This document shows, piece by piece, positions 1 through 64,000 of a DNA stretch of 64,000 nucleotides. The DNA is taken from contig NZ_CP097116.1 of NCBI RefSeq assembly GCF_024029335.1, positions 1,240,001-1,304,000 of the forward strand. The letters run 5' to 3'. The stretch is from Fructilactobacillus myrtifloralis (GTDB taxonomy: Bacteria > Bacillota > Bacilli > Lactobacillales > Lactobacillaceae). A program made the position numbers and the translations under genes. Every line of letters starts with the position of its first letter. The stretch's first letter is position 1. The notes beneath the pieces are model-generated. The model made no database searches. It was given only the letters and a program-made list of their open reading frames with translations, and was not told the DNA's origin.

Positions 1-213
1 GCCTTTGAGCTTACCAAGGAACAGCATCGGCATTTTGAAATCCCGTTGTTAAGTAAGAAAACGGAACAAGATAAGGTCGTCTGGGGGAGTGCCGAACAAC
101 TCCAAGCCGAAACGGATCAAGTCGGCACACTGACCTATAATACGATTAGCAACAAGTGGACCATCGGCGTGGACCAGGTGCGTGAAGCCACCGATCTGAA
201 TGATTTTGTCTAG
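1..213 (+). CDS. 3' end of an unidentified gene
   Basis: An open frame enters from the left edge and ends with TAG at 211-213, giving the last 70 residues of a protein. The tail is hydrophilic and Glu/Gln/Asp-rich with no membrane segment, and ends in ATDLNDFV. Codon use matches the neighbours. I do not recognise the family from this fragment. It is followed after 26 nt by the murF promoter, so it is probably a separate transcription unit. The rest of the gene lies outside the window. Confidence 0.6.
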   Translation, partial: AFELTKEQHRHFEIPLLSKKTEQDKVVWGSAEQLQAETDQVGTLTYNTISNKWTIGVDQVREATDLNDFV

Positions 214-217
214 CCAA

Positions 218-245
218 TTCGGCAGTTCGAGATTCATGTTATAAT
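218..245 (+). promoter_or_regulatory. Promoter of murF
   Basis: A perfect -10 TATAAT lies at 240-245 with a weak -35 (TTCGGC, 218-223) 16 bp upstream. It sits between the stop of the first gene and the murF ribosome site AGGAGT (285-290). Confidence 0.6.
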
Positions 246-298
246 GAAACAGATTGCATTTTGTGCAGAACACTTGCACCAAATAGGAGTATTAATTT

Positions 299-1699
299 AT
301 GAGAATGAAACTGGATGAAATCGCCCGGGCGGTGGATGGAACGCTCCAACCGGCCACGGCAGCGACCCTTGAAGTTACCTCGGTGGCTTTTGATAGTCGA
401 AAGCTAAGTGCTGGGGCGCTCTTTGTTCCCCTCCAGGGCGATCGCGACGGACATGATTACTTGCCAAGCGCAATTGACCACGGGGCAGTGGCTGCTTTGT
501 GGGCAACGACGCGGGCGCAAAGCGCCCCCGCTGATTTTCCAGTCATCCTAGTTGCCGATCCGTTGACCGCGTTACAGCAGTTAGCGCAGTATTACCTGGC
601 AAAGATTAACCCGAAGGTCGTTGCGGTCACGGGGAGTAACGGGAAGACCACTACCAAGGATTTAATTGCCTCGATTGTTAAAACGAGTTTTAACGTGACA
701 AAGACCCAGGATAATTTTAATAATGAAATTGGGGTTCCAATTACCATTCTAGCGATGAACTCGAACACCGAGGTCCTAGTGATTGAGATGGGAATGGATC
801 GTCCCGGCCAATTACACCGGCTAAGTGAACTGGTAACCCCAGACATTGCGGTGATTACGATGATTGGGGAGGCGCACATTGAGTTTTTTGGCACGCGGGC
901 CAAAATTGCCGAGGCTAAGTTGGAAATTACCGACGGGCTTCAAGACGACGGGTTCTTTGTTTACGATGGCGATGAACCACTCTTAGCGAACCAACAGTTA
1001 GCCACAAATCCCCAACGATTTACCTTTGGGCGCCAGGGCACTAACGATATTTATCCCACCACGATTACGGAGGGCGACGAATCAACGCGCTTTGAAACGA
1101 ATCGCTGGCAAGATTTTGAGTTTGTGCTCCCGTTGATTGGCAGTTACAACGTCAATAATGCCCTCGCAGCGTTAAGTGTCGGAGAACTATTAAAGATTAC
1201 CCCGGCCAAAATGCGGGAAGGCTTAGCCAATCCAGCGTTAACTTCCAACCGGGCCGAATGGTACGAGGGAACCCAAGGGGAACGCATTCTTAGTGATGTG
1301 TACAACTCGAACCCGACGGCGGTCACCGCGGTGTTAAAGGCGTTTGAAACCACCAAGACAAGCGGAAAGCGGATCGTAGTGTTAGGCGACATGCTGGAAT
1401 TAGGGAAGGATGCTCCCGCGATGCACGCAGAATTAGCGGCTGATTTTGATCCCGAGCAGATCGCGATGGTCTTTTTGGTGGGCACGAACATGGCGCACCT
1501 TTTCACTGCGTTAATGGACCGGTATCAACCAGAAACAACGCTCTTTCACTATACTTCCACGCAACTGCCGGAGTTAATTACGACGTTACAGCAGCACATT
1601 GCCCCCGGTGACGAAGTGTTACTAAAGGGAAGCCACGGCATGCACTTAGAAAAAGTACTGCACGCATTGACTACGCCCCCAACTACCACGATTGATTAA
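299..1699 (+). CDS. murF: UDP-MurNAc-tripeptide:D-Ala-D-Ala ligase MurF
   Basis: This cytoplasmic Mur ligase adds D-Ala-D-Ala to the UDP-MurNAc tripeptide, completing the peptidoglycan precursor. The 466 residues show the family order: an N-terminal substrate domain (DSRK at about 32-35), the central ATPase with P-loop TGSNGKTTT at 111-119 and the ERG-like NNEIGVP/EMGM region after it, and a C-terminal Mur ligase domain with SDVYNSNP and LGDMLELG. Length is normal. ATG 299 lies 8 nt from AGGAGT. The downstream helicase and alr make this the murF-helicase-alr neighbourhood known from enterococci and lactobacilli. Its product needs the D-Ala made by Alr, 2 kb downstream. Confidence 0.97.
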   Translation: MRMKLDEIARAVDGTLQPATAATLEVTSVAFDSRKLSAGALFVPLQGDRDGHDYLPSAIDHGAVAALWATTRAQSAPADFPVILVADPLTALQQLAQYYLAKINPKVVAVTGSNGKTTTKDLIASIVKTSFNVTKTQDNFNNEIGVPITILAMNSNTEVLVIEMGMDRPGQLHRLSELVTPDIAVITMIGEAHIEFFGTRAKIAEAKLEITDGLQDDGFFVYDGDEPLLANQQLATNPQRFTFGRQGTNDIYPTTITEGDESTRFETNRWQDFEFVLPLIGSYNVNNALAALSVGELLKITPAKMREGLANPALTSNRAEWYEGTQGERILSDVYNSNPTAVTAVLKAFETTKTSGKRIVVLGDMLELGKDAPAMHAELAADFDPEQIAMVFLVGTNMAHLFTALMDRYQPETTLFHYTSTQLPELITTLQQHIAPGDEVLLKGSHGMHLEKVLHALTTPPTTTID

Positions 1700-1869
1700 T
1701 TCTGACTTTTGTTGTACGATGGAGAAGTTGTTTTTTTCACAAAGTACGACATTAGCGAACGCACCAAACTAGTAATTCATAAGCCAGATTACGGGCGCAA
1801 CACGAAAAACGGATTTTTTTCAAGCCTGGGATTGAGTTTATGATGATGTTTCAATTAGGAGGAACACAT

Positions 1870-3342
1870 TTGAATTTTCAAGATTTAGGACTATCAGATA
1901 GTCTGTTAGCAGCAGTGGCAGCCAATGGTTATACAGAACCAACTGCCATCCAGGCCCAAACCATCCCGTTAACTTTAAACGGGGACGATGTCTTGGGTCA
2001 GGCCCAAACGGGAACGGGAAAAACCGCCGCCTTTGCCCTCCCCATTTTACAGGGAATTGACGTAAACGATCCGAACGTGCAGGCCTTAGTCATTTCGCCG
2101 ACGCGGGAATTAGCGATCCAAACGCAACGCGAGATCCAGAAGCTCGGGAAAGCTGAGGGCGCCCGGGCTCAGGTTGTTTACGGGGGTTCGGACATTCGGA
2201 AACAAATTTATGATTTGAAGAAGAAACCCCAGATTATCGTGGGAACTCCGGGACGGCTGTTGGATCACATCCAACGCCGGACGTTGAAATTAGACCACGT
2301 CCGCTTTTTGGTCTTAGATGAAGCTGACGAAATGCTGAACATGGGCTTTTTGGAAGACATCGAAAAAATCATTAAGCAAACGCCATCCGATCGCCAAACG
2401 ATGCTGTTCTCAGCAACGATGCCCGATCCGATTAAACGGGTGGGAGTTCAGTTTATGACCGATCCCAAACAGGTGAAGGTGAAGGCGAAAGAGTTAACGA
2501 CTGACTTAGTTGATCAATACTACGTGAAGGTTCGGGATAACGAGAAGTTCGATACCATGACGCGGTTATTTGACGTTAACCAGCCCAAGGTCACCATCAT
2601 TTTCTGTCGGACCAAGCGCCGGGTTGATGAAGTTGCAAAGGGGTTAGTAGCCCGGGGTTATCAAGCAGCCGGGTTGCATGGGGATTTAACCCAGAACCGG
2701 CGGACGCAGATTATGAATGAGTTTAAACGTGACCAGATTAATTACCTCGTTGCAACCGATGTAGCAGCCCGGGGAATTGATGTATCAGGAGTTACCCACG
2801 TTTATAACTTTGACGTGCCTCAGGATCCAGAGAGCTACGTGCACCGGATTGGCCGGACTGGCCGGGCCGGACACCACGGGGTGTCAGTTACGTTCGTAAC
2901 GCCGAGTGAAATGAGCTACCTGCGCGGCATCGAAAAACTAACGAAGGTGCGGATGTTACCATTGAAGCCACCTACAGCTGATGAAGCATTGGCCGGACAA
3001 TTACAATTTGCCGAGGCGGATGTGGCTAAACTGGTGAAAAAGACGGACACTAGTCGGTTTGCAGACGTAGCCAACGATTTATTGGCCCAGTACGATAGTG
3101 TTGACATCGTGGCGGCGTTCTTAAACGAGCTATCGGGAGATCAGGTGCAGGTTCACATTACCCCAGAACGCCCCCTGAAAAATCGGGGCGGTCATGGAAA
3201 CGGCCGGCGCGGTAATTACCGCGGGAACCGTCGCAACGGTGGGAGTAACTACCGTGGGAATCGGCGCACTGATCATCACGACCGGGGTGGCGATCGTAAG
3301 CGTTCCCGCAAGAACAACTTTGTTATTAAAGATAAACACTAA
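1870..3342 (+). CDS. cshA: DEAD-box RNA helicase (CshA family)
   Basis: An ATP-dependent RNA helicase of the CshA type, which in Firmicutes acts with the RNA degradosome and in ribosome assembly and cold growth. Visible motifs are the Q motif (near residues 1-30, Phe-Gln-Asp-Leu-Gly onward), motif I AQTGTGKT (about 45-52), DEAD (about 149-152), SAT, and HRIGRTGRAG of the second RecA domain. The C-terminal 50 residues are an Arg/Gly-rich tail (RGNRR repeats), typical of RNA-binding extensions in this family. I place the start at TTG 1870 because AGGAGG at 1857-1862 lies 7 nt before it. The upstream in-frame ATG at 1840 has no ribosome site. A long untranslated leader (about 130-170 nt) precedes it. 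Confidence 0.95.
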   Translation: MNFQDLGLSDSLLAAVAANGYTEPTAIQAQTIPLTLNGDDVLGQAQTGTGKTAAFALPILQGIDVNDPNVQALVISPTRELAIQTQREIQKLGKAEGARAQVVYGGSDIRKQIYDLKKKPQIIVGTPGRLLDHIQRRTLKLDHVRFLVLDEADEMLNMGFLEDIEKIIKQTPSDRQTMLFSATMPDPIKRVGVQFMTDPKQVKVKAKELTTDLVDQYYVKVRDNEKFDTMTRLFDVNQPKVTIIFCRTKRRVDEVAKGLVARGYQAAGLHGDLTQNRRTQIMNEFKRDQINYLVATDVAARGIDVSGVTHVYNFDVPQDPESYVHRIGRTGRAGHHGVSVTFVTPSEMSYLRGIEKLTKVRMLPLKPPTADEALAGQLQFAEADVAKLVKKTDTSRFADVANDLLAQYDSVDIVAAFLNELSGDQVQVHITPERPLKNRGGHGNGRRGNYRGNRRNGGSNYRGNRRTDHHDRGGDRKRSRKNNFVIKDKH

Positions 3343-3352
3343 ACAATTACCC

Positions 3353-3386
3353 AAGTCTTTTAGTCATCTGACTAAAGGACTTTTTT
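3353..3386 (+). terminator. Terminator after cshA
   Basis: The arms AAGTC-TTTTAGTCA and TGACTAAA-GGACTT form a stem followed by six T residues, 10 nt after the helicase stop. Confidence 0.85.
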
Positions 3387-3446
3387 ACTGGCTTTTTCCA
3401 AACGATTAGAGGCAAAAAGCGGTGGGGAAGCTTCGAACCGGTCGGA

Positions 3447-3475
3447 TTTTTAGAATTGGGCTAAAATGATATAAT
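3447..3475 (+). promoter_or_regulatory. Promoter of alr-mazF unit
   Basis: TATAAT at 3470-3475 is preceded at 17 bp by a weak -35 (TTTTTA, 3447-3452). It lies between the cshA terminator and alr. Confidence 0.6.
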
Positions 3476-3504
3476 GAGAACAATTCACGCACGGGGAGAA
3501 CATG

Positions 3505-4659
3505 ATGGTAATTGGAAAAAATCGAAACGGACAAATTCTCATCAATGAAACTGCGATTCGCCACAACGTCCAGCAGGCCGTGGACCGCTTACCACGCGGA
3601 ACGGAACTGTTTGCGGTCGTGAAGGCGGATGGCTACGGACATGGTGCGGTGGTTGCGGCCCGGCTCGCGAAACAAGCCGGGGCCACTGGCTTTTGCGTGG
3701 CCATTTTAGACGAAGCCATTCAGTTACGTGAGGCTGGGTTCGTCACGGAACCAATTTTAGTGCTCGGATTGACCGATGTAGCGCAACTCGCGTTGATTGC
3801 GAAGTACCAAATTACGGTGACGGTGGCGGACGTTGCGTGGCTGCACGACGCGCAACGGGTGAAACAGGCGCTGGGGCTTACCACCCCCATCAAGTTTTTC
3901 CTCGCTTTAGACAGTGGAATGGGGCGGATTGGGCTGCAGACACCAGCCGAGGTAGACACCTTTGTCCGGGATTACGCCACGCTACATCCTGATTTTGAGT
4001 GGCAGGGGGTGTATACCCACTTTGCAACGGCCGACAGTCCTGATCAAGAGTACTTCGACTTTCAAGTGGCTAATTTTCGAGAATTATTGGCCCAGTTTCC
4101 GCACCGACCGCGCTATGTTTCCGTAGCTAACTCTGCCACCGATTTATGGCACTCCATTCCAGAGGCTAATTTAGTCCGATATGGGGTGGCGATGTACGGG
4201 TTAAATCCCGCGGGAACTGCCCTGACCCCGCCATTTCCGCTGGTTCCAGCGCTCAGTTTAACCTCGGAGTTGGTCTATGTAAAACAGGTACAGTCCGGCC
4301 GTTCCATTGGCTACGGGGCGACCTATCAAGTTGACACTCCCCAGTGGATTGGAACGGTGCCGATGGGGTATGCCGATGGACTGCGGCGCGATTTGCAGGG
4401 TTTTTTTGTTCTAATTAACGGCCAACGGTGTCCAATCGTGGGGCGCGTTTGCATGGACCAGTTGATGGTAAAACTACCAAAGCACCTTCCGGTTGGAACT
4501 AAAGTGACAATCATTGGATCAGATCAGGAGCAAACCATTTCCCTTCAGGAGATGGCCGAGTATTGTCACACGATTCACTATGAATTAGCGTGTGGATTTT
4601 CAACCCGCGTCCCCCGGCTTTATTACGCAGGGGATGCCCAGACAAAGGGTTTGAGGTGA
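3505..4659 (+). CDS. alr: Alanine racemase
   Basis: A PLP-dependent cytoplasmic enzyme interconverting L- and D-alanine for peptidoglycan and teichoic acid D-alanylation. The PLP lysine is K40 in the signature AVVKADGYGHG. The second catalytic residue, a tyrosine of the C-terminal beta domain, is in SIGYGATY. The 384 residues match the family. Two consecutive ATG codons exist (3502 and 3505). 3505 is preferred because GGGGAG at 3493-3498 is 6 nt away, against 3 nt for the first. It is followed after 6 nt by a small MazE-like ORF and then mazF, the arrangement of Bacillus alr-ndoAI-ndoA. The holo-ACP synthase gene that often precedes alr in relatives is missing. Confidence 0.96.
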   Translation: MVIGKNRNGQILINETAIRHNVQQAVDRLPRGTELFAVVKADGYGHGAVVAARLAKQAGATGFCVAILDEAIQLREAGFVTEPILVLGLTDVAQLALIAKYQITVTVADVAWLHDAQRVKQALGLTTPIKFFLALDSGMGRIGLQTPAEVDTFVRDYATLHPDFEWQGVYTHFATADSPDQEYFDFQVANFRELLAQFPHRPRYVSVANSATDLWHSIPEANLVRYGVAMYGLNPAGTALTPPFPLVPALSLTSELVYVKQVQSGRSIGYGATYQVDTPQWIGTVPMGYADGLRRDLQGFFVLINGQRCPIVGRVCMDQLMVKLPKHLPVGTKVTIIGSDQEQTISLQEMAEYCHTIHYELACGFSTRVPRLYYAGDAQTKGLR

Positions 4660-4665
4660 TTTGAC

Positions 4666-4902
4666 ATGTTACACTATCAACTTCAACAGGCAACGCGAAT
4701 TCGCCAACCACTGGCACCTGCTTTAGCAACCACTAAGGTGCAACCTAGTGGGGAGCAATTTGCTGGGAGTGCCGTTCAAAATCAGCTGGCGTACGGCTAC
4801 CAATTAATGGCGGGCTTAAACCAACAAATTGTGGATGAATATTCTGCTTGTCAGTACGAAGCGATTTTTAACCTCCTAAAATATTACGATGAAAAGCTGT
4901 AA
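4666..4902 (+). CDS. Small MazE/EndoAI-like antitoxin candidate
   Basis: A 78-residue protein with ATG 4666 behind GAGGTGAT, lying between alr and mazF exactly where Bacillus carries the antitoxin ndoAI. Residues 48-70 (GYQLMAGLNQQIVDEYSACQ and the EA that follows) resemble, as I recall that sequence, the EndoAI C-terminal arm that wraps MazF: shared G, Y, M, A, N, I, E and EA at equal spacing. The first 45 residues do not look like the ribbon-helix-helix DNA-binding domain of EndoAI; they are Gln/Ala-rich. So it may neutralise MazF without binding DNA. The function is inferred from position plus this short similarity. An unrelated small protein remains possible. Confidence 0.6.
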   Translation: MLHYQLQQATRIRQPLAPALATTKVQPSGEQFAGSAVQNQLAYGYQLMAGLNQQIVDEYSACQYEAIFNLLKYYDEKL

Positions 4903-4934
4903 CCACGAACTTTTAGAATGAAAGGTTAGATTTA

Positions 4935-5288
4935 ATGAGTGAAACACCGATCAAGCGTGGCGACGTTTTTTTTGCCGATTTATCGCCAGTAGTTGGTTCG
5001 GAACAAGGGGGGTTACGCCCCGTTTTGATCATTCAAAACGACATTGGAAACCATTACAGTCCCACGGTAATTGTGGCGGCGATTACGGCTAAAATTAGTA
5101 AACCACGGATGCCAACTCACATTGCCATTGCGGCACGTCAAACCGGAATTGAACGGGATTCGGTTATTTTACTAGAACAAATTAGAACGATTGATAAGCA
5201 ACGACTACGGGATCAAGTTACCCACCTCCCTGATGGCATCATGGCCCGGGTTGATCAGGCACTCGCCTTGAGCGTGGGGATTGATTAG
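4935..5288 (+). CDS. mazF: MazF/PemK-family endoribonuclease toxin
   Basis: A 117-residue mRNA interferase of the MazF/NdoA family, which cleaves single-stranded mRNA at short sequence motifs. The N-terminal [21 protein letters not shown] and AAITAK segments are all present. Catalytic candidates are R28 and T51, equivalent to Arg25 and Thr48 of Bacillus NdoA. Length matches the family. ATG 4935 follows AAAGGTTA. It lies 32 nt after the MazE-like ORF and is likely co-transcribed with alr. In Bacillus this position also supplies the SigB-linked operon, but no sigB genes follow here. Confidence 0.93.
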
Positions 5289-5370
5289 TCGTTAGACTAC
5301 ATATGAAAACCAGAGGGTGGGCAACCAGTCTCTTTTTTGCATTAACTTAACGGAAAGAAGGATGGAACAG

Positions 5371-5928
5371 ATGAAAATGATTGTTGGGTTAGGAAACGTG
5401 GGAGAAAAGTACGCGGGAACACGGCATAATACTGGGTTTATGGCGGTCGATCAGTTTGCAAGTGAGCACCAAATTGCAATTACCCAGCAAAAACTGGGGG
5501 CCTTAGTCGGCTCTGGGGTAATTGACGGCGAAAAGGTTTTGCTGGTAAAACCAGTTACCTACATGAACGAATCCGGTCGAGCGGTTCAACCACTGCTGGC
5601 TTTTTATAAGCTCAGCCTTGCTGATTTGGTGGTCGTGTATGATGATATGGACCTGCACGTCGGGCGGATTCGGTTGCGCACGCATGGTTCGGCAGGTGGT
5701 CACAACGGAATTAAGAGTCTGATTGCCCACTTAGGGACGGATCAATTTAACCGGATTAAGGTCGGAACGGATCATCCTAAGCGCGAAAGCGTGGTGAAGT
5801 ACGTGTTAAGCCGGTTTAGTTTAGAACAACAAGGCCCCCTTGCAGAAGCGCTTGACCACACGACCCAGGCGCTCGACGAATGGGTGGCCGGTACTGATTT
5901 TCCTAAGTTAGAAAATGAATTTAACTAG
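5371..5928 (+). CDS. pth: Peptidyl-tRNA hydrolase
   Basis: An esterase that frees tRNA from peptidyl-tRNA that has dropped off ribosomes. The 185-residue protein carries the Pth signatures: GLGNVGEKYAGTRHNTGF with catalytic H19, the N of TYMNESG, D in VYDDMDL, and GGHNGIKS. I chose ATG 5371 because AAGAAGG (5355-5361) is 9 nt upstream. An extension to 5317 adds residues not found in the family. It is followed by mfd with a 25-nt gap, the conserved pth-mfd pair of Firmicutes. Confidence 0.96.
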   Translation: MKMIVGLGNVGEKYAGTRHNTGFMAVDQFASEHQIAITQQKLGALVGSGVIDGEKVLLVKPVTYMNESGRAVQPLLAFYKLSLADLVVVYDDMDLHVGRIRLRTHGSAGGHNGIKSLIAHLGTDQFNRIKVGTDHPKRESVVKYVLSRFSLEQQGPLAEALDHTTQALDEWVAGTDFPKLENEFN

Positions 5929-5953
5929 TCGCTAACGACCAGAAAGGATTATC

Positions 5954-8900
5954 GTGAAATTAACCGAAGTTTTTGAAGCGCTCCCCCAGTACCAAACGAT
6001 CATGGATCAGCTTCAGCCGGGATCACGGCAATTGGTAACTGGGACCGGTGGTAGCGCACAGAAATTACTGTTACAAACCATGGTCCAACAGCGCCAGCAA
6101 CCACTCCTCTACGTAACCGATACGTTAGAACACGCTGAGCAGGCCGTTAAAACCTTTAGTACCGGTCTGACGGACGTGCCCGTACTACTCTTTCCAGCCG
6201 AGGAGTTAGTGGCCGCTGAAGTAGCCACCAGTTCTCCAGAGTTTCGAGCGGAACGGGTGCAGGCGATGCAGGCCCTGGTAGCTGGTAAGCCGGTGGTCGT
6301 GGTTGCGACCACGGCGGGTTTGAAACGTTATTTACCAGAACCCGCTGATTTTCAGGCAGCGGCCTTGACCGTGAAACTCGGCGCTGACTGGGAACGCGAG
6401 GCCCTCCAAAACCAGTTGGTGGAAATGGGATACGTGCGCAAGAATCTAGTCGCAGTCCCCGGGGAATTTGCGATTCGTGGTTCCATTGTCGATATTTATC
6501 CGTTAAATGCCTCCAATCCGGTCCGCTTAGATTTTTTTGATACGGAGGTCGATTCCCTGCGTAGTTTTGACGCAGCGACCCAACGGAGCATTGAAAATTT
6601 AACGACAGTTACGATTCTCCCGGCGACGGATTTCTTGCCCACGGCTGCTGACCGGGAACACGCTAACCATGCGATTCACAAGCAGTTAGCCACGCTTACT
6701 AATGAGCAAGCGCGGACCGAATTAGCCCAACTCGCCCAGGAAGTGACGACAAAGGTTACGGATCCCGCTTGGCAGGCCTATGCCTCGTTATTGTTTCGCA
6801 AAGAAACGTCAATTTTAGCGTACTTACCAGCTACGGGCGTGGTTGCCTTCGATGATTATCAACGAATTCGGGATGCCAATCAGCAGCTAGAACGTGATGA
6901 AACAAACTGGCGGACCTCGGTTTCTGTAAATCATCCTGGGTTAGCGGACCAAAAGGTGAGTTTAAACCTCACCACGGTTTTAAAAGCAAGCCAGCAACCG
7001 TGGTTACTCTTGTCCCTATTTCAAAAGGGGCTGGGGCGGATGCGCTTAGATTACATCAGTGAGATTAAGGTCCGCCCCATGCAACGGTTTTTCGGGCAGA
7101 TGCCCATGCTTAAAACCGAAATGGAGCGCTATCAGTCCGAACAGACGACCGTTGTGATTATGGTAGGCAGTCAGGACCGCCTAGCAAAGGTGCAACAAAC
7201 GCTCCAGGATTTTGGGATCGAAGCAGTAGCCACCACCATTTCCAAGTTGGTGCCGAGTCGTATCCAAATTGTAACGGGAACGCTGCCGGAGGGGTTTGAA
7301 CTGCCAGCCGCGAACTTTGCGGTGTTGACGGAACACGAACTGTTTCAGCGGGTTACAGAACGCGCTAAACCCCACAGAATCCGGCACCAACGTTTTACTA
7401 ATGCGGAACGGATTAAAAGTTACACGGACTTAAAGCCCGGGGACTATGTCGTACACGTTAACCACGGAATTGGGCGTTACGATGGCATGCAAACCATGGA
7501 AGTGGATGGGAAACACCAGGATTATCTCACCATCACTTACCAAAAAAACGCCCAAATTTTTATTCCCGTGACCCAACTGAATTTAATTCAAAAGTACGTG
7601 GCGGCGGAAGGCCAAGCTCCCCGGTTGAATAAGCTCGGCGGGAACGAATGGGCCAAAACCAAAAGTCGGGTAGCGGAAAAAGTTGATGATATGGCGGATG
7701 AACTCGTTGACTTATACGCCCAACGATCCCAGACGCCTGGATTTGCCTTTCCCGATGATGATGCTTACCAGGCCGAATTTGAGGCGGCGTTTCCCTATCA
7801 ACCGACCCCCGATCAAATTCGAAGTACCGCTGAAATTAAACATGACATGGAACAACCCCATCCGATGGATCGGTTGTTAGTCGGCGACGTGGGTTACGGG
7901 AAAACGGAAGTGGCCATGCGGGCGGCGTTTAAAGCCGTGGAAGCGGGAAAACAGGTGGCCTTCTTGGTCCCAACGACCGTGTTAGCGCAGCAACATTATG
8001 AAACCTTGACCAGTCGGTTTGAGGATTTTCCGGTTGAGATTGGTGTTTTATCACGGTTTAACAGTGCGCAACAAACCAAACAAACCCTGGCGGATTTAAA
8101 GTCCGGACGCCTCGATATTTTAGTGGGAACCCACCGCTTATTATCCAATGATGTGCAGTACCATGATTTAGGGCTGTTAATTGTGGATGAAGAGCAACGG
8201 TTTGGGGTCAAGCACAAGGAAAAACTAAAAGAACTAAAGCAAAATGTCGACGTCCTAACGCTCACTGCCACCCCCATTCCACGGACTTTAAACATGTCGA
8301 TGATGGGGGTGCGGGATTTATCCGTGATTGAAACACCGCCTGCGAACCGGTATCCGATTCAAACCTACGTGATGGAACAAAATGATGCGGCAATCGTCGA
8401 TGGAATTCGGCGTGAACTCCAACGCGACGGCCAGGTTTTTTACCTGCACAATCGGGTGAAAGACATCGAGCAAAAGGTGGACAAGTTACAAACATTACTG
8501 CCGGATGCGCGAATTGGTTACATTCACGGGCAAATGACCGAACGGCAGATGGAACAGATTTTGTACGACTTTATGAACGGTCAGTATGACGTATTGGTAA
8601 CGACCACCATTATTGAAACGGGGATCGATATGCCGAACGTCAACACGTTATTCGTTGAAGATGCCGATCGGATGGGGCTTGCCCAGTTGTACCAAATTCG
8701 GGGTCGGATTGGGCGTAGCAATCGGGTCGGCCAGGCGTACTTCATGTATCAACCCGACAAGGTGTTGACCGAAGCGGGTGAAAACCGGTTAGAGGCCATT
8801 AAGGACTTTACGGAGTTAGGATCCGGCTTTAAGGTTGCCATGCGGGATCTGTCCATCCGTGGCGCTGGAAACGTGTTAGGCCGGGCCCAGCACGGCTTCA

Positions 8901-9490
8901 TTGATTCGGTTGGTTATGATATGTATACCAAGATGTTAAATGATGCGGTGGCTCGCAAACAGGGGAAGGCGACCCAACCAACTCATCCAGATGCGAGTGT
9001 TGATTTGGGCGTTGAAGCCTATCTTCCTGATACGTATATTCCAGACCAACAACAAAAAATTGAAATTTACAAGCGGATGCGCCAGTTGGAAAATCGCGAC
9101 CAGTTTACCGAATTACAGAGTGATTTAATTGACCGGTTCGGTGAGTATCCGGTGGCCGTAGCCCGCTTACTTACGATTGATTTAATCAAGTCCTTGGCGG
9201 ATGAAGCGTTTATTGAACAAATTAAGCGGACGGGGCAGACCCTGACCGTGACCTTTAGCCGCCAGGTTTCAGACGCGTCGGAGAGTCAGACGATTTTACG
9301 AGCACTGGCCACCACCAAGTTTCGGTCGACAATTAAACAGGTTAACGGCCGGTTTCAAGTTAACCTCGTCATTCAACCAACGATGACGGAAGAAGAGTGG
9401 CTGGCGGAACTTAACCAGTTTGTGCAGGCCTTAGTGACTCAGGATCAACCAGAAGCAGCAACTCGAAAGGATGAGATGAATGCGAATTGA
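5954..9490 (+). CDS. mfd: Transcription-repair coupling factor Mfd
   Basis: A DNA translocase that pushes stalled RNA polymerase off damaged DNA and recruits UvrA. The 1178 residues show an N-terminal UvrB-like region, an RNA-polymerase-interacting domain around 490-570 (PGDYVVHVNHGIGRY), a RecG-like motor with Walker A GDVGYGKT (about 643-650), the DEEQ box in VDEEQRFGVKHKE, TATPIPRTL, and the C-terminal TRCF domain. It starts at GTG 5954 behind AGAAAGGA. Its last 11 nt overlap the S4-domain gene rqcP, suggesting translational coupling. Confidence 0.97.
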   Translation: MKLTEVFEALPQYQTIMDQLQPGSRQLVTGTGGSAQKLLLQTMVQQRQQPLLYVTDTLEHAEQAVKTFSTGLTDVPVLLFPAEELVAAEVATSSPEFRAERVQAMQALVAGKPVVVVATTAGLKRYLPEPADFQAAALTVKLGADWEREALQNQLVEMGYVRKNLVAVPGEFAIRGSIVDIYPLNASNPVRLDFFDTEVDSLRSFDAATQRSIENLTTVTILPATDFLPTAADREHANHAIHKQLATLTNEQARTELAQLAQEVTTKVTDPAWQAYASLLFRKETSILAYLPATGVVAFDDYQRIRDANQQLERDETNWRTSVSVNHPGLADQKVSLNLTTVLKASQQPWLLLSLFQKGLGRMRLDYISEIKVRPMQRFFGQMPMLKTEMERYQSEQTTVVIMVGSQDRLAKVQQTLQDFGIEAVATTISKLVPSRIQIVTGTLPEGFELPAANFAVLTEHELFQRVTERAKPHRIRHQRFTNAERIKSYTDLKPGDYVVHVNHGIGRYDGMQTMEVDGKHQDYLTITYQKNAQIFIPVTQLNLIQKYVAAEGQAPRLNKLGGNEWAKTKSRVAEKVDDMADELVDLYAQRSQTPGFAFPDDDAYQAEFEAAFPYQPTPDQIRSTAEIKHDMEQPHPMDRLLVGDVGYGKTEVAMRAAFKAVEAGKQVAFLVPTTVLAQQHYETLTSRFEDFPVEIGVLSRFNSAQQTKQTLADLKSGRLDILVGTHRLLSNDVQYHDLGLLIVDEEQRFGVKHKEKLKELKQNVDVLTLTATPIPRTLNMSMMGVRDLSVIETPPANRYPIQTYVMEQNDAAIVDGIRRELQRDGQVFYLHNRVKDIEQKVDKLQTLLPDARIGYIHGQMTERQMEQILYDFMNGQYDVLVTTTIIETGIDMPNVNTLFVEDADRMGLAQLYQIRGRIGRSNRVGQAYFMYQPDKVLTEAGENRLEAIKDFTELGSGFKVAMRDLSIRGAGNVLGRAQHGFIDSVGYDMYTKMLNDAVARKQGKATQPTHPDASVDLGVEAYLPDTYIPDQQQKIEIYKRMRQLENRDQFTELQSDLIDRFGEYPVAVARLLTIDLIKSLADEAFIEQIKRTGQTLTVTFSRQVSDASESQTILRALATTKFRSTIKQVNGRFQVNLVIQPTMTEEEWLAELNQFVQALVTQDQPEAATRKDEMNAN

Positions 9491-9767
9491 TAAATTTTTA
9501 AAGTTAGCCCGAATTATTAAACGACGTTCGGTTGCCAAACAGATTACCGACCAGGGGCGGGTCCTCATTAACGGCAAACCCGCAAAGTCTTCAAGTCAGG
9601 TTGGGGTTGGCGATGAGCTGACGATTAAGTTTGGGAACAAGACGTTGACCGTTCGGGTTCGGCAGGTTTTGCAAACCACCAAGAAGGCGGATGCTAGTTC
9701 GATGTACGAAATGGTCAGCGAAGAATACCAACGGGATTACCAAAAAGAAGCCGATGAGTTATTGTAA
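9480..9767 (+). CDS. rqcP: S4-domain ribosome quality-control protein RqcP (YabO)
   Basis: A small RNA-binding protein of 95 residues made almost entirely of an S4 fold (MRIDKFLKLARIIKRR, then VLINGKPAK and VRVRQV). Its Bacillus counterpart YabO/RqcP works with RqcH on obstructed 50S subunits to add C-terminal alanine tails. ATG 9480 lies inside the end of mfd, 8 nt from AAAGGA. The gene order mfd-rqcP-divIC agrees with Firmicutes, apart from spore genes absent in lactobacilli. Confidence 0.93.
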   Translation: MRIDKFLKLARIIKRRSVAKQITDQGRVLINGKPAKSSSQVGVGDELTIKFGNKTLTVRVRQVLQTTKKADASSMYEMVSEEYQRDYQKEADELL

Positions 9768-9790
9768 AGTACAATTTCTTGTTGTATCAT
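9762..9790 (+). promoter_or_regulatory. Promoter of divIC
   Basis: TTGTAA (9762-9767, overlapping the rqcP stop codon) and TATCAT (9785-9790) are separated by exactly 17 bp. Confidence 0.55.
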
Positions 9791-9830
9791 GACTAACAAG
9801 GATAACGATTGAACGCAGAGGTGATAGTTG

Positions 9831-10196
9831 GTGGAGAAAGAAAGAAGTAATGTCGCACAGTTGCATGCTGCAATTGGGTCGCAACCCCAAAAGCCCCGCC
9901 GGAATCGCTTGCTGTCAAAACGCCGGCAACGCAGAGCGGCCGTGTTACTGGGGGTGTTTGGAGTCATTCTAGTATTTTTGGGGCTTCAACTGGTGACAAC
10001 CAACGCGCAGGTGCGCTCCATGCATGCCGATACGCAGCAAGAACAAGCCCGGTTACAAAAACGGGAACAGGAGCAAAAGCAGCTCAAGCACCGGGAAAAA
10101 CTCTTGAATAATCCCGATTACGTGAAGGCACTCGCGCACTCTAAGTACGACTATGCGAAACCGGGTGAAACTAACTATCACTTTGTAAAGAAATAA
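9831..10196 (+). CDS. divIC: Septum formation initiator DivIC/FtsB-like
   Basis: A bitopic cell-division protein of about 121 residues. A basic cytoplasmic N-terminus (RRNRLLSKRRQRR) is followed by one membrane helix (about 42-62, AAVLLGVFGVILVFLGLQLV). An extracellular coiled coil rich in Gln/Glu/Arg comes next, then the short conserved end YVKALAHSKYDYAKPGE. DivIC pairs with FtsL and DivIB in the divisome. GTG 9831 is preferred over TTG 9828, because GAGGTGA (9818-9824) is then 6 nt away rather than 3. Confidence 0.9.
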   Translation: MEKERSNVAQLHAAIGSQPQKPRRNRLLSKRRQRRAAVLLGVFGVILVFLGLQLVTTNAQVRSMHADTQQEQARLQKREQEQKQLKHREKLLNNPDYVKALAHSKYDYAKPGETNYHFVKK

Positions 10197-10202
10197 CGAA
10201 TG

Positions 10203-10232
10203 GCGGTAACTCCTTGGAGTTGCCGCTTTTTT
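10203..10232 (+). terminator. Terminator after divIC
   Basis: GCGGTAACTCC and GGAGTTGCCGC form an 11-bp stem with one G-T pair around a TT turn, followed by six T residues. Confidence 0.93.
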
Positions 10233-10248
10233 CGTCTGGGCAATTATA

Positions 10249-10257
10249 TGCTATAAT
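10249..10257 (+). promoter_or_regulatory. Extended -10 promoter of yabR
   Basis: TGCTATAAT is an extended -10 element with a perfect TATAAT at 10252-10257. No good -35 is visible. It lies just after the divIC terminator. Confidence 0.65.
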
Positions 10258-10288
10258 AAGACTAATTTAACCGAGGAGGAACGAGTTT

Positions 10289-10744
10289 TTGGCGTTTGAA
10301 GTTGGAGAGATTCTCACGGGCAAAGTTTCCGGAATTACTGGATTTGGGGCCTTTGTTGATTTAGGTAATCACCAAACGGGCCTGGTCCATATTAGTGAAG
10401 TAGCGGATGGCTATGTGAAGGACATTCACGACCAGCTAGCCGTTGGTGATCAGGTGCAGGTAAAAGTGACAAAGATTGGTTCGGATGGCAAAATTGGGTT
10501 ATCCATTCGCAAGGCTACGGCGCAAGCAGCACAGCCACAGGAGCAAGCGTCATCGTCCCACCAGGCAGCCAACCCGCATCCCCGGGCGCAGTCTAAGCAC
10601 CGGTCGAATCCGCATACCGGCGCACGGAGTGACAAGTTTGATGACCTATTATCGAGCTTTTTAAAGGAAAGTGAAAGTCGGCTGTCATCAATTCGCAAAA
10701 ATACCGAAGGAAAACGCGGTGGCCGTGGCGGTCGGCGCAGTTAA
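10289..10744 (+). CDS. yabR: S1-domain RNA-binding protein (YabR/GSP13 type)
   Basis: A 151-residue protein with one N-terminal S1 domain (residues 5-75: GKVSGITGFGAFVDLG, GLVHISEVADGYV, GKIGLSIR). A low-complexity Gln/Ser/His linker and a basic Gly/Arg tail follow. Relatives (YabR in Bacillus, CvfD in Streptococcus) bind ribosomes or mRNA and affect stress responses. TTG 10289 is 8 nt from GAGGAGGA. It has its own promoter and terminator, so it is monocistronic between divIC and tilS. Confidence 0.9.
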   Translation: MAFEVGEILTGKVSGITGFGAFVDLGNHQTGLVHISEVADGYVKDIHDQLAVGDQVQVKVTKIGSDGKIGLSIRKATAQAAQPQEQASSSHQAANPHPRAQSKHRSNPHTGARSDKFDDLLSSFLKESESRLSSIRKNTEGKRGGRGGRRS

Positions 10745-10750
10745 AAAGGC

Positions 10751-10779
10751 AAAGCAGAGCTCTGGGGCTCGGCTTTTTT
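10751..10779 (+). terminator. Terminator after yabR
   Basis: AAAGC-AGAGC pairs with GCTC-GGCTTT across a short loop, with one mismatch, and ends in a run of T. Confidence 0.75.
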
Positions 10780-10800
10780 AATTTAAGGGGGGGATAACTG

Positions 10801-12198
10801 GTGCAACTTCGCGAAACGGTCGCACAAGCCTTACAACGAGCGCAGCTTCCAACATCAGCACCAATCATTGTGGCGGTATCAACCGGCGTTGATTCAATGG
10901 TGCTGCTGGATCTTTTGCAACAGGTGGTTGCACCACGTACCCTGGTGGTCGCCCACGTTAACCACCAACTGCGAACCGCTAGTCAGGCAGAAGCCCAGTT
11001 TTTACAGCGGTATTGTGACCAGCACCAGTTGCGCTTGGTCATCCGGCGCTGGGAACATCCACAGTTAACCCATGGGATGGAAGCCCAGGCCCGCACGTTT
11101 CGCTACCATTTTTTTGCGGAACTAATGCAACAGTACCACGCAGCGGTCCTTATAACAGCGCATCACCAAAATGACCAGGCGGAAACGGTTTTAATGCGCC
11201 TGGCGCGCTCTGAAGACGTGGGGGCTGCCACCGGAATTCAACCGGATCGACCCTTTGCGGGTGGCCGGCTGCTCCGCCCGCTCCTGTCGGTTTCTAAGGC
11301 GACGCTACGAGCTTATGCGGACCAGCATCAGTTACAGTGGTGTGAAGACCAGACGAACCAACTTGATGATGTCACAAGAAACCGGATTCGCCATGCGGTC
11401 ATCCCCCAGCTGGAACGCGAAAATTCCCAAGCGGTCCCGCATCTCGCAAACTTTGCCAAAAACCTGCAGCACTTCTTCGCCCAGTACCACACCTTAGCCA
11501 CCCGCTTAATTGACGAACGTCGTTTAACTACGGGACCCAACTGGCTGGAGTACCAACTCAGCCCAGCTGACCAGGCGGTTTTAGAACCCCTGATTCGGGT
11601 CCTAGCAGAGCGAGGGGCCGTTCCTGAACCCTTAACCACCGGGCAACTGGCTCAGATTGTGCACCTCATGCAAAACCACCACAGGCCTCAGGGAGAAATT
11701 GATGTCGGCCAGGGCTGGCAGTTCGTGAAACGGTATCAACTGATTCGTTGGCAAAAAAAAGCGGCGAATCCCAAAGAAAGTTCACAGCTCCCGCGGCCGT
11801 TTATGGTAGTATTAAATCACTGGTATCGGTTATCGCACCACCTTATGTTTGGGGTGTTCACGCCGGATTACCCTGTCGGACCAGTCACCCGGTTTCACCG
11901 TTTATGGTTACCGACCGCAGCGTTCCCATTACGTGCCCGACCTTGGCAGGCAACGGACCGGCTGCGGTTGCAGGAAAACCAGCACCAACGGGCGCGCCGA
12001 ATCTTAATTAATCACAAGGTTCCAAGCGAAAAGCGGGCCCAGTATTACACGTTACAAACGGCGACGGGCGAGACGTTAGCCTTACTGGGGTTAAAAGAAA
12101 GCGTGCAACCAGCGCAAGCGGGGCGGCAACCATATATGTTAGCGGTCAAAAACGAAAGGAAGAACGATGAACGACGATATCCAAACAGTACTGTATAG
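10801..12198 (+). CDS. tilS: tRNA(Ile)-lysidine synthase TilS
   Basis: This PP-loop ATPase converts C34 of tRNA-Ile(CAU) to lysidine, so that it reads AUA. The 465 residues carry the N-terminal ATP-pyrophosphatase fold ([13 protein letters not shown] at about 24-36), HVNHQLR, the [16 protein letters not shown] segment, and a C-terminal TilS domain. The P-loop reads S-T-G-V-D-S where the general consensus is S-G-G-x-D-S; I believe this occurs in other lactobacilli. GTG 10801 follows GGGGGGGAT. The last 32 nt overlap hpt, an unusually long overlap. In Bacillus, TilS and HprT are also fused in one operon with ftsH. Confidence 0.95.
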
Positions 12199-12709
12199 CG
12201 AAGCAACCATCCAAGCCGCTTGTGAACGACTAGGCAAGCAACTAACTCAGGTTTATCGCGGGAAAAATCCGCTGGTAATCTGTGTGTTGAAGGGGGCCGT
12301 TCCCTTTATGGCTGATTTGATTAAGCAAATGGATATTTATATGGATATCGATTTTATTGACGTTTCTAGTTATCACGGTGGGACCCAATCGACCGGCGCA
12401 ATTGAATTAGTGAAGGACGTCGATCAAGACGTCAGTGGTCGCGAGATTCTGCTCGTAGATGATATTGTTGATACCGGACGCACGTTGGCCTACCTGAAGG
12501 ATCTGTTTCAAGACCGGGGGGCGTCCTCCGTACGGGTCTGCATGTTGATGGATAAACCAGAGGCCCGGCAGATGGCCGAAATGCAGGCTGATTACGTTGG
12601 CTTTAACGTTCCCAATGAATTTTTGGTGGGTTATGGGTTAGACTACCAAGGTAAGTATCGGAATCTTCCATACGTAGGAATCTTAAAGCCCGAAATCTAT
12701 CAAGGTTAA
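12167..12709 (+). CDS. hpt: Hypoxanthine phosphoribosyltransferase
   Basis: A purine-salvage enzyme making IMP or GMP from hypoxanthine or guanine and PRPP. The 180-residue protein has the PRPP-binding motif [15 protein letters not shown] (about 98-112), the flexible loop [11 protein letters not shown], and the C-terminal [19 protein letters not shown] 12167 lies inside tilS, 6 nt after AAAGGAAG-type spacing, so translation is likely coupled. It stands between tilS and ftsH as in most Firmicutes. Confidence 0.96.
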
Positions 12710-12733
12710 TCAGTCGTTTCAACGGGCTAAAAG

Positions 12734-12742
12734 TGATAAAAT
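12734..12742 (+). promoter_or_regulatory. Extended -10 promoter of ftsH
   Basis: TGATAAAAT, an extended -10 element, stands 36 nt before the ftsH start. The -35 is not convincing. Confidence 0.5.
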
Positions 12743-12777
12743 CTTGTATGTTAATTTAATCAAATTGGAGGACACAA

Positions 12778-14856
12778 ATGAAAAATAATAAAAATGGACT
12801 TTTTAAAAGTAGTCTATTTTATATCATTGCTTTTGTGTTAGCGATGGGAATTGTCCTGTTTGCTACCGGTGGCAGCAACAGTAATGGAACCAAATCCCAA
12901 AAAATTCAATCGAGCCAGTTTATGAAGGATTTAAATGCTAACCGCGTCAAGGACTTTAGCATTGAATCGGCCGAGGGAGTTTATAAGATTACCGGACAAT
13001 ACCGGACCCCACAGAAGGTCAAGGGACAGCAGCAAACCAACTTGCCATCCTTTACCTTAACGAAAAAGGGACTCGAAAAATCCGGCAGCGCTAATACGAA
13101 GGTCAAGAGCTTCACAACCACGTTGGTGAAGAGTGACACCACGGTTAAACAGGTTAATGAAGCGGCTCAACAACACAATGTTAAGGTCAACGCGAAGCCA
13201 ACCCAATCCAACGGCTTTTGGATTAACCTTTTAGTTTCCGTCCTACCGCTCCTGATCTTCATCTACTTGTTTTACATGATGATGAAGCAAGCTGGTGGTG
13301 GAGCTGGTGGCCCTGGTGGGGTCATGAAGGTTGGAAAGAGCAAAGCCAAACCAGTTGAAAGTAACGTTCGGTTTAAAGACGTGGCCGGTGAAGACGAAGA
13401 AAAGCAAGAACTGGTCGAAGTCGTTGAGTTTTTAAAGGATCCGCAGAAATTTACGAGCCTCGGGGCGACCATTCCCAAAGGGGTCTTACTTGAGGGACCT
13501 CCCGGAACTGGGAAAACCTTACTAGCAAAAGCCGTTGCTGGAGAAGCCGGCGTACCGTTCTATTCTCTATCTGGATCTGACTTCGTGGAAATGTTTGTCG
13601 GAGTTGGAGCTAGTCGGGTACGAGACCTCTTCTCAGAAGCAAAGAAGTCGGCACCAGCAATTATCTTTATTGATGAAATTGATGCCGTTGGACGGCGTCG
13701 GGGTGCTGGCATGGGCGGTGGCCACGACGAACGAGAACAAACTTTGAACCAGTTGCTGGTTGAAATGGATGGTTTCTCTGGTAACGAAGGGGTCATCGTG
13801 ATGGCCGCTACCAACCGGGCTGACGTGCTGGATCCGGCGTTAACGCGTCCGGGTCGATTTGACCGGAAAATTTTGGTTGGTCAACCAGACGTCCGGGGTC
13901 GAGAAGCCATTTTGAAAGTCCATTCCAAGGACAAACCAATGGGTCCAGACGTTGATTTAAAGGAAATTGCTAAGCAAACCCCTGGCTTTGTGGGGGCGGA
14001 CTTAGCCAACCTCTTAAACGAAGCGGCGTTATTGGCAGCCCGTCGAGATAGCAAGGTAATTACTGCAGCCGATTTAGATGAGGCGGAGGACCGGGTAATT
14101 GCTGGTCCCGCTAAGCGGAATCGGGTAATTAGTCAGCACGAACGTGAAGTGGTTGCGAACCACGAAGCGGGACATACGATCGTGGGACTGGTTCTAAATG
14201 ACGCACGGGTTGTGCACAAGGTTACGATTGTTCCCCGGGGGCGTGCGGGCGGATACGCCATCATGTTACCGAAGGAAGATCAACAACTGCTCTCGAAGAA
14301 AGACGCCATGGAACAAATTGCTGGAATGATGGGGGGCCGGAGTGCCGAAGAAATTATTTTTGATTCGCAATCCTCCGGAGCTTCAAACGACTTCCAGCAA
14401 GCCACGCAAATTGCCCGGGCAATGGTTACCCAATACGGAATGACCGATAAATTGGGAACGGTTGCCTTAGAAGATCCAAACGCGGATCCATACGCTGCTC
14501 CGAAGTACTCACAAGCAACGGCAAACGCCATTGATGAAGAAGTTAAGCACTTTACCGATGAAGGTCACCGGATGGCTAAGCAGATTATTGCGGAACACAG
14601 AGAGCAACACAAGGCAATTGCGGATGCGCTGTTGCAATATGAAACGTTAGACGAAAAGCAAATTTTGAGTCTTTACAAAACGGGGAAGATGCCCGCTGAA
14701 GATGAGTCAGCTTCCGATGAGAACGAGCACGAAAGTTTTTCTGAAGCCGAACAAAAGGCGACGAAGCAGGAAAACGAAACTGCTGAACATCTGGAAACTG
14801 AAATTAAAGATCACAAGGACGTCACAGCTGGTGACGATAGTGATGACGATGAATAA
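12778..14856 (+). CDS. ftsH: ATP-dependent membrane metalloprotease FtsH
   Basis: A hexameric AAA+ protease anchored in the membrane that degrades misfolded membrane proteins and regulators. The 692 residues show two membrane helices (about 10-28 and 147-166) flanking an extracellular domain. The AAA module has Walker A GPPGTGKT (about 240-247), Walker [12 protein letters not shown] and the second region of homology RPGRFDR. The zinc protease motif HEAGH is at 462-466. The C-terminus is a 60-residue acidic tail with a run of Asp. ATG 12778 lies behind TTGGAGGA. Confidence 0.97.
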
Positions 14857-14861
14857 CAGTC

Positions 14862-14895
14862 AAGAGAACGTGAGCAGAAATGCTTACGCTCTTTT
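14862..14895 (+). terminator. Probable weak terminator between ftsH and hslO
   Basis: CGTGAGC (14869-14875) pairs with GCTTACG (14882-14888). The stem extends through an A/C mismatch to AGA/TCT and ends in TCTTTT. The short T run suggests partial termination. Confidence 0.5.
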
Positions 14896-14928
14896 CGAAT
14901 GAAGCGATTGAACTGGAAGGGAGTCACA

Positions 14929-15840
14929 ATGACAAAGACAAATGATCAATTAGTTAAAGCCCTGACCACCGACAATAATTTTCGGGTGTTAGCGGTCAAC
15001 GCGACGGGCGTGGTCCAAACCGCCCAGCAGAATCACGACCTGCATCGGACGGCCACCGCAGCCCTCGGACGGACCTTAGTTGCGAGCTTGTTATTAGCAA
15101 ACTCAACGCTAAAGGGAAAAGAGGGCCTGACGGTCCGTTTAAACGGACAAGGACCCTTGGGAGGCATGATTGTTGATGCTGATGCAGCGGGCCACGTGAA
15201 GGGGTACGTGCAGCATCCAGACGTCGACTTGCCCCAGACTGATAAGCAGGAAGAGGACGTGGCCACGGCCGTGGGCACTGATGGTTTTTTAGAGGTTTTG
15301 AAAAATCAGGGTGGAGCCCAACCCTATGCCAGTAGTGTTCCGTTAGTGAGTGGTAAAATCGGAGATGACTTTACCTACTACCTAGCAAAATCGGAACAAA
15401 TTCCGTCAGCCTTAGGGGTTTCCGTGGCCTTTACGACTGACGATCACGTTGCGGTTGCTGGCGGTTACTTGATTCAAACGCTCCCTGGTGCGGACGAAAC
15501 TGCTATCACGGAGTTAGAAAAACGGTTACAAACCTTGCCAAGCATTGCAACTAGCCTGCAGGAAAATCCGGATCCGGCTCAGCTGATTAACACCATTTTT
15601 GGGGCCGAGCACGTCAAGATTTTAGACCACCTGCCGGTTTCATTTTACTGTGATTGTTCCAAGGAAAAGTTTGCGCACAGCCTAGCTGGCATTGGGCGCA
15701 AAGACTTGCAACAGTTGATTGATGAAGACCATGGTGCAGAAGTGGTTTGCAATTTCTGTGGTCAGAAGTATGACTTTTCGGAAGCAGACCTCGTGCAAAT
15801 TCTAAACGACCAAGCAAAGGATGATGAAAACGATGAGTAA
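14929..15840 (+). CDS. hslO: Redox-regulated chaperone Hsp33
   Basis: Hsp33 is a cytoplasmic holdase activated by oxidation or unfolding of its zinc centre. The 303-residue protein carries the four zinc cysteines as CDC (about 241-243) and CNFC (about 274-277) near the C-terminus. The N-terminal domain has TAALGRTL and the GQGPLG segment. ATG 14929 is chosen because GGAAGGGAG lies 5 nt before it; the in-frame ATG at 14899 has no ribosome site. Its stop overlaps the dusB start region. Confidence 0.95.
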   Translation: MTKTNDQLVKALTTDNNFRVLAVNATGVVQTAQQNHDLHRTATAALGRTLVASLLLANSTLKGKEGLTVRLNGQGPLGGMIVDADAAGHVKGYVQHPDVDLPQTDKQEEDVATAVGTDGFLEVLKNQGGAQPYASSVPLVSGKIGDDFTYYLAKSEQIPSALGVSVAFTTDDHVAVAGGYLIQTLPGADETAITELEKRLQTLPSIATSLQENPDPAQLINTIFGAEHVKILDHLPVSFYCDCSKEKFAHSLAGIGRKDLQQLIDEDHGAEVVCNFCGQKYDFSEADLVQILNDQAKDDENDE

Positions 15841-16849
15841 GGACCGGAGTTGGAAAATTGGGAACGTTACCATTGATAATCCGCTGGTAGTGGCTCCAAT
15901 GGCGGGAGTAACTAACTCCGCCTTTCGGGTGATTTGTAAAAAATTCGGTGCGGGGCTAGTGGTTTGTGAAATGATTTCTGATAAGGGAATCATGTTTAAC
16001 AATCAAAAGACGTTAGACATGACGAATGTCGAAGCGGAAGAGCATCCGATGAGCATTCAGATTTTTGGGGGCACGCAGGAAACGTTAGTTGCAGCGGCCC
16101 AGTTCATTGATCAAAAAACGGCGGCTGATATCATTGATATCAACATGGGCTGCCCCGTTAACAAGGTGGTCAAGTGTGAAGCTGGCGCCCGGTGGTTGTT
16201 GAATCCTGATAAAGTCTATGAAATGGTATCCGCCGTTACGGCGGCCGTTGAAAAGCCGGTCACCGTTAAGATGCGGACTGGTTGGGATGATGACCACATC
16301 TATGCCGTCCAAAACGCGTTGGCTGCTGAAAAAGCTGGGGCAGCGGCCGTTGCAATGCACGGTCGGACCCGCGAACAGATGTATCGTGGGCACGCCAACT
16401 GGGAAATTTTGAAAGAAGTTTCCGATGCACTGACAATTCCGTTCATTGGAAACGGGGACGTGACAACGCCGGAAATGGCCAAACAAATGTTGGATGAAGT
16501 GGGGGCCACTGCAGTGATGATGGCCCGGGCCGTCGAAGGGAATCCGTGGATTTTAACCCAGATTAATCACTACTTGGAAACCGGTGAAATCCTCCCACAA
16601 CCGAGTGTGGCAGATCAGATGCAGGTCGCCAAAGAACACCTACGCCGCCTAGTGGATTTAAAGGGTGAATACGTGGGCTCCCACCAATTCCGGGGGCATG
16701 CTCCGTATTATCTAAAGGGACTCTCACATTCGGCACGGACGAAAGTGGCGTTGACGAGTGCGGAAAATGAAGCGGAAATGATTCGCATCATGGATGACTT
16801 TGTTGCTAAAACGGAAGCCCGCCAGAAAAAACACCAAGCCGCTATATAA
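15833..16849 (+). CDS. dusB: tRNA-dihydrouridine synthase DusB
   Basis: An FMN enzyme that reduces uridines of tRNA to dihydrouridine. The 338-residue TIM-barrel protein has APMAGVTNSAFR near the start, the catalytic cysteine C107 in NMGCPVNKV, KMRTGWDD, MHGRTREQMY and the FMN-binding GNGDV. I chose ATG 15833, with AAAGGA 11 nt upstream and overlapping the hslO stop. ATG 15821 or 15824 would be too close to that site. It is followed by lysS, the conserved hslO-dusB-lysS order. Confidence 0.95.
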   Translation: MSKDRSWKIGNVTIDNPLVVAPMAGVTNSAFRVICKKFGAGLVVCEMISDKGIMFNNQKTLDMTNVEAEEHPMSIQIFGGTQETLVAAAQFIDQKTAADIIDINMGCPVNKVVKCEAGARWLLNPDKVYEMVSAVTAAVEKPVTVKMRTGWDDDHIYAVQNALAAEKAGAAAVAMHGRTREQMYRGHANWEILKEVSDALTIPFIGNGDVTTPEMAKQMLDEVGATAVMMARAVEGNPWILTQINHYLETGEILPQPSVADQMQVAKEHLRRLVDLKGEYVGSHQFRGHAPYYLKGLSHSARTKVALTSAENEAEMIRIMDDFVAKTEARQKKHQAAI

Positions 16850-16864
16850 GGCCAATTAGTTATA

Positions 16865-16873
16865 TGGTAAAAT
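16865..16873 (+). promoter_or_regulatory. Extended -10 promoter of lysS
   Basis: TGGTAAAAT, an extended -10, lies 31 nt before the lysS start. The -35 is poor. Confidence 0.5.
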
Positions 16874-16889
16874 GAGGCTAATTATTTAG

Positions 16890-18431
<1,542 letters not shown>

Positions 18432-18449
18432 GTTACATCGTTAGGCAAG

Positions 18450-18485
18450 AAAGCCACTTTAAGGTACACTTAAAGGGCTTTTTTA
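18450..18485 (+). terminator. Terminator after lysS
   Basis: AAGCC-ACTTTAAG and CTTAAA-GGGCTT form a stem with a small internal loop, followed by TTTTT. Confidence 0.88.
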
Positions 18486-18513
18486 TTTTGGCAAGAATCG
18501 GGAGGAATCAGGG

Positions 18514-19251
18514 ATGTGGCAGGCAGTGCAAAAAACCTTTGGCTGGCGGGCAAACGTTACGGATTTACGGGCGTTACAACCAGCGACCAAGACGTTGTTA
18601 ACTATTAATCTAGTTGTCATCATCACGGTGTTTGCGATTAGTCGGGAGTTCACCAGTTTGATTGGGTGGCTTTCGGTAACGGCCAGCATCTTTAGCGTTA
18701 TAAACCTGATGCTTTGTGATGAGGGTAAAATTACGAATTACAGTTGGGGAATTTTTGAGTCATTATTGTTTTTAATCATCGATTGGCAAAATCGATTAAT
18801 TGGAGACATTGCCACGAATCTATACTATTTAGTAACGCAGACCGCAGGAATTTTTTGGTGGAATCGGGAGTTACAGGACCAGTCCCAGCAAGCGGTCCTC
18901 CAACCCCGGAAATTAAAAAAGTGGCAATTGGTCGCCGTGGTGGTTGGCTTAGGTCTTTTGTATCTGATTGTCTTACGGTTTAGCCAGCATTTTCATGGGA
19001 CCCAAGTTTACTTGGATGCCACGCTCCTTCCTCTCAGTATCATCGGAATGTTATTAATGCTCGGGGGTTACCGGTCCCAATGGATCGTGTGGATTACTTG
19101 GGACGTGGTTAGTTTAGTGATCTGGTATCGGCAGTTTCAAGTGCTGAGTCCGGCGTCAGCTTCGATGCTGGCCCTCGAAGTGATTAAACTGTTCAACGGT
19201 TTGTACGGTGCTTACCGGTGGTTCTTTAAAAATCAATTGGTAGCTAGTTAA
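18514..19251 (+). CDS. pnuC: Nicotinamide riboside transporter PnuC
   Basis: A membrane protein of 245 residues with about seven helices and the PnuC signature: WGIFESLLFLI, DIATNLYYLVTQ and GIFWWNREL. The C-terminus has TWDVVSLVIWYRQF and YGAYRWF. The family moves nicotinamide riboside by facilitated diffusion, trapped inside by phosphorylation. With PncB and NadE 10 kb away it points to NAD synthesis by salvage. ATG 18514 is preceded by GGGAGGAATCAGGG. It follows the lysS terminator closely and no riboswitch-like leader is visible. Confidence 0.92.
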   Translation: MWQAVQKTFGWRANVTDLRALQPATKTLLTINLVVIITVFAISREFTSLIGWLSVTASIFSVINLMLCDEGKITNYSWGIFESLLFLIIDWQNRLIGDIATNLYYLVTQTAGIFWWNRELQDQSQQAVLQPRKLKKWQLVAVVVGLGLLYLIVLRFSQHFHGTQVYLDATLLPLSIIGMLLMLGGYRSQWIVWITWDVVSLVIWYRQFQVLSPASASMLALEVIKLFNGLYGAYRWFFKNQLVAS

Positions 19252-19302
19252 ATGGCTTCACCGGCGCACTTCCACTAAAATTGAAAAAAATGATTTAATC
19301 CG

Positions 19303-19331
19303 TTGACAATTTTGGGGAAAGGTCTTATTAT
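19303..19331 (+). promoter_or_regulatory. rRNA operon promoter
   Basis: Consensus -35 TTGACA (19303-19308), 17-bp spacer, and TATTAT (19326-19331) stand upstream of the 16S gene. An A-rich tract precedes the -35 and could act as an UP element. Confidence 0.93.
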
Positions 19332-19363
19332 AGTAAATGCGCTGAAGAGCAGTGCGAAAGTAG

Positions 19364-19432
19364 TTCTTTGAAAACTGAACAAGATTTTGATTACAAAAGT
19401 GTAAGGAATTTTTAAACGTAAGTTTAAAAATT
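19364..19432 (+). promoter_or_regulatory. rRNA leader: boxA and hairpin
   Basis: The boxA-like element TTCTTTGAAAACT (19364-19376) recurs in the 16S-23S spacer near 21143. A perfect hairpin follows at 19407-19432, with 11-bp arms (AATTTTTAAAC and GTTTAAAAATT) and a GTAA loop. These are antitermination and processing elements by analogy with other rrn leaders. Confidence 0.7.
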
Positions 19433-19495
19433 AAACAATTGCGAAGTCAATTCGCTTAAAGAAACAAATCAAGTAGAGCTAGTAAAGTTCTCATT

Positions 19496-24200
<4,705 letters not shown>

Positions 24201-24268
24201 GAAGAACAATGGTGACTCAGCAGAAAATAATATTAGCTAGTTTTGAGGGAACGAAGTTCACTCAGAAG

Positions 24269-24385
24269 TGTGGTGGCGATAGCCTAAAGGATACACCTGT
24301 TCCCATGCCGAACACAGCAGTTAAGCTTTAGCACGCCAAAAGTAGTTGGGGGATCGCCCCCTGCGAGGATAGGACGTTGCCACGC
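24269..24385 (+). rRNA. rrf: 5S ribosomal RNA
   Basis: The 117-nt gene begins TGTGGTGGCGATAGCC and ends GGACGTTGCCACGC, the two ends pairing as helix I. The central CCGAACACAGCAGTTAAGC is the conserved 5S segment. It is followed 7 nt later by tRNA-Asn. Confidence 0.96.
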
Positions 24386-24392
24386 CAATTAT

Positions 24393-24465
24393 TCCGACAT
24401 AGCTCAGTTGGTAGAGCACCTGACTGTTAATCAGGTTGTCGACGGTTCGAGCCCGCCTGTCGGAG
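24393..24465 (+). tRNA. tRNA-Asn(GTT)
   Basis: Full cloverleaf with acceptor TCCGACA/TGTCGGA and anticodon GTT at 24426-24428 inside the CCTGA/TCAGG stem. CCA is not encoded. It is co-transcribed with the rRNA operon. Confidence 0.97.
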
Positions 24466-24523
24466 TTATTAGGACTAACCAGTTGGTTAGTGCTATTATA
24501 ATTAAATGAGCAATTTTAATTGC

Positions 24524-24596
24524 GCCGACTTAGCTCAGTTGGTAGAGCATCGGCATCGTAAACCGGAGGTCGGAGGTTCGAATCCTCTAGTCGGCA
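24524..24596 (+). tRNA. tRNA-Thr(CGT)
   Basis: Cloverleaf with acceptor GCCGACT/AGTCGGC. The anticodon loop ATCGTAA gives CGT at 24557-24559, which reads ACG. The anticodon stem TCGGC/ACCGG has a C31-A39 mismatch next to the loop and a T27-G43 wobble. CCA is not encoded. The spacer before it holds an inverted repeat (ACTAACC/GGTTAGT, about 24473-24491) and a TATAAT (24497-24502). Confidence 0.93.
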
Positions 24597-24603
24597 TTTT
24601 TCT

Positions 24604-24641
24604 AAAAAGCAGTCTAACAGTTATTGTTAGGCTGCTTTTTT
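24604..24641 (+). terminator. Terminator of the rrn-tRNA operon
   Basis: AAAAAGCAG-CTAACA and TGTTAG-CTGCTTTTTT form a long stem with a T run, 8 nt after tRNA-Thr. Confidence 0.95.
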
Positions 24642-24647
24642 ACTTTG

Positions 24648-24664
24648 TGTTACGAAATGTAACA
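24648..24664 (+). promoter_or_regulatory. GlnR operator upstream of glnRA
   Basis: TGTTACGAAATGTAACA matches the GlnR/TnrA consensus TGTNA-N7-TNACA without a mismatch. It ends 7 bp before the -35 of the glnR promoter, so GlnR probably represses its own operon. Confidence 0.9.
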
Positions 24665-24671
24665 TCAGTCG

Positions 24672-24700
24672 TTGACCAGGTTGGAATTAACGCTTAAGAT
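24672..24700 (+). promoter_or_regulatory. Promoter of glnRA
   Basis: TTGACC (24672-24677) and TAAGAT (24695-24700) are spaced 17 bp, just downstream of the GlnR box. Confidence 0.8.
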
Positions 24701-24725
24701 AACAGACAATGAGGAGCTGTTGGAT

Positions 24726-25112
24726 ATGAGTGAAAAGGAATTAAGACGATCTTTAGCGGTCCTACCGATGGGAACGGTTATGAAGCTGACTTCGCTCACG
24801 GCTCGTCAGATTCGCTATTATGATGACAGTGGCTTAGTTAACTCGCAGCGGACGGAAAGTAATCGCCGGCTATACTCGTTAAATGATATTGACCGGATTC
24901 TAGAGGTTAAAGATTACCTAGATGAAGGGATGAACCTTGAACAGGTGAAACGAGTCTACGAGAAGCAACGCCAACGGTCATTGAAAAAGAGGGCGGCCAA
25001 GCAGCAAAGTGTCAGCGACCAAAAGGTTCGACAGTATTTGCGCAAAGACATTTTAAAAGCTGGTGGCTTAGATTCAAACAGCGATTCACAATTTAGACCA
25101 GGACAATTATAA
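24726..25112 (+). CDS. glnR: Nitrogen regulator GlnR (MerR family)
   Basis: A 128-residue MerR-type repressor. Near the start a helix-turn-helix reads KLTSLTARQIRYYDDSGLV, then RRLYSLNDIDRILEVKDYLDEGMNLEQVKR. The C-terminal tail is the region that senses feedback-inhibited glutamine synthetase in relatives. I place the start at ATG 24726, with GAGGAGC 8 nt upstream. The in-frame TTG at 24672 lies in the promoter itself. glnA follows after 13 nt, giving the autoregulated glnRA operon. Confidence 0.95.
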   Translation: MSEKELRRSLAVLPMGTVMKLTSLTARQIRYYDDSGLVNSQRTESNRRLYSLNDIDRILEVKDYLDEGMNLEQVKRVYEKQRQRSLKKRAAKQQSVSDQKVRQYLRKDILKAGGLDSNSDSQFRPGQL

Positions 25113-25125
25113 GAAGGAGTAAGGT

Positions 25126-26472
25126 ATGGATAAGACAACAGAATACACCCCGGATGACATTCGCAAAATGGTTAAGGACGAAGACGTCCGCTTTTTACGG
25201 TTGATGTTTACCGATTTATTAGGAACGGTCAAGAATGTTGAAGTGCCGATTAGTCAGTTAGACCAACTCCTTGCCGGTAAGTTAATGTTTGATGGCTCTT
25301 CAATCGATGGATTCGTGCGAATTGAAGAGAGTGATATGTACCTTCAACCTGATTTATCTACGTGGATGGTCTTTCCCTGGGGAGATGAGCACGGTAAAGT
25401 CGCACGCCTAACTTGTAGTGTGCACACCGCTGATGGTGAACAGTTTGCTGGTGATCCCCGGAACAATTTAATGCGGGTCTTAGACGAAATGAAAGAACTC
25501 GGATTTAGCGACTTTAACATTGGACCGGAACCAGAATTCTTCTTGTTTGAAATGGACGAAAACGGCCAACCAACGAAAAAACTGAATGACCACGGGAGTT
25601 ACTTTGACCTTGCTCCCATGGACTTAGCGGCTAACGTGCGGCGGGACATGGTACTTGAGTTAGAAAAAATGGGCTTTAACGTCGAAGCTTCCCACCACGA
25701 AGTTGCACCTGGTCAACATGAAATTGACTTTGAATACGATGACGCCATTCGGGCTGCCGATCACATTCAAACCTTCAAAATGGTGGTAAAAACAGTAGCA
25801 CGGCGGTACGGCTTATACGCTACTTTCATGCCAAAACCGTTGAATGGAGTTAATGGATCGGGGATGCACATGAACATGTCGCTCTTTGATCAAGACGGAA
25901 AGAACGCCTTCTTTGACGAAAATGGTCCGGAACAACTATCCCAAACGGCTTACTACTTCTTAGGGGGGCTATTGAAGCACGCGAAGGCCCTCACCGCCGT
26001 TTGTGATCCAACGGTTAACTCTTACAAACGACTTGTTCCTGGGTTTGAAGCCCCCGTATACATTGCATGGTCTGGAGCAAACCGGTCCCCAATGGTCCGG
26101 GTTCCAATTGCTCGAGGCAAAGGGACGCGGTTGGAGTTACGAAGCGTTGACCCGTCAGCTAACCCGTACCTAGCAATTGCGGCCATTCTAGCTGCCGGCT
26201 TAGACGGAATTAAAAACAAGATCACGCCAGACGATCCGATTGATCGCAACATCTACAGTATGGATGGGGAAGAATTGAAGCTGGATCACATTCAGAAGCT
26301 TCCTTCTACCTTGCACGATGCCTTGCAAAGTTACGCTGCCGATGACCTGATGAAAGACGCCATGGGTCCCCACATCTACCAAAACTTCTTAGATGCTAAG
26401 AACATGGAATGGTCGGCTTACAGTCAAAATGTATCGCAGTGGGAACGGAACCGTTACTTAGACATGTTGTAA
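25126..26472 (+). CDS. glnA: Glutamine synthetase type I
   Basis: It makes glutamine from glutamate, ammonia and ATP as a dodecamer. The 448 residues contain the GSI signatures FDGSSIDGF, the ATP site [10 protein letters not shown], and RSPMVRVP. The length and the lack of the adenylylation insertion indicate the GSI-alpha form of Firmicutes, controlled by feedback and by GlnR rather than by adenylylation. ATG 25126 follows AAGGAGTAAGG. It is the second gene of glnRA. Confidence 0.97.
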
Positions 26473-26480
26473 ACTGCTCG

Positions 26481-26509
26481 TTGAAAATTAAATTGGGTTA
26501 GCGTATAAT
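26481..26509 (+). promoter_or_regulatory. Promoter of dtpT
   Basis: TTGAAA (26481-26486) and TATAAT (26504-26509) are 17 bp apart. Confidence 0.85.
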
Positions 26510-26559
26510 TTTCTCTTAATTAGCACTTACAATAAGTTACTAATGAGGAGGTTATCAAT

Positions 26560-28032
26560 TTGGAAAAGCAACGTGACGTTGACCATGCATTCTTTGGTCA
26601 ACCAAAGGGATTGCAGTATCTAGCGGGAACTGAATTTTGGGAAAGATTTAGTTACTACGGGATGCGAGCCATTCTCTTGTACTACATGGTTTCTGCCGCG
26701 ACCCACGGTGGGTTAGGCTTATCGCAAACCACGGGTTTATCCATCATGTCGATCTACGGGGCGCTGGTATATCTGGCCTCGGTCTCGGGTGGTTACATTA
26801 GTGACCGCCTGTTAGGGAGTCGGAAAACGGTTTTCTGGGGTGGAGTGCTCATCATGCTTGGGCACATCGCTCTGGCGCTCCCAATTGGAATCGTTGGGCT
26901 GTTTACTTCAATTGCCCTCATTACCACGGGAACTGGATTTTTAAAGCCGAACATCTCTGATATGGTGGGGAACCTCTATTCAGAAACTGATCCGCGGCGG
27001 GAAAGTGCCTTTACGATTTTTACCTTTGCCATTAACTTTGGGGCCTTTATTGCTCCGTTTGTGTGTGGTTGGGGAGCCAATTCGTTTAGCTACCACTTAG
27101 GCTTTTCGTTTGCAGCGGTAGGAATGTTAATTGGATTAATCTTCTACTACTACGGTGGCAAGAAGTACCTTGGCAACGATGGATTGTTGCCAACCGATCC
27201 AATTCAGCGGACGGAATTAAACCGGATTTTGACCTGGGTCGGATTGGGCTTAGGGGCATTTGTGATTGTTTTAATCGTAATGCACGTCTTGCACGCCTTA
27301 ACCCTAGATAGTTTTGTGAGTGTTCTTAGTATCATTGCGCTGGTAACGCCGGTTGTATACTTCGTAGTGATGTTACGGAGCACCAAAATCACGAAGGTGG
27401 AACGCTCACGGGTGTGGGCCTACATCCCGCTCTTTATCGGGGCGTTAATCTTTTGGGCCATTGAAGAGTCAGGCTCGAGTATCTTAGCTAGTTTTGCCTT
27501 ACAGCAAACGAACAATAACCTTGGATGGTTGAAAATTGACCCGAGTTGGTACCAATCGTTAAACCCACTCTTCATCATGCTGTACACGCCCTTGTTTGTC
27601 TGGTTATGGACCAAACTAGGGACCCGGCAACCTAGTACACCGAAGAAGTTTGCGTACGGTCTCTTCTTTGCCGGAGCTTCCTTCCTTTTCATGGTAATTC
27701 CGTTGCTTTTGTTTGGCACCCACGCCAAGATCAACCCCCTCTGGTTGGTCGGCAGTTGGGCCATCATCGAAATTGGGGAAATGTTAATTTCTCCGATTGG
27801 GTTATCGGTAACGACCCGGTTAGCACCGAAGGCCTTTGCCTCCCAGATGCTTAGTTTGTGGTTCCTGGCTGATGCCGCGGGGCAGGCTGTGAACTCGCAA
27901 ATTGCTCGTTTCTATACTCCAGGGAACGAAATTGGATACTTTGCGGTGGTGGGAGCAGTGGCAGTACTGGCAAGTATTATTCTGCTGTTCTTCGTAAATC
28001 CCGTTGAAAAACTCATGGATGGAGTACGATAA
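26560..28032 (+). CDS. dtpT: Di-/tripeptide:proton symporter (POT/PTR family)
   Basis: A membrane transporter of 490 residues with about 14 predicted helices. The POT signature GTEFWERFSYYGMRAILLYY is near residues 23-42, and GTGFLKPN in the next helices is part of the family pattern. DtpT of Lactococcus brings in di- and tripeptides, which supply amino acids to auxotrophic lactic acid bacteria. PepC and other peptidases complete the use. TTG 26560 is preceded by GAGGAGG. A monocistronic unit with its own promoter and terminator. Confidence 0.94.
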   Translation: MEKQRDVDHAFFGQPKGLQYLAGTEFWERFSYYGMRAILLYYMVSAATHGGLGLSQTTGLSIMSIYGALVYLASVSGGYISDRLLGSRKTVFWGGVLIMLGHIALALPIGIVGLFTSIALITTGTGFLKPNISDMVGNLYSETDPRRESAFTIFTFAINFGAFIAPFVCGWGANSFSYHLGFSFAAVGMLIGLIFYYYGGKKYLGNDGLLPTDPIQRTELNRILTWVGLGLGAFVIVLIVMHVLHALTLDSFVSVLSIIALVTPVVYFVVMLRSTKITKVERSRVWAYIPLFIGALIFWAIEESGSSILASFALQQTNNNLGWLKIDPSWYQSLNPLFIMLYTPLFVWLWTKLGTRQPSTPKKFAYGLFFAGASFLFMVIPLLLFGTHAKINPLWLVGSWAIIEIGEMLISPIGLSVTTRLAPKAFASQMLSLWFLADAAGQAVNSQIARFYTPGNEIGYFAVVGAVAVLASIILLFFVNPVEKLMDGVR

Positions 28033-28039
28033 TGATGAC

Positions 28040-28071
28040 AAAAAAGTCCTAAATTTTTTAGGACTTTTTTT
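28040..28071 (+). terminator. Terminator after dtpT
   Basis: AAAAAAGTCCTAAA and TTTAGGACTTTTTTT form a perfect stem around a short T loop. Confidence 0.95.
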
Positions 28072-28080
28072 GATTTTTGC

Positions 28081-28109
28081 TTGACGCTGACCATGATTTT
28101 CGTTAATAT
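28081..28109 (+). promoter_or_regulatory. Promoter of tRNA-Tyr-tRNA-Gln
   Basis: TTGACG (28081-28086) and TAATAT (28104-28109) are 17 bp apart, about 40 nt before the first tRNA. Confidence 0.8.
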
Positions 28110-28150
28110 AATATATGTTGATTGGGTGATGTGAGTCACCTAGAGATGTC

Positions 28151-28233
28151 GGAGGGGTAGCGAAGTCTGGCTAAACGCGGCGGACTGTAAATCCGCTCCT
28201 TCGGGTTCGGTGGTTCGAATCCACTCCCCTCCA
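28151..28233 (+). tRNA. tRNA-Tyr(GTA)
   Basis: An 83-nt type II tRNA with a long variable arm. Acceptor GGAGGGG/CCCCTCC and anticodon GTA at 28187-28189. Confidence 0.97.
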
Positions 28234-28242
28234 TTTTATTAT

Positions 28243-28314
28243 TGGGCTATAGCCAAGTGGTAAGGCACCAGGTTTTGATCCTGGCATGCGCTGGTTCGAA
28301 CCCAGCTAGCCCAA
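28243..28314 (+). tRNA. tRNA-Gln(TTG)
   Basis: Cloverleaf with acceptor TGGGCTA/TAGCCCA and anticodon TTG at 28275-28277 in a CCAGG/CCTGG stem. It lies 9 nt after tRNA-Tyr. Confidence 0.97.
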
Positions 28315-28321
28315 CTAATTG

Positions 28322-28355
28322 ATACGACTGACTTGTTGTCAGTCGTATTTTTTTT
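28322..28355 (+). terminator. Terminator after tRNA-Gln
   Basis: ATACGACTGAC and GTCAGTCGTAT form an 11-bp perfect stem with a five-base loop and eight T residues. Confidence 0.96.
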
Positions 28356-28371
28356 AGAACCAGGAGGAATT

Positions 28372-29073
28372 ATGGGACTTCCAGTGTACATGCAAATTCA
28401 TGATGACCTTAAAGCACAGATTGAAAATGGGACGTGGCCGGTCGGGACCAGACTCCCCTCGGAACGGAAACTGGCTGAGCACTACCAGGTCAGTCGGATG
28501 ACCCTTCGGCAAGCCGTGGGGAGTTTGATTGAAGAGGGCTTGTTAAAACGGAAGGCGGGCTCTGGAACCTTTGTGACGAACCAAAAAATTCAAGAGCACA
28601 TGTCAGGCATTTCCAGCTTTACGGAAACGATGCGCTCCCAGGGCAAGCAACCGCGCAGTGAAACACTCTCCTATCGGATTGTCGAACCCACCTTTAAGGA
28701 AGCAGAGCAATTGGCACTAACCCCCACGGAACGGGTCCTGCGAATGGAACGGCTCCGCTATGGAGACGAGGAACCAATTTGTTTGGAAACCACGACGGTG
28801 GCTGCGCACTGGGTGCGGGATATGAGTCAAGCGGAAGTCACTGAATCGTTGTACCAGGCTATTTCAGCGCGGTGGGGCTTAGTCCCGGTTAATGCTCAGC
28901 AATACATCTCAGCGATTTTAGCGCAACCACAGACCGCTGAGTTACTGCAGATTCAACCTGGAGCTCCGATTTTAAAGTTAAAGCAGCTGTCTTATTTTGA
29001 AAACCAGCAGCCATTTGAATTTGTGGAAACACAGTATGCGGCCGAACGGTTTGAATTTTATCTGAAACAGTAA
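28372..29073 (+). CDS. GntR/HutC-family regulator with UTRA domain
   Basis: A 233-residue transcription factor. Residues about 3-70 are the winged helix of the GntR family (GTRLPSERKLAEHYQVSRMTLRQA, then GSGTFV). Residues 90-233 are a UTRA ligand domain with PxxxRVLRMERLRYGDEEPI and the common FVETQYAAERFEFY ending. HutC-type regulators usually sense sugar phosphates, amino sugars or histidine-related ligands; the ligand here is unknown. ATG 28372 lies 4 nt after AGGAGG. No carbohydrate gene is adjacent, so its targets are probably elsewhere. Confidence 0.92.
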   Translation: MGLPVYMQIHDDLKAQIENGTWPVGTRLPSERKLAEHYQVSRMTLRQAVGSLIEEGLLKRKAGSGTFVTNQKIQEHMSGISSFTETMRSQGKQPRSETLSYRIVEPTFKEAEQLALTPTERVLRMERLRYGDEEPICLETTTVAAHWVRDMSQAEVTESLYQAISARWGLVPVNAQQYISAILAQPQTAELLQIQPGAPILKLKQLSYFENQQPFEFVETQYAAERFEFYLKQ

Positions 29074-29123
29074 AAAGGAAGTTACTCGTGAGAGTTTCGA
29101 TTTTTTCTGGTGCGCGAAAAAAA

Positions 29124-29132
29124 TGGTAAAAT
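29124..29132 (+). promoter_or_regulatory. Extended -10 promoter of pncB-nadE
   Basis: TGGTAAAAT at 29124-29132 lies 42 nt before pncB. The -35 is not clear. Confidence 0.5.
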
Positions 29133-29173
29133 AGCGGTAATGAGATTATTCACAATTTTGGGGAGGAACAGAC

Positions 29174-30664
29174 ATGACAATGGTTGATGTTTCCGACAAC
29201 TTAACGCTGCATACTGATGATTACGAAATTAACATGATGGCAACTTACTTTGAAAAAGGAATGGCCGATCGGCACGCGGTATTTGAGGTTTATTTCCGCA
29301 AAATGCCGTTTGCAAACGGGTATGCAGTCTTTGCCGGCCTCGCCCATTTAATTGATTATTTGCAAAACATTCACTTTACGGACGCTGACATTGATTATTT
29401 ACGCGCTCGGGGTGATTATTCAGAGGCCTTTTTAGATTATTTAAAGCAGTTTCAATTTCACGGCACGTTGCGGTCCGCGCAAGAAGGCGATGTGGTGTTT
29501 AACAATGAGCCAATCGTTCAAGTCGAGGGGACGCTACCGGAGTGTCAACTGATTGAAACGGCGCTGTTAAACATCGTTAACTACCAAACGTTGATTGCCA
29601 CCAAGGCTGCTCGGATTCGGAGCGTTGCCGGGAGTGATCCATTGCTTGAGTTTGGGAGTCGACGGGCGCAGGAGGTTTCTGCCGCCATTTGGGGAACCCG
29701 AGCTGCCTACATTGGCGGCTTTGATGCTACGTCAAACGTACTGGCTGGCCGCAAGTTTGGCTTGCCGATTTCTGGGACCCATGCGCACTCACTGGTAGAA
29801 TCGTTTGGGAATGATTACGATGCCTTTAAGGCCTATGCAGAAACTCACCATGACTGTGTCTTTTTAGTTGATACGTTCGATACCCTTAAAAGTGGAGTTC
29901 CAGCGGCCTTACAGGTTGCCAAGGAAATGGGGGATCGCATTAATTTTCAGGGAGTCCGAATTGACTCGGGAGACATGGCCTACATCTCTAAAAAAGTACG
30001 GAAAATGCTTGACCAAGCGGGCTTTCCAACCGCTAAAATTTATGCTTCCAACGACCTGGATGAGCACACCATCAGTAGCTTGAAGATGCAACACGCGAAG
30101 ATCGACATCTGGGGGATTGGGACCAAAGTGATTACGGCCTTTGACCAACCCGCTCTAGGAGCAGTTTATAAACTAGTGTCCGTGGAAAATGAGCAGGGTA
30201 AGATGATTGATACCATCAAACTCTCCAATAACGCGGAGAAAGTTTCGACGCCCGGGAAAAAGCAGGTTTGGCGGATTACCGAACAGCAAGACGGGAAATC
30301 TGAGGGTGATTACGTGGCCTTGGCAACAGAAGATCCGCGGCGTGAAACGGAACTCTACATGTTTCACCCCCAATATACGTATATCAATAAAACGATTACG
30401 GACTTCGTTGCCGAACCACTTCTGCAAGATATTTTCCGGGATGGAAAGTTAGTCTACCAGCAACCGAGCTTAGTAGAGATCAAGAAACACGCTAACCAGG
30501 TCAAAGAATCACTCTGGCCGGAATATAAGCGGATGTTAAATCCGCAGGAGTATCCGGTTGATCTGTCAACGGCAGCTTGGGAAAATAAGATGAACTTAAT
30601 CAAGCAAATTCAACAGGGACAAGAAGCACGACTACAAACAAACCCAGAGGGGAGCACGGACTAA
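29174..30664 (+). CDS. pncB: Nicotinate phosphoribosyltransferase
   Basis: It converts nicotinate and PRPP to nicotinate mononucleotide at the entry of the Preiss-Handler route. The 496 residues carry DDYEINM near the start, EFGSRRAQ, the segment [21 protein letters not shown] leading to the active-site histidine motif GTHAHSLVE, and the RIDSGD phosphate site. It overlaps nadE by one base (TAATG), so the pair is translationally coupled. ATG 29174 is preceded by GGGGAGGAAC. Confidence 0.96.
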
Positions 30665-31506
30665 TGAATGCAGAACAGCGTCACAAGCAGGCCGAAATTA
30701 TTGCGGCCCTGCGGGTTCAACCAACGATTTACCCGGCTACGGAAGTTCGCCGGAGCGTGGACTTTATGAAGGACTATCTCCGCCAGCACGACGGTCTACA
30801 CACGTTGGTATTAGGGATTTCGGGGGGACAAGATTCCACCTTAGCTGGAAAACTGAGTCAACAAGCAGTCCAAGAACTCCGGCAGGAAACGGGAGATTCC
30901 AACTATCAATTTATCGCGGTGCGGCTACCGTACGGAGAACAAGCGGATGAAGCCGATGCCATGGAGGCCATTGCCTTTATTGCCCCCGATCGCACCGAAC
31001 GGGTCAACATTCAGGTGGCAACGGATGCGATGGTGAGTGCCGTGCAGGCTAATGATGAAACGTTAACCGACTTTAACAAGGGGAACGTGAAGGCGCGCGA
31101 ACGGATGATTGCCCAGTTTGCAATTGCGGGCGCCCACCAGGGAGTAGTGGTTGGAACTGACCATGCGGCCGAAGCCGTAACCGGATTTTACACTAAGTTT
31201 GGCGATGGGGCCGCAGACATTACGCCCCTCTGGCGCCTGGATAAACGGCAGGGGAAAGCGTTACTAGCTTATCTAGGGGCTCCCGCTAAACTTCTGGATA
31301 AGACGCCGACGGCTGATCTAGAGGATGACCGGCCAGCGTTGCCAGATGAACAAGCCCTCGGGGTGACCTACCTAGAGATTGACGCCTTCTTGGAAGGCCA
31401 GGATGTGAGTGAACACGCTGCTGCTGTGATTGAAGACTGGTATGCTAAGACAGCGCACAAGCGCCACACTCCCATCACCGTGTACGATCAGTTTTGGAAA
31501 AAGTAA
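30664..31506 (+). CDS. nadE: NAD synthetase (ammonia type)
   Basis: It amidates nicotinate adenine dinucleotide to NAD. The 280-residue protein has the PP-loop [11 protein letters not shown] (about 46-56) and the adenylate-binding [19 protein letters not shown]. It lacks the glutaminase domain of longer NadE proteins, so it uses ammonia. Together with pncB it takes nicotinate to NAD via NadD, which is not in this window. Confidence 0.96.
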
Positions 31507-31522
31507 ACAGTGGATGCCTTAC

Positions 31523-31552
31523 AAAAACTTCGTTAGGAATAGCGAAGTTTTT
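31523..31552 (+). terminator. Terminator after nadE
   Basis: AAAAACTTCG and CGAAGTTTTT form a 10-bp stem with a 10-base loop. Confidence 0.85.
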
Positions 31553-31578
31553 CATTTGCGCCCACAAGGGGAATGATG

Positions 31579-33756
31579 ATGGATCAAAAGTTAGTTAAAC
31601 AAGTAGTGGCAACCTTTCCTGACCTGGCATTGCCCGCGGCGCAACGAACGTTACGGTTGTTGGAGCAGGGCAATACCGTGCCCTTTATTGCCCGTTATCG
31701 CAAGGAACAAACTGGCAATCTGGATGAGGTGCAAATCAGGCACCTGCAGGATCGGTACCAACGGCAGGAGAAATTAGCGACACGCAGGCAGGAAGTGGTA
31801 ACGAAATTGACCGCGCAGGGGCACCTGACAAAGCGGTTACTCCAGCAGTTAGACCAGTCCACCACCTTACAACAGCTGGAGGATTTGTACTTACCGTACA
31901 AGCCTAAACGCCGGACCAAGGCGGAAGTTGCCAAGGAACAGGGCCTCGCACCGTTAGCTGCTCAGCTCCTCCAGTTTCCTGCCCAACCAGTTGCTACGCT
32001 CGCCCGTCCCTTTGTCGACCCGACGAAGGGGGTTTTAGATTCGGACACGGCTTTGGCCGGGGCACAAGCCATCATTAGTCAAAGCGTTTCCGACCGGCCT
32101 TCCTTTCGGGAGTGGATCAGAACTTTTACGTGGAAGCAGGGTCAACTGACGACGACCAAGAAAGCGACGGGCGGGCAGCAGGATGAGCGTCAGGTGTATG
32201 CTAACTACTATGATTTCACGGAGGACTTGGCGAAAGTGCCTGCTTACCGAGTGCTTGCAATTAACCGGGGCGAACGGGAAGCGGTACTACGGGTCAAAAT
32301 TACGGATGTAGAGAATTCCATTCAAAACTACCTCCGGTTTCACGTCATTGGTCAGCATGCAGGCCCGAGTGTGCACGTCGTTGAACAAGCACTGACAGTG
32401 GCTTATCGGCGCTATCTACGGCCGGCGCTCGAACGCGAACTCCGCCAACGACTGACCGAACGGGCCCAAACCCATGCGATTCAAGTGTTTGGCAATAATT
32501 TGTATCACTTATTGATGCAACCACCCCTTAAGGGGAAGGTGGTGATGGGGTTTGATCCGGCCTACCGGACGGGCTGTAAGTTAGCAATTCTGGATTCCCA
32601 GGGGCGATTGCTAGCCAAAGCAATTCTGGCAGCGACGCCACCAGCGACCGCGGAGCAACGCCAACAAGCAGCTGCAACGCTTCAACACTTGCTCACGAAG
32701 TATCACGTTGCAGTAATTGCGATTGGGAACGGAACGGCCTCACGGGAAGCTGAGCAATTTGTGGCGGCAGTGGTTGCCCAGTTCCCCACCCCCGTGCACT
32801 ACGTGATTGTGAATGAAGCCGGGGCGTCTGTTTATTCTGCGAGTGCAGTGGCCCGGGCGGAATTTCCAGAGCTACCCGTGGAGGAGCGGTCGGCGATTAG
32901 CATTGGTCGCCGGCTCCAAGATCCCCTGGCCGAATTAATTAAAATTGATCCCAAGGCGGTCGGAGTCGGCCAGTATCAGCACGACGTGGCCGAAACCCAG
33001 CTGGATGAGCAGTTGCAACGTGTTGTGGAAACCGTGGTTAATCAAGTCGGGGTCAATGTGAATACGGCTAGTCCCCAGCTCTTAGCCAGGATCTCCGGGC
33101 TAACGCCCGCGGTGGCAAACCAGATCGTGAGCTATCGTAACCAGCACGGAAAGTTTACGGAGCGCAATCAGTTACAACAGGTGAAGCGATTAGGTCCGAA
33201 AGCTTTTGAACAATCCGTGGGGTTTTTACGTATTATAGGAGGTCACAACCCATTCGATAATACTGATTTACATCCCGAAAGTTATCCGCTAGCCGGAGCC
33301 ATTTTGAACACCCTCGGAATTGCCAAGGCAGATTTAACTACGCAAGCCAGTCAAACCCGTCTCGCCCAGGGAAAGGTTTCCGAATTAGCCCACCAGCTGA
33401 ACCAATCGGAGACACAGATTCGGAGCGTTTTAGACGGGTTGCAGCATCCCGGTCGGGATTTACGGGACCAGATGCCCGCGCCGTTGCTCCGGGATGCCGT
33501 CGTCAAGTTGACTGATTTACGGGTGGGGATGCAACTGCAGGGCACCGTTCGCAACGTGACTGACTTCGGGGCGTTCGTTGACATTGGGGTGAAACAAGAT
33601 GGCTTAGTGCATATTTCGCACATGAAAGCCGGCTTTGTGGCAGATCCAGCCAGCGTGGTTGCAATCGGTGACATTGTGACCGTGTGGGTCATTGGCGTGG
33701 ATGAACAGCGGGGGCGAATTCAGTTATCGATGCTTGATCCACAAAAGGAGAGGTAA
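31579..33756 (+). CDS. tex: Tex-family transcription accessory protein
   Basis: A 725-residue nucleic-acid-binding protein. In order: the N-terminal Tex domain with PFIARYRKEQTGNLDE, and a YqgF/RuvC-like fold (about 320-460, GFDPAYRTGCKLAILD). A double helix-hairpin-helix follows (about 495-555, VNTASPQLLARISGLT), and a C-terminal S1 domain (about 645-720, GTVRNVTDFGAFVDIG). Tex proteins bind RNA and affect transcription. Three ATGs stand in a row (31573-31581); AGGGGA at 31567-31572 fits the third. sprT follows after 3 nt. Confidence 0.95.
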   Translation: MDQKLVKQVVATFPDLALPAAQRTLRLLEQGNTVPFIARYRKEQTGNLDEVQIRHLQDRYQRQEKLATRRQEVVTKLTAQGHLTKRLLQQLDQSTTLQQLEDLYLPYKPKRRTKAEVAKEQGLAPLAAQLLQFPAQPVATLARPFVDPTKGVLDSDTALAGAQAIISQSVSDRPSFREWIRTFTWKQGQLTTTKKATGGQQDERQVYANYYDFTEDLAKVPAYRVLAINRGEREAVLRVKITDVENSIQNYLRFHVIGQHAGPSVHVVEQALTVAYRRYLRPALERELRQRLTERAQTHAIQVFGNNLYHLLMQPPLKGKVVMGFDPAYRTGCKLAILDSQGRLLAKAILAATPPATAEQRQQAAATLQHLLTKYHVAVIAIGNGTASREAEQFVAAVVAQFPTPVHYVIVNEAGASVYSASAVARAEFPELPVEERSAISIGRRLQDPLAELIKIDPKAVGVGQYQHDVAETQLDEQLQRVVETVVNQVGVNVNTASPQLLARISGLTPAVANQIVSYRNQHGKFTERNQLQQVKRLGPKAFEQSVGFLRIIGGHNPFDNTDLHPESYPLAGAILNTLGIAKADLTTQASQTRLAQGKVSELAHQLNQSETQIRSVLDGLQHPGRDLRDQMPAPLLRDAVVKLTDLRVGMQLQGTVRNVTDFGAFVDIGVKQDGLVHISHMKAGFVADPASVVAIGDIVTVWVIGVDEQRGRIQLSMLDPQKER

Positions 33757-33759
33757 TTT

Positions 33760-34203
33760 ATGACAGACCAACAGCTCCAACACCTGGTAGAAGAGCTTTC
33801 CCAACGCTTTTTTCACCAGCCGTTTCGCCATCAAGCTTACTTTAATCGTCGCTTACAAACGACTGGGGGCCGGTATCATTTACGTTCTCATAATATTGAC
33901 ATTAATCCAAAGATGGCCCAGGATCAGGAGGTTTTGGTGGGAGTGATTAAACACGAGTTGGTCCACTACCACCTGCACCAACAGGGGGCCTCTGGGAAGC
34001 ATAATACGCCCGCCTTTAAGCAGTTATTGCAACGCGTGGGCGGGAGTCGCTATGCTCCCCGGTTATCACAAAACACGCGGTATCTGTATCAGTGTACGCA
34101 CTGTGGGCAAAAATATAATCGCCAACGTCGTTTAAACGTGAACCGCTATGTTTGTAGTCAGTGCCGGCATCCGTTACGCCTAGTTAAGCAGGCCGATTCG
34201 TAA
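33760..34203 (+). CDS. SprT-like zinc protein
   Basis: A 147-residue protein of the SprT-like family. The zinc metallopeptidase motif HELVHYH (about 66-72) and a C-terminal zinc ribbon with CTHC and CSQC pairs are both visible. Its cellular role in Firmicutes is not firmly known; eukaryotic Spartan proteases with this fold digest DNA-protein crosslinks. It is co-transcribed with tex (3-nt gap), a conserved pairing in lactobacilli and relatives. Confidence 0.9.
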   Translation: MTDQQLQHLVEELSQRFFHQPFRHQAYFNRRLQTTGGRYHLRSHNIDINPKMAQDQEVLVGVIKHELVHYHLHQQGASGKHNTPAFKQLLQRVGGSRYAPRLSQNTRYLYQCTHCGQKYNRQRRLNVNRYVCSQCRHPLRLVKQADS

Positions 34204-34210
34204 AAAGGAC

Positions 34211-34239
34211 TTGCATCTCTGCCTAATTCTTGCTATGAT
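34211..34239 (+). promoter_or_regulatory. Promoter of tRNA-Leu
   Basis: TTGCAT (34211-34216) and TATGAT (34234-34239) are spaced 17 bp. Confidence 0.8.
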
Positions 34240-34254
34240 AGTTATTGTTAATTC

Positions 34255-34340
34255 GCGGCCATGGCGGAATTGGCAGACGCGCAAGATTAAGGATCTTGTC
34301 GGGAGTTTTCCCGGTGGAAGTTCGAATCTTCTTGGCCGCA
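34255..34340 (+). tRNA. tRNA-Leu(AAG)
   Basis: An 86-nt type II tRNA with acceptor GCGGCCA/TGGCCGC and a long variable arm. The anticodon stem CAAGA/TCTTG is a perfect 5 bp. The seven-base loop TTAAGGA puts AAG at positions 34-36 (34289-34291), with G37 as usual for CUN-reading Leu tRNAs. A34 would be a substrate for deamination to inosine by TadA, whose gene lies at 62155. A casual reading as TAA needs a shifted loop and is not supported. Confidence 0.9.
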
Positions 34341-34343
34341 CTT

Positions 34344-34384
34344 AAAAAAGACGCTGGTGAATGTTAGTTCACCAGCGTCTTTTT
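34344..34384 (+). terminator. Terminator after tRNA-Leu
   Basis: AAAAAAGACGCTGGTGAA and TTCACCAGCGTCTTTTT form a long perfect stem with a six-base loop. Confidence 0.96.
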
Positions 34385-34404
34385 GGTTGGAAAAAATGAA
34401 GTAA

Positions 34405-34440
34405 AAAACAGGATAACCGTGAATTGGTTACCCTGTTTTA
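34405..34440 (-). terminator. Terminator of the LCP gene
   Basis: Read on the minus strand, AAAACAGGGTAACC pairs with GGTTATCCTGTTTT and a T run follows. It begins right after the LCP stop codon. Confidence 0.9.
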
Positions 34441-34441
34441 C

Positions 34442-35590
34442 CTAGTTCTTCGGAAGTTCTTGGTTATGGTTCACGGATTCGTGGTTAGTAAAGAACGATC
34501 CGTCTTGGCCGACTTCTTCGTTAGAATTAATTTTTTGTTGTGTTGGCGTTAACTCATCTTCAGGTGGTAAATCAAGTGATTCCCGAATTTGATTAGAGAC
34601 CTTCAGTAATTCTCGATCGGGAGCAACTTGGTAACTAATCCCATCGACCATTGCGTCATCACATTGCAAAGCCGTTTGCTTCAAATTCTTAGCCGCATCT
34701 CGATAACTACCGGCAATCGTAATCATGTCATTGAAAGTTAAATCGGTTTGGAGATTGCCCTTCAAACTGTTTAAAATTTCACCGTACCGCGAAACGTTTC
34801 CAATCGAGAGTCCCTTTTGGAGGACGGCGTTGAGAACTTGACGTTGCCGAATTTGGCGCCCGTAATCACCGAGGGGATCTTGATAGCGCATCCGGGTGTA
34901 TTGTAAGGCGGTTTGGCCGTTCATGTGCTCGGTCTTACCCTTTTTCACGCTAATGCCTTCGTAGTCAAATGTGAGGTTCGGAGTGATGTCAACTCCACCC
35001 ACCGCGTTCACCATTTGCTTGATCCCTTTCATGTTGACAACAGCGTAGAAGTCTACGGGAACGTTAAACAGTTTGTGGACGACTTCTGTAGCGGAATCTG
35101 CTCCCCCAATGGTATAAGCCGCATTAATCTTTTCATACGGCTGTGAATCTCCAGGGACCACGACCTTGGTATCTCTAGGGATACTTGTAAAGGTGGTTTT
35201 CTTGGTGTTCGGATTAACTGTGGCGAGAATCATGGAATCCGTCCGGCCCTTATCCTTCCGACCTAACTCCCCGGTATCCGTTCCCATCAGTAACACCGTA
35301 AAGGGTTTCCGCTGTTTAATGATTTTAGAGACGTCGCGGGAGTTTTTGGCGCTCGAATACGTAGAGTCTAACGTCGAGGACACCCGCTGGTACTGCAGAA
35401 AGGCGAATCCCAAAAGGAGTAGGGCGGCTCCGAGTAAGCCGGCCATCCATTTCCACGCGCGCGGATGCCATTCGACCGCGTTTGGATCCGGTTTTGGTCC
35501 GGACTTTGGTGGTTTTGGTGGTTCGGATTGGTTCATAAAGTGGTTGCGACCAGCTCTTCCGGTTGGTTGTTGCTTTCCGTTGTTTGTCAT
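34442..35590 (-). CDS. LytR-CpsA-Psr (LCP) family glycopolymer transferase
   Basis: A 382-residue membrane-anchored protein. A Pro-rich cytoplasmic N-terminus is followed by one helix (about 49-68, WMAGLLGAALLLLGFAFL) and an extracellular LCP domain with LLMGTDTGE, SIPRDTKV, KINAAYTIGG and the Arg-rich QIRQRQVL. The tail is hydrophilic. LCP enzymes attach teichoic acids or other polymers to peptidoglycan from a lipid-linked precursor. The minus-strand start lies behind GAGGGTTAAC. It has its own promoter and terminator. Confidence 0.94.
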   Translation of the reverse strand: MTNNGKQQPTGRAGRNHFMNQSEPPKPPKSGPKPDPNAVEWHPRAWKWMAGLLGAALLLLGFAFLQYQRVSSTLDSTYSSAKNSRDVSKIIKQRKPFTVLLMGTDTGELGRKDKGRTDSMILATVNPNTKKTTFTSIPRDTKVVVPGDSQPYEKINAAYTIGGADSATEVVHKLFNVPVDFYAVVNMKGIKQMVNAVGGVDITPNLTFDYEGISVKKGKTEHMNGQTALQYTRMRYQDPLGDYGRQIRQRQVLNAVLQKGLSIGNVSRYGEILNSLKGNLQTDLTFNDMITIAGSYRDAAKNLKQTALQCDDAMVDGISYQVAPDRELLKVSNQIRESLDLPPEDELTPTQQKINSNEEVGQDGSFFTNHESVNHNQELPKN

Positions 35591-35629
35591 GTTAACCCTC
35601 GTTTTTATATCAGTCTGGTTAACATTATA
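35591..35629 (-). promoter_or_regulatory. LCP promoter with inverted repeat
   Basis: On the minus strand a TATAAT (35624-35629) stands 33 nt before the start. Between them GTTAACC (35591-35597) and GGTTAAC (35617-35623) form a 7-bp inverted repeat with a 19-bp gap, so it could be an operator or a hairpin in the 5' UTR. Confidence 0.5.
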
Positions 35630-35760
35630 AACTATTCATGGAAGCGCCGACGGATAATTAAATAATTTAAGGAATTTTTTACAATTAAATCGTTAATAGG
35701 GGTTTATGGGGGTATGTTAAGATGGAAAGAAATCAGTTTTTATCGGGGAGGGAACCGCAG

Positions 35761-36432
35761 ATGACCAAGTTAGTTTTGATTCGCCATGGCGAGAGTATTG
35801 CTAACCAACAACACGTTTTTACGGGGTGGAATGACGTGGCGTTGACGGAGCAGGGGCAACGGGAAGCAGTTGCAGCGGGGGCCAAACTTAACCAGTTACA
35901 CCTTGCGTTTGGAGCGGTGCACACCTCCTATTTAAAACGGGCCATTCAATCGGCCAATATCGTGTTAGACGAACTAGATCAACTGTGGATTCCCCAGTAT
36001 AAAACGTGGCGGCTAAACGAACGTCACTACGGTGCGTTACGGGGCCGGAAGAAACCAGTGGTCCGAGAAGAAGTCGGGGAGGACCAGTTCATGCAGTGGC
36101 GCCGGAGTTTTACCGCTGTGCCCCCGCGATTAGACTGGGTCACACCCAAGCGGCGCTACGCTCGCATTGGGGTCCGCGAACCGCGGGCTGAGAGCCTCCA
36201 AATGGCCTACGAGCGCTTGATACCATACTGGCAGGATCAGTTGGCCCCGCGGCTGTTACAGCACCAAAATCAACTGGTAGTCGCGCACGGTAGTTCGCTG
36301 CGGGCCCTCATCAAGTATCTCGAGCAACTGTCCGATGATGCAATTGATGGGGTAGAAGTGCCCAACGCCGAACCGATTGTTTACACCTTAGATGAGCACC
36401 TGCACATTCAGCAGAAACAAATTTTGGCATAA
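35761..36432 (+). CDS. gpmA: 2,3-bisphosphoglycerate-dependent phosphoglycerate mutase homologue
   Basis: A 223-residue histidine phosphatase-superfamily protein close to glycolytic dPGM. It has the phosphohistidine motif [10 protein letters not shown] (H8-like position), [31 protein letters not shown] with the acid residue, and the second histidine in [12 protein letters not shown]. Some conserved residues differ from typical GpmA (HGSS rather than [12 protein letters not shown] rather than GALQGLNK), so this may be a divergent paralogue. ATG 35761 is preceded by GGGGAGGGAA; the upstream ATG at 35722 lacks one. Confidence 0.88.
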
Positions 36433-36471
36433 AAAAAGCACGGATCTGCAATTTGCAGGTTCGTGCTTTTT
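36432..36471. terminator. Bidirectional terminator between gpmA and pepC
   Basis: AAAAAAGCACG and CGTGCTTTTT with inner CTGCAAA/TTTGCAG arms form a stem between two convergent genes. Confidence 0.92.
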
Positions 36472-36481
36472 AAATGACTAC

Positions 36482-37816
36482 CTAGGCCAATGTTCCCATT
36501 GGATCCCATGGAGCAAGGACCGTTGGCGTTTGGGCTTGTTCTTGCCGTTCTTGATCAGTTAGGTATTTCTTGTTGATGACAACTTGGTAAACAAATTCAC
36601 TGAACCAGGTGTCACTCATGACGAAGTATCCCTTGGTTCCAACCTTGTTGCCCCAACTATTTTCAACCTTCCACTTGGTTGGTTGGCCGTCCACGAGGTC
36701 AACTCCGGTGATCACCATGGCGTGATCCATGACGCTTTCTCCGTAATCTAGTCGTTCGGCCTTACTCATGCTCATGTCAGTTTGCATCAGTTCATCCACG
36801 TGGTACAGGTTTGGATCCATTAAACCGTTTTTCCGGTCACTTGCTTGACCGACGTCACTTCCAAACCAAACCGTTTCGCCGGCTTGGAGTTGTTTAATCG
36901 TGAGTTCCTTTAAGCGTTCGATTGGCAGGTTATAGTGTTTGATTGGTTGGCCACCAACCACGTTCCCCAGCATTTCCACCGTGTAAGTTTCGTGAAATGG
37001 TTTATCGTCCGTGGGGGAGTTGATGATGGAGACGTAGTCATCAAGGTTGATGTTTACGTATTTTTGGAAGAAGGTCAGGGGAGTGAGGTGTTGTTCAATG
37101 TGATAGTGATTATCAGCATCGCGATACTCAAAGGTAAAGTCAGTTACTGGCTTACCAAAGGCGTACACCAACATCCGGTAAATTTCGTTTAACATGTCAT
37201 CTTTTTTCGCGTTAATGATTTCAGCACTTTGTCCAGACTGAACCAACTTGCGTAAGGCGATGGCATCGTGGCGGAGTTGGGTGTTTAAAGCAGCGTTAAG
37301 TTCACTCGAATTATCACTGCTAGCGGTTTCGGCCATGGCAGCCTTTGGCACCACCCCATACTTAGCAATCAGGGCGGCAATCATATCCCACTGGCCCCCG
37401 TCTTGTTGGGGAGTTTGCAACAGAAAGTTGACCTTCCGATCAGTTAATGGTTGGTCCGCTGTCTTTAAAACGTTATTTAAGAAGTAGTTCGCTTTTTCAA
37501 ACTTATCCCAAAAGAAGAGGTAAACCTGGGAAAGTTCAAAGTCCTTCGGTACGTTAAAGTTGCCTTCGACCTTCGACCGGAGCGTGTTTAGAGCGGCGAA
37601 AAGCCAGCACCGGCCACTGCGTTTTTGGTCGGAAACGGCTTGATTAGAAACATCCACAGAAAAGATGGGATCCAACTGGTCGTTTGCTTCGTAATCAGCG
37701 GCGGATGAAAGGATGCCGTTGTGGGTGACGGCCCGGCTTAAGACGTCTGCGTCGGGGTGGTTGTTTAAGTTGTTTTGATATCTTTCAATGTTTTGTGGTT
37801 CAATTGCTTTGTCCAT
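36482..37816 (-). CDS. pepC: Aminopeptidase C (bleomycin hydrolase family)
   Basis: A cytoplasmic papain-like aminopeptidase of 444 residues that releases N-terminal amino acids from peptides. The catalytic Cys is C70 in QKRSGRCWLFA, the His is in DHAMVITGVD, and the Asn in KVENSWG. Length matches lactic acid bacterial PepC. It works downstream of DtpT-type peptide uptake. GGAGG precedes the start. rpiA lies 50 nt upstream on the same strand, so the two may share a transcript. Confidence 0.97.
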   Translation of the reverse strand: MDKAIEPQNIERYQNNLNNHPDADVLSRAVTHNGILSSAADYEANDQLDPIFSVDVSNQAVSDQKRSGRCWLFAALNTLRSKVEGNFNVPKDFELSQVYLFFWDKFEKANYFLNNVLKTADQPLTDRKVNFLLQTPQQDGGQWDMIAALIAKYGVVPKAAMAETASSDNSSELNAALNTQLRHDAIALRKLVQSGQSAEIINAKKDDMLNEIYRMLVYAFGKPVTDFTFEYRDADNHYHIEQHLTPLTFFQKYVNINLDDYVSIINSPTDDKPFHETYTVEMLGNVVGGQPIKHYNLPIERLKELTIKQLQAGETVWFGSDVGQASDRKNGLMDPNLYHVDELMQTDMSMSKAERLDYGESVMDHAMVITGVDLVDGQPTKWKVENSWGNKVGTKGYFVMSDTWFSEFVYQVVINKKYLTDQERQEQAQTPTVLAPWDPMGTLA

Positions 37817-37866
37817 TGTGTAACCTCCATTACATAGTTGCGATTAGTATAACTCATTTGCAAGCA

Positions 37867-38553
37867 TTAGCGGACGTTAATGACCTCCGGACCTTGTTCG
37901 TGCTGCACAATAATGGTGTTCACCATGTTCAAGAAGAGGCCGTGTTCAATGATCCCAACCAGGGGATTTAGTTGGTTAGCTAATCGAATGGGGTCGGTGA
38001 GGGGATCTAGGTACAAATCGATAATATAGTTGTTAGAATCGGTGGTCACAAATTCACCCGCCGGATTTTTGCGGAGGCGGGGATGCAGATCCATCTGTGC
38101 TAAGCGCCGTTCGAGTTGTCTGCTGCCGTAAGGGATGACCTCGACGGGCACCGGATAGTTAAAGGCTTCGACCATTTTGCTTTCGTCAACGATCCACATG
38201 TTTTTGGTAGAGTTGGTAGCGACAATCTTTTCCATTAAATGGGAAGCACCGCCACCCTTAATCCCTTGGTACTGGACATCAATTTGATCTGCGCCGTCAA
38301 TCGTAAGGTCGATGTGATCGACTTCATCAACGGTTTTTAACGGAATTCCTAATTGTGCAGCGTGCTTACGGGTGGCGTGGGAAGTTGGTACGCCAATAAT
38401 GTTTAACCCGGTTTGAACTCGTTTGCCGAGGGCTTCGACCATGTACCACATGGTGGAGCCACTTCCGATTCCGATGACCATCCCATCTTCAATGTATTGG
38501 ACCGCTTCTTGGCCAACTTGTGCTTTTTGGTGTTTAATTGCTTCGCTATCCAT
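37867..38553 (-). CDS. rpiA: Ribose-5-phosphate isomerase A
   Basis: It interconverts ribose 5-phosphate and ribulose 5-phosphate in pentose metabolism. The 228 residues contain GIGSGSTM (about 28-35), [18 protein letters not shown] and VDESK, which form the active site of RpiA. It starts behind AAGGGGA. It is divergent from dut, with 145 bp between starts, and lies upstream of pepC on the same strand. Confidence 0.96.
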
Positions 38554-38598
38554 TGACTGTCCCCTTAATCAACCATATAATTTACAATTCAGTCTTTA

Positions 38599-38627
38599 AT
38601 TTTCCATTGCTTTTTTCCATTTGTCAA
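38599..38627 (-). promoter_or_regulatory. Promoter of rpiA
   Basis: On the minus strand TTGACA (38622-38627) stands 17 bp from GAAAAT (38599-38604). The -10 is weak. Confidence 0.55.
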
Positions 38628-38651
38628 GTAATGTTGAAATGCGCTAAATAC

Positions 38652-38660
38652 TGTTAGAAT
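38652..38660 (+). promoter_or_regulatory. Extended -10 promoter of dut-radA
   Basis: TGTTAGAAT is an extended -10 element, with a TTGAAA (38634-38639) at a short 15-bp spacing. Confidence 0.5.
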
Positions 38661-38698
38661 GGTAGTATCCAATTATGAAAAGGTGAGGAGTTTTGTCA

Positions 38699-39235
38699 AT
38701 GAAACGAGGGTTTGAATTTGTCACAAGCGCAGCCCAAGCCGGCTTAAAATTACCGCAACGTGCCACCAAGCAAGCGGCGGGGTATGACCTGGCTAGTTCC
38801 CAAACGGTCGTGTTACCGTCCGTGTGGAAATTGGGGTTATTGCGGGCGCTCAAGCTGATCCGGAAGGGACGACAGCTAACCACGGCGGAGAGTGCGGCAG
38901 CGAGCGCGGATCTACAGCCCTACCTGGTTCCAACCGGAATAAAGGCTTATATGCAGCCAAACGAAGTCCTAATCATTGCCAACCGGTCCAGTAATCCGTT
39001 GAAACGGAACCTGATTCTTCCCAATGGAATTGGAGTGATTGACGCTGACTACTATAATAATGCTAACAACGAAGGCGAAATCTTCGTGCAACTAATCAAC
39101 TGGGGAATTGGTGACCGAACGATTCACAAGGGCGATCGGATTGCCCAGGGAATTTTCATGCCCTACTTACTGGCTGACCAGGAGGCCGCACCAACGGCCA
39201 CTAGAACCGGAGGCTTTGGTTCGTCTGGGGATTAG
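38699..39235 (+). CDS. dut: dUTP diphosphatase
   Basis: A trimeric dUTPase that hydrolyses dUTP to dUMP, keeping uracil out of DNA. The 178 residues show [28 protein letters not shown] and the C-terminal arm [10 protein letters not shown] that covers the active site. A 30-residue insertion (about 40-75, charged and Ala-rich) after the first motif makes it longer than the usual 145-150 residues; I believe similar insertions occur in other lactic acid bacteria. ATG 38699 is 8 nt from GAGGAG, whereas TTG 38693 is too close. Confidence 0.93.
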
Positions 39236-39249
39236 AAAGGAAACAAGTT

Positions 39250-40632
39250 ATGAGTAAAACCACCACTCAATTTGTGTGTACAAACTGTGGGTACATTTCT
39301 CCCAGTTACTTAGGTCGTTGTCCTAACTGTGGGGAGTGGAATACGTTTACAGAAGAAACAAAGGCCAAGTCCGACCCAGCTAGTGGAGCAAAGACCCGGG
39401 TTTCTCTGCACGGCAACCGGGTGACGCCACAACTGATTACCGAGGTAGATGCCCAGGATGCGCCCCGCTATCAGATTCAATCCGCAGAGCTAAACCGGGT
39501 TCTCGGGGGTGGAATTGTGCCGGGTTCCCTTGTTTTAATTGGGGGCGATCCCGGCATTGGCAAGTCGACCTTACTCCTGCAAGTGTCTGGTCAGTTAGCG
39601 ATGCTCGGCAAACGGGTGTTGTACGTGACTGGAGAAGAAAGTGCGGACCAGGTGAAAATGCGTGCTGACCGCTTGCACATCACCACGAACGAGCGGGTAT
39701 ATGTCTTTCCAGAAACCGACATGACGGCGGTTCGGGATGCCATTGCTGATTTAAAGCCGGACGTTGTCATCGTGGATTCGGTCCAAACCATGCAGGAGGG
39801 CGACGTTGACTCAGCGATTGGGTCGGTCTCACAGGTTCGGGGGGTCACCACTGACTTGATGGGGATTGCAAAGACCAATAACATCACCGTCTTTATCGTG
39901 GGGCACGTCACCAAAGGCGGTGCGCTCGCGGGGCCAAAAACCCTGGAACACATGGTAGATACGGTGCTCTATTTTGAAGGCGATAAGCACCATTCGTACC
40001 GTCTGTTGCGGGCGGTTAAGAACCGGTTTGGGTCAACCAACGAACTCGGCATTTTTGAAATGGCCGATCAGGGATTGCAAGAGGTGCAAAACCCCTCAGA
40101 AATTTTTCTGGAGGAACGGTTGAAAAATGCAACCGGTTCGGCCATTGTGGTGGCCATGGAAGGAACTCGGCCCATTTTGGTTGAACTCCAGGCCCTCATC
40201 ACGCCGTCAGTCTTTGGGAACGCCCAACGAACGGCGACCGGTGTGGATCGCAACCGGGTGTCGTTGATCATGGCCGTGTTAGAAAAACGGGCTGGATTAC
40301 TCCTTCAAAATCAGGATGCCTACGTTAAGGCAGCGGGCGGGGTGAAGTTAAATGAACCCGCACTCGACCTAGCCATGGCCGTCAGCATTGCTTCCAGTTA
40401 TGAAAATATCAGTACGAACCCGCGTGAGTGTTACGTTGGTGAACTGGGGTTGACCGGAGAAGTCCGCCGGGTTGACCGGATCGAACAACGGATTCGCGAA
40501 GCCGCCAAACTGGGCTTTGCCCGGATTTTGGTGCCGAAGCATAGCCTGGAAGGGCTCACCGTGCCGACCGGAATTGAAGTGGTCGGAGTTACCACCCTCA
40601 AAGAGGCGTTGCAACTGGCCCTTCCCAAGTAG
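39250..40632 (+). CDS. radA: DNA repair protein RadA/Sms
   Basis: A branch-migration helicase acting in recombination and repair. The 460 residues carry an N-terminal four-cysteine zinc finger (CTNCG...CPNCG), the RecA-like ATPase with [13 protein letters not shown] (about 97-109), the RadA-specific KNRFGS motif, and a C-terminal Lon-like domain ([12 protein letters not shown]). ATG 39250 lies behind AGAAAGGAAAC. It follows dut after 14 nt, replacing the clpC-operon partner seen in Bacillus. Confidence 0.96.
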
Positions 40633-40713
40633 CCGGAGGGAGCGTGGGTTTATTTTTGGCGCCATAAATTGTAAACTAAGGATAAAACTATATATAGAAA
40701 AGAGAGAATAACA

Positions 40714-42207
40714 TTGGCTAACGATAAGATTCGGGTTCGCTACGCACCCAGCCCAACCGGGCACTTACACATTGGAAACGCGCGAACTGCAATTTTCAAC
40801 TATTTATTTGCTCGGCACTATAAAGGTAAATTCATCATTCGAATTGAAGATACCGATACGAAACGCAACGTGCAAGACGGTGAGAAAAGCCAGTTAGATA
40901 ACCTAAAGTGGCTCGGAATTGACTGGGATGAAGGTCCAGACGTGGGGGGCGACTATGGTCCCTACCGCCAATCAGAACGAAAGGCAACCTACGATCCGTT
41001 AATTCAGCAATTGTTGGATGAAGGCAAAGCCTACTATTCCTACAAAACAGAGGAAGAACTCGAAGCAGAACGGGAAGAACAGCGGGCCCGTGGGGTAATG
41101 CCGCACTATGAATATGAATACGCGGGGATGACACCGGAAGAACAGCAAGCAGCGATGGACGCGGCCGAAGCCAAGGGCTTAAAGCCAGTGATCCGGTTCC
41201 GGGTCCCGAAACACCAAACCTACGAATGGGATGACATGGTGAAGGGGCACGTTTCCTTTGACTCAGATACCATCGGGGGCGACTTCGTCATCGTAAAACG
41301 GGACGGAATGCCGACCTATAACTTTGCGGTTGTAGCTGATGATCACAACATGGCCATTAGTCACATTTTCCGTGGGGACGACCACGTGGCTAACACCCCC
41401 AAACAGCTAATGATTTACGAAGCCTTCGGTTGGGAGGCGCCTAAGTTCGGTCACATGAGCTTAATCATTAGTGCCGACACGGGTAAGAAACTCAGTAAGC
41501 GCGATGAAACGGTGTTGCAGTTTATTGAACAGTATCGGAACCTGGGTTACCTTCCAGATGCATTGTTCAACTTTATCGTGCTCCTTGGGTGGTCACCGGT
41601 CGGAGAAGATGAGATTTATTCTGAAAAGCAGTTCATCAAAATGTACGATGAAAAGCGGTTGAGTAAGTCCCCCGCTACCTTTGATAACAAAAAGTTGGAA
41701 TGGATTAATAACCGCTACGTGAAGGATAGTGACGAAGACGTTGTGGTTGACTTGGCCCTCCAACAACTGATTAAGGCCGGAAACCTGCCAGATAATCCGG
41801 ACGCCAAAACGATTGAATGGGCGCGGAAGTTGATTGACGTGTACCGGCGGCAAATGAGCTACATGGCCCAGATTAATGAGATGGCTGCGGTTTTCTTTAC
41901 GGAACCAGACCAGGTCGACGGCGAAGCCCTTGCCGAGTTAAACAATGACACTGCTCCGGTGGTTCTGCGCGAATTTGCGGCGAAGTTACGGGAACTGCCC
42001 CTCTTTGACAAGGTTGCCATTTTGCGGACCATCAAGGAAGTGCAAAAGGAAACGGGGATTAAGGGGCGGAAGCTCTGGATGCCGATTCGCATTGCCGTTA
42101 CCCACGAAATGGAAGGACCAGAACTACCCGAATCAATCGAATTGATTGGCCGGGAAAAAGCCCTGCAACATGTGGACCAAACCTTGGCCCAACTCGATGC
42201 AAACTAA
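40714..42207 (+). CDS. gltX: Glutamyl-tRNA synthetase
   Basis: A class I synthetase of 497 residues with [15 protein letters not shown] (HIGH motif) and KKLSKRDET (KMSKS-type). Bacilli with GatCAB usually have a non-discriminating form that also charges tRNA-Gln. Whether that applies here cannot be read from the sequence; tRNA-Gln(TTG) is at 28.2 kb and no glnS is seen. TTG 40714 is preceded by a weak site AGAGAG. A -35-like TTGTAA (40669-40674) and TATATA (40691-40696) may form its promoter. Confidence 0.95.
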
Positions 42208-42225
42208 AATATTTTTTCTGCAATT

Positions 42226-42250
42226 GGTCTAGTTCACGCTAGGCCTTTTG
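42226..42250 (+). terminator. Probable terminator after gltX
   Basis: GGTCTAG and CTAGGCC form a 7-bp stem with a G-T pair, followed by TTTTG. The T run is short. Confidence 0.6.
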
Positions 42251-42274
42251 TTGTGTCAGCAGAACGAATGATTA

Positions 42275-42283
42275 TGGTATGAT
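42275..42283 (+). promoter_or_regulatory. Extended -10 promoter of cysS
   Basis: TGGTATGAT, an extended -10, lies 33 nt before the cysS start. Confidence 0.6.
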
Positions 42284-42315
42284 TGAGACTAAATAAACGA
42301 AAAGGGGTCTCCACG

Positions 42316-43728
42316 ATGAAATTACAAGTCTACAATTCACTGCACAACCAGCTCGAAACTTTTACCCCCTTAGAACCGGGGAAAGTGAAGATGTATGTCT
42401 GTGGACCGACCGTTTACAACTATATTCACATTGGAAATGCTCGGAGTGTGGTCGCATTTGATACCATTCGGCGTTATTTAGAATACCTGGGGTACGAGGT
42501 GACCTACGTTTCCAACTTTACGGACGTGGATGACAAGTTGATTAAAGCAGCCCAAGCTGAGCACGTAACGGTTCCAGAACTGGCCGATCGCTACATTCAA
42601 GCTTACTACGAAGACACGCAGGCTTTAAACGTGCAACCAGCAACGGTGAACCCCCGCGCGACGGATAACATCGCGGAGATCATTGCATTTGTCCAGGATC
42701 TAATTGAAAAGGGGTATGCCTACCAAGTCGACGGGGACGTTTACTACCGGGCTCGTCGGTTTGCTAGTTACGGGGAACTCGGACATGAGGACCTTGATAC
42801 CTTAGAACACGGCGCAAGTGAACACGTTGCGAGTGCCGAGCTCGCCAAAAAGGAGGACCCGATTGACTTTGCCCTCTGGAAGGCGGCTAAACCCGGAGAA
42901 ATTGCGTGGGACTCACCGTGGGGAGCAGGCCGGCCCGGTTGGCACATTGAGTGCTCCGTGATGGCTACTAAGTACCTCGGAAACACGATTGACATTCACG
43001 GTGGAGGCATCGACCTCGAATTTCCCCACCACGAAAACGAACGGGCACAAAGTGAGGCCAAAACCGGGCAAACCTTTGTTAAGTATTGGTTGCATAACGG
43101 TTTTGTGACCGTGGGAGCAGCGGATGAAAAAATGAGTAAGTCGCAGGGAAACTTTGTGACCGTGCATGAGTTATTGAAAACCGTGGATCCCCAAGTCCTT
43201 CGGTTGTTAATGGCAACCACGCAGTACCGGCGGCCCATCCGCTTTAGTGAGGCCGGGCTTGCTGAAGCGCAGACCAATCTGAAAAAGCTCCAGACCGCTT
43301 ACCAAAACCTGAGTTATCGGTTACAAGATGCAGAACCCGGGAGTGATTTTAAGCTGGAACAAGAGGTCCGGCAGGTGCAAGCGGACTTTCAAGATGCGAT
43401 GAACGCGGATTTTAACGTTCAAAATGGGATTGCCAGTGTGTATGAGCTTGCGAAGTTGAGCAACGTGTATGCCCAACGACCGGTCGTCTTTCAAGCCACG
43501 TTGACCTTAATGCAGCAGCGGCTAGCGGAGTTAGCGGCCATTTTTGGGATTAAGCTCGCTACCGAAGAACTAGCTGATGCGGACGTGGAAGCGCTGATTG
43601 CGGAACGGGAACAAGCCCGAGCTGACAAGGATTTTGCCCGCAGTGATGCCATTAGAGACCAGCTCCGCGACCAGGGGATTGTGTTAGAAGATACGCCCCA
43701 GGGAACGCGGTTTAGAAGGGAAAGTTAG
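42316..43728 (+). CDS. cysS: Cysteinyl-tRNA synthetase
   Basis: A class I synthetase of 470 residues with the zinc/substrate segment [10 protein letters not shown], the HIGH motif (YIHIGNAR), GWHIECS and [12 protein letters not shown] 42316 follows AAAGGGG by 8 nt; the in-frame ATG at 42283 overlaps the promoter. The next genes mrnC-rlmB-rae1-sigH-rpmG-secE-nusG follow the Bacillus order. cysE, which lies between gltX and cysS in Bacillus, is absent. Confidence 0.96.
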
Positions 43729-43733
43729 AATTA

Positions 43734-44159
43734 ATGAAGGATGCAGAACACAACGTGGACGTGCGCCAGTTAAACGGAATTACATTAGCCTACATGGGAG
43801 ATGCCATTTACGAAGTCGGCATTCGTCGGCACTTGATTGAAGCGGGACTAACTAAGCCAAACCGGTTACAACACCGGGCAACTCGATATGTTTCTGCCAA
43901 GGCGCAAGCGGGGTTAATTGCGTTAATGGAAGCCGATGACTGCTTAACTAGTGAAGAATGGGATTTTTATAAGCGCGGTCGAAACGCCAAGAGTTATACC
44001 CATGCCAAAAACACCAGCGTGATTACCTACCGGGTGTCCACCGGGTTTGAAGCCCTCTTTGGGTTTTTGGCTTTAACCGAACAAACAGCACGGATCACTG
44101 AGCTAACCCAGTGGTGCATTACACAAGTCGAGGCGGGGAGAGTACGATATGCCAAGTAA
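43734..44159 (+). CDS. mrnC: Mini-ribonuclease III
   Basis: A 141-residue RNase III-like nuclease without the double-stranded RNA-binding domain. It matures the ends of 23S rRNA in Bacillus. The catalytic domain shows [18 protein letters not shown] and the [10 protein letters not shown]-type second acidic helix. ATG 43734 follows GAAGGGAAAG by 5 nt after the cysS stop. It overlaps rlmB by 11 nt. Confidence 0.95.
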
Positions 44160-44910
44160 GGAAACAAGTGATTTTATTATTGGACGCCATCCAGCCGTGG
44201 CGGCCCTCCGGAATCCAGCCCAAACGATTAACAAGGTTTTTTTACAGACGGGAATTAACCGTAACGACCAGACGATTCAAACAATCGTGCGGCTAGCGAA
44301 GGGGCGCCAGTTGGTGCTGGCCAATGCCCCAAAGGCCAAGTTGGATTTAATGGCAGATCATCAGAATCACCAGGGGGTCGTGGTGGCGTGTGCGGCCTTT
44401 CAGTACGCGAGCATTGATGACTTGTTTGCCAATGCTGACCAACATGAGGAACCGCCGTTTTTAGTGATGCTCGATAACGTAGCCGACCCGCATAACTTAG
44501 GGTCGATTTTACGAACCGCTGATGCTGCCGGCGTACACGGGGTCATCATCCCCAAACGACGCTCGGTCGGTTTAACGGCAACGGTGGCCAAAACTGCGGC
44601 CGGGGCAATGGAGCGGGTGCCAGTCGCTCGGGTCACGAACCTGGTTAACACGGTCCGGGAATTAAAGGACCGTGGGATGTGGGTGTTTGGCACCGAGATG
44701 CATGGGACCGATTACCGGCGTTGGGATGCTCACGGTCCCGTGACCCTCGTCATCGGAAGTGAGGGCAAGGGAATTGCCCCCCTGTTAAAGCAAAATATGG
44801 ATGAGTTACTAACCATCCCGATGATTGGAGAAATTCAAAGCTTAAACGCCTCTGTAGCGGCAGGGTTGTTAATGTATCAAGGATTTAACTCGCGCCATCC
44901 GCTTCAATAA
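44149..44910 (+). CDS. rlmB: 23S rRNA (guanosine-2'-O-)-methyltransferase RlmB (SpoU family)
   Basis: A 253-residue trefoil-knot methyltransferase. An N-terminal L30e-like substrate domain (residues about 5-85) precedes the SpoU domain with [19 protein letters not shown] and the C-terminal [19 protein letters not shown]. RlmB methylates G2251 of 23S rRNA in E. coli; the exact target here is inferred. It overlaps mrnC and abuts rae1. Confidence 0.93.
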
Positions 44911-44933
44911 TGGCGCTGGCCGAGGAGAAAATA

Positions 44934-45458
44934 ATGAAAAAAGAACTGCTGATTGTGGACGGTTACAACGTGATTGGGGACTGGCCCGAATTAAATCAGC
45001 TCCAACGCAAGGACCAGTTGGCTGAGGCGCGGGACCAACTGCTATGGGATCTTTCCGAGTACCAAAAGTACAGTGGTAAAGAAGTAATCGTGGTGTTTGA
45101 TGCTATGTACGTGCCTGGAAACGCCCGTACGGTTCAGGTCCGCAACGTTCAGGTCGTCTGGACCAGTAAAAACGAGACGGCGGATTCGTACATTGAGGCC
45201 CTGGCAACGCGGGAACAATCGTTGTTTACCCAGGTTGAAGTGGCTACTAGTGATCATGCGGAGCAGTGGACGATCTTTAGTGCCGGTGCCTTACGGATTT
45301 CGGCCCGGGAACTGCTCCGTGAAGTCCGGCGGTCTAAAGTTGAAATCAAACAGGAAACCAAAACCTATCACGATCAGTCCCTGGGGAATCGGATTAATTT
45401 TAATGAAACCGAGGCCCAAAAATTACGGGATTTATATCGACGCTTAAATCAGGATTAG
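44934..45458 (+). CDS. rae1: NYN-domain ribonuclease Rae1 (YacP)
   Basis: A 174-residue PIN/NYN-fold nuclease. In Bacillus Rae1 enters the A site and cleaves mRNA on translating ribosomes. The acidic active-site residues are in LLIVDGYNVIGDWP, VVFDAMY and ATSDHAEQ. ATG 44934 is preceded by GAGGAG with an 8-nt gap; the in-frame ATG at 44910 overlaps the rlmB stop and lacks a site. The stop codon lies inside the stem of the terminator. Confidence 0.92.
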   Translation: MKKELLIVDGYNVIGDWPELNQLQRKDQLAEARDQLLWDLSEYQKYSGKEVIVVFDAMYVPGNARTVQVRNVQVVWTSKNETADSYIEALATREQSLFTQVEVATSDHAEQWTIFSAGALRISARELLREVRRSKVEIKQETKTYHDQSLGNRINFNETEAQKLRDLYRRLNQD

Positions 45459-45487
45459 TGTTTTTGCACTAATCCTGATTTATTTTT
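45446..45487 (+). terminator. Terminator after rae1
   Basis: AAATCAGGATTAGTG and GCACTAATCCTGATTT form a near-perfect 15-bp stem, followed by ATTTTT. The left arm includes the rae1 stop. A small second hairpin (CACTC/GAGTG) follows near 45490. Confidence 0.93.
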
Positions 45488-45563
45488 CACTCAAAAATGA
45501 GTGGATTTTCACTAGCCAGAGATTGGTCTAGGCGGATGGCAGAGGCTTGGAACAATCGTTCGC

Positions 45564-45592
45564 TTGTCGGTTGGGACGTGCTTTTGTAATTT
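45564..45592 (+). promoter_or_regulatory. Promoter of sigH-like gene
   Basis: TTGTCG (45564-45569) and TAATTT (45587-45592) are spaced 17 bp. Confidence 0.5.
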
Positions 45593-45618
45593 AAGAGCAA
45601 CCCAAAACGAGGAGTGCG

Positions 45619-46200
45619 ATGAGAATGGGATCCAAGTTAAGTTATCAGTTTGATAGTGCAACGTTACAAGCAGCTAAAACGAATGAGGAACACTTTGTCC
45701 AGTTATTTCACCAGTTTGCCCCGGTTTACCTAAAGCTGTGGCATGATTTTTACCTCCGGGATATGGATTTAAACGATTGGAGTCAAGAAGCCGCGGTGGT
45801 GTTCATTAGGACCCTGCACCGGTATGACGTCACCAAACGGGTGACCTTTGGCTCCTTTTATAAAACCAACTTGCGCAATCATTTGTTTGATCTGTTACGC
45901 AAAAAGAACGCGCAAAAACGAATCCCAGAGCGCTTGCAAGCTTCGTTTAGCGCGTGTCCCGACTACTATGCAGAAACCATTCAAGACGAAGCGGCTCCAA
46001 ACCCCCTAAAGTGTTGTGAACTGACGGAACGCTTGCAGCAGGTGGGCGCAACTTGTTCGGCATTTGAACGGCAGGTCCTAAGTGCTTCCCTCCGGCAACA
46101 AACGGTTGCCCAGATTGCCCGCCGCTTTAGTGTCGACGAACAACAGGTTCAAAACGCCCTCGTCCGGTGTAAACGCAAGTACCACCAACTGAAAAATTGA
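45619..46200 (+). CDS. sigH: SigH/ComX-like alternative sigma factor
   Basis: A 193-residue sigma-70-family protein. Region 2 (about 20-95) contains YLKLWHDFYLRDMDLNDWSQEA and FYKTNLRNHLFDLLRKK. Region 4 (about 135-190) has a helix-turn-helix (RQQTVAQIARRFSVDEQQVQNAL). It occupies the slot of sigH in Bacillus, between rae1 and rpmG. In lactobacilli such factors (for example in L. sakei) switch on competence genes. The match to ComX/SigH is by position and domain order. The in-frame ATG at 45625 is an alternative start. Confidence 0.82.
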   Translation: MRMGSKLSYQFDSATLQAAKTNEEHFVQLFHQFAPVYLKLWHDFYLRDMDLNDWSQEAAVVFIRTLHRYDVTKRVTFGSFYKTNLRNHLFDLLRKKNAQKRIPERLQASFSACPDYYAETIQDEAAPNPLKCCELTERLQQVGATCSAFERQVLSASLRQQTVAQIARRFSVDEQQVQNALVRCKRKYHQLKN

Positions 46201-46250
46201 CGGAACCGCATTTTGGTGCTAAAGTAAGGACTCGATAGGAGGAGTCGTTA

Positions 46251-46397
46251 ATGACCCAAACTAAAATTGCATTAGCGTGCTCTGTGTGTGGCGCCCGCAA
46301 CTACCAGGTGGCGGGCGGAAAGTTGTCACACCGTTTAACCTTAAAGAAATATTGTCGGCATTGTGGAAAGCAAACCTTGCACCAAGTAACCCGCTAG
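46251..46397 (+). CDS. rpmG: 50S ribosomal protein L33
   Basis: A 48-residue zinc-binding ribosomal protein. The cysteine pairs CSVCG and CRHCGK and the RLTLKKYC core identify it. ATG 46251 follows AGGAGG. It is the usual rpmG-secE-nusG arrangement, with secE starting 11 nt after the stop. Zinc-binding and zinc-free forms of L33 often coexist; this is the zinc-binding type. Confidence 0.93.
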   Translation: MTQTKIALACSVCGARNYQVAGGKLSHRLTLKKYCRHCGKQTLHQVTR

Positions 46398-46408
46398 GAG
46401 AAGATCAC

Positions 46409-46588
46409 ATGAAGCGATTATGGAACTTTTTAAAGAGTGTTATTGTTGAATTAAAACTGATTACGTGGCCGAATGCCCACCAAACCCGGGTGGATACCAC
46501 CACGGTAATTGGGACGACTCTGTTTTTTACCGTTTTCCTCGGTTTAATTGACTGGGCGTTAGAAACCATTTTACTGAATGCCGGTTAA
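46409..46588 (+). CDS. secE: Preprotein translocase subunit SecE
   Basis: A 59-residue essential subunit of the SecYEG channel. It has an amphipathic N-terminus (FLKSVIVELKLITWPN) and one membrane helix (TTVIGTTLFFTVFLGLIDWAL). ATG 46409 is 7 nt from AGGAGA. The in-frame extension to 46277 lies inside rpmG and is not real. It precedes nusG, separated by a 141-nt leader. Confidence 0.95.
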   Translation: MKRLWNFLKSVIVELKLITWPNAHQTRVDTTTVIGTTLFFTVFLGLIDWALETILLNAG

Positions 46589-46610
46589 GCTGGCTTGACT
46601 GGTGAATATT

Positions 46611-46700
46611 TGGTATAGTTTAAGATGAAAAACTTCGTGGGTACGAGGTTTTTTTATTTTGCCGTCTTGCACCGCAGGACGCGCGCATTAGTCAGACGGT
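46611..46700 (+). promoter_or_regulatory. nusG leader with promoter and attenuator-like hairpin
   Basis: An extended -10 (TGGTATAGT, 46611-46619) is followed at 46628-46654 by AAAACTTCGT pairing with ACGAGGTTTTT and a T run. It looks like a terminator for the secE transcript or an early attenuator for the new transcript. An inverted repeat GCCGTCT (46661-46667) and AGACGGT (46694-46700) lies just before nusG. Confidence 0.5.
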
Positions 46701-46729
46701 AGCAGGAATGAATTAAAGGAGAGATTACG

Positions 46730-47284
46730 ATGGTAGAATCGGTCGAAAAACAGTGGTATGTATTGCATACGTACTCTGGATACGAAAATAAAGTGAAGGA
46801 AAACTTGGAGTCACGGCGCGATTCCATGGGCATGCAGGATTACATTTTTGACGTGGTGGTTCCAGAAACCGAGACCCACGAAGTGAAAAACGGGAAAGAA
46901 AAGGTCGTCATGGATAAAACCTTCCCTGGATACGTTTTGGTCCAAATGGTAATGACCGATCGGGCTTGGTACGTGGTTAGAAATACCCCCGGCGTAACTG
47001 GATTTATTGGGTCACACGGGCAGGGATCAAAGCCCAATCCGCTCTTACCAGAAGAAGTGGATCGGGTAATGGCAAGTCTCGGGATGCAAGCAACGGTGCA
47101 ACCACTCGATAGCCAAGTTGGGGATACGGTGACGATTGTCGAAGGGGCCTTTAAGGGCTTGTCTGGCAAGATTACGAGTATTGATAACGAAAAGGGTAAG
47201 TTGAAAGTTAACATTGACATGTTCGGACGAGAAACTAGTACCGAATTAGACTTTCACCAGGTCAAACCCCTGACGCTGGAATAA
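46730..47284 (+). CDS. nusG: Transcription elongation factor NusG
   Basis: A 184-residue factor binding RNA polymerase, involved in pausing and in Rho and ribosome coupling. The N-terminal NGN domain (WYVLHTYSGYENKVKENL) and the C-terminal KOW domain (about 128-160, GDTVTIVEGAFKGLSGKI) are both present. ATG 46730 lies behind AAAGGAGAG. rplK follows after 118 nt with its own promoter. Confidence 0.96.
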   Translation: MVESVEKQWYVLHTYSGYENKVKENLESRRDSMGMQDYIFDVVVPETETHEVKNGKEKVVMDKTFPGYVLVQMVMTDRAWYVVRNTPGVTGFIGSHGQGSKPNPLLPEEVDRVMASLGMQATVQPLDSQVGDTVTIVEGAFKGLSGKITSIDNEKGKLKVNIDMFGRETSTELDFHQVKPLTLE

Positions 47285-47289
47285 CTACC

Positions 47290-47318
47290 TTGTTAATCAA
47301 GCGCGGGTATGTTAAACT
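47290..47318 (+). promoter_or_regulatory. Promoter of rplKA
   Basis: TTGTTA (47290-47295) and TAAACT (47313-47318) are 17 bp apart. Confidence 0.6.
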
Positions 47319-47344
47319 AATCAAGTGTATTTATGCATAATCAA

Positions 47345-47378
47345 CGTGGGAGAAGAATTACATTCTTCAGTGACCACA
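47345..47378 (+). promoter_or_regulatory. L1-type leader element, copy 1 (before rplK)
   Basis: CGTGGGAG at 47345-47352 faces GACCACA (47372-47378): GTGG pairs with CCAC, and an inner stem GAAGAAT/ATTCTTC closes on a TAC loop. The same layout recurs before rplA at 47880. The 23S L1 stalk has a similar CGTGGGA segment. It probably binds ribosomal protein L1 for autoregulation (inference). Confidence 0.6.
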
Positions 47379-47402
47379 CACGGACTTAAGGAGGTATGTC
47401 TC

Positions 47403-47828
47403 GTGGCTAAAAAAGTAGCTGATATCGTCAAGTTACAAATTGCAGCGGGTAAAGCAACACCTGCTCCTCCAGTTGGACCTGCATTGGGTCAAGCTGGGGT
47501 AAACATCATGGAATTTACAAAGGATTTCAACGCTCGGACTGCTGATCAAGCAGGAATGTTGATTCCAGTTGTAATTACGGTGTACGAAGATCATTCATTT
47601 GAATTCGTTACTAAGACTCCACCTGCCGCAGTGCTCTTAAAGAAAGCTGCTGGCGTGGAATCCGGTTCTGGTGAACCCAACACGAAGAAGGTTGCTAGCG
47701 TAACCAAGGATCAAGTGAAGGAAATTGCCGAAACCAAAATGCAAGATCTAAACGCTGCTGACGTTGATGCAGCAATGCGTATGATTGAAGGTACTGCACG
47801 TAGTATGGGCTTCACCGTTGAAGGCTAA
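47403..47828 (+). CDS. rplK: 50S ribosomal protein L11
   Basis: A 141-residue protein of the GTPase-associated centre. The N-terminal [20 protein letters not shown] is the L11 signature, followed by the C-terminal RNA-binding domain with [11 protein letters not shown] 47403 is 8 nt from AAGGAGG; the extension to 47325 runs through the leader and is not real. Co-transcribed with rplA. Confidence 0.97.
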
Positions 47829-47879
47829 GCACCACTGATTACGTTGTAGTCGCTACGTTATCAAAAGATAACGTGTGAG

Positions 47880-47911
47880 CGTGGGAGGATATTCTTTCCG
47901 TCATCACCACA
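47880..47911 (+). promoter_or_regulatory. L1-type leader element, copy 2 (before rplA)
   Basis: GTGGGAG at 47881-47887 faces TCACCACA (47904-47911), with GTGG/CCAC pairing and an inner weak stem. It repeats the layout of the element before rplK. A separate hairpin ACGTTATC/GATAACGT (47855-47874) precedes it. Confidence 0.6.
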
Positions 47912-47930
47912 TTTGCAAGGAGGAAATGAC

Positions 47931-48623
47931 ATGGCTCGAACAAGAGGAAAAAAATACAGAGCAGCTGCAGAACAAATCGATAAGAGTAAGGCTTACTCCG
48001 TCGATGAAGCAGTGCAACTCGTACAAAAATTAGATACTGCCAACTTTGATGATTCCATCGAAGCAGTAATCAAATTAAACGTTGATACTAAACAAGCTGA
48101 CCAACAATTACGGGGAGCCGTTGTGCTACCTAACGGAACTGGTAAGGACCAAAAAGTAATTGTGTTTGCAAAGGGTGACAAGGCTAAAGAAGCCGAAGCA
48201 GCCGGTGCTGACGTGGTTGGTGACGATGACTTAGCCCAAAGAATCATGGACGGATGGTTAGACTTTGATGTTGCCGTTTCAACTCCTGACATGATGGCCC
48301 AAGTTGGTCGGTTAGGTCGGGTCTTAGGACCAAAAGGTTTAATGCCAAACCCGAAAACGGGAACGGTAACTATGGACGTAACGAAGGCCGTTAGTGATGC
48401 CAAAGCCGGGAAGGTAACTTACCGGACGGACCGGGACGGAAACATTGCCGTTGCAATCGGAAAAGCATCATTTGCCCCAGAAAAGTTAGTTGAAAACTTT
48501 AAGACGGTGCAAGATGTCTTGGTTAAGAACCGGCCTTCCTCAGTGAAGGGAACTTACATCCAAAACATTTCTGTGTCATCAACGTTTGGCCCAGGAGTGA
48601 AGGTTGCTCCTGAATCATTCTAG
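47931..48623 (+). CDS. rplA: 50S ribosomal protein L1
   Basis: A 230-residue protein of the mobile L1 stalk, and in bacteria a translational repressor of its own operon. It has GKKYRAAAE, the [15 protein letters not shown] segment and the VAIGKASF region. ATG 47931 lies 9 nt after AAGGAGG; the in-frame TTG at 47913 overlaps that site and is rejected. See the leader elements for its likely binding sites. Confidence 0.97.
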
Positions 48624-48651
48624 GTGCACTAGGTAACTAAAAAATCCCAGA

Positions 48652-48680
48652 TTGACGAACCATGCTGGTTATGGTAAATT
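48652..48680 (+). promoter_or_regulatory. Promoter of rplJL
   Basis: TTGACG (48652-48657) and TAAATT (48675-48680, with an upstream TGG extension) are spaced 17 bp. Confidence 0.7.
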
Positions 48681-48686
48681 GTTAAT

Positions 48687-48797
48687 TGAATATGAATCGC
48701 CTAAGACTCAGGTGACCGTAAGGTCTTAATCACCGCCTGCCGAGGAGTTTAAGTTTAACGACTTTTCCTTATGTTTTGGCGAGCATAGGGATTTTTT
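48687..48797 (+). promoter_or_regulatory. L10 ribosomal protein leader with attenuator
   Basis: The segment with CCTAAGACTCAGGTGACCG and AAGGTCTTAATCACCGCCTGCC before rplJ matches the L10 leader family in Firmicutes. It ends in a terminator: CCTTATG/CATAGGG with ATTTTTT at 48767-48797. Binding of the L10(L12)4 complex is expected to favour termination. Confidence 0.85.
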
Positions 48798-48830
48798 ATT
48801 AGGTCCCAATCAAAAACGGGAGGTGAAATT

Positions 48831-49343
48831 ATGCCAAAGAAAGAAGTTATTGACGCAAAAGCAAAGAAGGTTACCGAAGTTGCTGACGACTTTAAGGAAG
48901 CTGTTTCTGCAATCGTGGTTAACTCACGTGGGTTAACGGTTGCTCAAGATACAGAATTACGAAAAGAGTTACGTGACAACGGCGTTAAGTTAATGGTAAT
49001 CAAGAACAAGATCTTGGAACGGGCTGCCGATGAAAGTGGTCACGCTGACTTAAAGGAAATCTTTAACGGACCAAGTGCCGTTGCTTTCTCACACGAGGAT
49101 CCAATTGCCCCTGCTAAGATTTTGAAGAATTTTGCTGAAGAACATGACGCCCTTGAAATTAAGGGTGGAATCATCGAAGGTGAAGTTGCTTCCCTTGATA
49201 AGATTAACGAATTTGCTACGTTACCAAGTCGCGAAGAATTGCTTGCAACCCTTGCAAGTATGTTACAAGCACCAATCCGGAACGTTGCTTACGCTGTTAA
49301 AGCAGTTGCTGACAGCAAAGCAGACGACGATGACGCTGCATAA
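48831..49343 (+). CDS. rplJ: 50S ribosomal protein L10
   Basis: The 170-residue L10 holds L7/L12 dimers on the ribosome and represses its own operon. The N-terminal RNA-binding part has [19 protein letters not shown], then IKNKILERA; the C-terminal helix (about 135-170) is the L12 docking region with an acidic end. ATG 48831 is preceded by GGGAGGTG. The L10 leader lies upstream. Confidence 0.97.
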
Positions 49344-49377
49344 TAAACTACTATTGTCCTATTAGGAGGAATAAAAA

Positions 49378-49743
49378 ATGGCTTTTGATAAAGATGCAAT
49401 TATTTCACAATTAAAAGATGCTTCCATTTCTGACTTAAACGATTTGGTAAAAGCAATCGAAGAAGAATTTGATGTTTCAGCTGCTGCTCCAGTTGCCGCT
49501 GCCGGTGCTGCTGGTGGTGACGGTGCTGCTAAGTCAACCTTTGATGTTGAATTAACTTCTGGTGGTGCTGGTAAGATCAAAGTTATCAAGGAACTTAAGA
49601 CCATCACTGGACTTGGTTTGAAAGAATCCAAGGCCATGGTTGATGACGCTCCATCAATCGTTAAAGAAGGTCTTTCAGAAGACGAAGCTAACGATATTAA
49701 AGAAAAACTTGAAGCTCAAGGTGCTACGGTTACTCTTAAGTAG
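49378..49743 (+). CDS. rplL: 50S ribosomal protein L7/L12
   Basis: A 121-residue stalk protein with an N-terminal dimerisation domain (1-35), an Ala/Gly-rich hinge (38-55) and the C-terminal domain ([27 protein letters not shown]). It binds translation factors. ATG 49378 lies behind AGGAGGAATAAAA. The rpoBC genes that follow in Bacillus are replaced by mprF. Confidence 0.98.
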
Positions 49744-49760
49744 GCTCAGTCTTCGTAAAC

Positions 49761-49791
49761 AAGGATGTGTGTTTTTCACACATCCTTTTTT
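49761..49791 (+). terminator. Terminator after rplL
   Basis: AAGGATGTGTG and CACACATCCTT form a perfect 11-bp stem with a T loop and TTTTTT. Confidence 0.96.
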
Positions 49792-49850
49792 ACTAGGAAT
49801 GTTTTGACTGAGTGCAACCTCAGGCGACCAGAATGTTTTGGAGGAAACCT

Positions 49851-52400
49851 GTGAAAAATTTTATTAAACGAGTATCAGCTTGGTTTAACCGGTATTCAAC
49901 GATCATTAAGATTGTGTTTCTGTTGGTTATGATTGCGTTTGTAATCTACGAGGGCCACAGTATTCTGCAAGAAATTAACGGCAAGCAGATGCGGGCGAGT
50001 TTAGCCTCCCAATCACCGACCCAACTCTTGATTTTAACCGCGTTAGGCCTGCTAGCTGTGACACCGATGTTAACGTATGACTTTACCATGGTAGAATTTT
50101 TGCCGAGTAAATTTAAAACCAGTTACATCATTAAAAGTGGCTGGATTACCAACACCTTTACGAACATCGCCGGCTTTGGGGGCTTTTTAGGAGCGAGCTT
50201 ACGGGCGAGTTTTTACAGTGAGCACGCCACGAAAAAACAAGTGTTGTATGCCATTTCCAAGATTGCGCTCTTTTTACTGGCGGGGCTGTCGACGTATTGT
50301 TTGGTGTCATTAGTCTTAGTCTTTGGATTTGGAATCGGAAAGCAGGATCACGGTTACTGGCCGTTCTTACTGGGAGGGGGAATTTACTTCCCGGTGGTCT
50401 TTATGATTACCCGGCTCAACAATTCGGAATTCTTTGCTGATTTAACGATCAAACGAGAAATTAAGTTAATCGTTGGCTCCTGCCTCGAATGGGGGAGTTG
50501 TGCCGCCTTATTCATCATTATCGGGATGTTTTTACACCTGCACATTGACTTTGCCAGTGTGTTTCCGCTGTTCATCGCAGCCAATGTGATTGGGGTTATT
50601 TCGATGCTACCCGGCGGATTGGGAACCTTTGATGTGACCATGATTGGTGGACTAGGAATGTTGGGCGTTTCGCCGACTCTAGCCACCGTTTGGGTCTTAC
50701 TGTACCGGGTCTTTTATTACTTTATTCCGTTTGGGATCGGGGTAATCCTCTTTGCCCAGGAATTGCTGCACCGGCTCAATCGCTTTTTGGATGATATTCC
50801 AGCGAACATCGTGCAGCGCTCCTCCCAGTTAATCGTGACCTTCTTCATGTATTTCTCCGGAATCATGATGATCCTGTTGGCTACGGTGCCAAACGTGGTG
50901 CTCGTTAATCCGTTGTACCTATCGTTAGCTCCGTTTACGCTCTACTTTTTGGGTCAACTCTCCAACGTGATTGTCGGGTGTCTCCTGATTGGACTCGCCC
51001 GGGGCGTGGGCTCGCGGGTGAAAAAGGCCTTCTGGCCAACGGTTATTTTACTGGTGTTTGCAATTGGGAACACCCTGTGGAAGGAGGACTTCCCGATTCC
51101 CCTGGCGCTGTTTCTCTGCTTCATCCTGCTGTGTCTCTGGTTGGCACGCAAGGGCTTGTACCGGAAGCGGTTAACCTATTCGTGGGGAGCGTTGATTACG
51201 GATGCGGGTCTGTTTGTGGGTTCATTTGTTGTGTACTGTTTGGTCGGCTACATTGTCGGCAACCATCATCACCGCTTCCAGATGACCAATGCTTACCTGC
51301 TGCCCTCGCAACAAATGTGGGTGGTTGGTCTGATTGGGTTCGTGATTGCGATCTGTATCCTGTATGGCCTGTATCGCTTTCTAACCTACGCAAACCTTGC
51401 CTGGTTGGAACAACCCTTTGATGGACAACGGATTAAGCACGTAATTAACCAGTACGGCGGCAATGAAGTTAGTCACTTGGCCTTTTTACGCGATAAAAAG
51501 ATTTATTTTTATACGGAACAGGGCGAAGACCAAATGGTGTTTATGTACAAGCAAAAGGCCAATAAATTGATCATCATGGGGGCTCCGTTTGGGAATCAGG
51601 CGAAGTTAGACGCTGCGATTGATCAGTTTATGTTAGACGCTGATAATGCTGACTTAACCCTGGTCTTTTATGAAGTTGGCGAATCCCTAACGATGTTGTT
51701 GCATGATAAAGGGTTTGACTTCATCAAGGCCGGGGAAGAAGGGCAGGTTGACCTGCTGAACTTCACGCTGGCCGGAAAACGGCATCGGGGCGAACGGGCG
51801 TTGATGCATAAGTTTGAGCGCGATGGCTACCGGTTTGAAATTTTACAACCGCCGTTTAGTGATCAACTCTTAGATCAATTAAAGGAAATCTCTGATGAGT
51901 GGTTGAATGGTCGGGAAGAAAAAGGGTTCTCACTCGGGTTCTTTGATAAGTACTACCTGAACCAGGCACCGATCGCAGTCTTTCGCGACCATGAACAAAA
52001 GATTGTGGCCTTTGCGAACATCATGCCGACCGGGGATCATAAAATGACCTCGATTGATCTGATGCGGTCGAGTAATGACGCTCCGTCCGGCGTGATGGAT
52101 GGGATCTTCATCAACCTCTTCCAATACTCCAAGGATGAAGGCTATCAATGGTTTAACCTGGGGATGGCACCGTTAGCGAACGTGGGAAATTCCCGGTTTA
52201 GTTTTATTAACGAAAAAATTGCACATTTAATCTATGAATACGGTGATTCCTTCTACAGTTTCCAGGGCTTGCGCTCCTACAAGCAAAAGTACGTGGATAA
52301 GTGGGAATCGAAATACTTTGTTTACCGGAAGAATAATTCACTGGTCTTTACCATGCTGCAACTCTTAGCAGTCGTAAATGCCCGGCCAAAACAAAGTTAA
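49851..52400 (+). CDS. mprF: Phosphatidylglycerol aminoacyltransferase/flippase MprF
   Basis: A bifunctional membrane protein of 849 residues that adds an amino acid, typically Lys or Ala, to phosphatidylglycerol and flips the lipid outward. This lowers surface charge and resistance to cationic peptides changes accordingly. The first 500 residues hold about 14 membrane helices with the flippase motif (GLGTFDVTMIGG). Residues about 540-849 are the GNAT-like synthase (DUF2156) domain with SIDLMRSS, MDGIFINLF and WFNLGMAPL. GTG 49851 follows GGAGGAA. Which amino acid is used cannot be told. Convergent with solA. Confidence 0.95.
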   Translation: MKNFIKRVSAWFNRYSTIIKIVFLLVMIAFVIYEGHSILQEINGKQMRASLASQSPTQLLILTALGLLAVTPMLTYDFTMVEFLPSKFKTSYIIKSGWITNTFTNIAGFGGFLGASLRASFYSEHATKKQVLYAISKIALFLLAGLSTYCLVSLVLVFGFGIGKQDHGYWPFLLGGGIYFPVVFMITRLNNSEFFADLTIKREIKLIVGSCLEWGSCAALFIIIGMFLHLHIDFASVFPLFIAANVIGVISMLPGGLGTFDVTMIGGLGMLGVSPTLATVWVLLYRVFYYFIPFGIGVILFAQELLHRLNRFLDDIPANIVQRSSQLIVTFFMYFSGIMMILLATVPNVVLVNPLYLSLAPFTLYFLGQLSNVIVGCLLIGLARGVGSRVKKAFWPTVILLVFAIGNTLWKEDFPIPLALFLCFILLCLWLARKGLYRKRLTYSWGALITDAGLFVGSFVVYCLVGYIVGNHHHRFQMTNAYLLPSQQMWVVGLIGFVIAICILYGLYRFLTYANLAWLEQPFDGQRIKHVINQYGGNEVSHLAFLRDKKIYFYTEQGEDQMVFMYKQKANKLIIMGAPFGNQAKLDAAIDQFMLDADNADLTLVFYEVGESLTMLLHDKGFDFIKAGEEGQVDLLNFTLAGKRHRGERALMHKFERDGYRFEILQPPFSDQLLDQLKEISDEWLNGREEKGFSLGFFDKYYLNQAPIAVFRDHEQKIVAFANIMPTGDHKMTSIDLMRSSNDAPSGVMDGIFINLFQYSKDEGYQWFNLGMAPLANVGNSRFSFINEKIAHLIYEYGDSFYSFQGLRSYKQKYVDKWESKYFVYRKNNSLVFTMLQLLAVVNARPKQS

Positions 52401-52402
52401 AC

Positions 52403-52446
52403 AAAAAGCATGATGGGGGCCTAAGCCCGGCATCATGCTTTTTTTA
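52403..52446. terminator. Bidirectional terminator between mprF and solA
   Basis: AAAAAGCATGATG and CATCATGCTTTTT form a stem with a G/C-rich inner part (GGGGCC-GGCCC type loop). It serves two convergent genes. Confidence 0.9.
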
Positions 52447-53574
52447 GTGGTGAAACCGTTGCAGTCGAAAGGGAGTTAAGTCGAAGGGTTCCGGTTGGTG
52501 AGCCGCGCGGTCTGCGACAATCTGCCCAAGGACGCTAGCAAATTTAAAGCCATGTCCACTCAAACCGGTCACCAGTTGGATGTTGTCGGTGCCCGGCAGG
52601 TAGTCAATGATGAAGTTCTCATCAGGAGTTAGATCATAACTGCAGGCTCCCCCGTGATCAAGTCCGGCGGTGCCGGTGAGATGAGTTGCCAGCAGCTCAT
52701 CAATTTCATGATCATCAGCTTCGTAAGTGCCAAACGGCGTCCGTTCGTGGGGATTACGAATGGGCTGGCCACCATTGTGTTTCCCGATTTTAATGGTTCC
52801 ATCGGTACCAGGAAAGCCGTAGTAGGTATTGCCAGTGGCTAATTCAACCGTAAAGCCGGGAAAGCCAGCTGCTTCCGTTAAGCGTTGATCGGTAGTGTGA
52901 AACCAGCTAAAGACCTTACGAACTGGTTGGACGGGGAGGTCCGGTAAGAGTTCCTTAACCCAGGTTCCGGCCGTAATGGCAACCTGCCGCGCTTGGTATG
53001 TCCCCTGCGTGGTCCTAATTTCAACAGTGCCATTGGCCAAGCGTTGGAACCCAGTTACTGGTTGGTTAAACTCCTGACGGACGCCCGCGTGCCGGGCCAG
53101 TTGCAGGTAGGCGGAAATGGCGGTTTCCGATTCTAAGTAGCCCCCGGTTGGTTCGAACAGGGCCTGATACTGGTCGCTAAAGTGCCAATTCGGGTAACGC
53201 GCTTGGAGTGCTGGGGCGGTGAGGGTTTCTAACGGGAGTTGAAACTCGTGGGCACTGTGCACGAGGGTCGTGAAAAAGGGAGTGGTTGGCTGCGCCACGG
53301 TTAGAATTCCGGTTTGGTGAAAGATTGGTTGGCCACTGTTAATTGCCAATTCATTCCAGAGTCTTTGGGATTCGAGCACCAGGGGAACGTACTGGTCGCC
53401 CTCGCCATAGGCATGCCGAATCAAGCGGGTTTGGCCGTGGTGTGAGCCGGCGTCATGGGGCGGGACGTGCGCGTCTAACTCCAAAACATTGAGCCCAGCC
53501 TGACTGGCATAGTAACCAGCGGCGGCTCCGACTGATCCCGTTCCCACGATGGCTAAGTCATAGGTAGTTGTCAT
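52444..53574 (-). CDS. solA: SolA-like FAD-dependent N-methyl amino acid oxidase
   Basis: A 376-residue flavoprotein of the MSOX/MTOX family that oxidises N-methyl amino acids, such as sarcosine or N-methyltryptophan, with oxygen to give H2O2. The dinucleotide fold GTGSVGAAAGYYA is near residue 11. The SolA signature GSHHGQTRLIRHAYGEG, the K of KIGKHNGG and the Cys in GGACSYDLTPDENF (the likely covalent FAD link) are all seen. I place the start at 53574, with AGGAGG 6 nt upstream; the ATG at 53580 touches that site. The substrate is not settled. Confidence 0.88.
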   Translation of the reverse strand: MTTTYDLAIVGTGSVGAAAGYYASQAGLNVLELDAHVPPHDAGSHHGQTRLIRHAYGEGDQYVPLVLESQRLWNELAINSGQPIFHQTGILTVAQPTTPFFTTLVHSAHEFQLPLETLTAPALQARYPNWHFSDQYQALFEPTGGYLESETAISAYLQLARHAGVRQEFNQPVTGFQRLANGTVEIRTTQGTYQARQVAITAGTWVKELLPDLPVQPVRKVFSWFHTTDQRLTEAAGFPGFTVELATGNTYYGFPGTDGTIKIGKHNGGQPIRNPHERTPFGTYEADDHEIDELLATHLTGTAGLDHGGACSYDLTPDENFIIDYLPGTDNIQLVTGLSGHGFKFASVLGQIVADRAAHQPEPFDLTPFRLQRFHH

Positions 53575-53601
53575 AATCATCCTCCTGTCATAATTGGTAA
53601 G

Positions 53602-53754
53602 TTAGGGCTGATTATTCCGAAAAGCGTGTTCGTTGTCAAACCACAAGTTACCAGTTACCGGGTGATTAGCCACTGGCAATGGAGGTAAAATCCGCATGCC
53701 ACGGCCAATCAGCCATACTTTGAAATCACGAATTATTTTTTTAAATGACGCCAT
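53602..53754 (-). CDS. Possible 50-residue small protein upstream of solA
   Basis: An open frame of 50 codons on the minus strand lies upstream of solA. The N-terminal third is basic and amphipathic (SFKKIIRDFKVWLIGRGM), followed by a Pro-rich segment (LPPLPVANHP) and an ending NLWFDNEHAFRNNQP. Codon use looks like the neighbours, with no stop across the region. No clear ribosome site precedes the ATG. An inverted repeat (AGCATTGAATGCT) lies just before it, and the solA promoter lies inside the frame. It may be real or chance. The family is not recognised. Confidence 0.3.
   Translation of the reverse strand: MASFKKIIRDFKVWLIGRGMRILPPLPVANHPVTGNLWFDNEHAFRNNQP
53611..53639 (-). promoter_or_regulatory. 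Promoter of solA
   Basis: On the minus strand TTGACA (53634-53639) stands 17 bp from AATAAT (53611-53616), about 36 nt before the solA start. Confidence 0.75.
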
Positions 53755-53757
53755 TTC

Positions 53758-53770
53758 AGCATTGAATGCT
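53758..53770. repeat. Palindrome AGCATT-G-AATGCT
   Basis: A perfect 6-bp palindrome with a one-base centre between the small ORF and the T-box promoter, 22 bp upstream of its -35. A candidate operator. Confidence 0.4.
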
Positions 53771-53792
53771 AAATTAATTATTAAAGTTGTGG

Positions 53793-53821
53793 TTGACAGT
53801 TCGTAATTTGACGCTTAAACT
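53793..53821 (+). promoter_or_regulatory. Promoter of the T-box mmuPM operon
   Basis: Consensus TTGACA (53793-53798) and TAAACT (53816-53821) at 17 bp spacing, about 310 nt before mmuP. Confidence 0.88.
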
Positions 53822-53827
53822 AACTTG

Positions 53828-54107
53828 TAATAATAATTAAGCCGAATGCAGTTGAGTAGGTTGGTGCGGTTCCCAGCGAGTCCTTGGGTGGTGTGAAAGG
53901 ATGAAATAAGCCAGCTGAAGATGGACTGTGCAATGGTGGTTGTCTGGTGAATGGTAAGCCGGATGCGGGGTAGTGACCGATACCAGCACTCGGTTATCCC
54001 TGTTGTTGAATGGTGGGTAACTGACGGAGACTTGGTTTGTGAGAATTGAGTGAACAAAGGTGGCACCACGGGAACACCCGTCCTTTTTGAGGACGGGTGT
54101 TTTTTTG
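53828..54107 (+). promoter_or_regulatory. T-box riboswitch, methionine specifier
   Basis: A tRNA-sensing leader. Stem I includes an AGTA (53855-53858), an AG-bulge segment CCAGCGAGTCC, and a GGTG-type loop. The arms CAGT/ACTG and GTTGG/CCAGC enclose a specifier loop reading TGAAG-ATG-G, so the codon is ATG (53921-53923) for methionine. The T-box AAAGGTGGCACCACGGG is at 54056-54072. The terminator ACACCCGTCCT/AGGACGGGTGT with seven T ends at 54107. Uncharged tRNA-Met should stabilise the antiterminator and turn on mmuP-mmuM. The rest of the 53581-54132 gap is described by the promoter and small-ORF entries. Confidence 0.9.
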
Positions 54108-54132
54108 ATTACAGTTAGAAAGAAGGGGTCAC

Positions 54133-55521
54133 TTGGATAAGCAGCATTTAGCCCGAAAAATCTCTGCGGGACAAATTTTGATGATTTCACTAGGGGGCGT
54201 CATTGGAACGGGACTATTTCTTAGTTCTGGATATACCATCCACGAAGCAGGACCACTGGGCACGATTTTGGCGTATTTATTGGGTGCGGTGATTGTATAT
54301 CTGGTCATGCTCTGTTTGGGGGAACTGGCCGTGGCCATGCCAGAAACTGGTTCGTTTCACGTCTACGCCCAGCGTTATTTAGGGCGGAGTACGGGGTTTG
54401 TGGTGGCCTTGTTATACTGGTTAACCTGGACGATTGCACTTGGATCGGAATTCACCGCGGCGGGGTTAATCATGTGGCACTGGTTTCCGGGGATTCCCGT
54501 CTTTGTGTGGAGTGGATTGCTAATGGTGCTAATTTTTGTAATGAATGCCTGCTCCGTCCGGTGGTTTGCCACGGCAGAGGTCTGGTTAGCCAGCATTAAG
54601 GTGATTGCGATTGTGGCCTTTATCGTCCTGGGATCCGGGGTGATCTTGGGCCTGCTTCCGTATCACGGTCACCGTCAGTTCGTAGGGTTAACTAATTTAA
54701 CCCGGAATGGGTGGTTTCCGAACGGCTTTGGGGGCGTGTTTACCACCATGCTGACCGTTAACTTTGCCTTTTCTGGGACCGAATTAATTGGAATTACGGC
54801 CGGCGAAGCACAGCATCCCGCGCAAGCAATTCCCCGGGCGATTCGCACCACGCTGGGCCGGTTAGTGCTCTTCTTCGTGGGGAGCATCGTGGTCATGAGT
54901 GCCCTGGTACCGTACCAGCATGCGGGCGTGCGCGAGAGTCCCTTTGTCACCATCTTTACGGCCATCGGGATCCCCGGTGCTGGGGATGTCATGAACTTTG
55001 TGGTGCTGACGGCCATTATTTCCGCTGCCAATTCGGGACTCTACGCCGCCACGCGAATGTTGTGGTCACTGGCAAATCAGGGAGTTATTCCGGCCGTTTT
55101 CCAACGGACCACGAAACGCGCAATTCCGCTGTATGCCCTGTTAGCAAGCATGGTCGGTGGGATCCTCGCGTTATTGTCAGCAGTCTATGCCGCTGGTTCA
55201 GTCTATTTAGTGCTAGTTTCGATTTCAGGACTGGCCGTCGTCTTTGTGTGGATGGCAATTGCGTTATCGCAAATCCGGTTTCGGCAGCAGTTACTGAAAA
55301 GTGGTAAGCGTGCCGACCAGTTAGCCTTTAAAACTCCCTGGTATCCGTGGCTTTCTTGGTTAGCCTTTGGCCTGTGTTTTGGATCCTGTTGCCTGATTTG
55401 GTTTGATCCGAACCAACGGTTAGCTTTAGAAATCACGGTACCATTTGTTGCCCTTTGTTATGGAGGGCACGCCTTGACGACCGCAATCCAGCAGAGGAGG
55501 AAACAACATGCCAACCACTAA
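54133..55521 (+). CDS. mmuP: Amino acid permease, likely S-methylmethionine/methionine (MmuP-like)
   Basis: An APC-superfamily transporter of 462 residues with about 12 helices. The N-terminal ISLGGVIGTGLFLSSG loop is the amino acid-binding motif, and PETGSFHVYAQRYLG follows. The partner mmuM and the methionine T-box point to S-methylmethionine or methionine as substrate (inference from context; the protein itself fits many APC permeases). TTG 54133 follows GAAGGGG. It overlaps mmuM by 14 nt. Confidence 0.87.
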   Translation: MDKQHLARKISAGQILMISLGGVIGTGLFLSSGYTIHEAGPLGTILAYLLGAVIVYLVMLCLGELAVAMPETGSFHVYAQRYLGRSTGFVVALLYWLTWTIALGSEFTAAGLIMWHWFPGIPVFVWSGLLMVLIFVMNACSVRWFATAEVWLASIKVIAIVAFIVLGSGVILGLLPYHGHRQFVGLTNLTRNGWFPNGFGGVFTTMLTVNFAFSGTELIGITAGEAQHPAQAIPRAIRTTLGRLVLFFVGSIVVMSALVPYQHAGVRESPFVTIFTAIGIPGAGDVMNFVVLTAIISAANSGLYAATRMLWSLANQGVIPAVFQRTTKRAIPLYALLASMVGGILALLSAVYAAGSVYLVLVSISGLAVVFVWMAIALSQIRFRQQLLKSGKRADQLAFKTPWYPWLSWLAFGLCFGSCCLIWFDPNQRLALEITVPFVALCYGGHALTTAIQQRRKQHANH

Positions 55522-56422
55522 TCCAATTACAGCGAGTTTACACACGCCCCTGGTGCTCGATGGAGCAATGGGCACAGAATTAGAGCAGTATGGGGTTAAA
55601 ACTAATGATGCCCTGTGGTCAGCCAATGCCTTATTGACGGACCCGGAAGCCATTTATCAAGTGCATGCCCGGTATTTTCAAGCCGGAGCGGATATCGCAA
55701 TTACCGATACCTATCAGGCTAACGTGGCGGCGTTTGCCCGGGTGGGCATTTCACATTCCCAGGCACTCCAGCTAATCCGGCGGGGAGTGCAGCTCGCCCA
55801 ACAGGCTCGTGCGGATGTGAATCCCCGGGGGTTCGTGGCCGGCTGTGTCGGTCCCTACGGCGCCTACTTAGCCAACGGTGCCGAATACACGGGGGATTAT
55901 CAACTAAGTGCAGCTGAGTACGCAGCGTTTCATACGGAAAAAGTGCAAACCTTACTATCAGCGGGCGTTGACCTACTGTCGGTCGATACGATGCCTAATT
56001 TCTTTGAAATTCAGGTGCTGACTCAGCTTTTAGCGCAGCAGCCTAACTTGGTTCCGACCTGGATTAGTTTGAGCATCCGGGATCCGCAAACGCTGAGCGA
56101 TGGAACCCCGTTAACAACCGTAGTCCAGTGGCTGGATGCTCAGGACGTGGTGAGTGGAATTGGGGTAAACTGTACGGATTTTGCCCAAATTTTACCAGCC
56201 ATTCAAACCATTCGTGCTCAGTCCGAGAAACCGATCGTAGTTTATCCCAATCCGGGGGATCACTACGATCCCCATACCAAAACGTGGACCCCGGTTCCGC
56301 ACGCCTTAACGTTTGCGGAGGTGGTCCCGAGTTGGTTAGCGGCGGGAGCCACTATTATTGGCGGGTGTTGTCGCACCACACCAGCCGATATTGCACAAAT
56401 TACTACCTTATTAAAAAAGTAA
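55508..56422 (+). CDS. mmuM: Homocysteine S-methyltransferase MmuM
   Basis: A 304-residue zinc enzyme that moves a methyl group from S-methylmethionine (or a similar donor) to homocysteine, giving methionine. The N-terminal VLDGAMGTELEQYG, the zinc cysteine in GVNCTDF, and the pair in GGCCRTTP are all present. ATG 55508 follows GAGGAGGAA inside the end of mmuP. A plant-feeding or plant-juice lifestyle would provide S-methylmethionine. Confidence 0.94.
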   Translation: MPTTNPITASLHTPLVLDGAMGTELEQYGVKTNDALWSANALLTDPEAIYQVHARYFQAGADIAITDTYQANVAAFARVGISHSQALQLIRRGVQLAQQARADVNPRGFVAGCVGPYGAYLANGAEYTGDYQLSAAEYAAFHTEKVQTLLSAGVDLLSVDTMPNFFEIQVLTQLLAQQPNLVPTWISLSIRDPQTLSDGTPLTTVVQWLDAQDVVSGIGVNCTDFAQILPAIQTIRAQSEKPIVVYPNPGDHYDPHTKTWTPVPHALTFAEVVPSWLAAGATIIGGCCRTTPADIAQITTLLKK

Positions 56423-56476
56423 TGGCAAAAACAGACCATTGTGCTAAAATATGCAACAACGACTGGAGGGATTGTG

Positions 56477-57400
56477 ATGACACGCAAAATTGGAATTATT
56501 GGAAGCGGGCACGTCGGGGCAACCCTGGCGCATATTATTGTTGCCAACGGGTTCGCCGATGAATTGGTGTTGATTGATTAAAATGAGGCGAAGGTCACGG
56601 CCGATGCAATTGACCTGCGCGAAGCGCTACCGAATTTGCCGTTTCACACGGCAATCACGGTTAATGACTACGCCGCGCTCGGGGATGCAGACATCGTGGT
56701 TTCGGCATTAGGGAAGATTAGCCTGAACGATGGCGATAAGGAAGATCGGTTTTCTGAATTAGACTTTAACAGTCAACAGGTTAAGGCTGTGGCACCTCGG
56801 ATTCGAGATTCCGGGTTCAACGGGATTTTGGTGGTTATTTCCAATCCAGTGGATGCCATCACCCAAATGAACCAACAAATCACGGGCCTACCGCGGAAAC
56901 ACGTGCTGGGGACTGGAACGATGCTTGATTCGGCTCGGATGAAGCGGGCGGTGGCGGACAAGCTCGGCATTGATTCACGGGCGGTCACCGGCTATAACCT
57001 GGGTGAACATGGGAACTCGCAGTTTACCGCTTGGTCAACGGTGCGGGCTTTGGATCAACCGCTGACCGAACTGGCGCATACCCGGAACTTGGATTTGACG
57101 GCCTTAGATCATGAAGCCCGGCACGGTGGTTATGCGATTTTCAATGGTAAGGGCTACACGAACTTTGGGATTGCCACGTCAGCGAGTCGGCTCATTAACG
57201 TGATTTATTCAGATGCCAAAGCGGTGCTGCCGGTTTCTAACTACCGGGACCAGTACGATGTTTATTTGTCTCATCCGGTAATCGTGGGACGGGACGGAGT
57301 GATTGCGGACGTGCCGCTCCATTTGACCGAGGAAGAATTAGCTAAGCTCCAAAAGTCGGCAGACTTCATTAGAACTAACTACGAAAAGTATCAAAATTAG
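56477..57400 (+). pseudogene. L-2-hydroxyisocaproate dehydrogenase-like gene broken by an in-frame stop
   Basis: A lactate/malate dehydrogenase superfamily gene. ATG 56477 follows TGGAGGG and encodes the Rossmann start TRKIGIIGSGHVGATLAHII. At codon 35 a TAA (56579-56581) interrupts the sequence right after the acidic NAD-binding Asp of VLID. The frame is intact after it to 57400, with NPVDAI, GTGTMLDSARMK and the catalytic GEHGNSQFTAWS. The full length would be about 307 residues, close to HicDH of Weissella confusa. A single AAA-to-TAA change would explain the stop; a sequencing error is possible. HicDH-type enzymes reduce branched 2-keto acids and the keto acid of methionine. An extended -10 (TGCTAAAAT, 56442-56450) precedes it. 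Confidence 0.9.
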
Positions 57401-57435
57401 GTGATTAAAGATTTTAAAATATTAATAAGTATACA

Positions 57436-57476
57436 AAAATGCGATTCGAAAATTTTATTTTTGAATCGCATTTTTT
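57436..57476. terminator. Bidirectional terminator between the broken dehydrogenase and the AT-rich gene
   Basis: AAAAATGCGATTC and GAATCGCATTTTT flank an AT loop. It can end transcripts of both convergent genes. Confidence 0.9.
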
Positions 57477-57492
57477 ATTTATAAGTTGAACT

Positions 57493-57870
57493 TTATTGGA
57501 AACTAGCATATAAACAATAAGATCCATTTATTTTCTGAATAAAAACAAACACTTTTATATTATTTAAATTTTCTTGTTTAATATAATCTGGATGGTATAT
57601 TCTATTTTTTATTATTTCACTAGATTTATTGTCTATATCATTAAAAAAATCATTAAAATCGCAATCGATTTGTTCCACCGGATCTCCATATGGTTGGCCA
57701 ACTGAAATTTTAAAATTATTGAATTCATTAATGTTTATTTTCTTTAGTTTAATTAAGAAATTTATATCATTCCAATGACCTGCATCAATATCTTCAACAC
57801 TGTTTAAATTATCTTTGAAAGCTTTCTTTATAAATTCTTTTCTATTTTTTTTAAGATTAGTATTTTCCAA
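57493..57870 (-). CDS. AT-rich orphan protein downstream of nrdF
   Basis: A hydrophilic protein of about 125 residues, unlike any family I know. It is rich in Asn, Ile, Lys and Asp, with no membrane helix or signal, and contains KISVGQPYGDPVEQIDCDF-like acidic stretches and an end KINGSYCLYASFQ. Its base composition is clearly more AT-rich than its neighbours, which suggests horizontal transfer. The start is taken as TTG 57870, with AGGA 8 nt upstream; the ATG at 57918 overlaps nrdF. It lies 16 nt after nrdF on the same strand and before a terminator, so it is likely transcribed with nrdHEF. A small acidic protein of this kind could be an immunity protein, but this is a guess. Confidence 0.65.
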   Translation of the reverse strand: MENTNLKKNRKEFIKKAFKDNLNSVEDIDAGHWNDINFLIKLKKININEFNNFKISVGQPYGDPVEQIDCDFNDFFNDIDNKSSEIIKNRIYHPDYIKQENLNNIKVFVFIQKINGSYCLYASFQ

Positions 57871-57886
57871 ATTATAATTCCTACTT

Positions 57887-58900
57887 TTATTTATTATGAT
57901 GGTGTTCCCACGAATCAATCTTGTAATCTTCGTCGGTCATTGCTTCCACGTTTCCGAGCCGGTAGCCATTGCCGACTTCTGAAAAGAAGTCATGGTTTAC
58001 GGTGGAGGTGGAAATGCCGTTCATTACCACGGGGTTTACGTCTTCCGCGGTGTCAGGGAACATTGGATCTTGTCCGAGATTCATCAGGGCTTTGTTAGCA
58101 TTGTACCGAATGAAGGTTAGGACCTTATCAGTCCAGCCCACTTGGTCATAGAGCAGGTGGGTGTACTTTTCTTCATTCTCATAGAGATCGTATAAGAAGC
58201 TGTACATCCAGTCCTTGAGCGCTTGCTGCTCATTAGTACTTAGTTGGTTAAATTCGGCTTGGAACTTGTAGCCAATGTAGGTTCCGTGAACCGATTCATC
58301 CCGAATAATCAACTTGATGATTTCAGCAACGTTGGTGAGTTGGTTATGACCAAGGTACCAGAGGGGCGTGAAGAATCCGGAGTAAAAGAGGAAGGTTTCC
58401 AGGAAAACACTGGAAATTTTCTTTTTAAGGGGACTCTCATCATCGTGGTAGAGGGTGTAAATGCGCTTGGTTTTATTCTGCAGGAATTCTTCTGAATCAC
58501 TCCAGGCAAAAATTTCACTAATTTCCTTTGGCGTATTCAACGTGGAAAAAATCGTGGAATAACTTTTAGCGTGCACCGATTCCATGAATTGGATGTTGTT
58601 TAATACGGCGATCTCGTGTTGTGTTTTGGCGTTTACCCGTAAGGCTGCCATCCCGTCCTGGGACTGAAGGGTATCTAACAGGGTCAGTCCCCCAAACACG
58701 TGGCCCACTAACCATTTGTGGTCATCGTCAAGTTCACGCCAGTCCTTTAAATCATTAGAAACCGGGACCCGCGTATCGAGCCAAAATTGTTCCGTGAGCT
58801 TGTGCCACGTGGCCTTATCAATCTCATCTGAGACCTCATTCCAGTTAATCGCTTCGTAGTTCCCATCCCATTTTCCGGTTAATACTTTGTTAAGATCCAT
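57887..58900 (-). CDS. nrdF: Class Ib ribonucleotide reductase, radical subunit NrdF
   Basis: The 337-residue beta subunit holds the diiron or dimanganese tyrosyl cofactor. Metal ligands are visible in LLDTLQSQDG, MESVHAKSYS (with the radical Tyr nearby), TFLFYSGFF and RDESVHGTYIG. It generates the radical for NrdE. It starts behind AAGGAGAA on the minus strand, 14 nt after nrdE. The companion flavodoxin NrdI, needed for the manganese cofactor, is not in this cluster. Confidence 0.97.
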   Translation of the reverse strand: MDLNKVLTGKWDGNYEAINWNEVSDEIDKATWHKLTEQFWLDTRVPVSNDLKDWRELDDDHKWLVGHVFGGLTLLDTLQSQDGMAALRVNAKTQHEIAVLNNIQFMESVHAKSYSTIFSTLNTPKEISEIFAWSDSEEFLQNKTKRIYTLYHDDESPLKKKISSVFLETFLFYSGFFTPLWYLGHNQLTNVAEIIKLIIRDESVHGTYIGYKFQAEFNQLSTNEQQALKDWMYSFLYDLYENEEKYTHLLYDQVGWTDKVLTFIRYNANKALMNLGQDPMFPDTAEDVNPVVMNGISTSTVNHDFFSEVGNGYRLGNVEAMTDEDYKIDSWEHHHNK

Positions 58901-58914
58901 GACCTGTTCTCCTT

Positions 58915-61083
58915 CTAAATGACGCAGCTTTCACATTCGTTGGCGCCCACTGTATCGTTATTATCGGTAAACGTCCGCACGTAGTAAATGGATTTGATGC
59001 CCTTGAAATGAGCGTAGTTTCTGAGAATGGTTAAGTCCCGGGTTGACATTTTGTCAGAACGCCCGTCCTTCCACTCGTACATCCCGGCGGGAATCGTTGA
59101 GCGCATGAACATCGTCATACTCAAGCTCTGATCCACGTGTTTTTGGGCAGCGGCATAGATATCAATTTCCTTACGCATGTCAACGTCATAGGCCGATTCA
59201 TAGTACTTGAGGGTGTCGTTGGAAAGGTAGGGAGCGGGGTAGAAAATGGTCCCGATTTTGGCTTCCTGCCGTTCTTCAATCCGACTCACGATCGGAGCGA
59301 GACTAGCTGTGGCATCACCGATGTAAGAGGTGGAGCCGTTGGGAGCAACAGCTAACCGGTTTTGGTGGTACAGCCCGTCTTGCATGACCGCTTCTTTAAG
59401 GTTAGCCCAGTCTTCAGGGCTCGGGATGAAGGTCTCTGCAAACAGTTCCTTGACCCGGTCGGAAGTGGGACCCCAGTCCCGGTCTACGTACTGATCAAAG
59501 TAACTACCGTCGGCGTACTTGCTATTTTCAAAGTTATGGAAAGTTTGATTCCGTTCCTTCGCTAACTTGTTTGAAGCAACTAAGCTCCAGTAGTTAAGGA
59601 GCATGAAGTAAACGCTCGTGAATTCAATTGATTCTTCCGACCCATAGTACATGTGGTGCAAAGCAAAGTACGAGTGCAACCCCATGGCTCCAAGGCCGAT
59701 GGAATGACTCAAGTCATTGCCGTGGCGAATCGAGGGAACCGTGTTAATTTGACTGATGTCAGTCACAAAGGTCAGGGCCCGGACCATGGATTCAACTGAT
59801 TTTCCAAAGTCGGGCGATTGCATCAAGTTCACAACGTTCGTGGAACCAAGGTTACAGGACACGTCCGTTCCCAGTTTTTCGTATTGTTGTTCATCGTTAA
59901 TGATGGACGGGGTTTGCACCTGCATAATTTCTGAACACAGGTTACTCATCACAATTTTTCCGTCAATGGGATTGTCCCGGTTGGCCGTATCAATGTTGAT
60001 GATGTAGGGATAACCAGATTCCTGTTGTAACTTACCAATCTCCGTTTCAAGGTCGCGGGCCTTGATGAATTTCTTGTGAATCTGGTCGTTGTTAACTAAG
60101 TTGTCGTACTCCTGCGTAATGTCAACGTAGGAGAAGGGAACCCCGTAGACCTGTTCTACGTCATAAGGACTAAAGAGGGCCATGTCAGCATCTGCTGCTG
60201 CTAATTCATAGAATTTATCGGGAACCGTCACTCCTAACGAGAGGGTGTTAATCCGAATTTTTTCGTCGGCATTTTCCTTTTTAACGGCTAAGAAATCACT
60301 AATATCTGGGTGAAAGACACTCAGATAAACTACTCCGGCTCCCTGCCGTTGCCCCAGTTGGTTAGAATAGCTAAAGCTGTCTTCCAACAACTTCATAACC
60401 GGCATTACTCCGCTGGCAGCTCCGTCAATGTGCTTGATGGGATCGCCGGCGGCCCGTAGGTTATTAAGGTTAATCCCAACTCCGCCACCAATTTTAGAAA
60501 GTTGGAGGGCGGAATTAATCGTCCGGCCAATGCTATTCATATCATCGGTTGACTGAATTAAGAAACAGGAAACAAACTCTCCCCGGCGTTTTTTACCGGC
60601 GTTTAAAAAGGTCGGCGTGGCCGGTTGGAACCGTTGATGAATTAGTTCGTCCGCCAGGCTCATAGCCAGGTCTTGATCGCCATGGGCGAGGTACAGGGCG
60701 TTCATGGCCGTCCGGTCGATGTAGCTTTCGAGGTATTGATTGCCATCGTTAGTTTTAAGCGCATACTGCGCATAAAATTTGTAAGCAGCCATAAAGGAAT
60801 GAAAGTGAAAATTCTGGCTGTTTAAGTAGGAGTACAGCTTTTCGATAAACTCACTCGGATACAGTTGCAGAAATTCGGCTTCCACGTAATCGTGGTTAAT
60901 GAGGTAGTCAAACCGGTCGCTGAGGGACTTAAAGTGAACGGTATTAGGAGCGACATTTTCCTTTAAAAAGGCGTCTAGTGCTTCTTGGTCCTTATCCAGC
61001 CGGATTTTACCATCCTTCGTTGGAATGTTAATTTCGTTATTTAACCGAAAATAACTGGCATCCGTGTGGTCTTTTAATGACAT
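58915..61083 (-). CDS. nrdE: Class Ib ribonucleotide reductase, catalytic subunit NrdE
   Basis: The 722-residue alpha subunit reduces ribonucleoside diphosphates. Active-site cysteines are in VSCFLIQST, SNLCSEIMQ and VSCNLGS, and the C-terminal redox pair is CESC, read by NrdH. It has no N-terminal ATP cone as seen in class Ia. It starts behind AAGGGGAA. The order is nrdH-nrdE-nrdF on the minus strand. Confidence 0.97.
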   Translation of the reverse strand: MSLKDHTDASYFRLNNEINIPTKDGKIRLDKDQEALDAFLKENVAPNTVHFKSLSDRFDYLINHDYVEAEFLQLYPSEFIEKLYSYLNSQNFHFHSFMAAYKFYAQYALKTNDGNQYLESYIDRTAMNALYLAHGDQDLAMSLADELIHQRFQPATPTFLNAGKKRRGEFVSCFLIQSTDDMNSIGRTINSALQLSKIGGGVGINLNNLRAAGDPIKHIDGAASGVMPVMKLLEDSFSYSNQLGQRQGAGVVYLSVFHPDISDFLAVKKENADEKIRINTLSLGVTVPDKFYELAAADADMALFSPYDVEQVYGVPFSYVDITQEYDNLVNNDQIHKKFIKARDLETEIGKLQQESGYPYIINIDTANRDNPIDGKIVMSNLCSEIMQVQTPSIINDEQQYEKLGTDVSCNLGSTNVVNLMQSPDFGKSVESMVRALTFVTDISQINTVPSIRHGNDLSHSIGLGAMGLHSYFALHHMYYGSEESIEFTSVYFMLLNYWSLVASNKLAKERNQTFHNFENSKYADGSYFDQYVDRDWGPTSDRVKELFAETFIPSPEDWANLKEAVMQDGLYHQNRLAVAPNGSTSYIGDATASLAPIVSRIEERQEAKIGTIFYPAPYLSNDTLKYYESAYDVDMRKEIDIYAAAQKHVDQSLSMTMFMRSTIPAGMYEWKDGRSDKMSTRDLTILRNYAHFKGIKSIYYVRTFTDNNDTVGANECESCVI

Positions 61084-61149
61084 GTGCTGATTCCCCTTAT
61101 TATTTGTAATTAATTAATATTTTTTAATGTGTATAATGAAAGTAATGAA

Positions 61150-61395
61150 TTAGGCGGTTAAAAGTGCGTCAACTAATTTTTGTAGTTGATCGGGACGAAA
61201 CCCACCAAATGAATCAATTATTTCGGATTCAACCACTGGAACCGCTTGAAAGCCCTGCGCTTTTAAGTAGGGAATTAGGTCGGGATTTTCACTGGTATTC
61301 TGTTCCGTGAAATCCACGTTGTGTTCGGTCAAAAACCGCTTGGTCATTTTGCATTGAATGCAATTATCCTTGGTGTAGACGGTAATTTGTTTCAT
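61150..61395 (-). CDS. nrdH: NrdH redoxin (glutaredoxin-like)
   Basis: An 81-residue electron donor for NrdEF with CIQC (residues 12-15), the TENTSE-like loop and the FGGFRPDQL ending of NrdH proteins. It is reduced by thioredoxin reductase. AAGGAG precedes the start. First gene of the nrd operon. Confidence 0.95.
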   Translation of the reverse strand: MKQITVYTKDNCIQCKMTKRFLTEHNVDFTEQNTSENPDLIPYLKAQGFQAVPVVESEIIDSFGGFRPDQLQKLVDALLTA

Positions 61396-61429
61396 GATTC
61401 GACTCCTTCTTTCGTTTAACTATGCTTTG

Positions 61430-61457
61430 ATTCTACTCTTAAATTGGATTCTTTCAA
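61430..61457 (-). promoter_or_regulatory. Promoter of nrdHEF
   Basis: On the minus strand TTGAAA (61452-61457) stands 16 bp from TAGAAT (61430-61435), 35 nt before nrdH. Confidence 0.75.
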
Positions 61458-61465
61458 CCACAAAA

Positions 61466-61513
61466 ACACCACATGTAGTGGTTCCTGGTTGGGGAACACA
61501 CTACATGTGGTAT
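61466..61513. promoter_or_regulatory. Pair of NrdR-like boxes
   Basis: ACACCACATGTAGTGG (61466-61481) and ACACTACATGTGGTAT (61498-61513) are near-palindromes close to the NrdR consensus (ACAC-w-A-t-AT-a-T-w-GTGT). They start 32 bp apart, about three helical turns, as usual for paired NrdR boxes. Each is largely the reverse complement of the other. They lie just upstream of the nrdHEF -35 and within the promoter region of the divergent methyltransferase. Confidence 0.85.
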
Positions 61514-61549
61514 GTGAAACAAAATATTAAATTTAAAGGACGTGTTACT

Positions 61550-62158
61550 GTGAGTGATTATTATTATACACCGAATCCCGAAGTTGAACATGCTGAAACA
61601 GAATGGGAATTTACCCTTGGAAATACCACGCTCCGTTTCCATTCAGATAACGGCGTGTTTTCTAAGCGGACGGTTGATTACGGTTCGCGGGTCCTCATTC
61701 AAAACGTTGATTTTCAGGACTTACCGGCAGGCGCCGTTTTAGACCTGGGGTGCGGTTACGGACCAATCGGATTATTTTTAGCCGAGACCCACCCCGACCG
61801 GGAGTTTGAGCTGGTGGACGTAAATCAGCGGGCCCTGGAGCTTGCGACGCGCAATGCTGCTGATAATGGGTTGACTAACGTGACGGTGGCAACTTCCGAC
61901 GTATACGCAGGGGTGGCGCAGAGCCAGTATGCCGCCATTGTAACCAACCCACCGGTTCGAGCGGGGAAAGCAGTGGTGTCCGCGATGATTACGGAAGCAG
62001 CCGCCCACCTCGTGCCGGCCGGTCGGTTAAGCGTGGTGTTGCAAAAAAAGCAGGGGGCGCCCTCGGCGGAACGATTGATGCAGCAGACCTTTGGTAACGT
62101 GCGGGTGCTCAAACGCGACAAGGGTTACTACGTATTAGAAAGTACTAAACAATCATGA
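61550..62158 (+). CDS. Class I SAM-dependent methyltransferase, RsmC-like (YbxB)
   Basis: A 202-residue methyltransferase. The SAM motif DLGCGYGPIGLFLA (about 64-77), LVDVNQRALELA and the catalytic NPPVRAG resemble the C-terminal half of RsmC, which methylates G1207 of 16S rRNA in E. coli; the target here is inferred. GTG 61550 follows AAAGGA by 9 nt. The in-frame extension to 61394 crosses the NrdR boxes and is not real. It overlaps tadA by 4 nt. Confidence 0.9.
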   Translation: MSDYYYTPNPEVEHAETEWEFTLGNTTLRFHSDNGVFSKRTVDYGSRVLIQNVDFQDLPAGAVLDLGCGYGPIGLFLAETHPDREFELVDVNQRALELATRNAADNGLTNVTVATSDVYAGVAQSQYAAIVTNPPVRAGKAVVSAMITEAAAHLVPAGRLSVVLQKKQGAPSAERLMQQTFGNVRVLKRDKGYYVLESTKQS

Positions 62159-62646
62159 AAACAGCGGATGAGAAATACATGGGACGAGCGCTAGCCGAAG
62201 CTCGCTTTGCCGCCCAAATTGGTGAGATTCCAATCGGGGCCGTAATTGTGCATGATCACCAGGTGATTGGAACGGGGCATAACCTGCGCGAGCACACCCA
62301 ACTAACGACCCAACATGCCGAGCTAATGGCGATTGAGGCGGCGTGTTTAACCCAGCACAGTTGGCGGCTAACGGACTGTACCCTCTATGTGACGATTGAA
62401 CCCTGCTTAATGTGTGCGGGCGCCATCCTGAACGCCCGGATTCCCCGGGTGGTGTATGGAGCGGCCAACCCGAAGGCGGGCGCTGGAGAGAGTTTATACC
62501 AGGTCCTAACGGATGAACGGCAGAATCACCAGGTGGAGTTACAAACGGGATGTCGGGCTAGCGAAGCGGCCCAGATTATGCAACAATTTTTTCGTTCGAA
62601 ACGGAAAAAGCACCGGAAAAAACCGCGGCAACCACTGGACAATTAA
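62155..62646 (+). CDS. tadA: tRNA-specific adenosine deaminase TadA
   Basis: A 163-residue zinc deaminase that converts A34 to inosine in tRNA-Arg(ACG). The zinc motif HAELMAIEAA and PCLMCAGA (about 83-90) are seen; E in HAE is the proton shuttle. The basic C-terminus (KRKKHRKKPRQ) may help bind tRNA. It overlaps the methyltransferase (ATGA). In this window tRNA-Leu(AAG) would be an additional A34 substrate. Confidence 0.96.
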   Translation: MKTADEKYMGRALAEARFAAQIGEIPIGAVIVHDHQVIGTGHNLREHTQLTTQHAELMAIEAACLTQHSWRLTDCTLYVTIEPCLMCAGAILNARIPRVVYGAANPKAGAGESLYQVLTDERQNHQVELQTGCRASEAAQIMQQFFRSKRKKHRKKPRQPLDN

Positions 62647-62664
62647 GGACAGCTGCGCTATGAT
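62636..62664 (+). promoter_or_regulatory. Promoter of the SRP RNA gene
   Basis: TGGACA (62636-62641) and TATGAT (62659-62664) with a 17-bp spacer, overlapping the end of tadA. Confidence 0.7.
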
Positions 62665-62670
62665 AGTAAC

Positions 62671-62750
62671 TGCCGTAAGGCCTGGAAGCAAAGGTGGACT
62701 TACGAACCGTGTCAGGTCCGGAAGGAAGCAGCACTAAGTATTTTTTGCCT
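62671..62750 (+). ncRNA. ffs: Signal recognition particle RNA (small bacterial type)
   Basis: The invariant SRP hairpin GTCAGGTCCGGAAGGAAGC with its GGAA tetraloop lies at 62711-62729 and is the Ffh-binding domain. Upstream sequence (GCCGTAAGGCCTGGAAGC) is the rest of the 4.5S-like stem. It stands between tadA and dnaX, as in many Firmicutes. Ends are approximate. Confidence 0.9.
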
Positions 62751-62776
62751 TGTGCTTCTTGTTGTTAGCAAATAAG

Positions 62777-62808
62777 CTCCTAGTCAAGTTGACTAGGAGA
62801 TTTTTTTT
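62777..62808 (+). terminator. Terminator of the SRP RNA gene
   Basis: CTCCTAGTCAA and TTGACTAGGAG are perfect 11-base arms around a single G, so the tip must open. A run of eight T follows. Confidence 0.9.
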
Positions 62809-62854
62809 ACCATTTAAGGGCGCACGAAACGGTGGTTAGTTTGAAGTAGGGAAG

Positions 62855-62884
62855 TTGGTAATCACCACTCGTTCTCGCTATAAT
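62855..62884 (+). promoter_or_regulatory. Promoter of dnaX
   Basis: TTGGTA (62855-62860) and TATAAT (62879-62884) at 18 bp spacing. Confidence 0.7.
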
Positions 62885-62920
62885 TAGGGTGAAATGACTG
62901 ATGAAGAAAGGAAGATGAGC

Positions 62921-64000
62921 ATGAGCTATCAAGCTTTATATCGGGTGTGGCGCCCCCAACGATTCGATGAAATTGTCGGGCAACCAGTGATTACAAAAAC
63001 GTTGAAAAACGCCTTGCTAACCGACCAGATTAGCCATGCTTATCTATTTAGTGGACCCCGTGGAACCGGGAAGACGTCAACGGCTAAGATTTTAGCGAAG
63101 GCCGTCAACTGTCAACATCTAGAAGATGGCGAGCCTTGTAACGAATGTGAGACCTGTGTGGCCATTAACCAGGGCGCGCTGAACGATGTGATTGAGATTG
63201 ATGCGGCCTCTAATAATGGGGTTGAAGAGATCCGTAACATCCGGGATAAGGCCAAGTATGCACCCACGGAGGCCACCTATAAGGTGTACATCATTGATGA
63301 AGTGCACATGCTGTCGACGGGGGCCTTTAATGCCCTCCTGAAAACCTTAGAGGAACCACCTAGTCACGTAATCTTCATTTTAGCGACGACGGAACCGCAT
63401 AAAATTCCGGCGACCATCTTATCACGGCTACAACGGTTCGACTTTAAACGGATTAACGCCGCAGACATTCGGGCGCAGATGGAAAAGATTTTACAGGAAA
63501 AGCAGGTCAAATATGATGACCGTGCGGTGAAAATGATTGCGCGCAGTGCCGAGGGGGGGATGCGGGATGCCCTGAGTATCCTTGACCAGGCCCTCTCATA
63601 CGATGCAGACGAACTGACGTATGAGAGTGCGCTCCAGGTAACGGGGAGCGTGGCTCGGGACGAATTACAAAGTTACTTTGAAGCGGTCCTAGCCGGTGAA
63701 GTCGGGGCCGGGCTGAAAGTGGTAGCCGAGCTCCTTGCGGCAGGCAAGGATTCCAGTCAGTTTCTGGAGGATTTGATTGATTACTGTCAAAACCTGTTGT
63801 TGTACCAACAAGATCAAGCGCTCGTTTCCGAGGATGAATTAGGTCTGCTCGGCGATCACTTTGCAAAGATTGCCACCACGGTCCCACAACGTCGACTTTA
63901 TCGCTACGTCGAAATTATTAATGAAGTGCAACAACAGTTACGCTTTACCTATCATCCCGAACTGTATTTGGATATTTTAACCGTTCGGTTGGCGGATGAA
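62921..64000 (+). CDS. dnaX: DNA polymerase III tau/gamma subunit, 5' part
   Basis: The clamp-loader ATPase DnaX; 360 codons are visible before the window ends. YRVWRPQRFDEIVGQ, the P-loop GPRGTGKTSTAKILAKA (about 45-61), a zinc motif (CNECETC), the DEVH box in YIIDEVHMLS and the SRLQRFDFK sensor are in place, followed by the domain III region. ATG 62921 is preceded by AAAGGAAG. The missing C-terminus would bind DnaB and the polymerase. Confidence 0.96.
   Translation, partial: MSYQALYRVWRPQRFDEIVGQPVITKTLKNALLTDQISHAYLFSGPRGTGKTSTAKILAKAVNCQHLEDGEPCNECETCVAINQGALNDVIEIDAASNNGVEEIRNIRDKAKYAPTEATYKVYIIDEVHMLSTGAFNALLKTLEEPPSHVIFILATTEPHKIPATILSRLQRFDFKRINAADIRAQMEKILQEKQVKYDDRAVKMIARSAEGGMRDALSILDQALSYDADELTYESALQVTGSVARDELQSYFEAVLAGEVGAGLKVVAELLAAGKDSSQFLEDLIDYCQNLLLYQQDQALVSEDELGLLGDHFAKIATTVPQRRLYRYVEIINEVQQQLRFTYHPELYLDILTVRLADE

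Follow-up and report, generated by a model that had tools for sequence, protein, structure and literature searches.

In the usual description of type II antitoxins, the protein has two domains, and the balance between toxin and antitoxin is set by the half that binds DNA. The Bacillus subtilis antitoxin EndoAI (NdoAI, YdcD; PDB 4me7) carries an N-terminal dimerising ribbon-helix-helix (RHH) domain; each of its C-terminal helices blocks one EndoA dimer, and two of these units are linked into a hexamer through the RHH dimer (PMC6562991). Autoregulation has not been demonstrated in B. subtilis, and a palindrome points to it (PMC6562991). The Staphylococcus aureus MazE antitoxin is about 56 aa long, and the peptide MazE 23-56 binds to MazF in helical form (PMC4041440); published reports describe the mazEF promoter of this species as not autoregulated (PMC4041440, PMC4885055). 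AimX, a protein of the Bacillus phage phi3T, is MazE-like only in the arm region; its affinity for MazF exceeds that of MazE, and it blocks MazF toxicity (PMC10769878). Solo MazF genes are also known, for example in Myxococcus (PMC2701414).

A 78-aa open reading frame (ORF) lies between alr and mazF in the window, the 64,000-nucleotide stretch of the Fructilactobacillus myrtifloralis genome analysed here (Table 1). The ORF is a real gene, and with a probability of about 0.85 we read its product as the cognate MazE-type antitoxin of the adjacent EndoA-type MazF, descended from an EndoAI-like MazE through decay of the RHH domain. The original prediction of a MazE-like antitoxin that has the toxin-binding arm and no RHH is thereby upheld, on the strength of synteny in all ten Fructilactobacillus genomes, a genome match confined to the arm, a gap in RHH-profile scores, an AlphaFold model with its control, and the pattern of selective constraint.

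The 78-mer and EndoAI share a genomic position, downstream of alr and upstream of an EndoA-type mazF, as well as the arm motif and its spacing. In contrast, EndoAI is longer, carries the dimerising RHH domain (PMC6562991), and follows alr after a long spacer, whereas the ATG in the window lies 6 nt downstream of the alr stop codon. Because the RHH, a defining feature, is missing, we place the 78-mer outside the canonical EndoAI proteins and group it with the RHH-less, arm-only antitoxins represented by that of S. aureus. As with S. aureus MazE, its arm comes without an RHH and its gene adjoins that of an EndoA-type MazF near alr. However, about 18 residues precede the arm in the staphylococcal protein compared to 43 in the window, regulation by SarA and sigB has been reported there, and on the tree the staphylococcal RHH loss falls on a different branch from that of Fructilactobacillus. 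AimX (PDB 8anv chain C) is likewise short and related to MazE through the arm alone; unlike the 78-mer, it is encoded by a phage, has phi3T_93 as a second partner, and has no toxin encoded alongside it. A profile of the slot family matches 4me7_E at 2.2e-26, and a similar profile matches the staphylococcal-type antitoxin at 4.2e-8. The match of AimX to two alignments of bacterial slot antitoxins, A1 and A2 (1.3e-7 and 1.6e-6), lends independent support to the idea that AimX derives from, or mimics, a MazE arm. The 78-mer has no Pfam match to the SpoVT/AbrB swapped-hairpin N-domain of AbrB-type antitoxins such as E. coli MazE.

Table 1. Features of the alr-mazF locus, in window coordinates
Feature	Position	Strand	Evidence and remarks
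Terminator-like hairpin	3353..3382	+	13-pair stem then T run; inverted repeat 93% complementary; upstream of alr, where the DEAD-box helicase gene before it ends
Possible -10 box of an alr promoter, TATAAT	3470..3475	+	Weak; by eye, without a good -35; absent from the output of a consensus promoter scan
alr, alanine racemase	3502..4659	+	Pfam Ala_racemase_N 2.2e-65, Ala_racemase_C 8.5e-45; gene 1 of the alr-mazE-mazF group
Shine-Dalgarno (SD) sequence of the antitoxin gene, GAGGTGA	4653..4659	+	7-base SD match; overlaps the alr stop codon
Probable RHH-less EndoAI-type MazE antitoxin, 78 aa, ATG start	4666..4902	+	Profile match and genus-wide synteny
Antitoxin N-terminal tail, residues 1-30	4666..4755	+	Hypervariable, predicted disordered; occupies the RHH position
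Antitoxin single long helix (predicted), residues 31-77	4756..4896	+	AlphaFold
Antitoxin conserved toxin-binding arm (putative), residues 44-66 (GYQLMAGLNQQIVDEYSACQYEA)	4795..4863	+	Arm profile 31.9 bits
mazF, EndoA-type mRNA interferase	4935..5288	+	Pfam PemK_toxin PF02452 3.5e-35
pth, peptidyl-tRNA hydrolase	5368..5928	+	Pfam Pept_tRNA_hydro 1.5e-66; downstream neighbour, outside the pair

Arm homology in the alr-mazF slot

The assignment of the ORF to the slot of Bacillus ndoAI holds across the genus, the same gene order being seen in 10/10 Fructilactobacillus genomes. The ORF ends 32 nt before mazF, whose product retains R28 and T51, matching R25 and T48 of EndoA in the column table. The best PDB relatives of this MazF are the mRNA interferases 4hke, 4mdx (EndoA), and 4me7 (EndoA), at about 2e-50 to 2e-49. 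A second MazF-family toxin is encoded in the same genome at about 998-999 kb (antitoxin and toxin ORFs at L214:1111-1389 and 1471-1821), with an upstream AbrB/SpoVT-like antitoxin (MNALKLKRFGNSHGIIIPK...) of the E. coli type, recognised by eye.

The EndoAI-like arm was also correctly recognised in its motif and spacing, and its numbering was off by four, the arm occupying residues 44-66 and not 48-70. The motif G-Y-x-x-M-A-x-x-N-x-x-I-x-x-E, followed by E-A, has the same spacing in the window as in B. subtilis EndoAI (PDB 4me7 chain E), and its first part arose in 0/5000 shuffles of the 78-mer. Scored against a profile of RHH-bearing Lactobacillaceae arms, the window arm stands far above the best of 5000 shuffles (31.9 vs 10.4 bits). 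A profile built from RHH-bearing relatives only, with zero Fructilactobacillus sequences, found a single matching place in the 1.46-Mb genome, namely the 78-aa ORF (E=1.9e-4), and the match covers model positions 52-81 of 92 only, which is the arm. This Fructilactobacillus-free search is the most independent test of the proposed arm homology. Could the ORF be spurious, or encode an unrelated protein with a chance similarity to the arm? The 78-mer has no match in Pfam or NCBIfam, none in the PDB by phmmer, and none by Foldseek with its model, the last being expected for a single helix. Against chance stand the orthologues in the same slot throughout the genus, the margin over the shuffles, and the sole genome match; the shuffle test and the whole-genome search refute this explanation, and we give it practically no weight.

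Searches with the 78-mer matched all 10 genus members and, more weakly, other Lactobacillaceae; the matches lay between alr and mazF at every fetched locus except L016 (a different, long reading frame). When alr-mazF loci were taken from the family and the class and the slot ORF was extracted from each, the arm motif was present at 175/200 loci. Among 157 distinct arm-bearing proteins, the arm residues Gly1, Tyr2, and Met5 never vary and Asn9 is found in 156; the extraction criterion itself was Gly, an aromatic second residue, and Met, which leaves Asn9, Ile12, Glu15, and the E-A pair as the independent part of this conservation. An arm profile made from Bacillus-type sequences only gave 2.7 bits for the window compared to a shuffle maximum of 4.5, and did not separate the arm from the shuffles. 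Because this profile misses the window, the link from the window to EndoAI is transitive, through lactobacillar intermediates and gene order. The Bacillus-only profiles for both RHH and arm were too narrow, and family-wide profiles were used instead.

Absence of the RHH domain from the N-terminal half

The N-terminal half was expected to lack an RHH, and none was detected by Pfam, by a purpose-built RHH profile, or in the AlphaFold model. The silence of Pfam alone proves nothing, because RHH-bearing controls also score weakly (a Bacillus-type control matches HicB_lk_antitox at 0.0025, below the cut-off). The iterated RHH profile divides the slot proteins into those with at least 22 bits and those with at most 7.6 bits, the window scoring -1.5 bits and all 10 genus members scoring negative. 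AlphaFold, given a 23-row alignment, modelled residues 1-30 of the 78-mer as disordered (pLDDT about 50) and residues 31-77 as one helix, with a mean pLDDT per block of ten of 77 at residues 31-40 and 95-98 from residue 41. The RHH-bearing control, the antitoxin of Agrilactobacillus fermenti, was modelled with helices H12-25, H29-43, and H45-80, and Foldseek matched its N-terminal region with three RHH proteins, CopASO, SvtR, and CopG, at weak E-values and, for CopASO, with a high match probability.

The two halves of the antitoxin also evolve differently. In Fructilactobacillus pairs, the nonsynonymous rates of N-half and arm are 0.065/0, 0.176/0, and 0.49/0.017; in RHH-bearing pairs, they are 0.038/0.034, 0.07/0.086, and 0.24/0.245, the halves being broadly alike. 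The relaxed constraint is limited to the Fructilactobacillus N-half and is supporting evidence short of a formal test, coming from few pairs, some of which share a genome. The distance from the alr stop codon to the arm is 115-174 nt in the genus compared to 182-577 nt in RHH-bearing Lactobacillaceae (p=7e-7, kinship uncorrected); therefore, both the RHH domain and the spacer shrank.

If the ORF instead still encoded an RHH diverged past recognition, the protein would dimerise and repress the operon. Members that look RHH-like by eye do score near zero with the Bacillus-only profile, so that profiles can miss a diverged domain, and an alignment with Lentilactobacillus suggests remnants of helix B in the N-half of some Fructilactobacillus proteins, one of which (L007) reaches 10.7 bits with 0/500 shuffles as high; the window itself is non-significant in this respect. 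However, the iterated profile splits the two groups cleanly, the modelled tail has neither a strand nor a helix pair where the control shows both RHH helices, the 43-residue N-terminal part contains prolines at positions 15, 18, and 27, and the N-half is under relaxed constraint. We consider a concealed RHH unlikely on these grounds, and a strongly diverged N-domain may dimerise in another way.

That the tail is no decayed remnant and has taken on a new function, such as binding a different partner, marking the protein for a protease, or contacting DNA in an unusual way, is somewhat more probable than a concealed RHH and still improbable. The tail length of 40-50 residues across the genus exceeds the 10-18 residues of the staphylococcal type, and the dN/dS of the N-half in close pairs, about 0.3-0.45, is relaxed yet below 1. 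Residues 1-30 nonetheless lack a motif common to the genus, similarity being limited to the stretch that immediately precedes the arm, and neither Pfam nor NCBIfam gives a match.

Predicted neutralisation and regulation

By analogy with the EndoAI helix, the C-terminal helix of the 78-mer, with its core at residues 44-66, would sit in the intersubunit groove of MazF, where it would cover the RNA-binding surface and block cleavage. We infer that the 78-mer binds and neutralises MazF from its homology with three proteins, EndoAI, S. aureus MazE, and AimX. Two precedents, S. aureus MazE 23-56 and AimX, show that binding or inhibition of MazF does not require the RHH. An RHH-less antitoxin would not be expected to dimerise, to bridge two MazF dimers, or to bind an operator; the loss of dimerisation and of autoregulation is a weaker deduction than binding. 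The window arm differs from EndoAI and AimX at contacts named in PMC10769878, with L47 in place of AimX E20 and L41 in place of M14, and of the four helix residues listed there as common to AimX and MazE (M14, Y18, E20, and M21) it keeps two, as Y45 and M48.

The decay of the arm elsewhere in Fructilactobacillus, shortened in L112 and L010 and degenerate in L013, counts against an active antitoxin, and the alr-adjacent pair may be losing function in this genus. In the extreme case, the gene would be a decaying, pseudogene-like remnant and MazF would no longer be restrained, as the arms of F. florum (L112) and L013 and the many lineages that kept MazF without an antitoxin might suggest. Yet in the window lineage the arm codons show 0 nonsynonymous vs 7 synonymous changes between L004 and L005, and 1 vs 12 between L003 and L004, and in the window the reading frame is intact and the SD sequence strong. 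A pseudogene is thus quite unlikely, marginally more so than a concealed RHH, and an arm-only antitoxin with a decayed RHH remains our preferred reading.

The overlap of the SD sequence with the alr stop codon suggests that translation of the antitoxin gene is coupled to the end of alr, and its expression probably follows the alr transcript. The expectation that the window operon is not autoregulated is plausible, a reasonable inference from the lack of an RHH and the closeness of the ORF to alr. The alr-antitoxin junction of the window contains no palindrome and no operator-sized space. Spacer palindromes at p<=0.05 occurred at 3/51 RHH-bearing, 0/10 Fructilactobacillus, and 4/46 Bacillus-type loci, which is the chance level even where the RHH is present. 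A palindromic spacer operator was dropped as a marker of autoregulation, as it did not separate RHH-bearing from RHH-less loci. UACAU sites, considered as a means of post-transcriptional feedback, were absent from the antitoxin gene and mazF, with one in alr; this candidate was also rejected.

Antitoxin decay across the family

The family-wide decay of the antitoxin is more interesting than the window ORF itself. On our reading, Fructilactobacillus keeps the neutralising half only, and the same loss is found on many branches of the family; no description of RHH loss in lactobacilli was found in the open-access papers searched. A 145-row tree of Alr plus MazF implies 14 changes of RHH state, of which well-supported branches force no fewer than 9. 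RHH-less arm proteins are found in Fructilactobacillus, Apilactobacillus, Levilactobacillus, and Secundilactobacillus, and class members (family f17) are also RHH-less, their 47-57-aa antitoxins fitting Staphylococcus and its relatives in length, sequence, and gene order. Such repeated losses represent natural experiments on the need for autoregulation in a working mazEF pair. The shortest lactobacillar antitoxin, in the Levilactobacillus clade (L049), has 52 aa and is nearly the arm alone, resembling the staphylococcal form.

Other lineages, including Lactiplantibacillus, Enterococcus, and Isobaculum, have no arm ORF between alr and mazF, and the label for its absence changes 8 times on the tree, at least 6 of them forced. 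The arm-less loci include, in Lactobacillaceae, L055-L059, L066, L068, L070, L072, L091, L092, L101, L103, L104, L107, L108, L127, and L129, and beyond them L133, L138, L159 (Enterococcus), and L184 (Isobaculum); L204, where alr and mazF lie 1.6 kb apart, is also counted among the 25. All 25 MazF proteins at these loci retain the catalytic Arg and Thr. Purifying selection on mazF is strong there, its dN/dS being as low as beside an antitoxin, for example with a dN of 0.004 and a dS of 1.1, the pair L127/L129 being left out of the comparison. An antitoxin profile run over 19 arm-less genomes found nothing significant elsewhere (one match at E=0.23) and recovered 5/5 controls, with the limit that such a profile could overlook a diverged arm in a protein of 30-50 residues.

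Tentatively, and at somewhat less than even odds, these patterns may reflect a stepwise erosion of EndoAI in the Bacilli, in which the RHH is lost many times, the arm goes next in some lineages, and the gene is lost last while EndoA stays as a housekeeping endoribonuclease, and the Fructilactobacillus pair would be an intermediate. If true, EndoA in these bacteria would not be a toxin in need of an antitoxin. Whether chromosomal MazF in Firmicutes is a toxin at natural levels is debated, and the antitoxin-less lineages with an intact-looking EndoA make this question testable.

Several single loci show the antitoxin gene in different states. The alr-mazF gap of L052, in the Secundilactobacillus clade, holds a stop-interrupted remnant (...TESLITGYE), apparently a fossil antitoxin that breaks off where the arm begins. 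In F. florum (L112:2232-2420, and likewise in L010), the antitoxin ends after 19 arm residues, without the E-A pair, beside an intact mazF. The Fructilactobacillus locus L013 has a degenerate arm (GYDSMKRISQKIVAEY) that scores 4.5 bits with the arm profile and is the sole one of the 157 without the Asn. On the toxin side, MazF column 54 (window numbering) is Ile in 175/175 proteins beside an arm-bearing ORF and Ile, Met, Val, or another residue in the 25 without one, relatedness being uncorrected; this position is possibly an antitoxin contact that has been freed from constraint.
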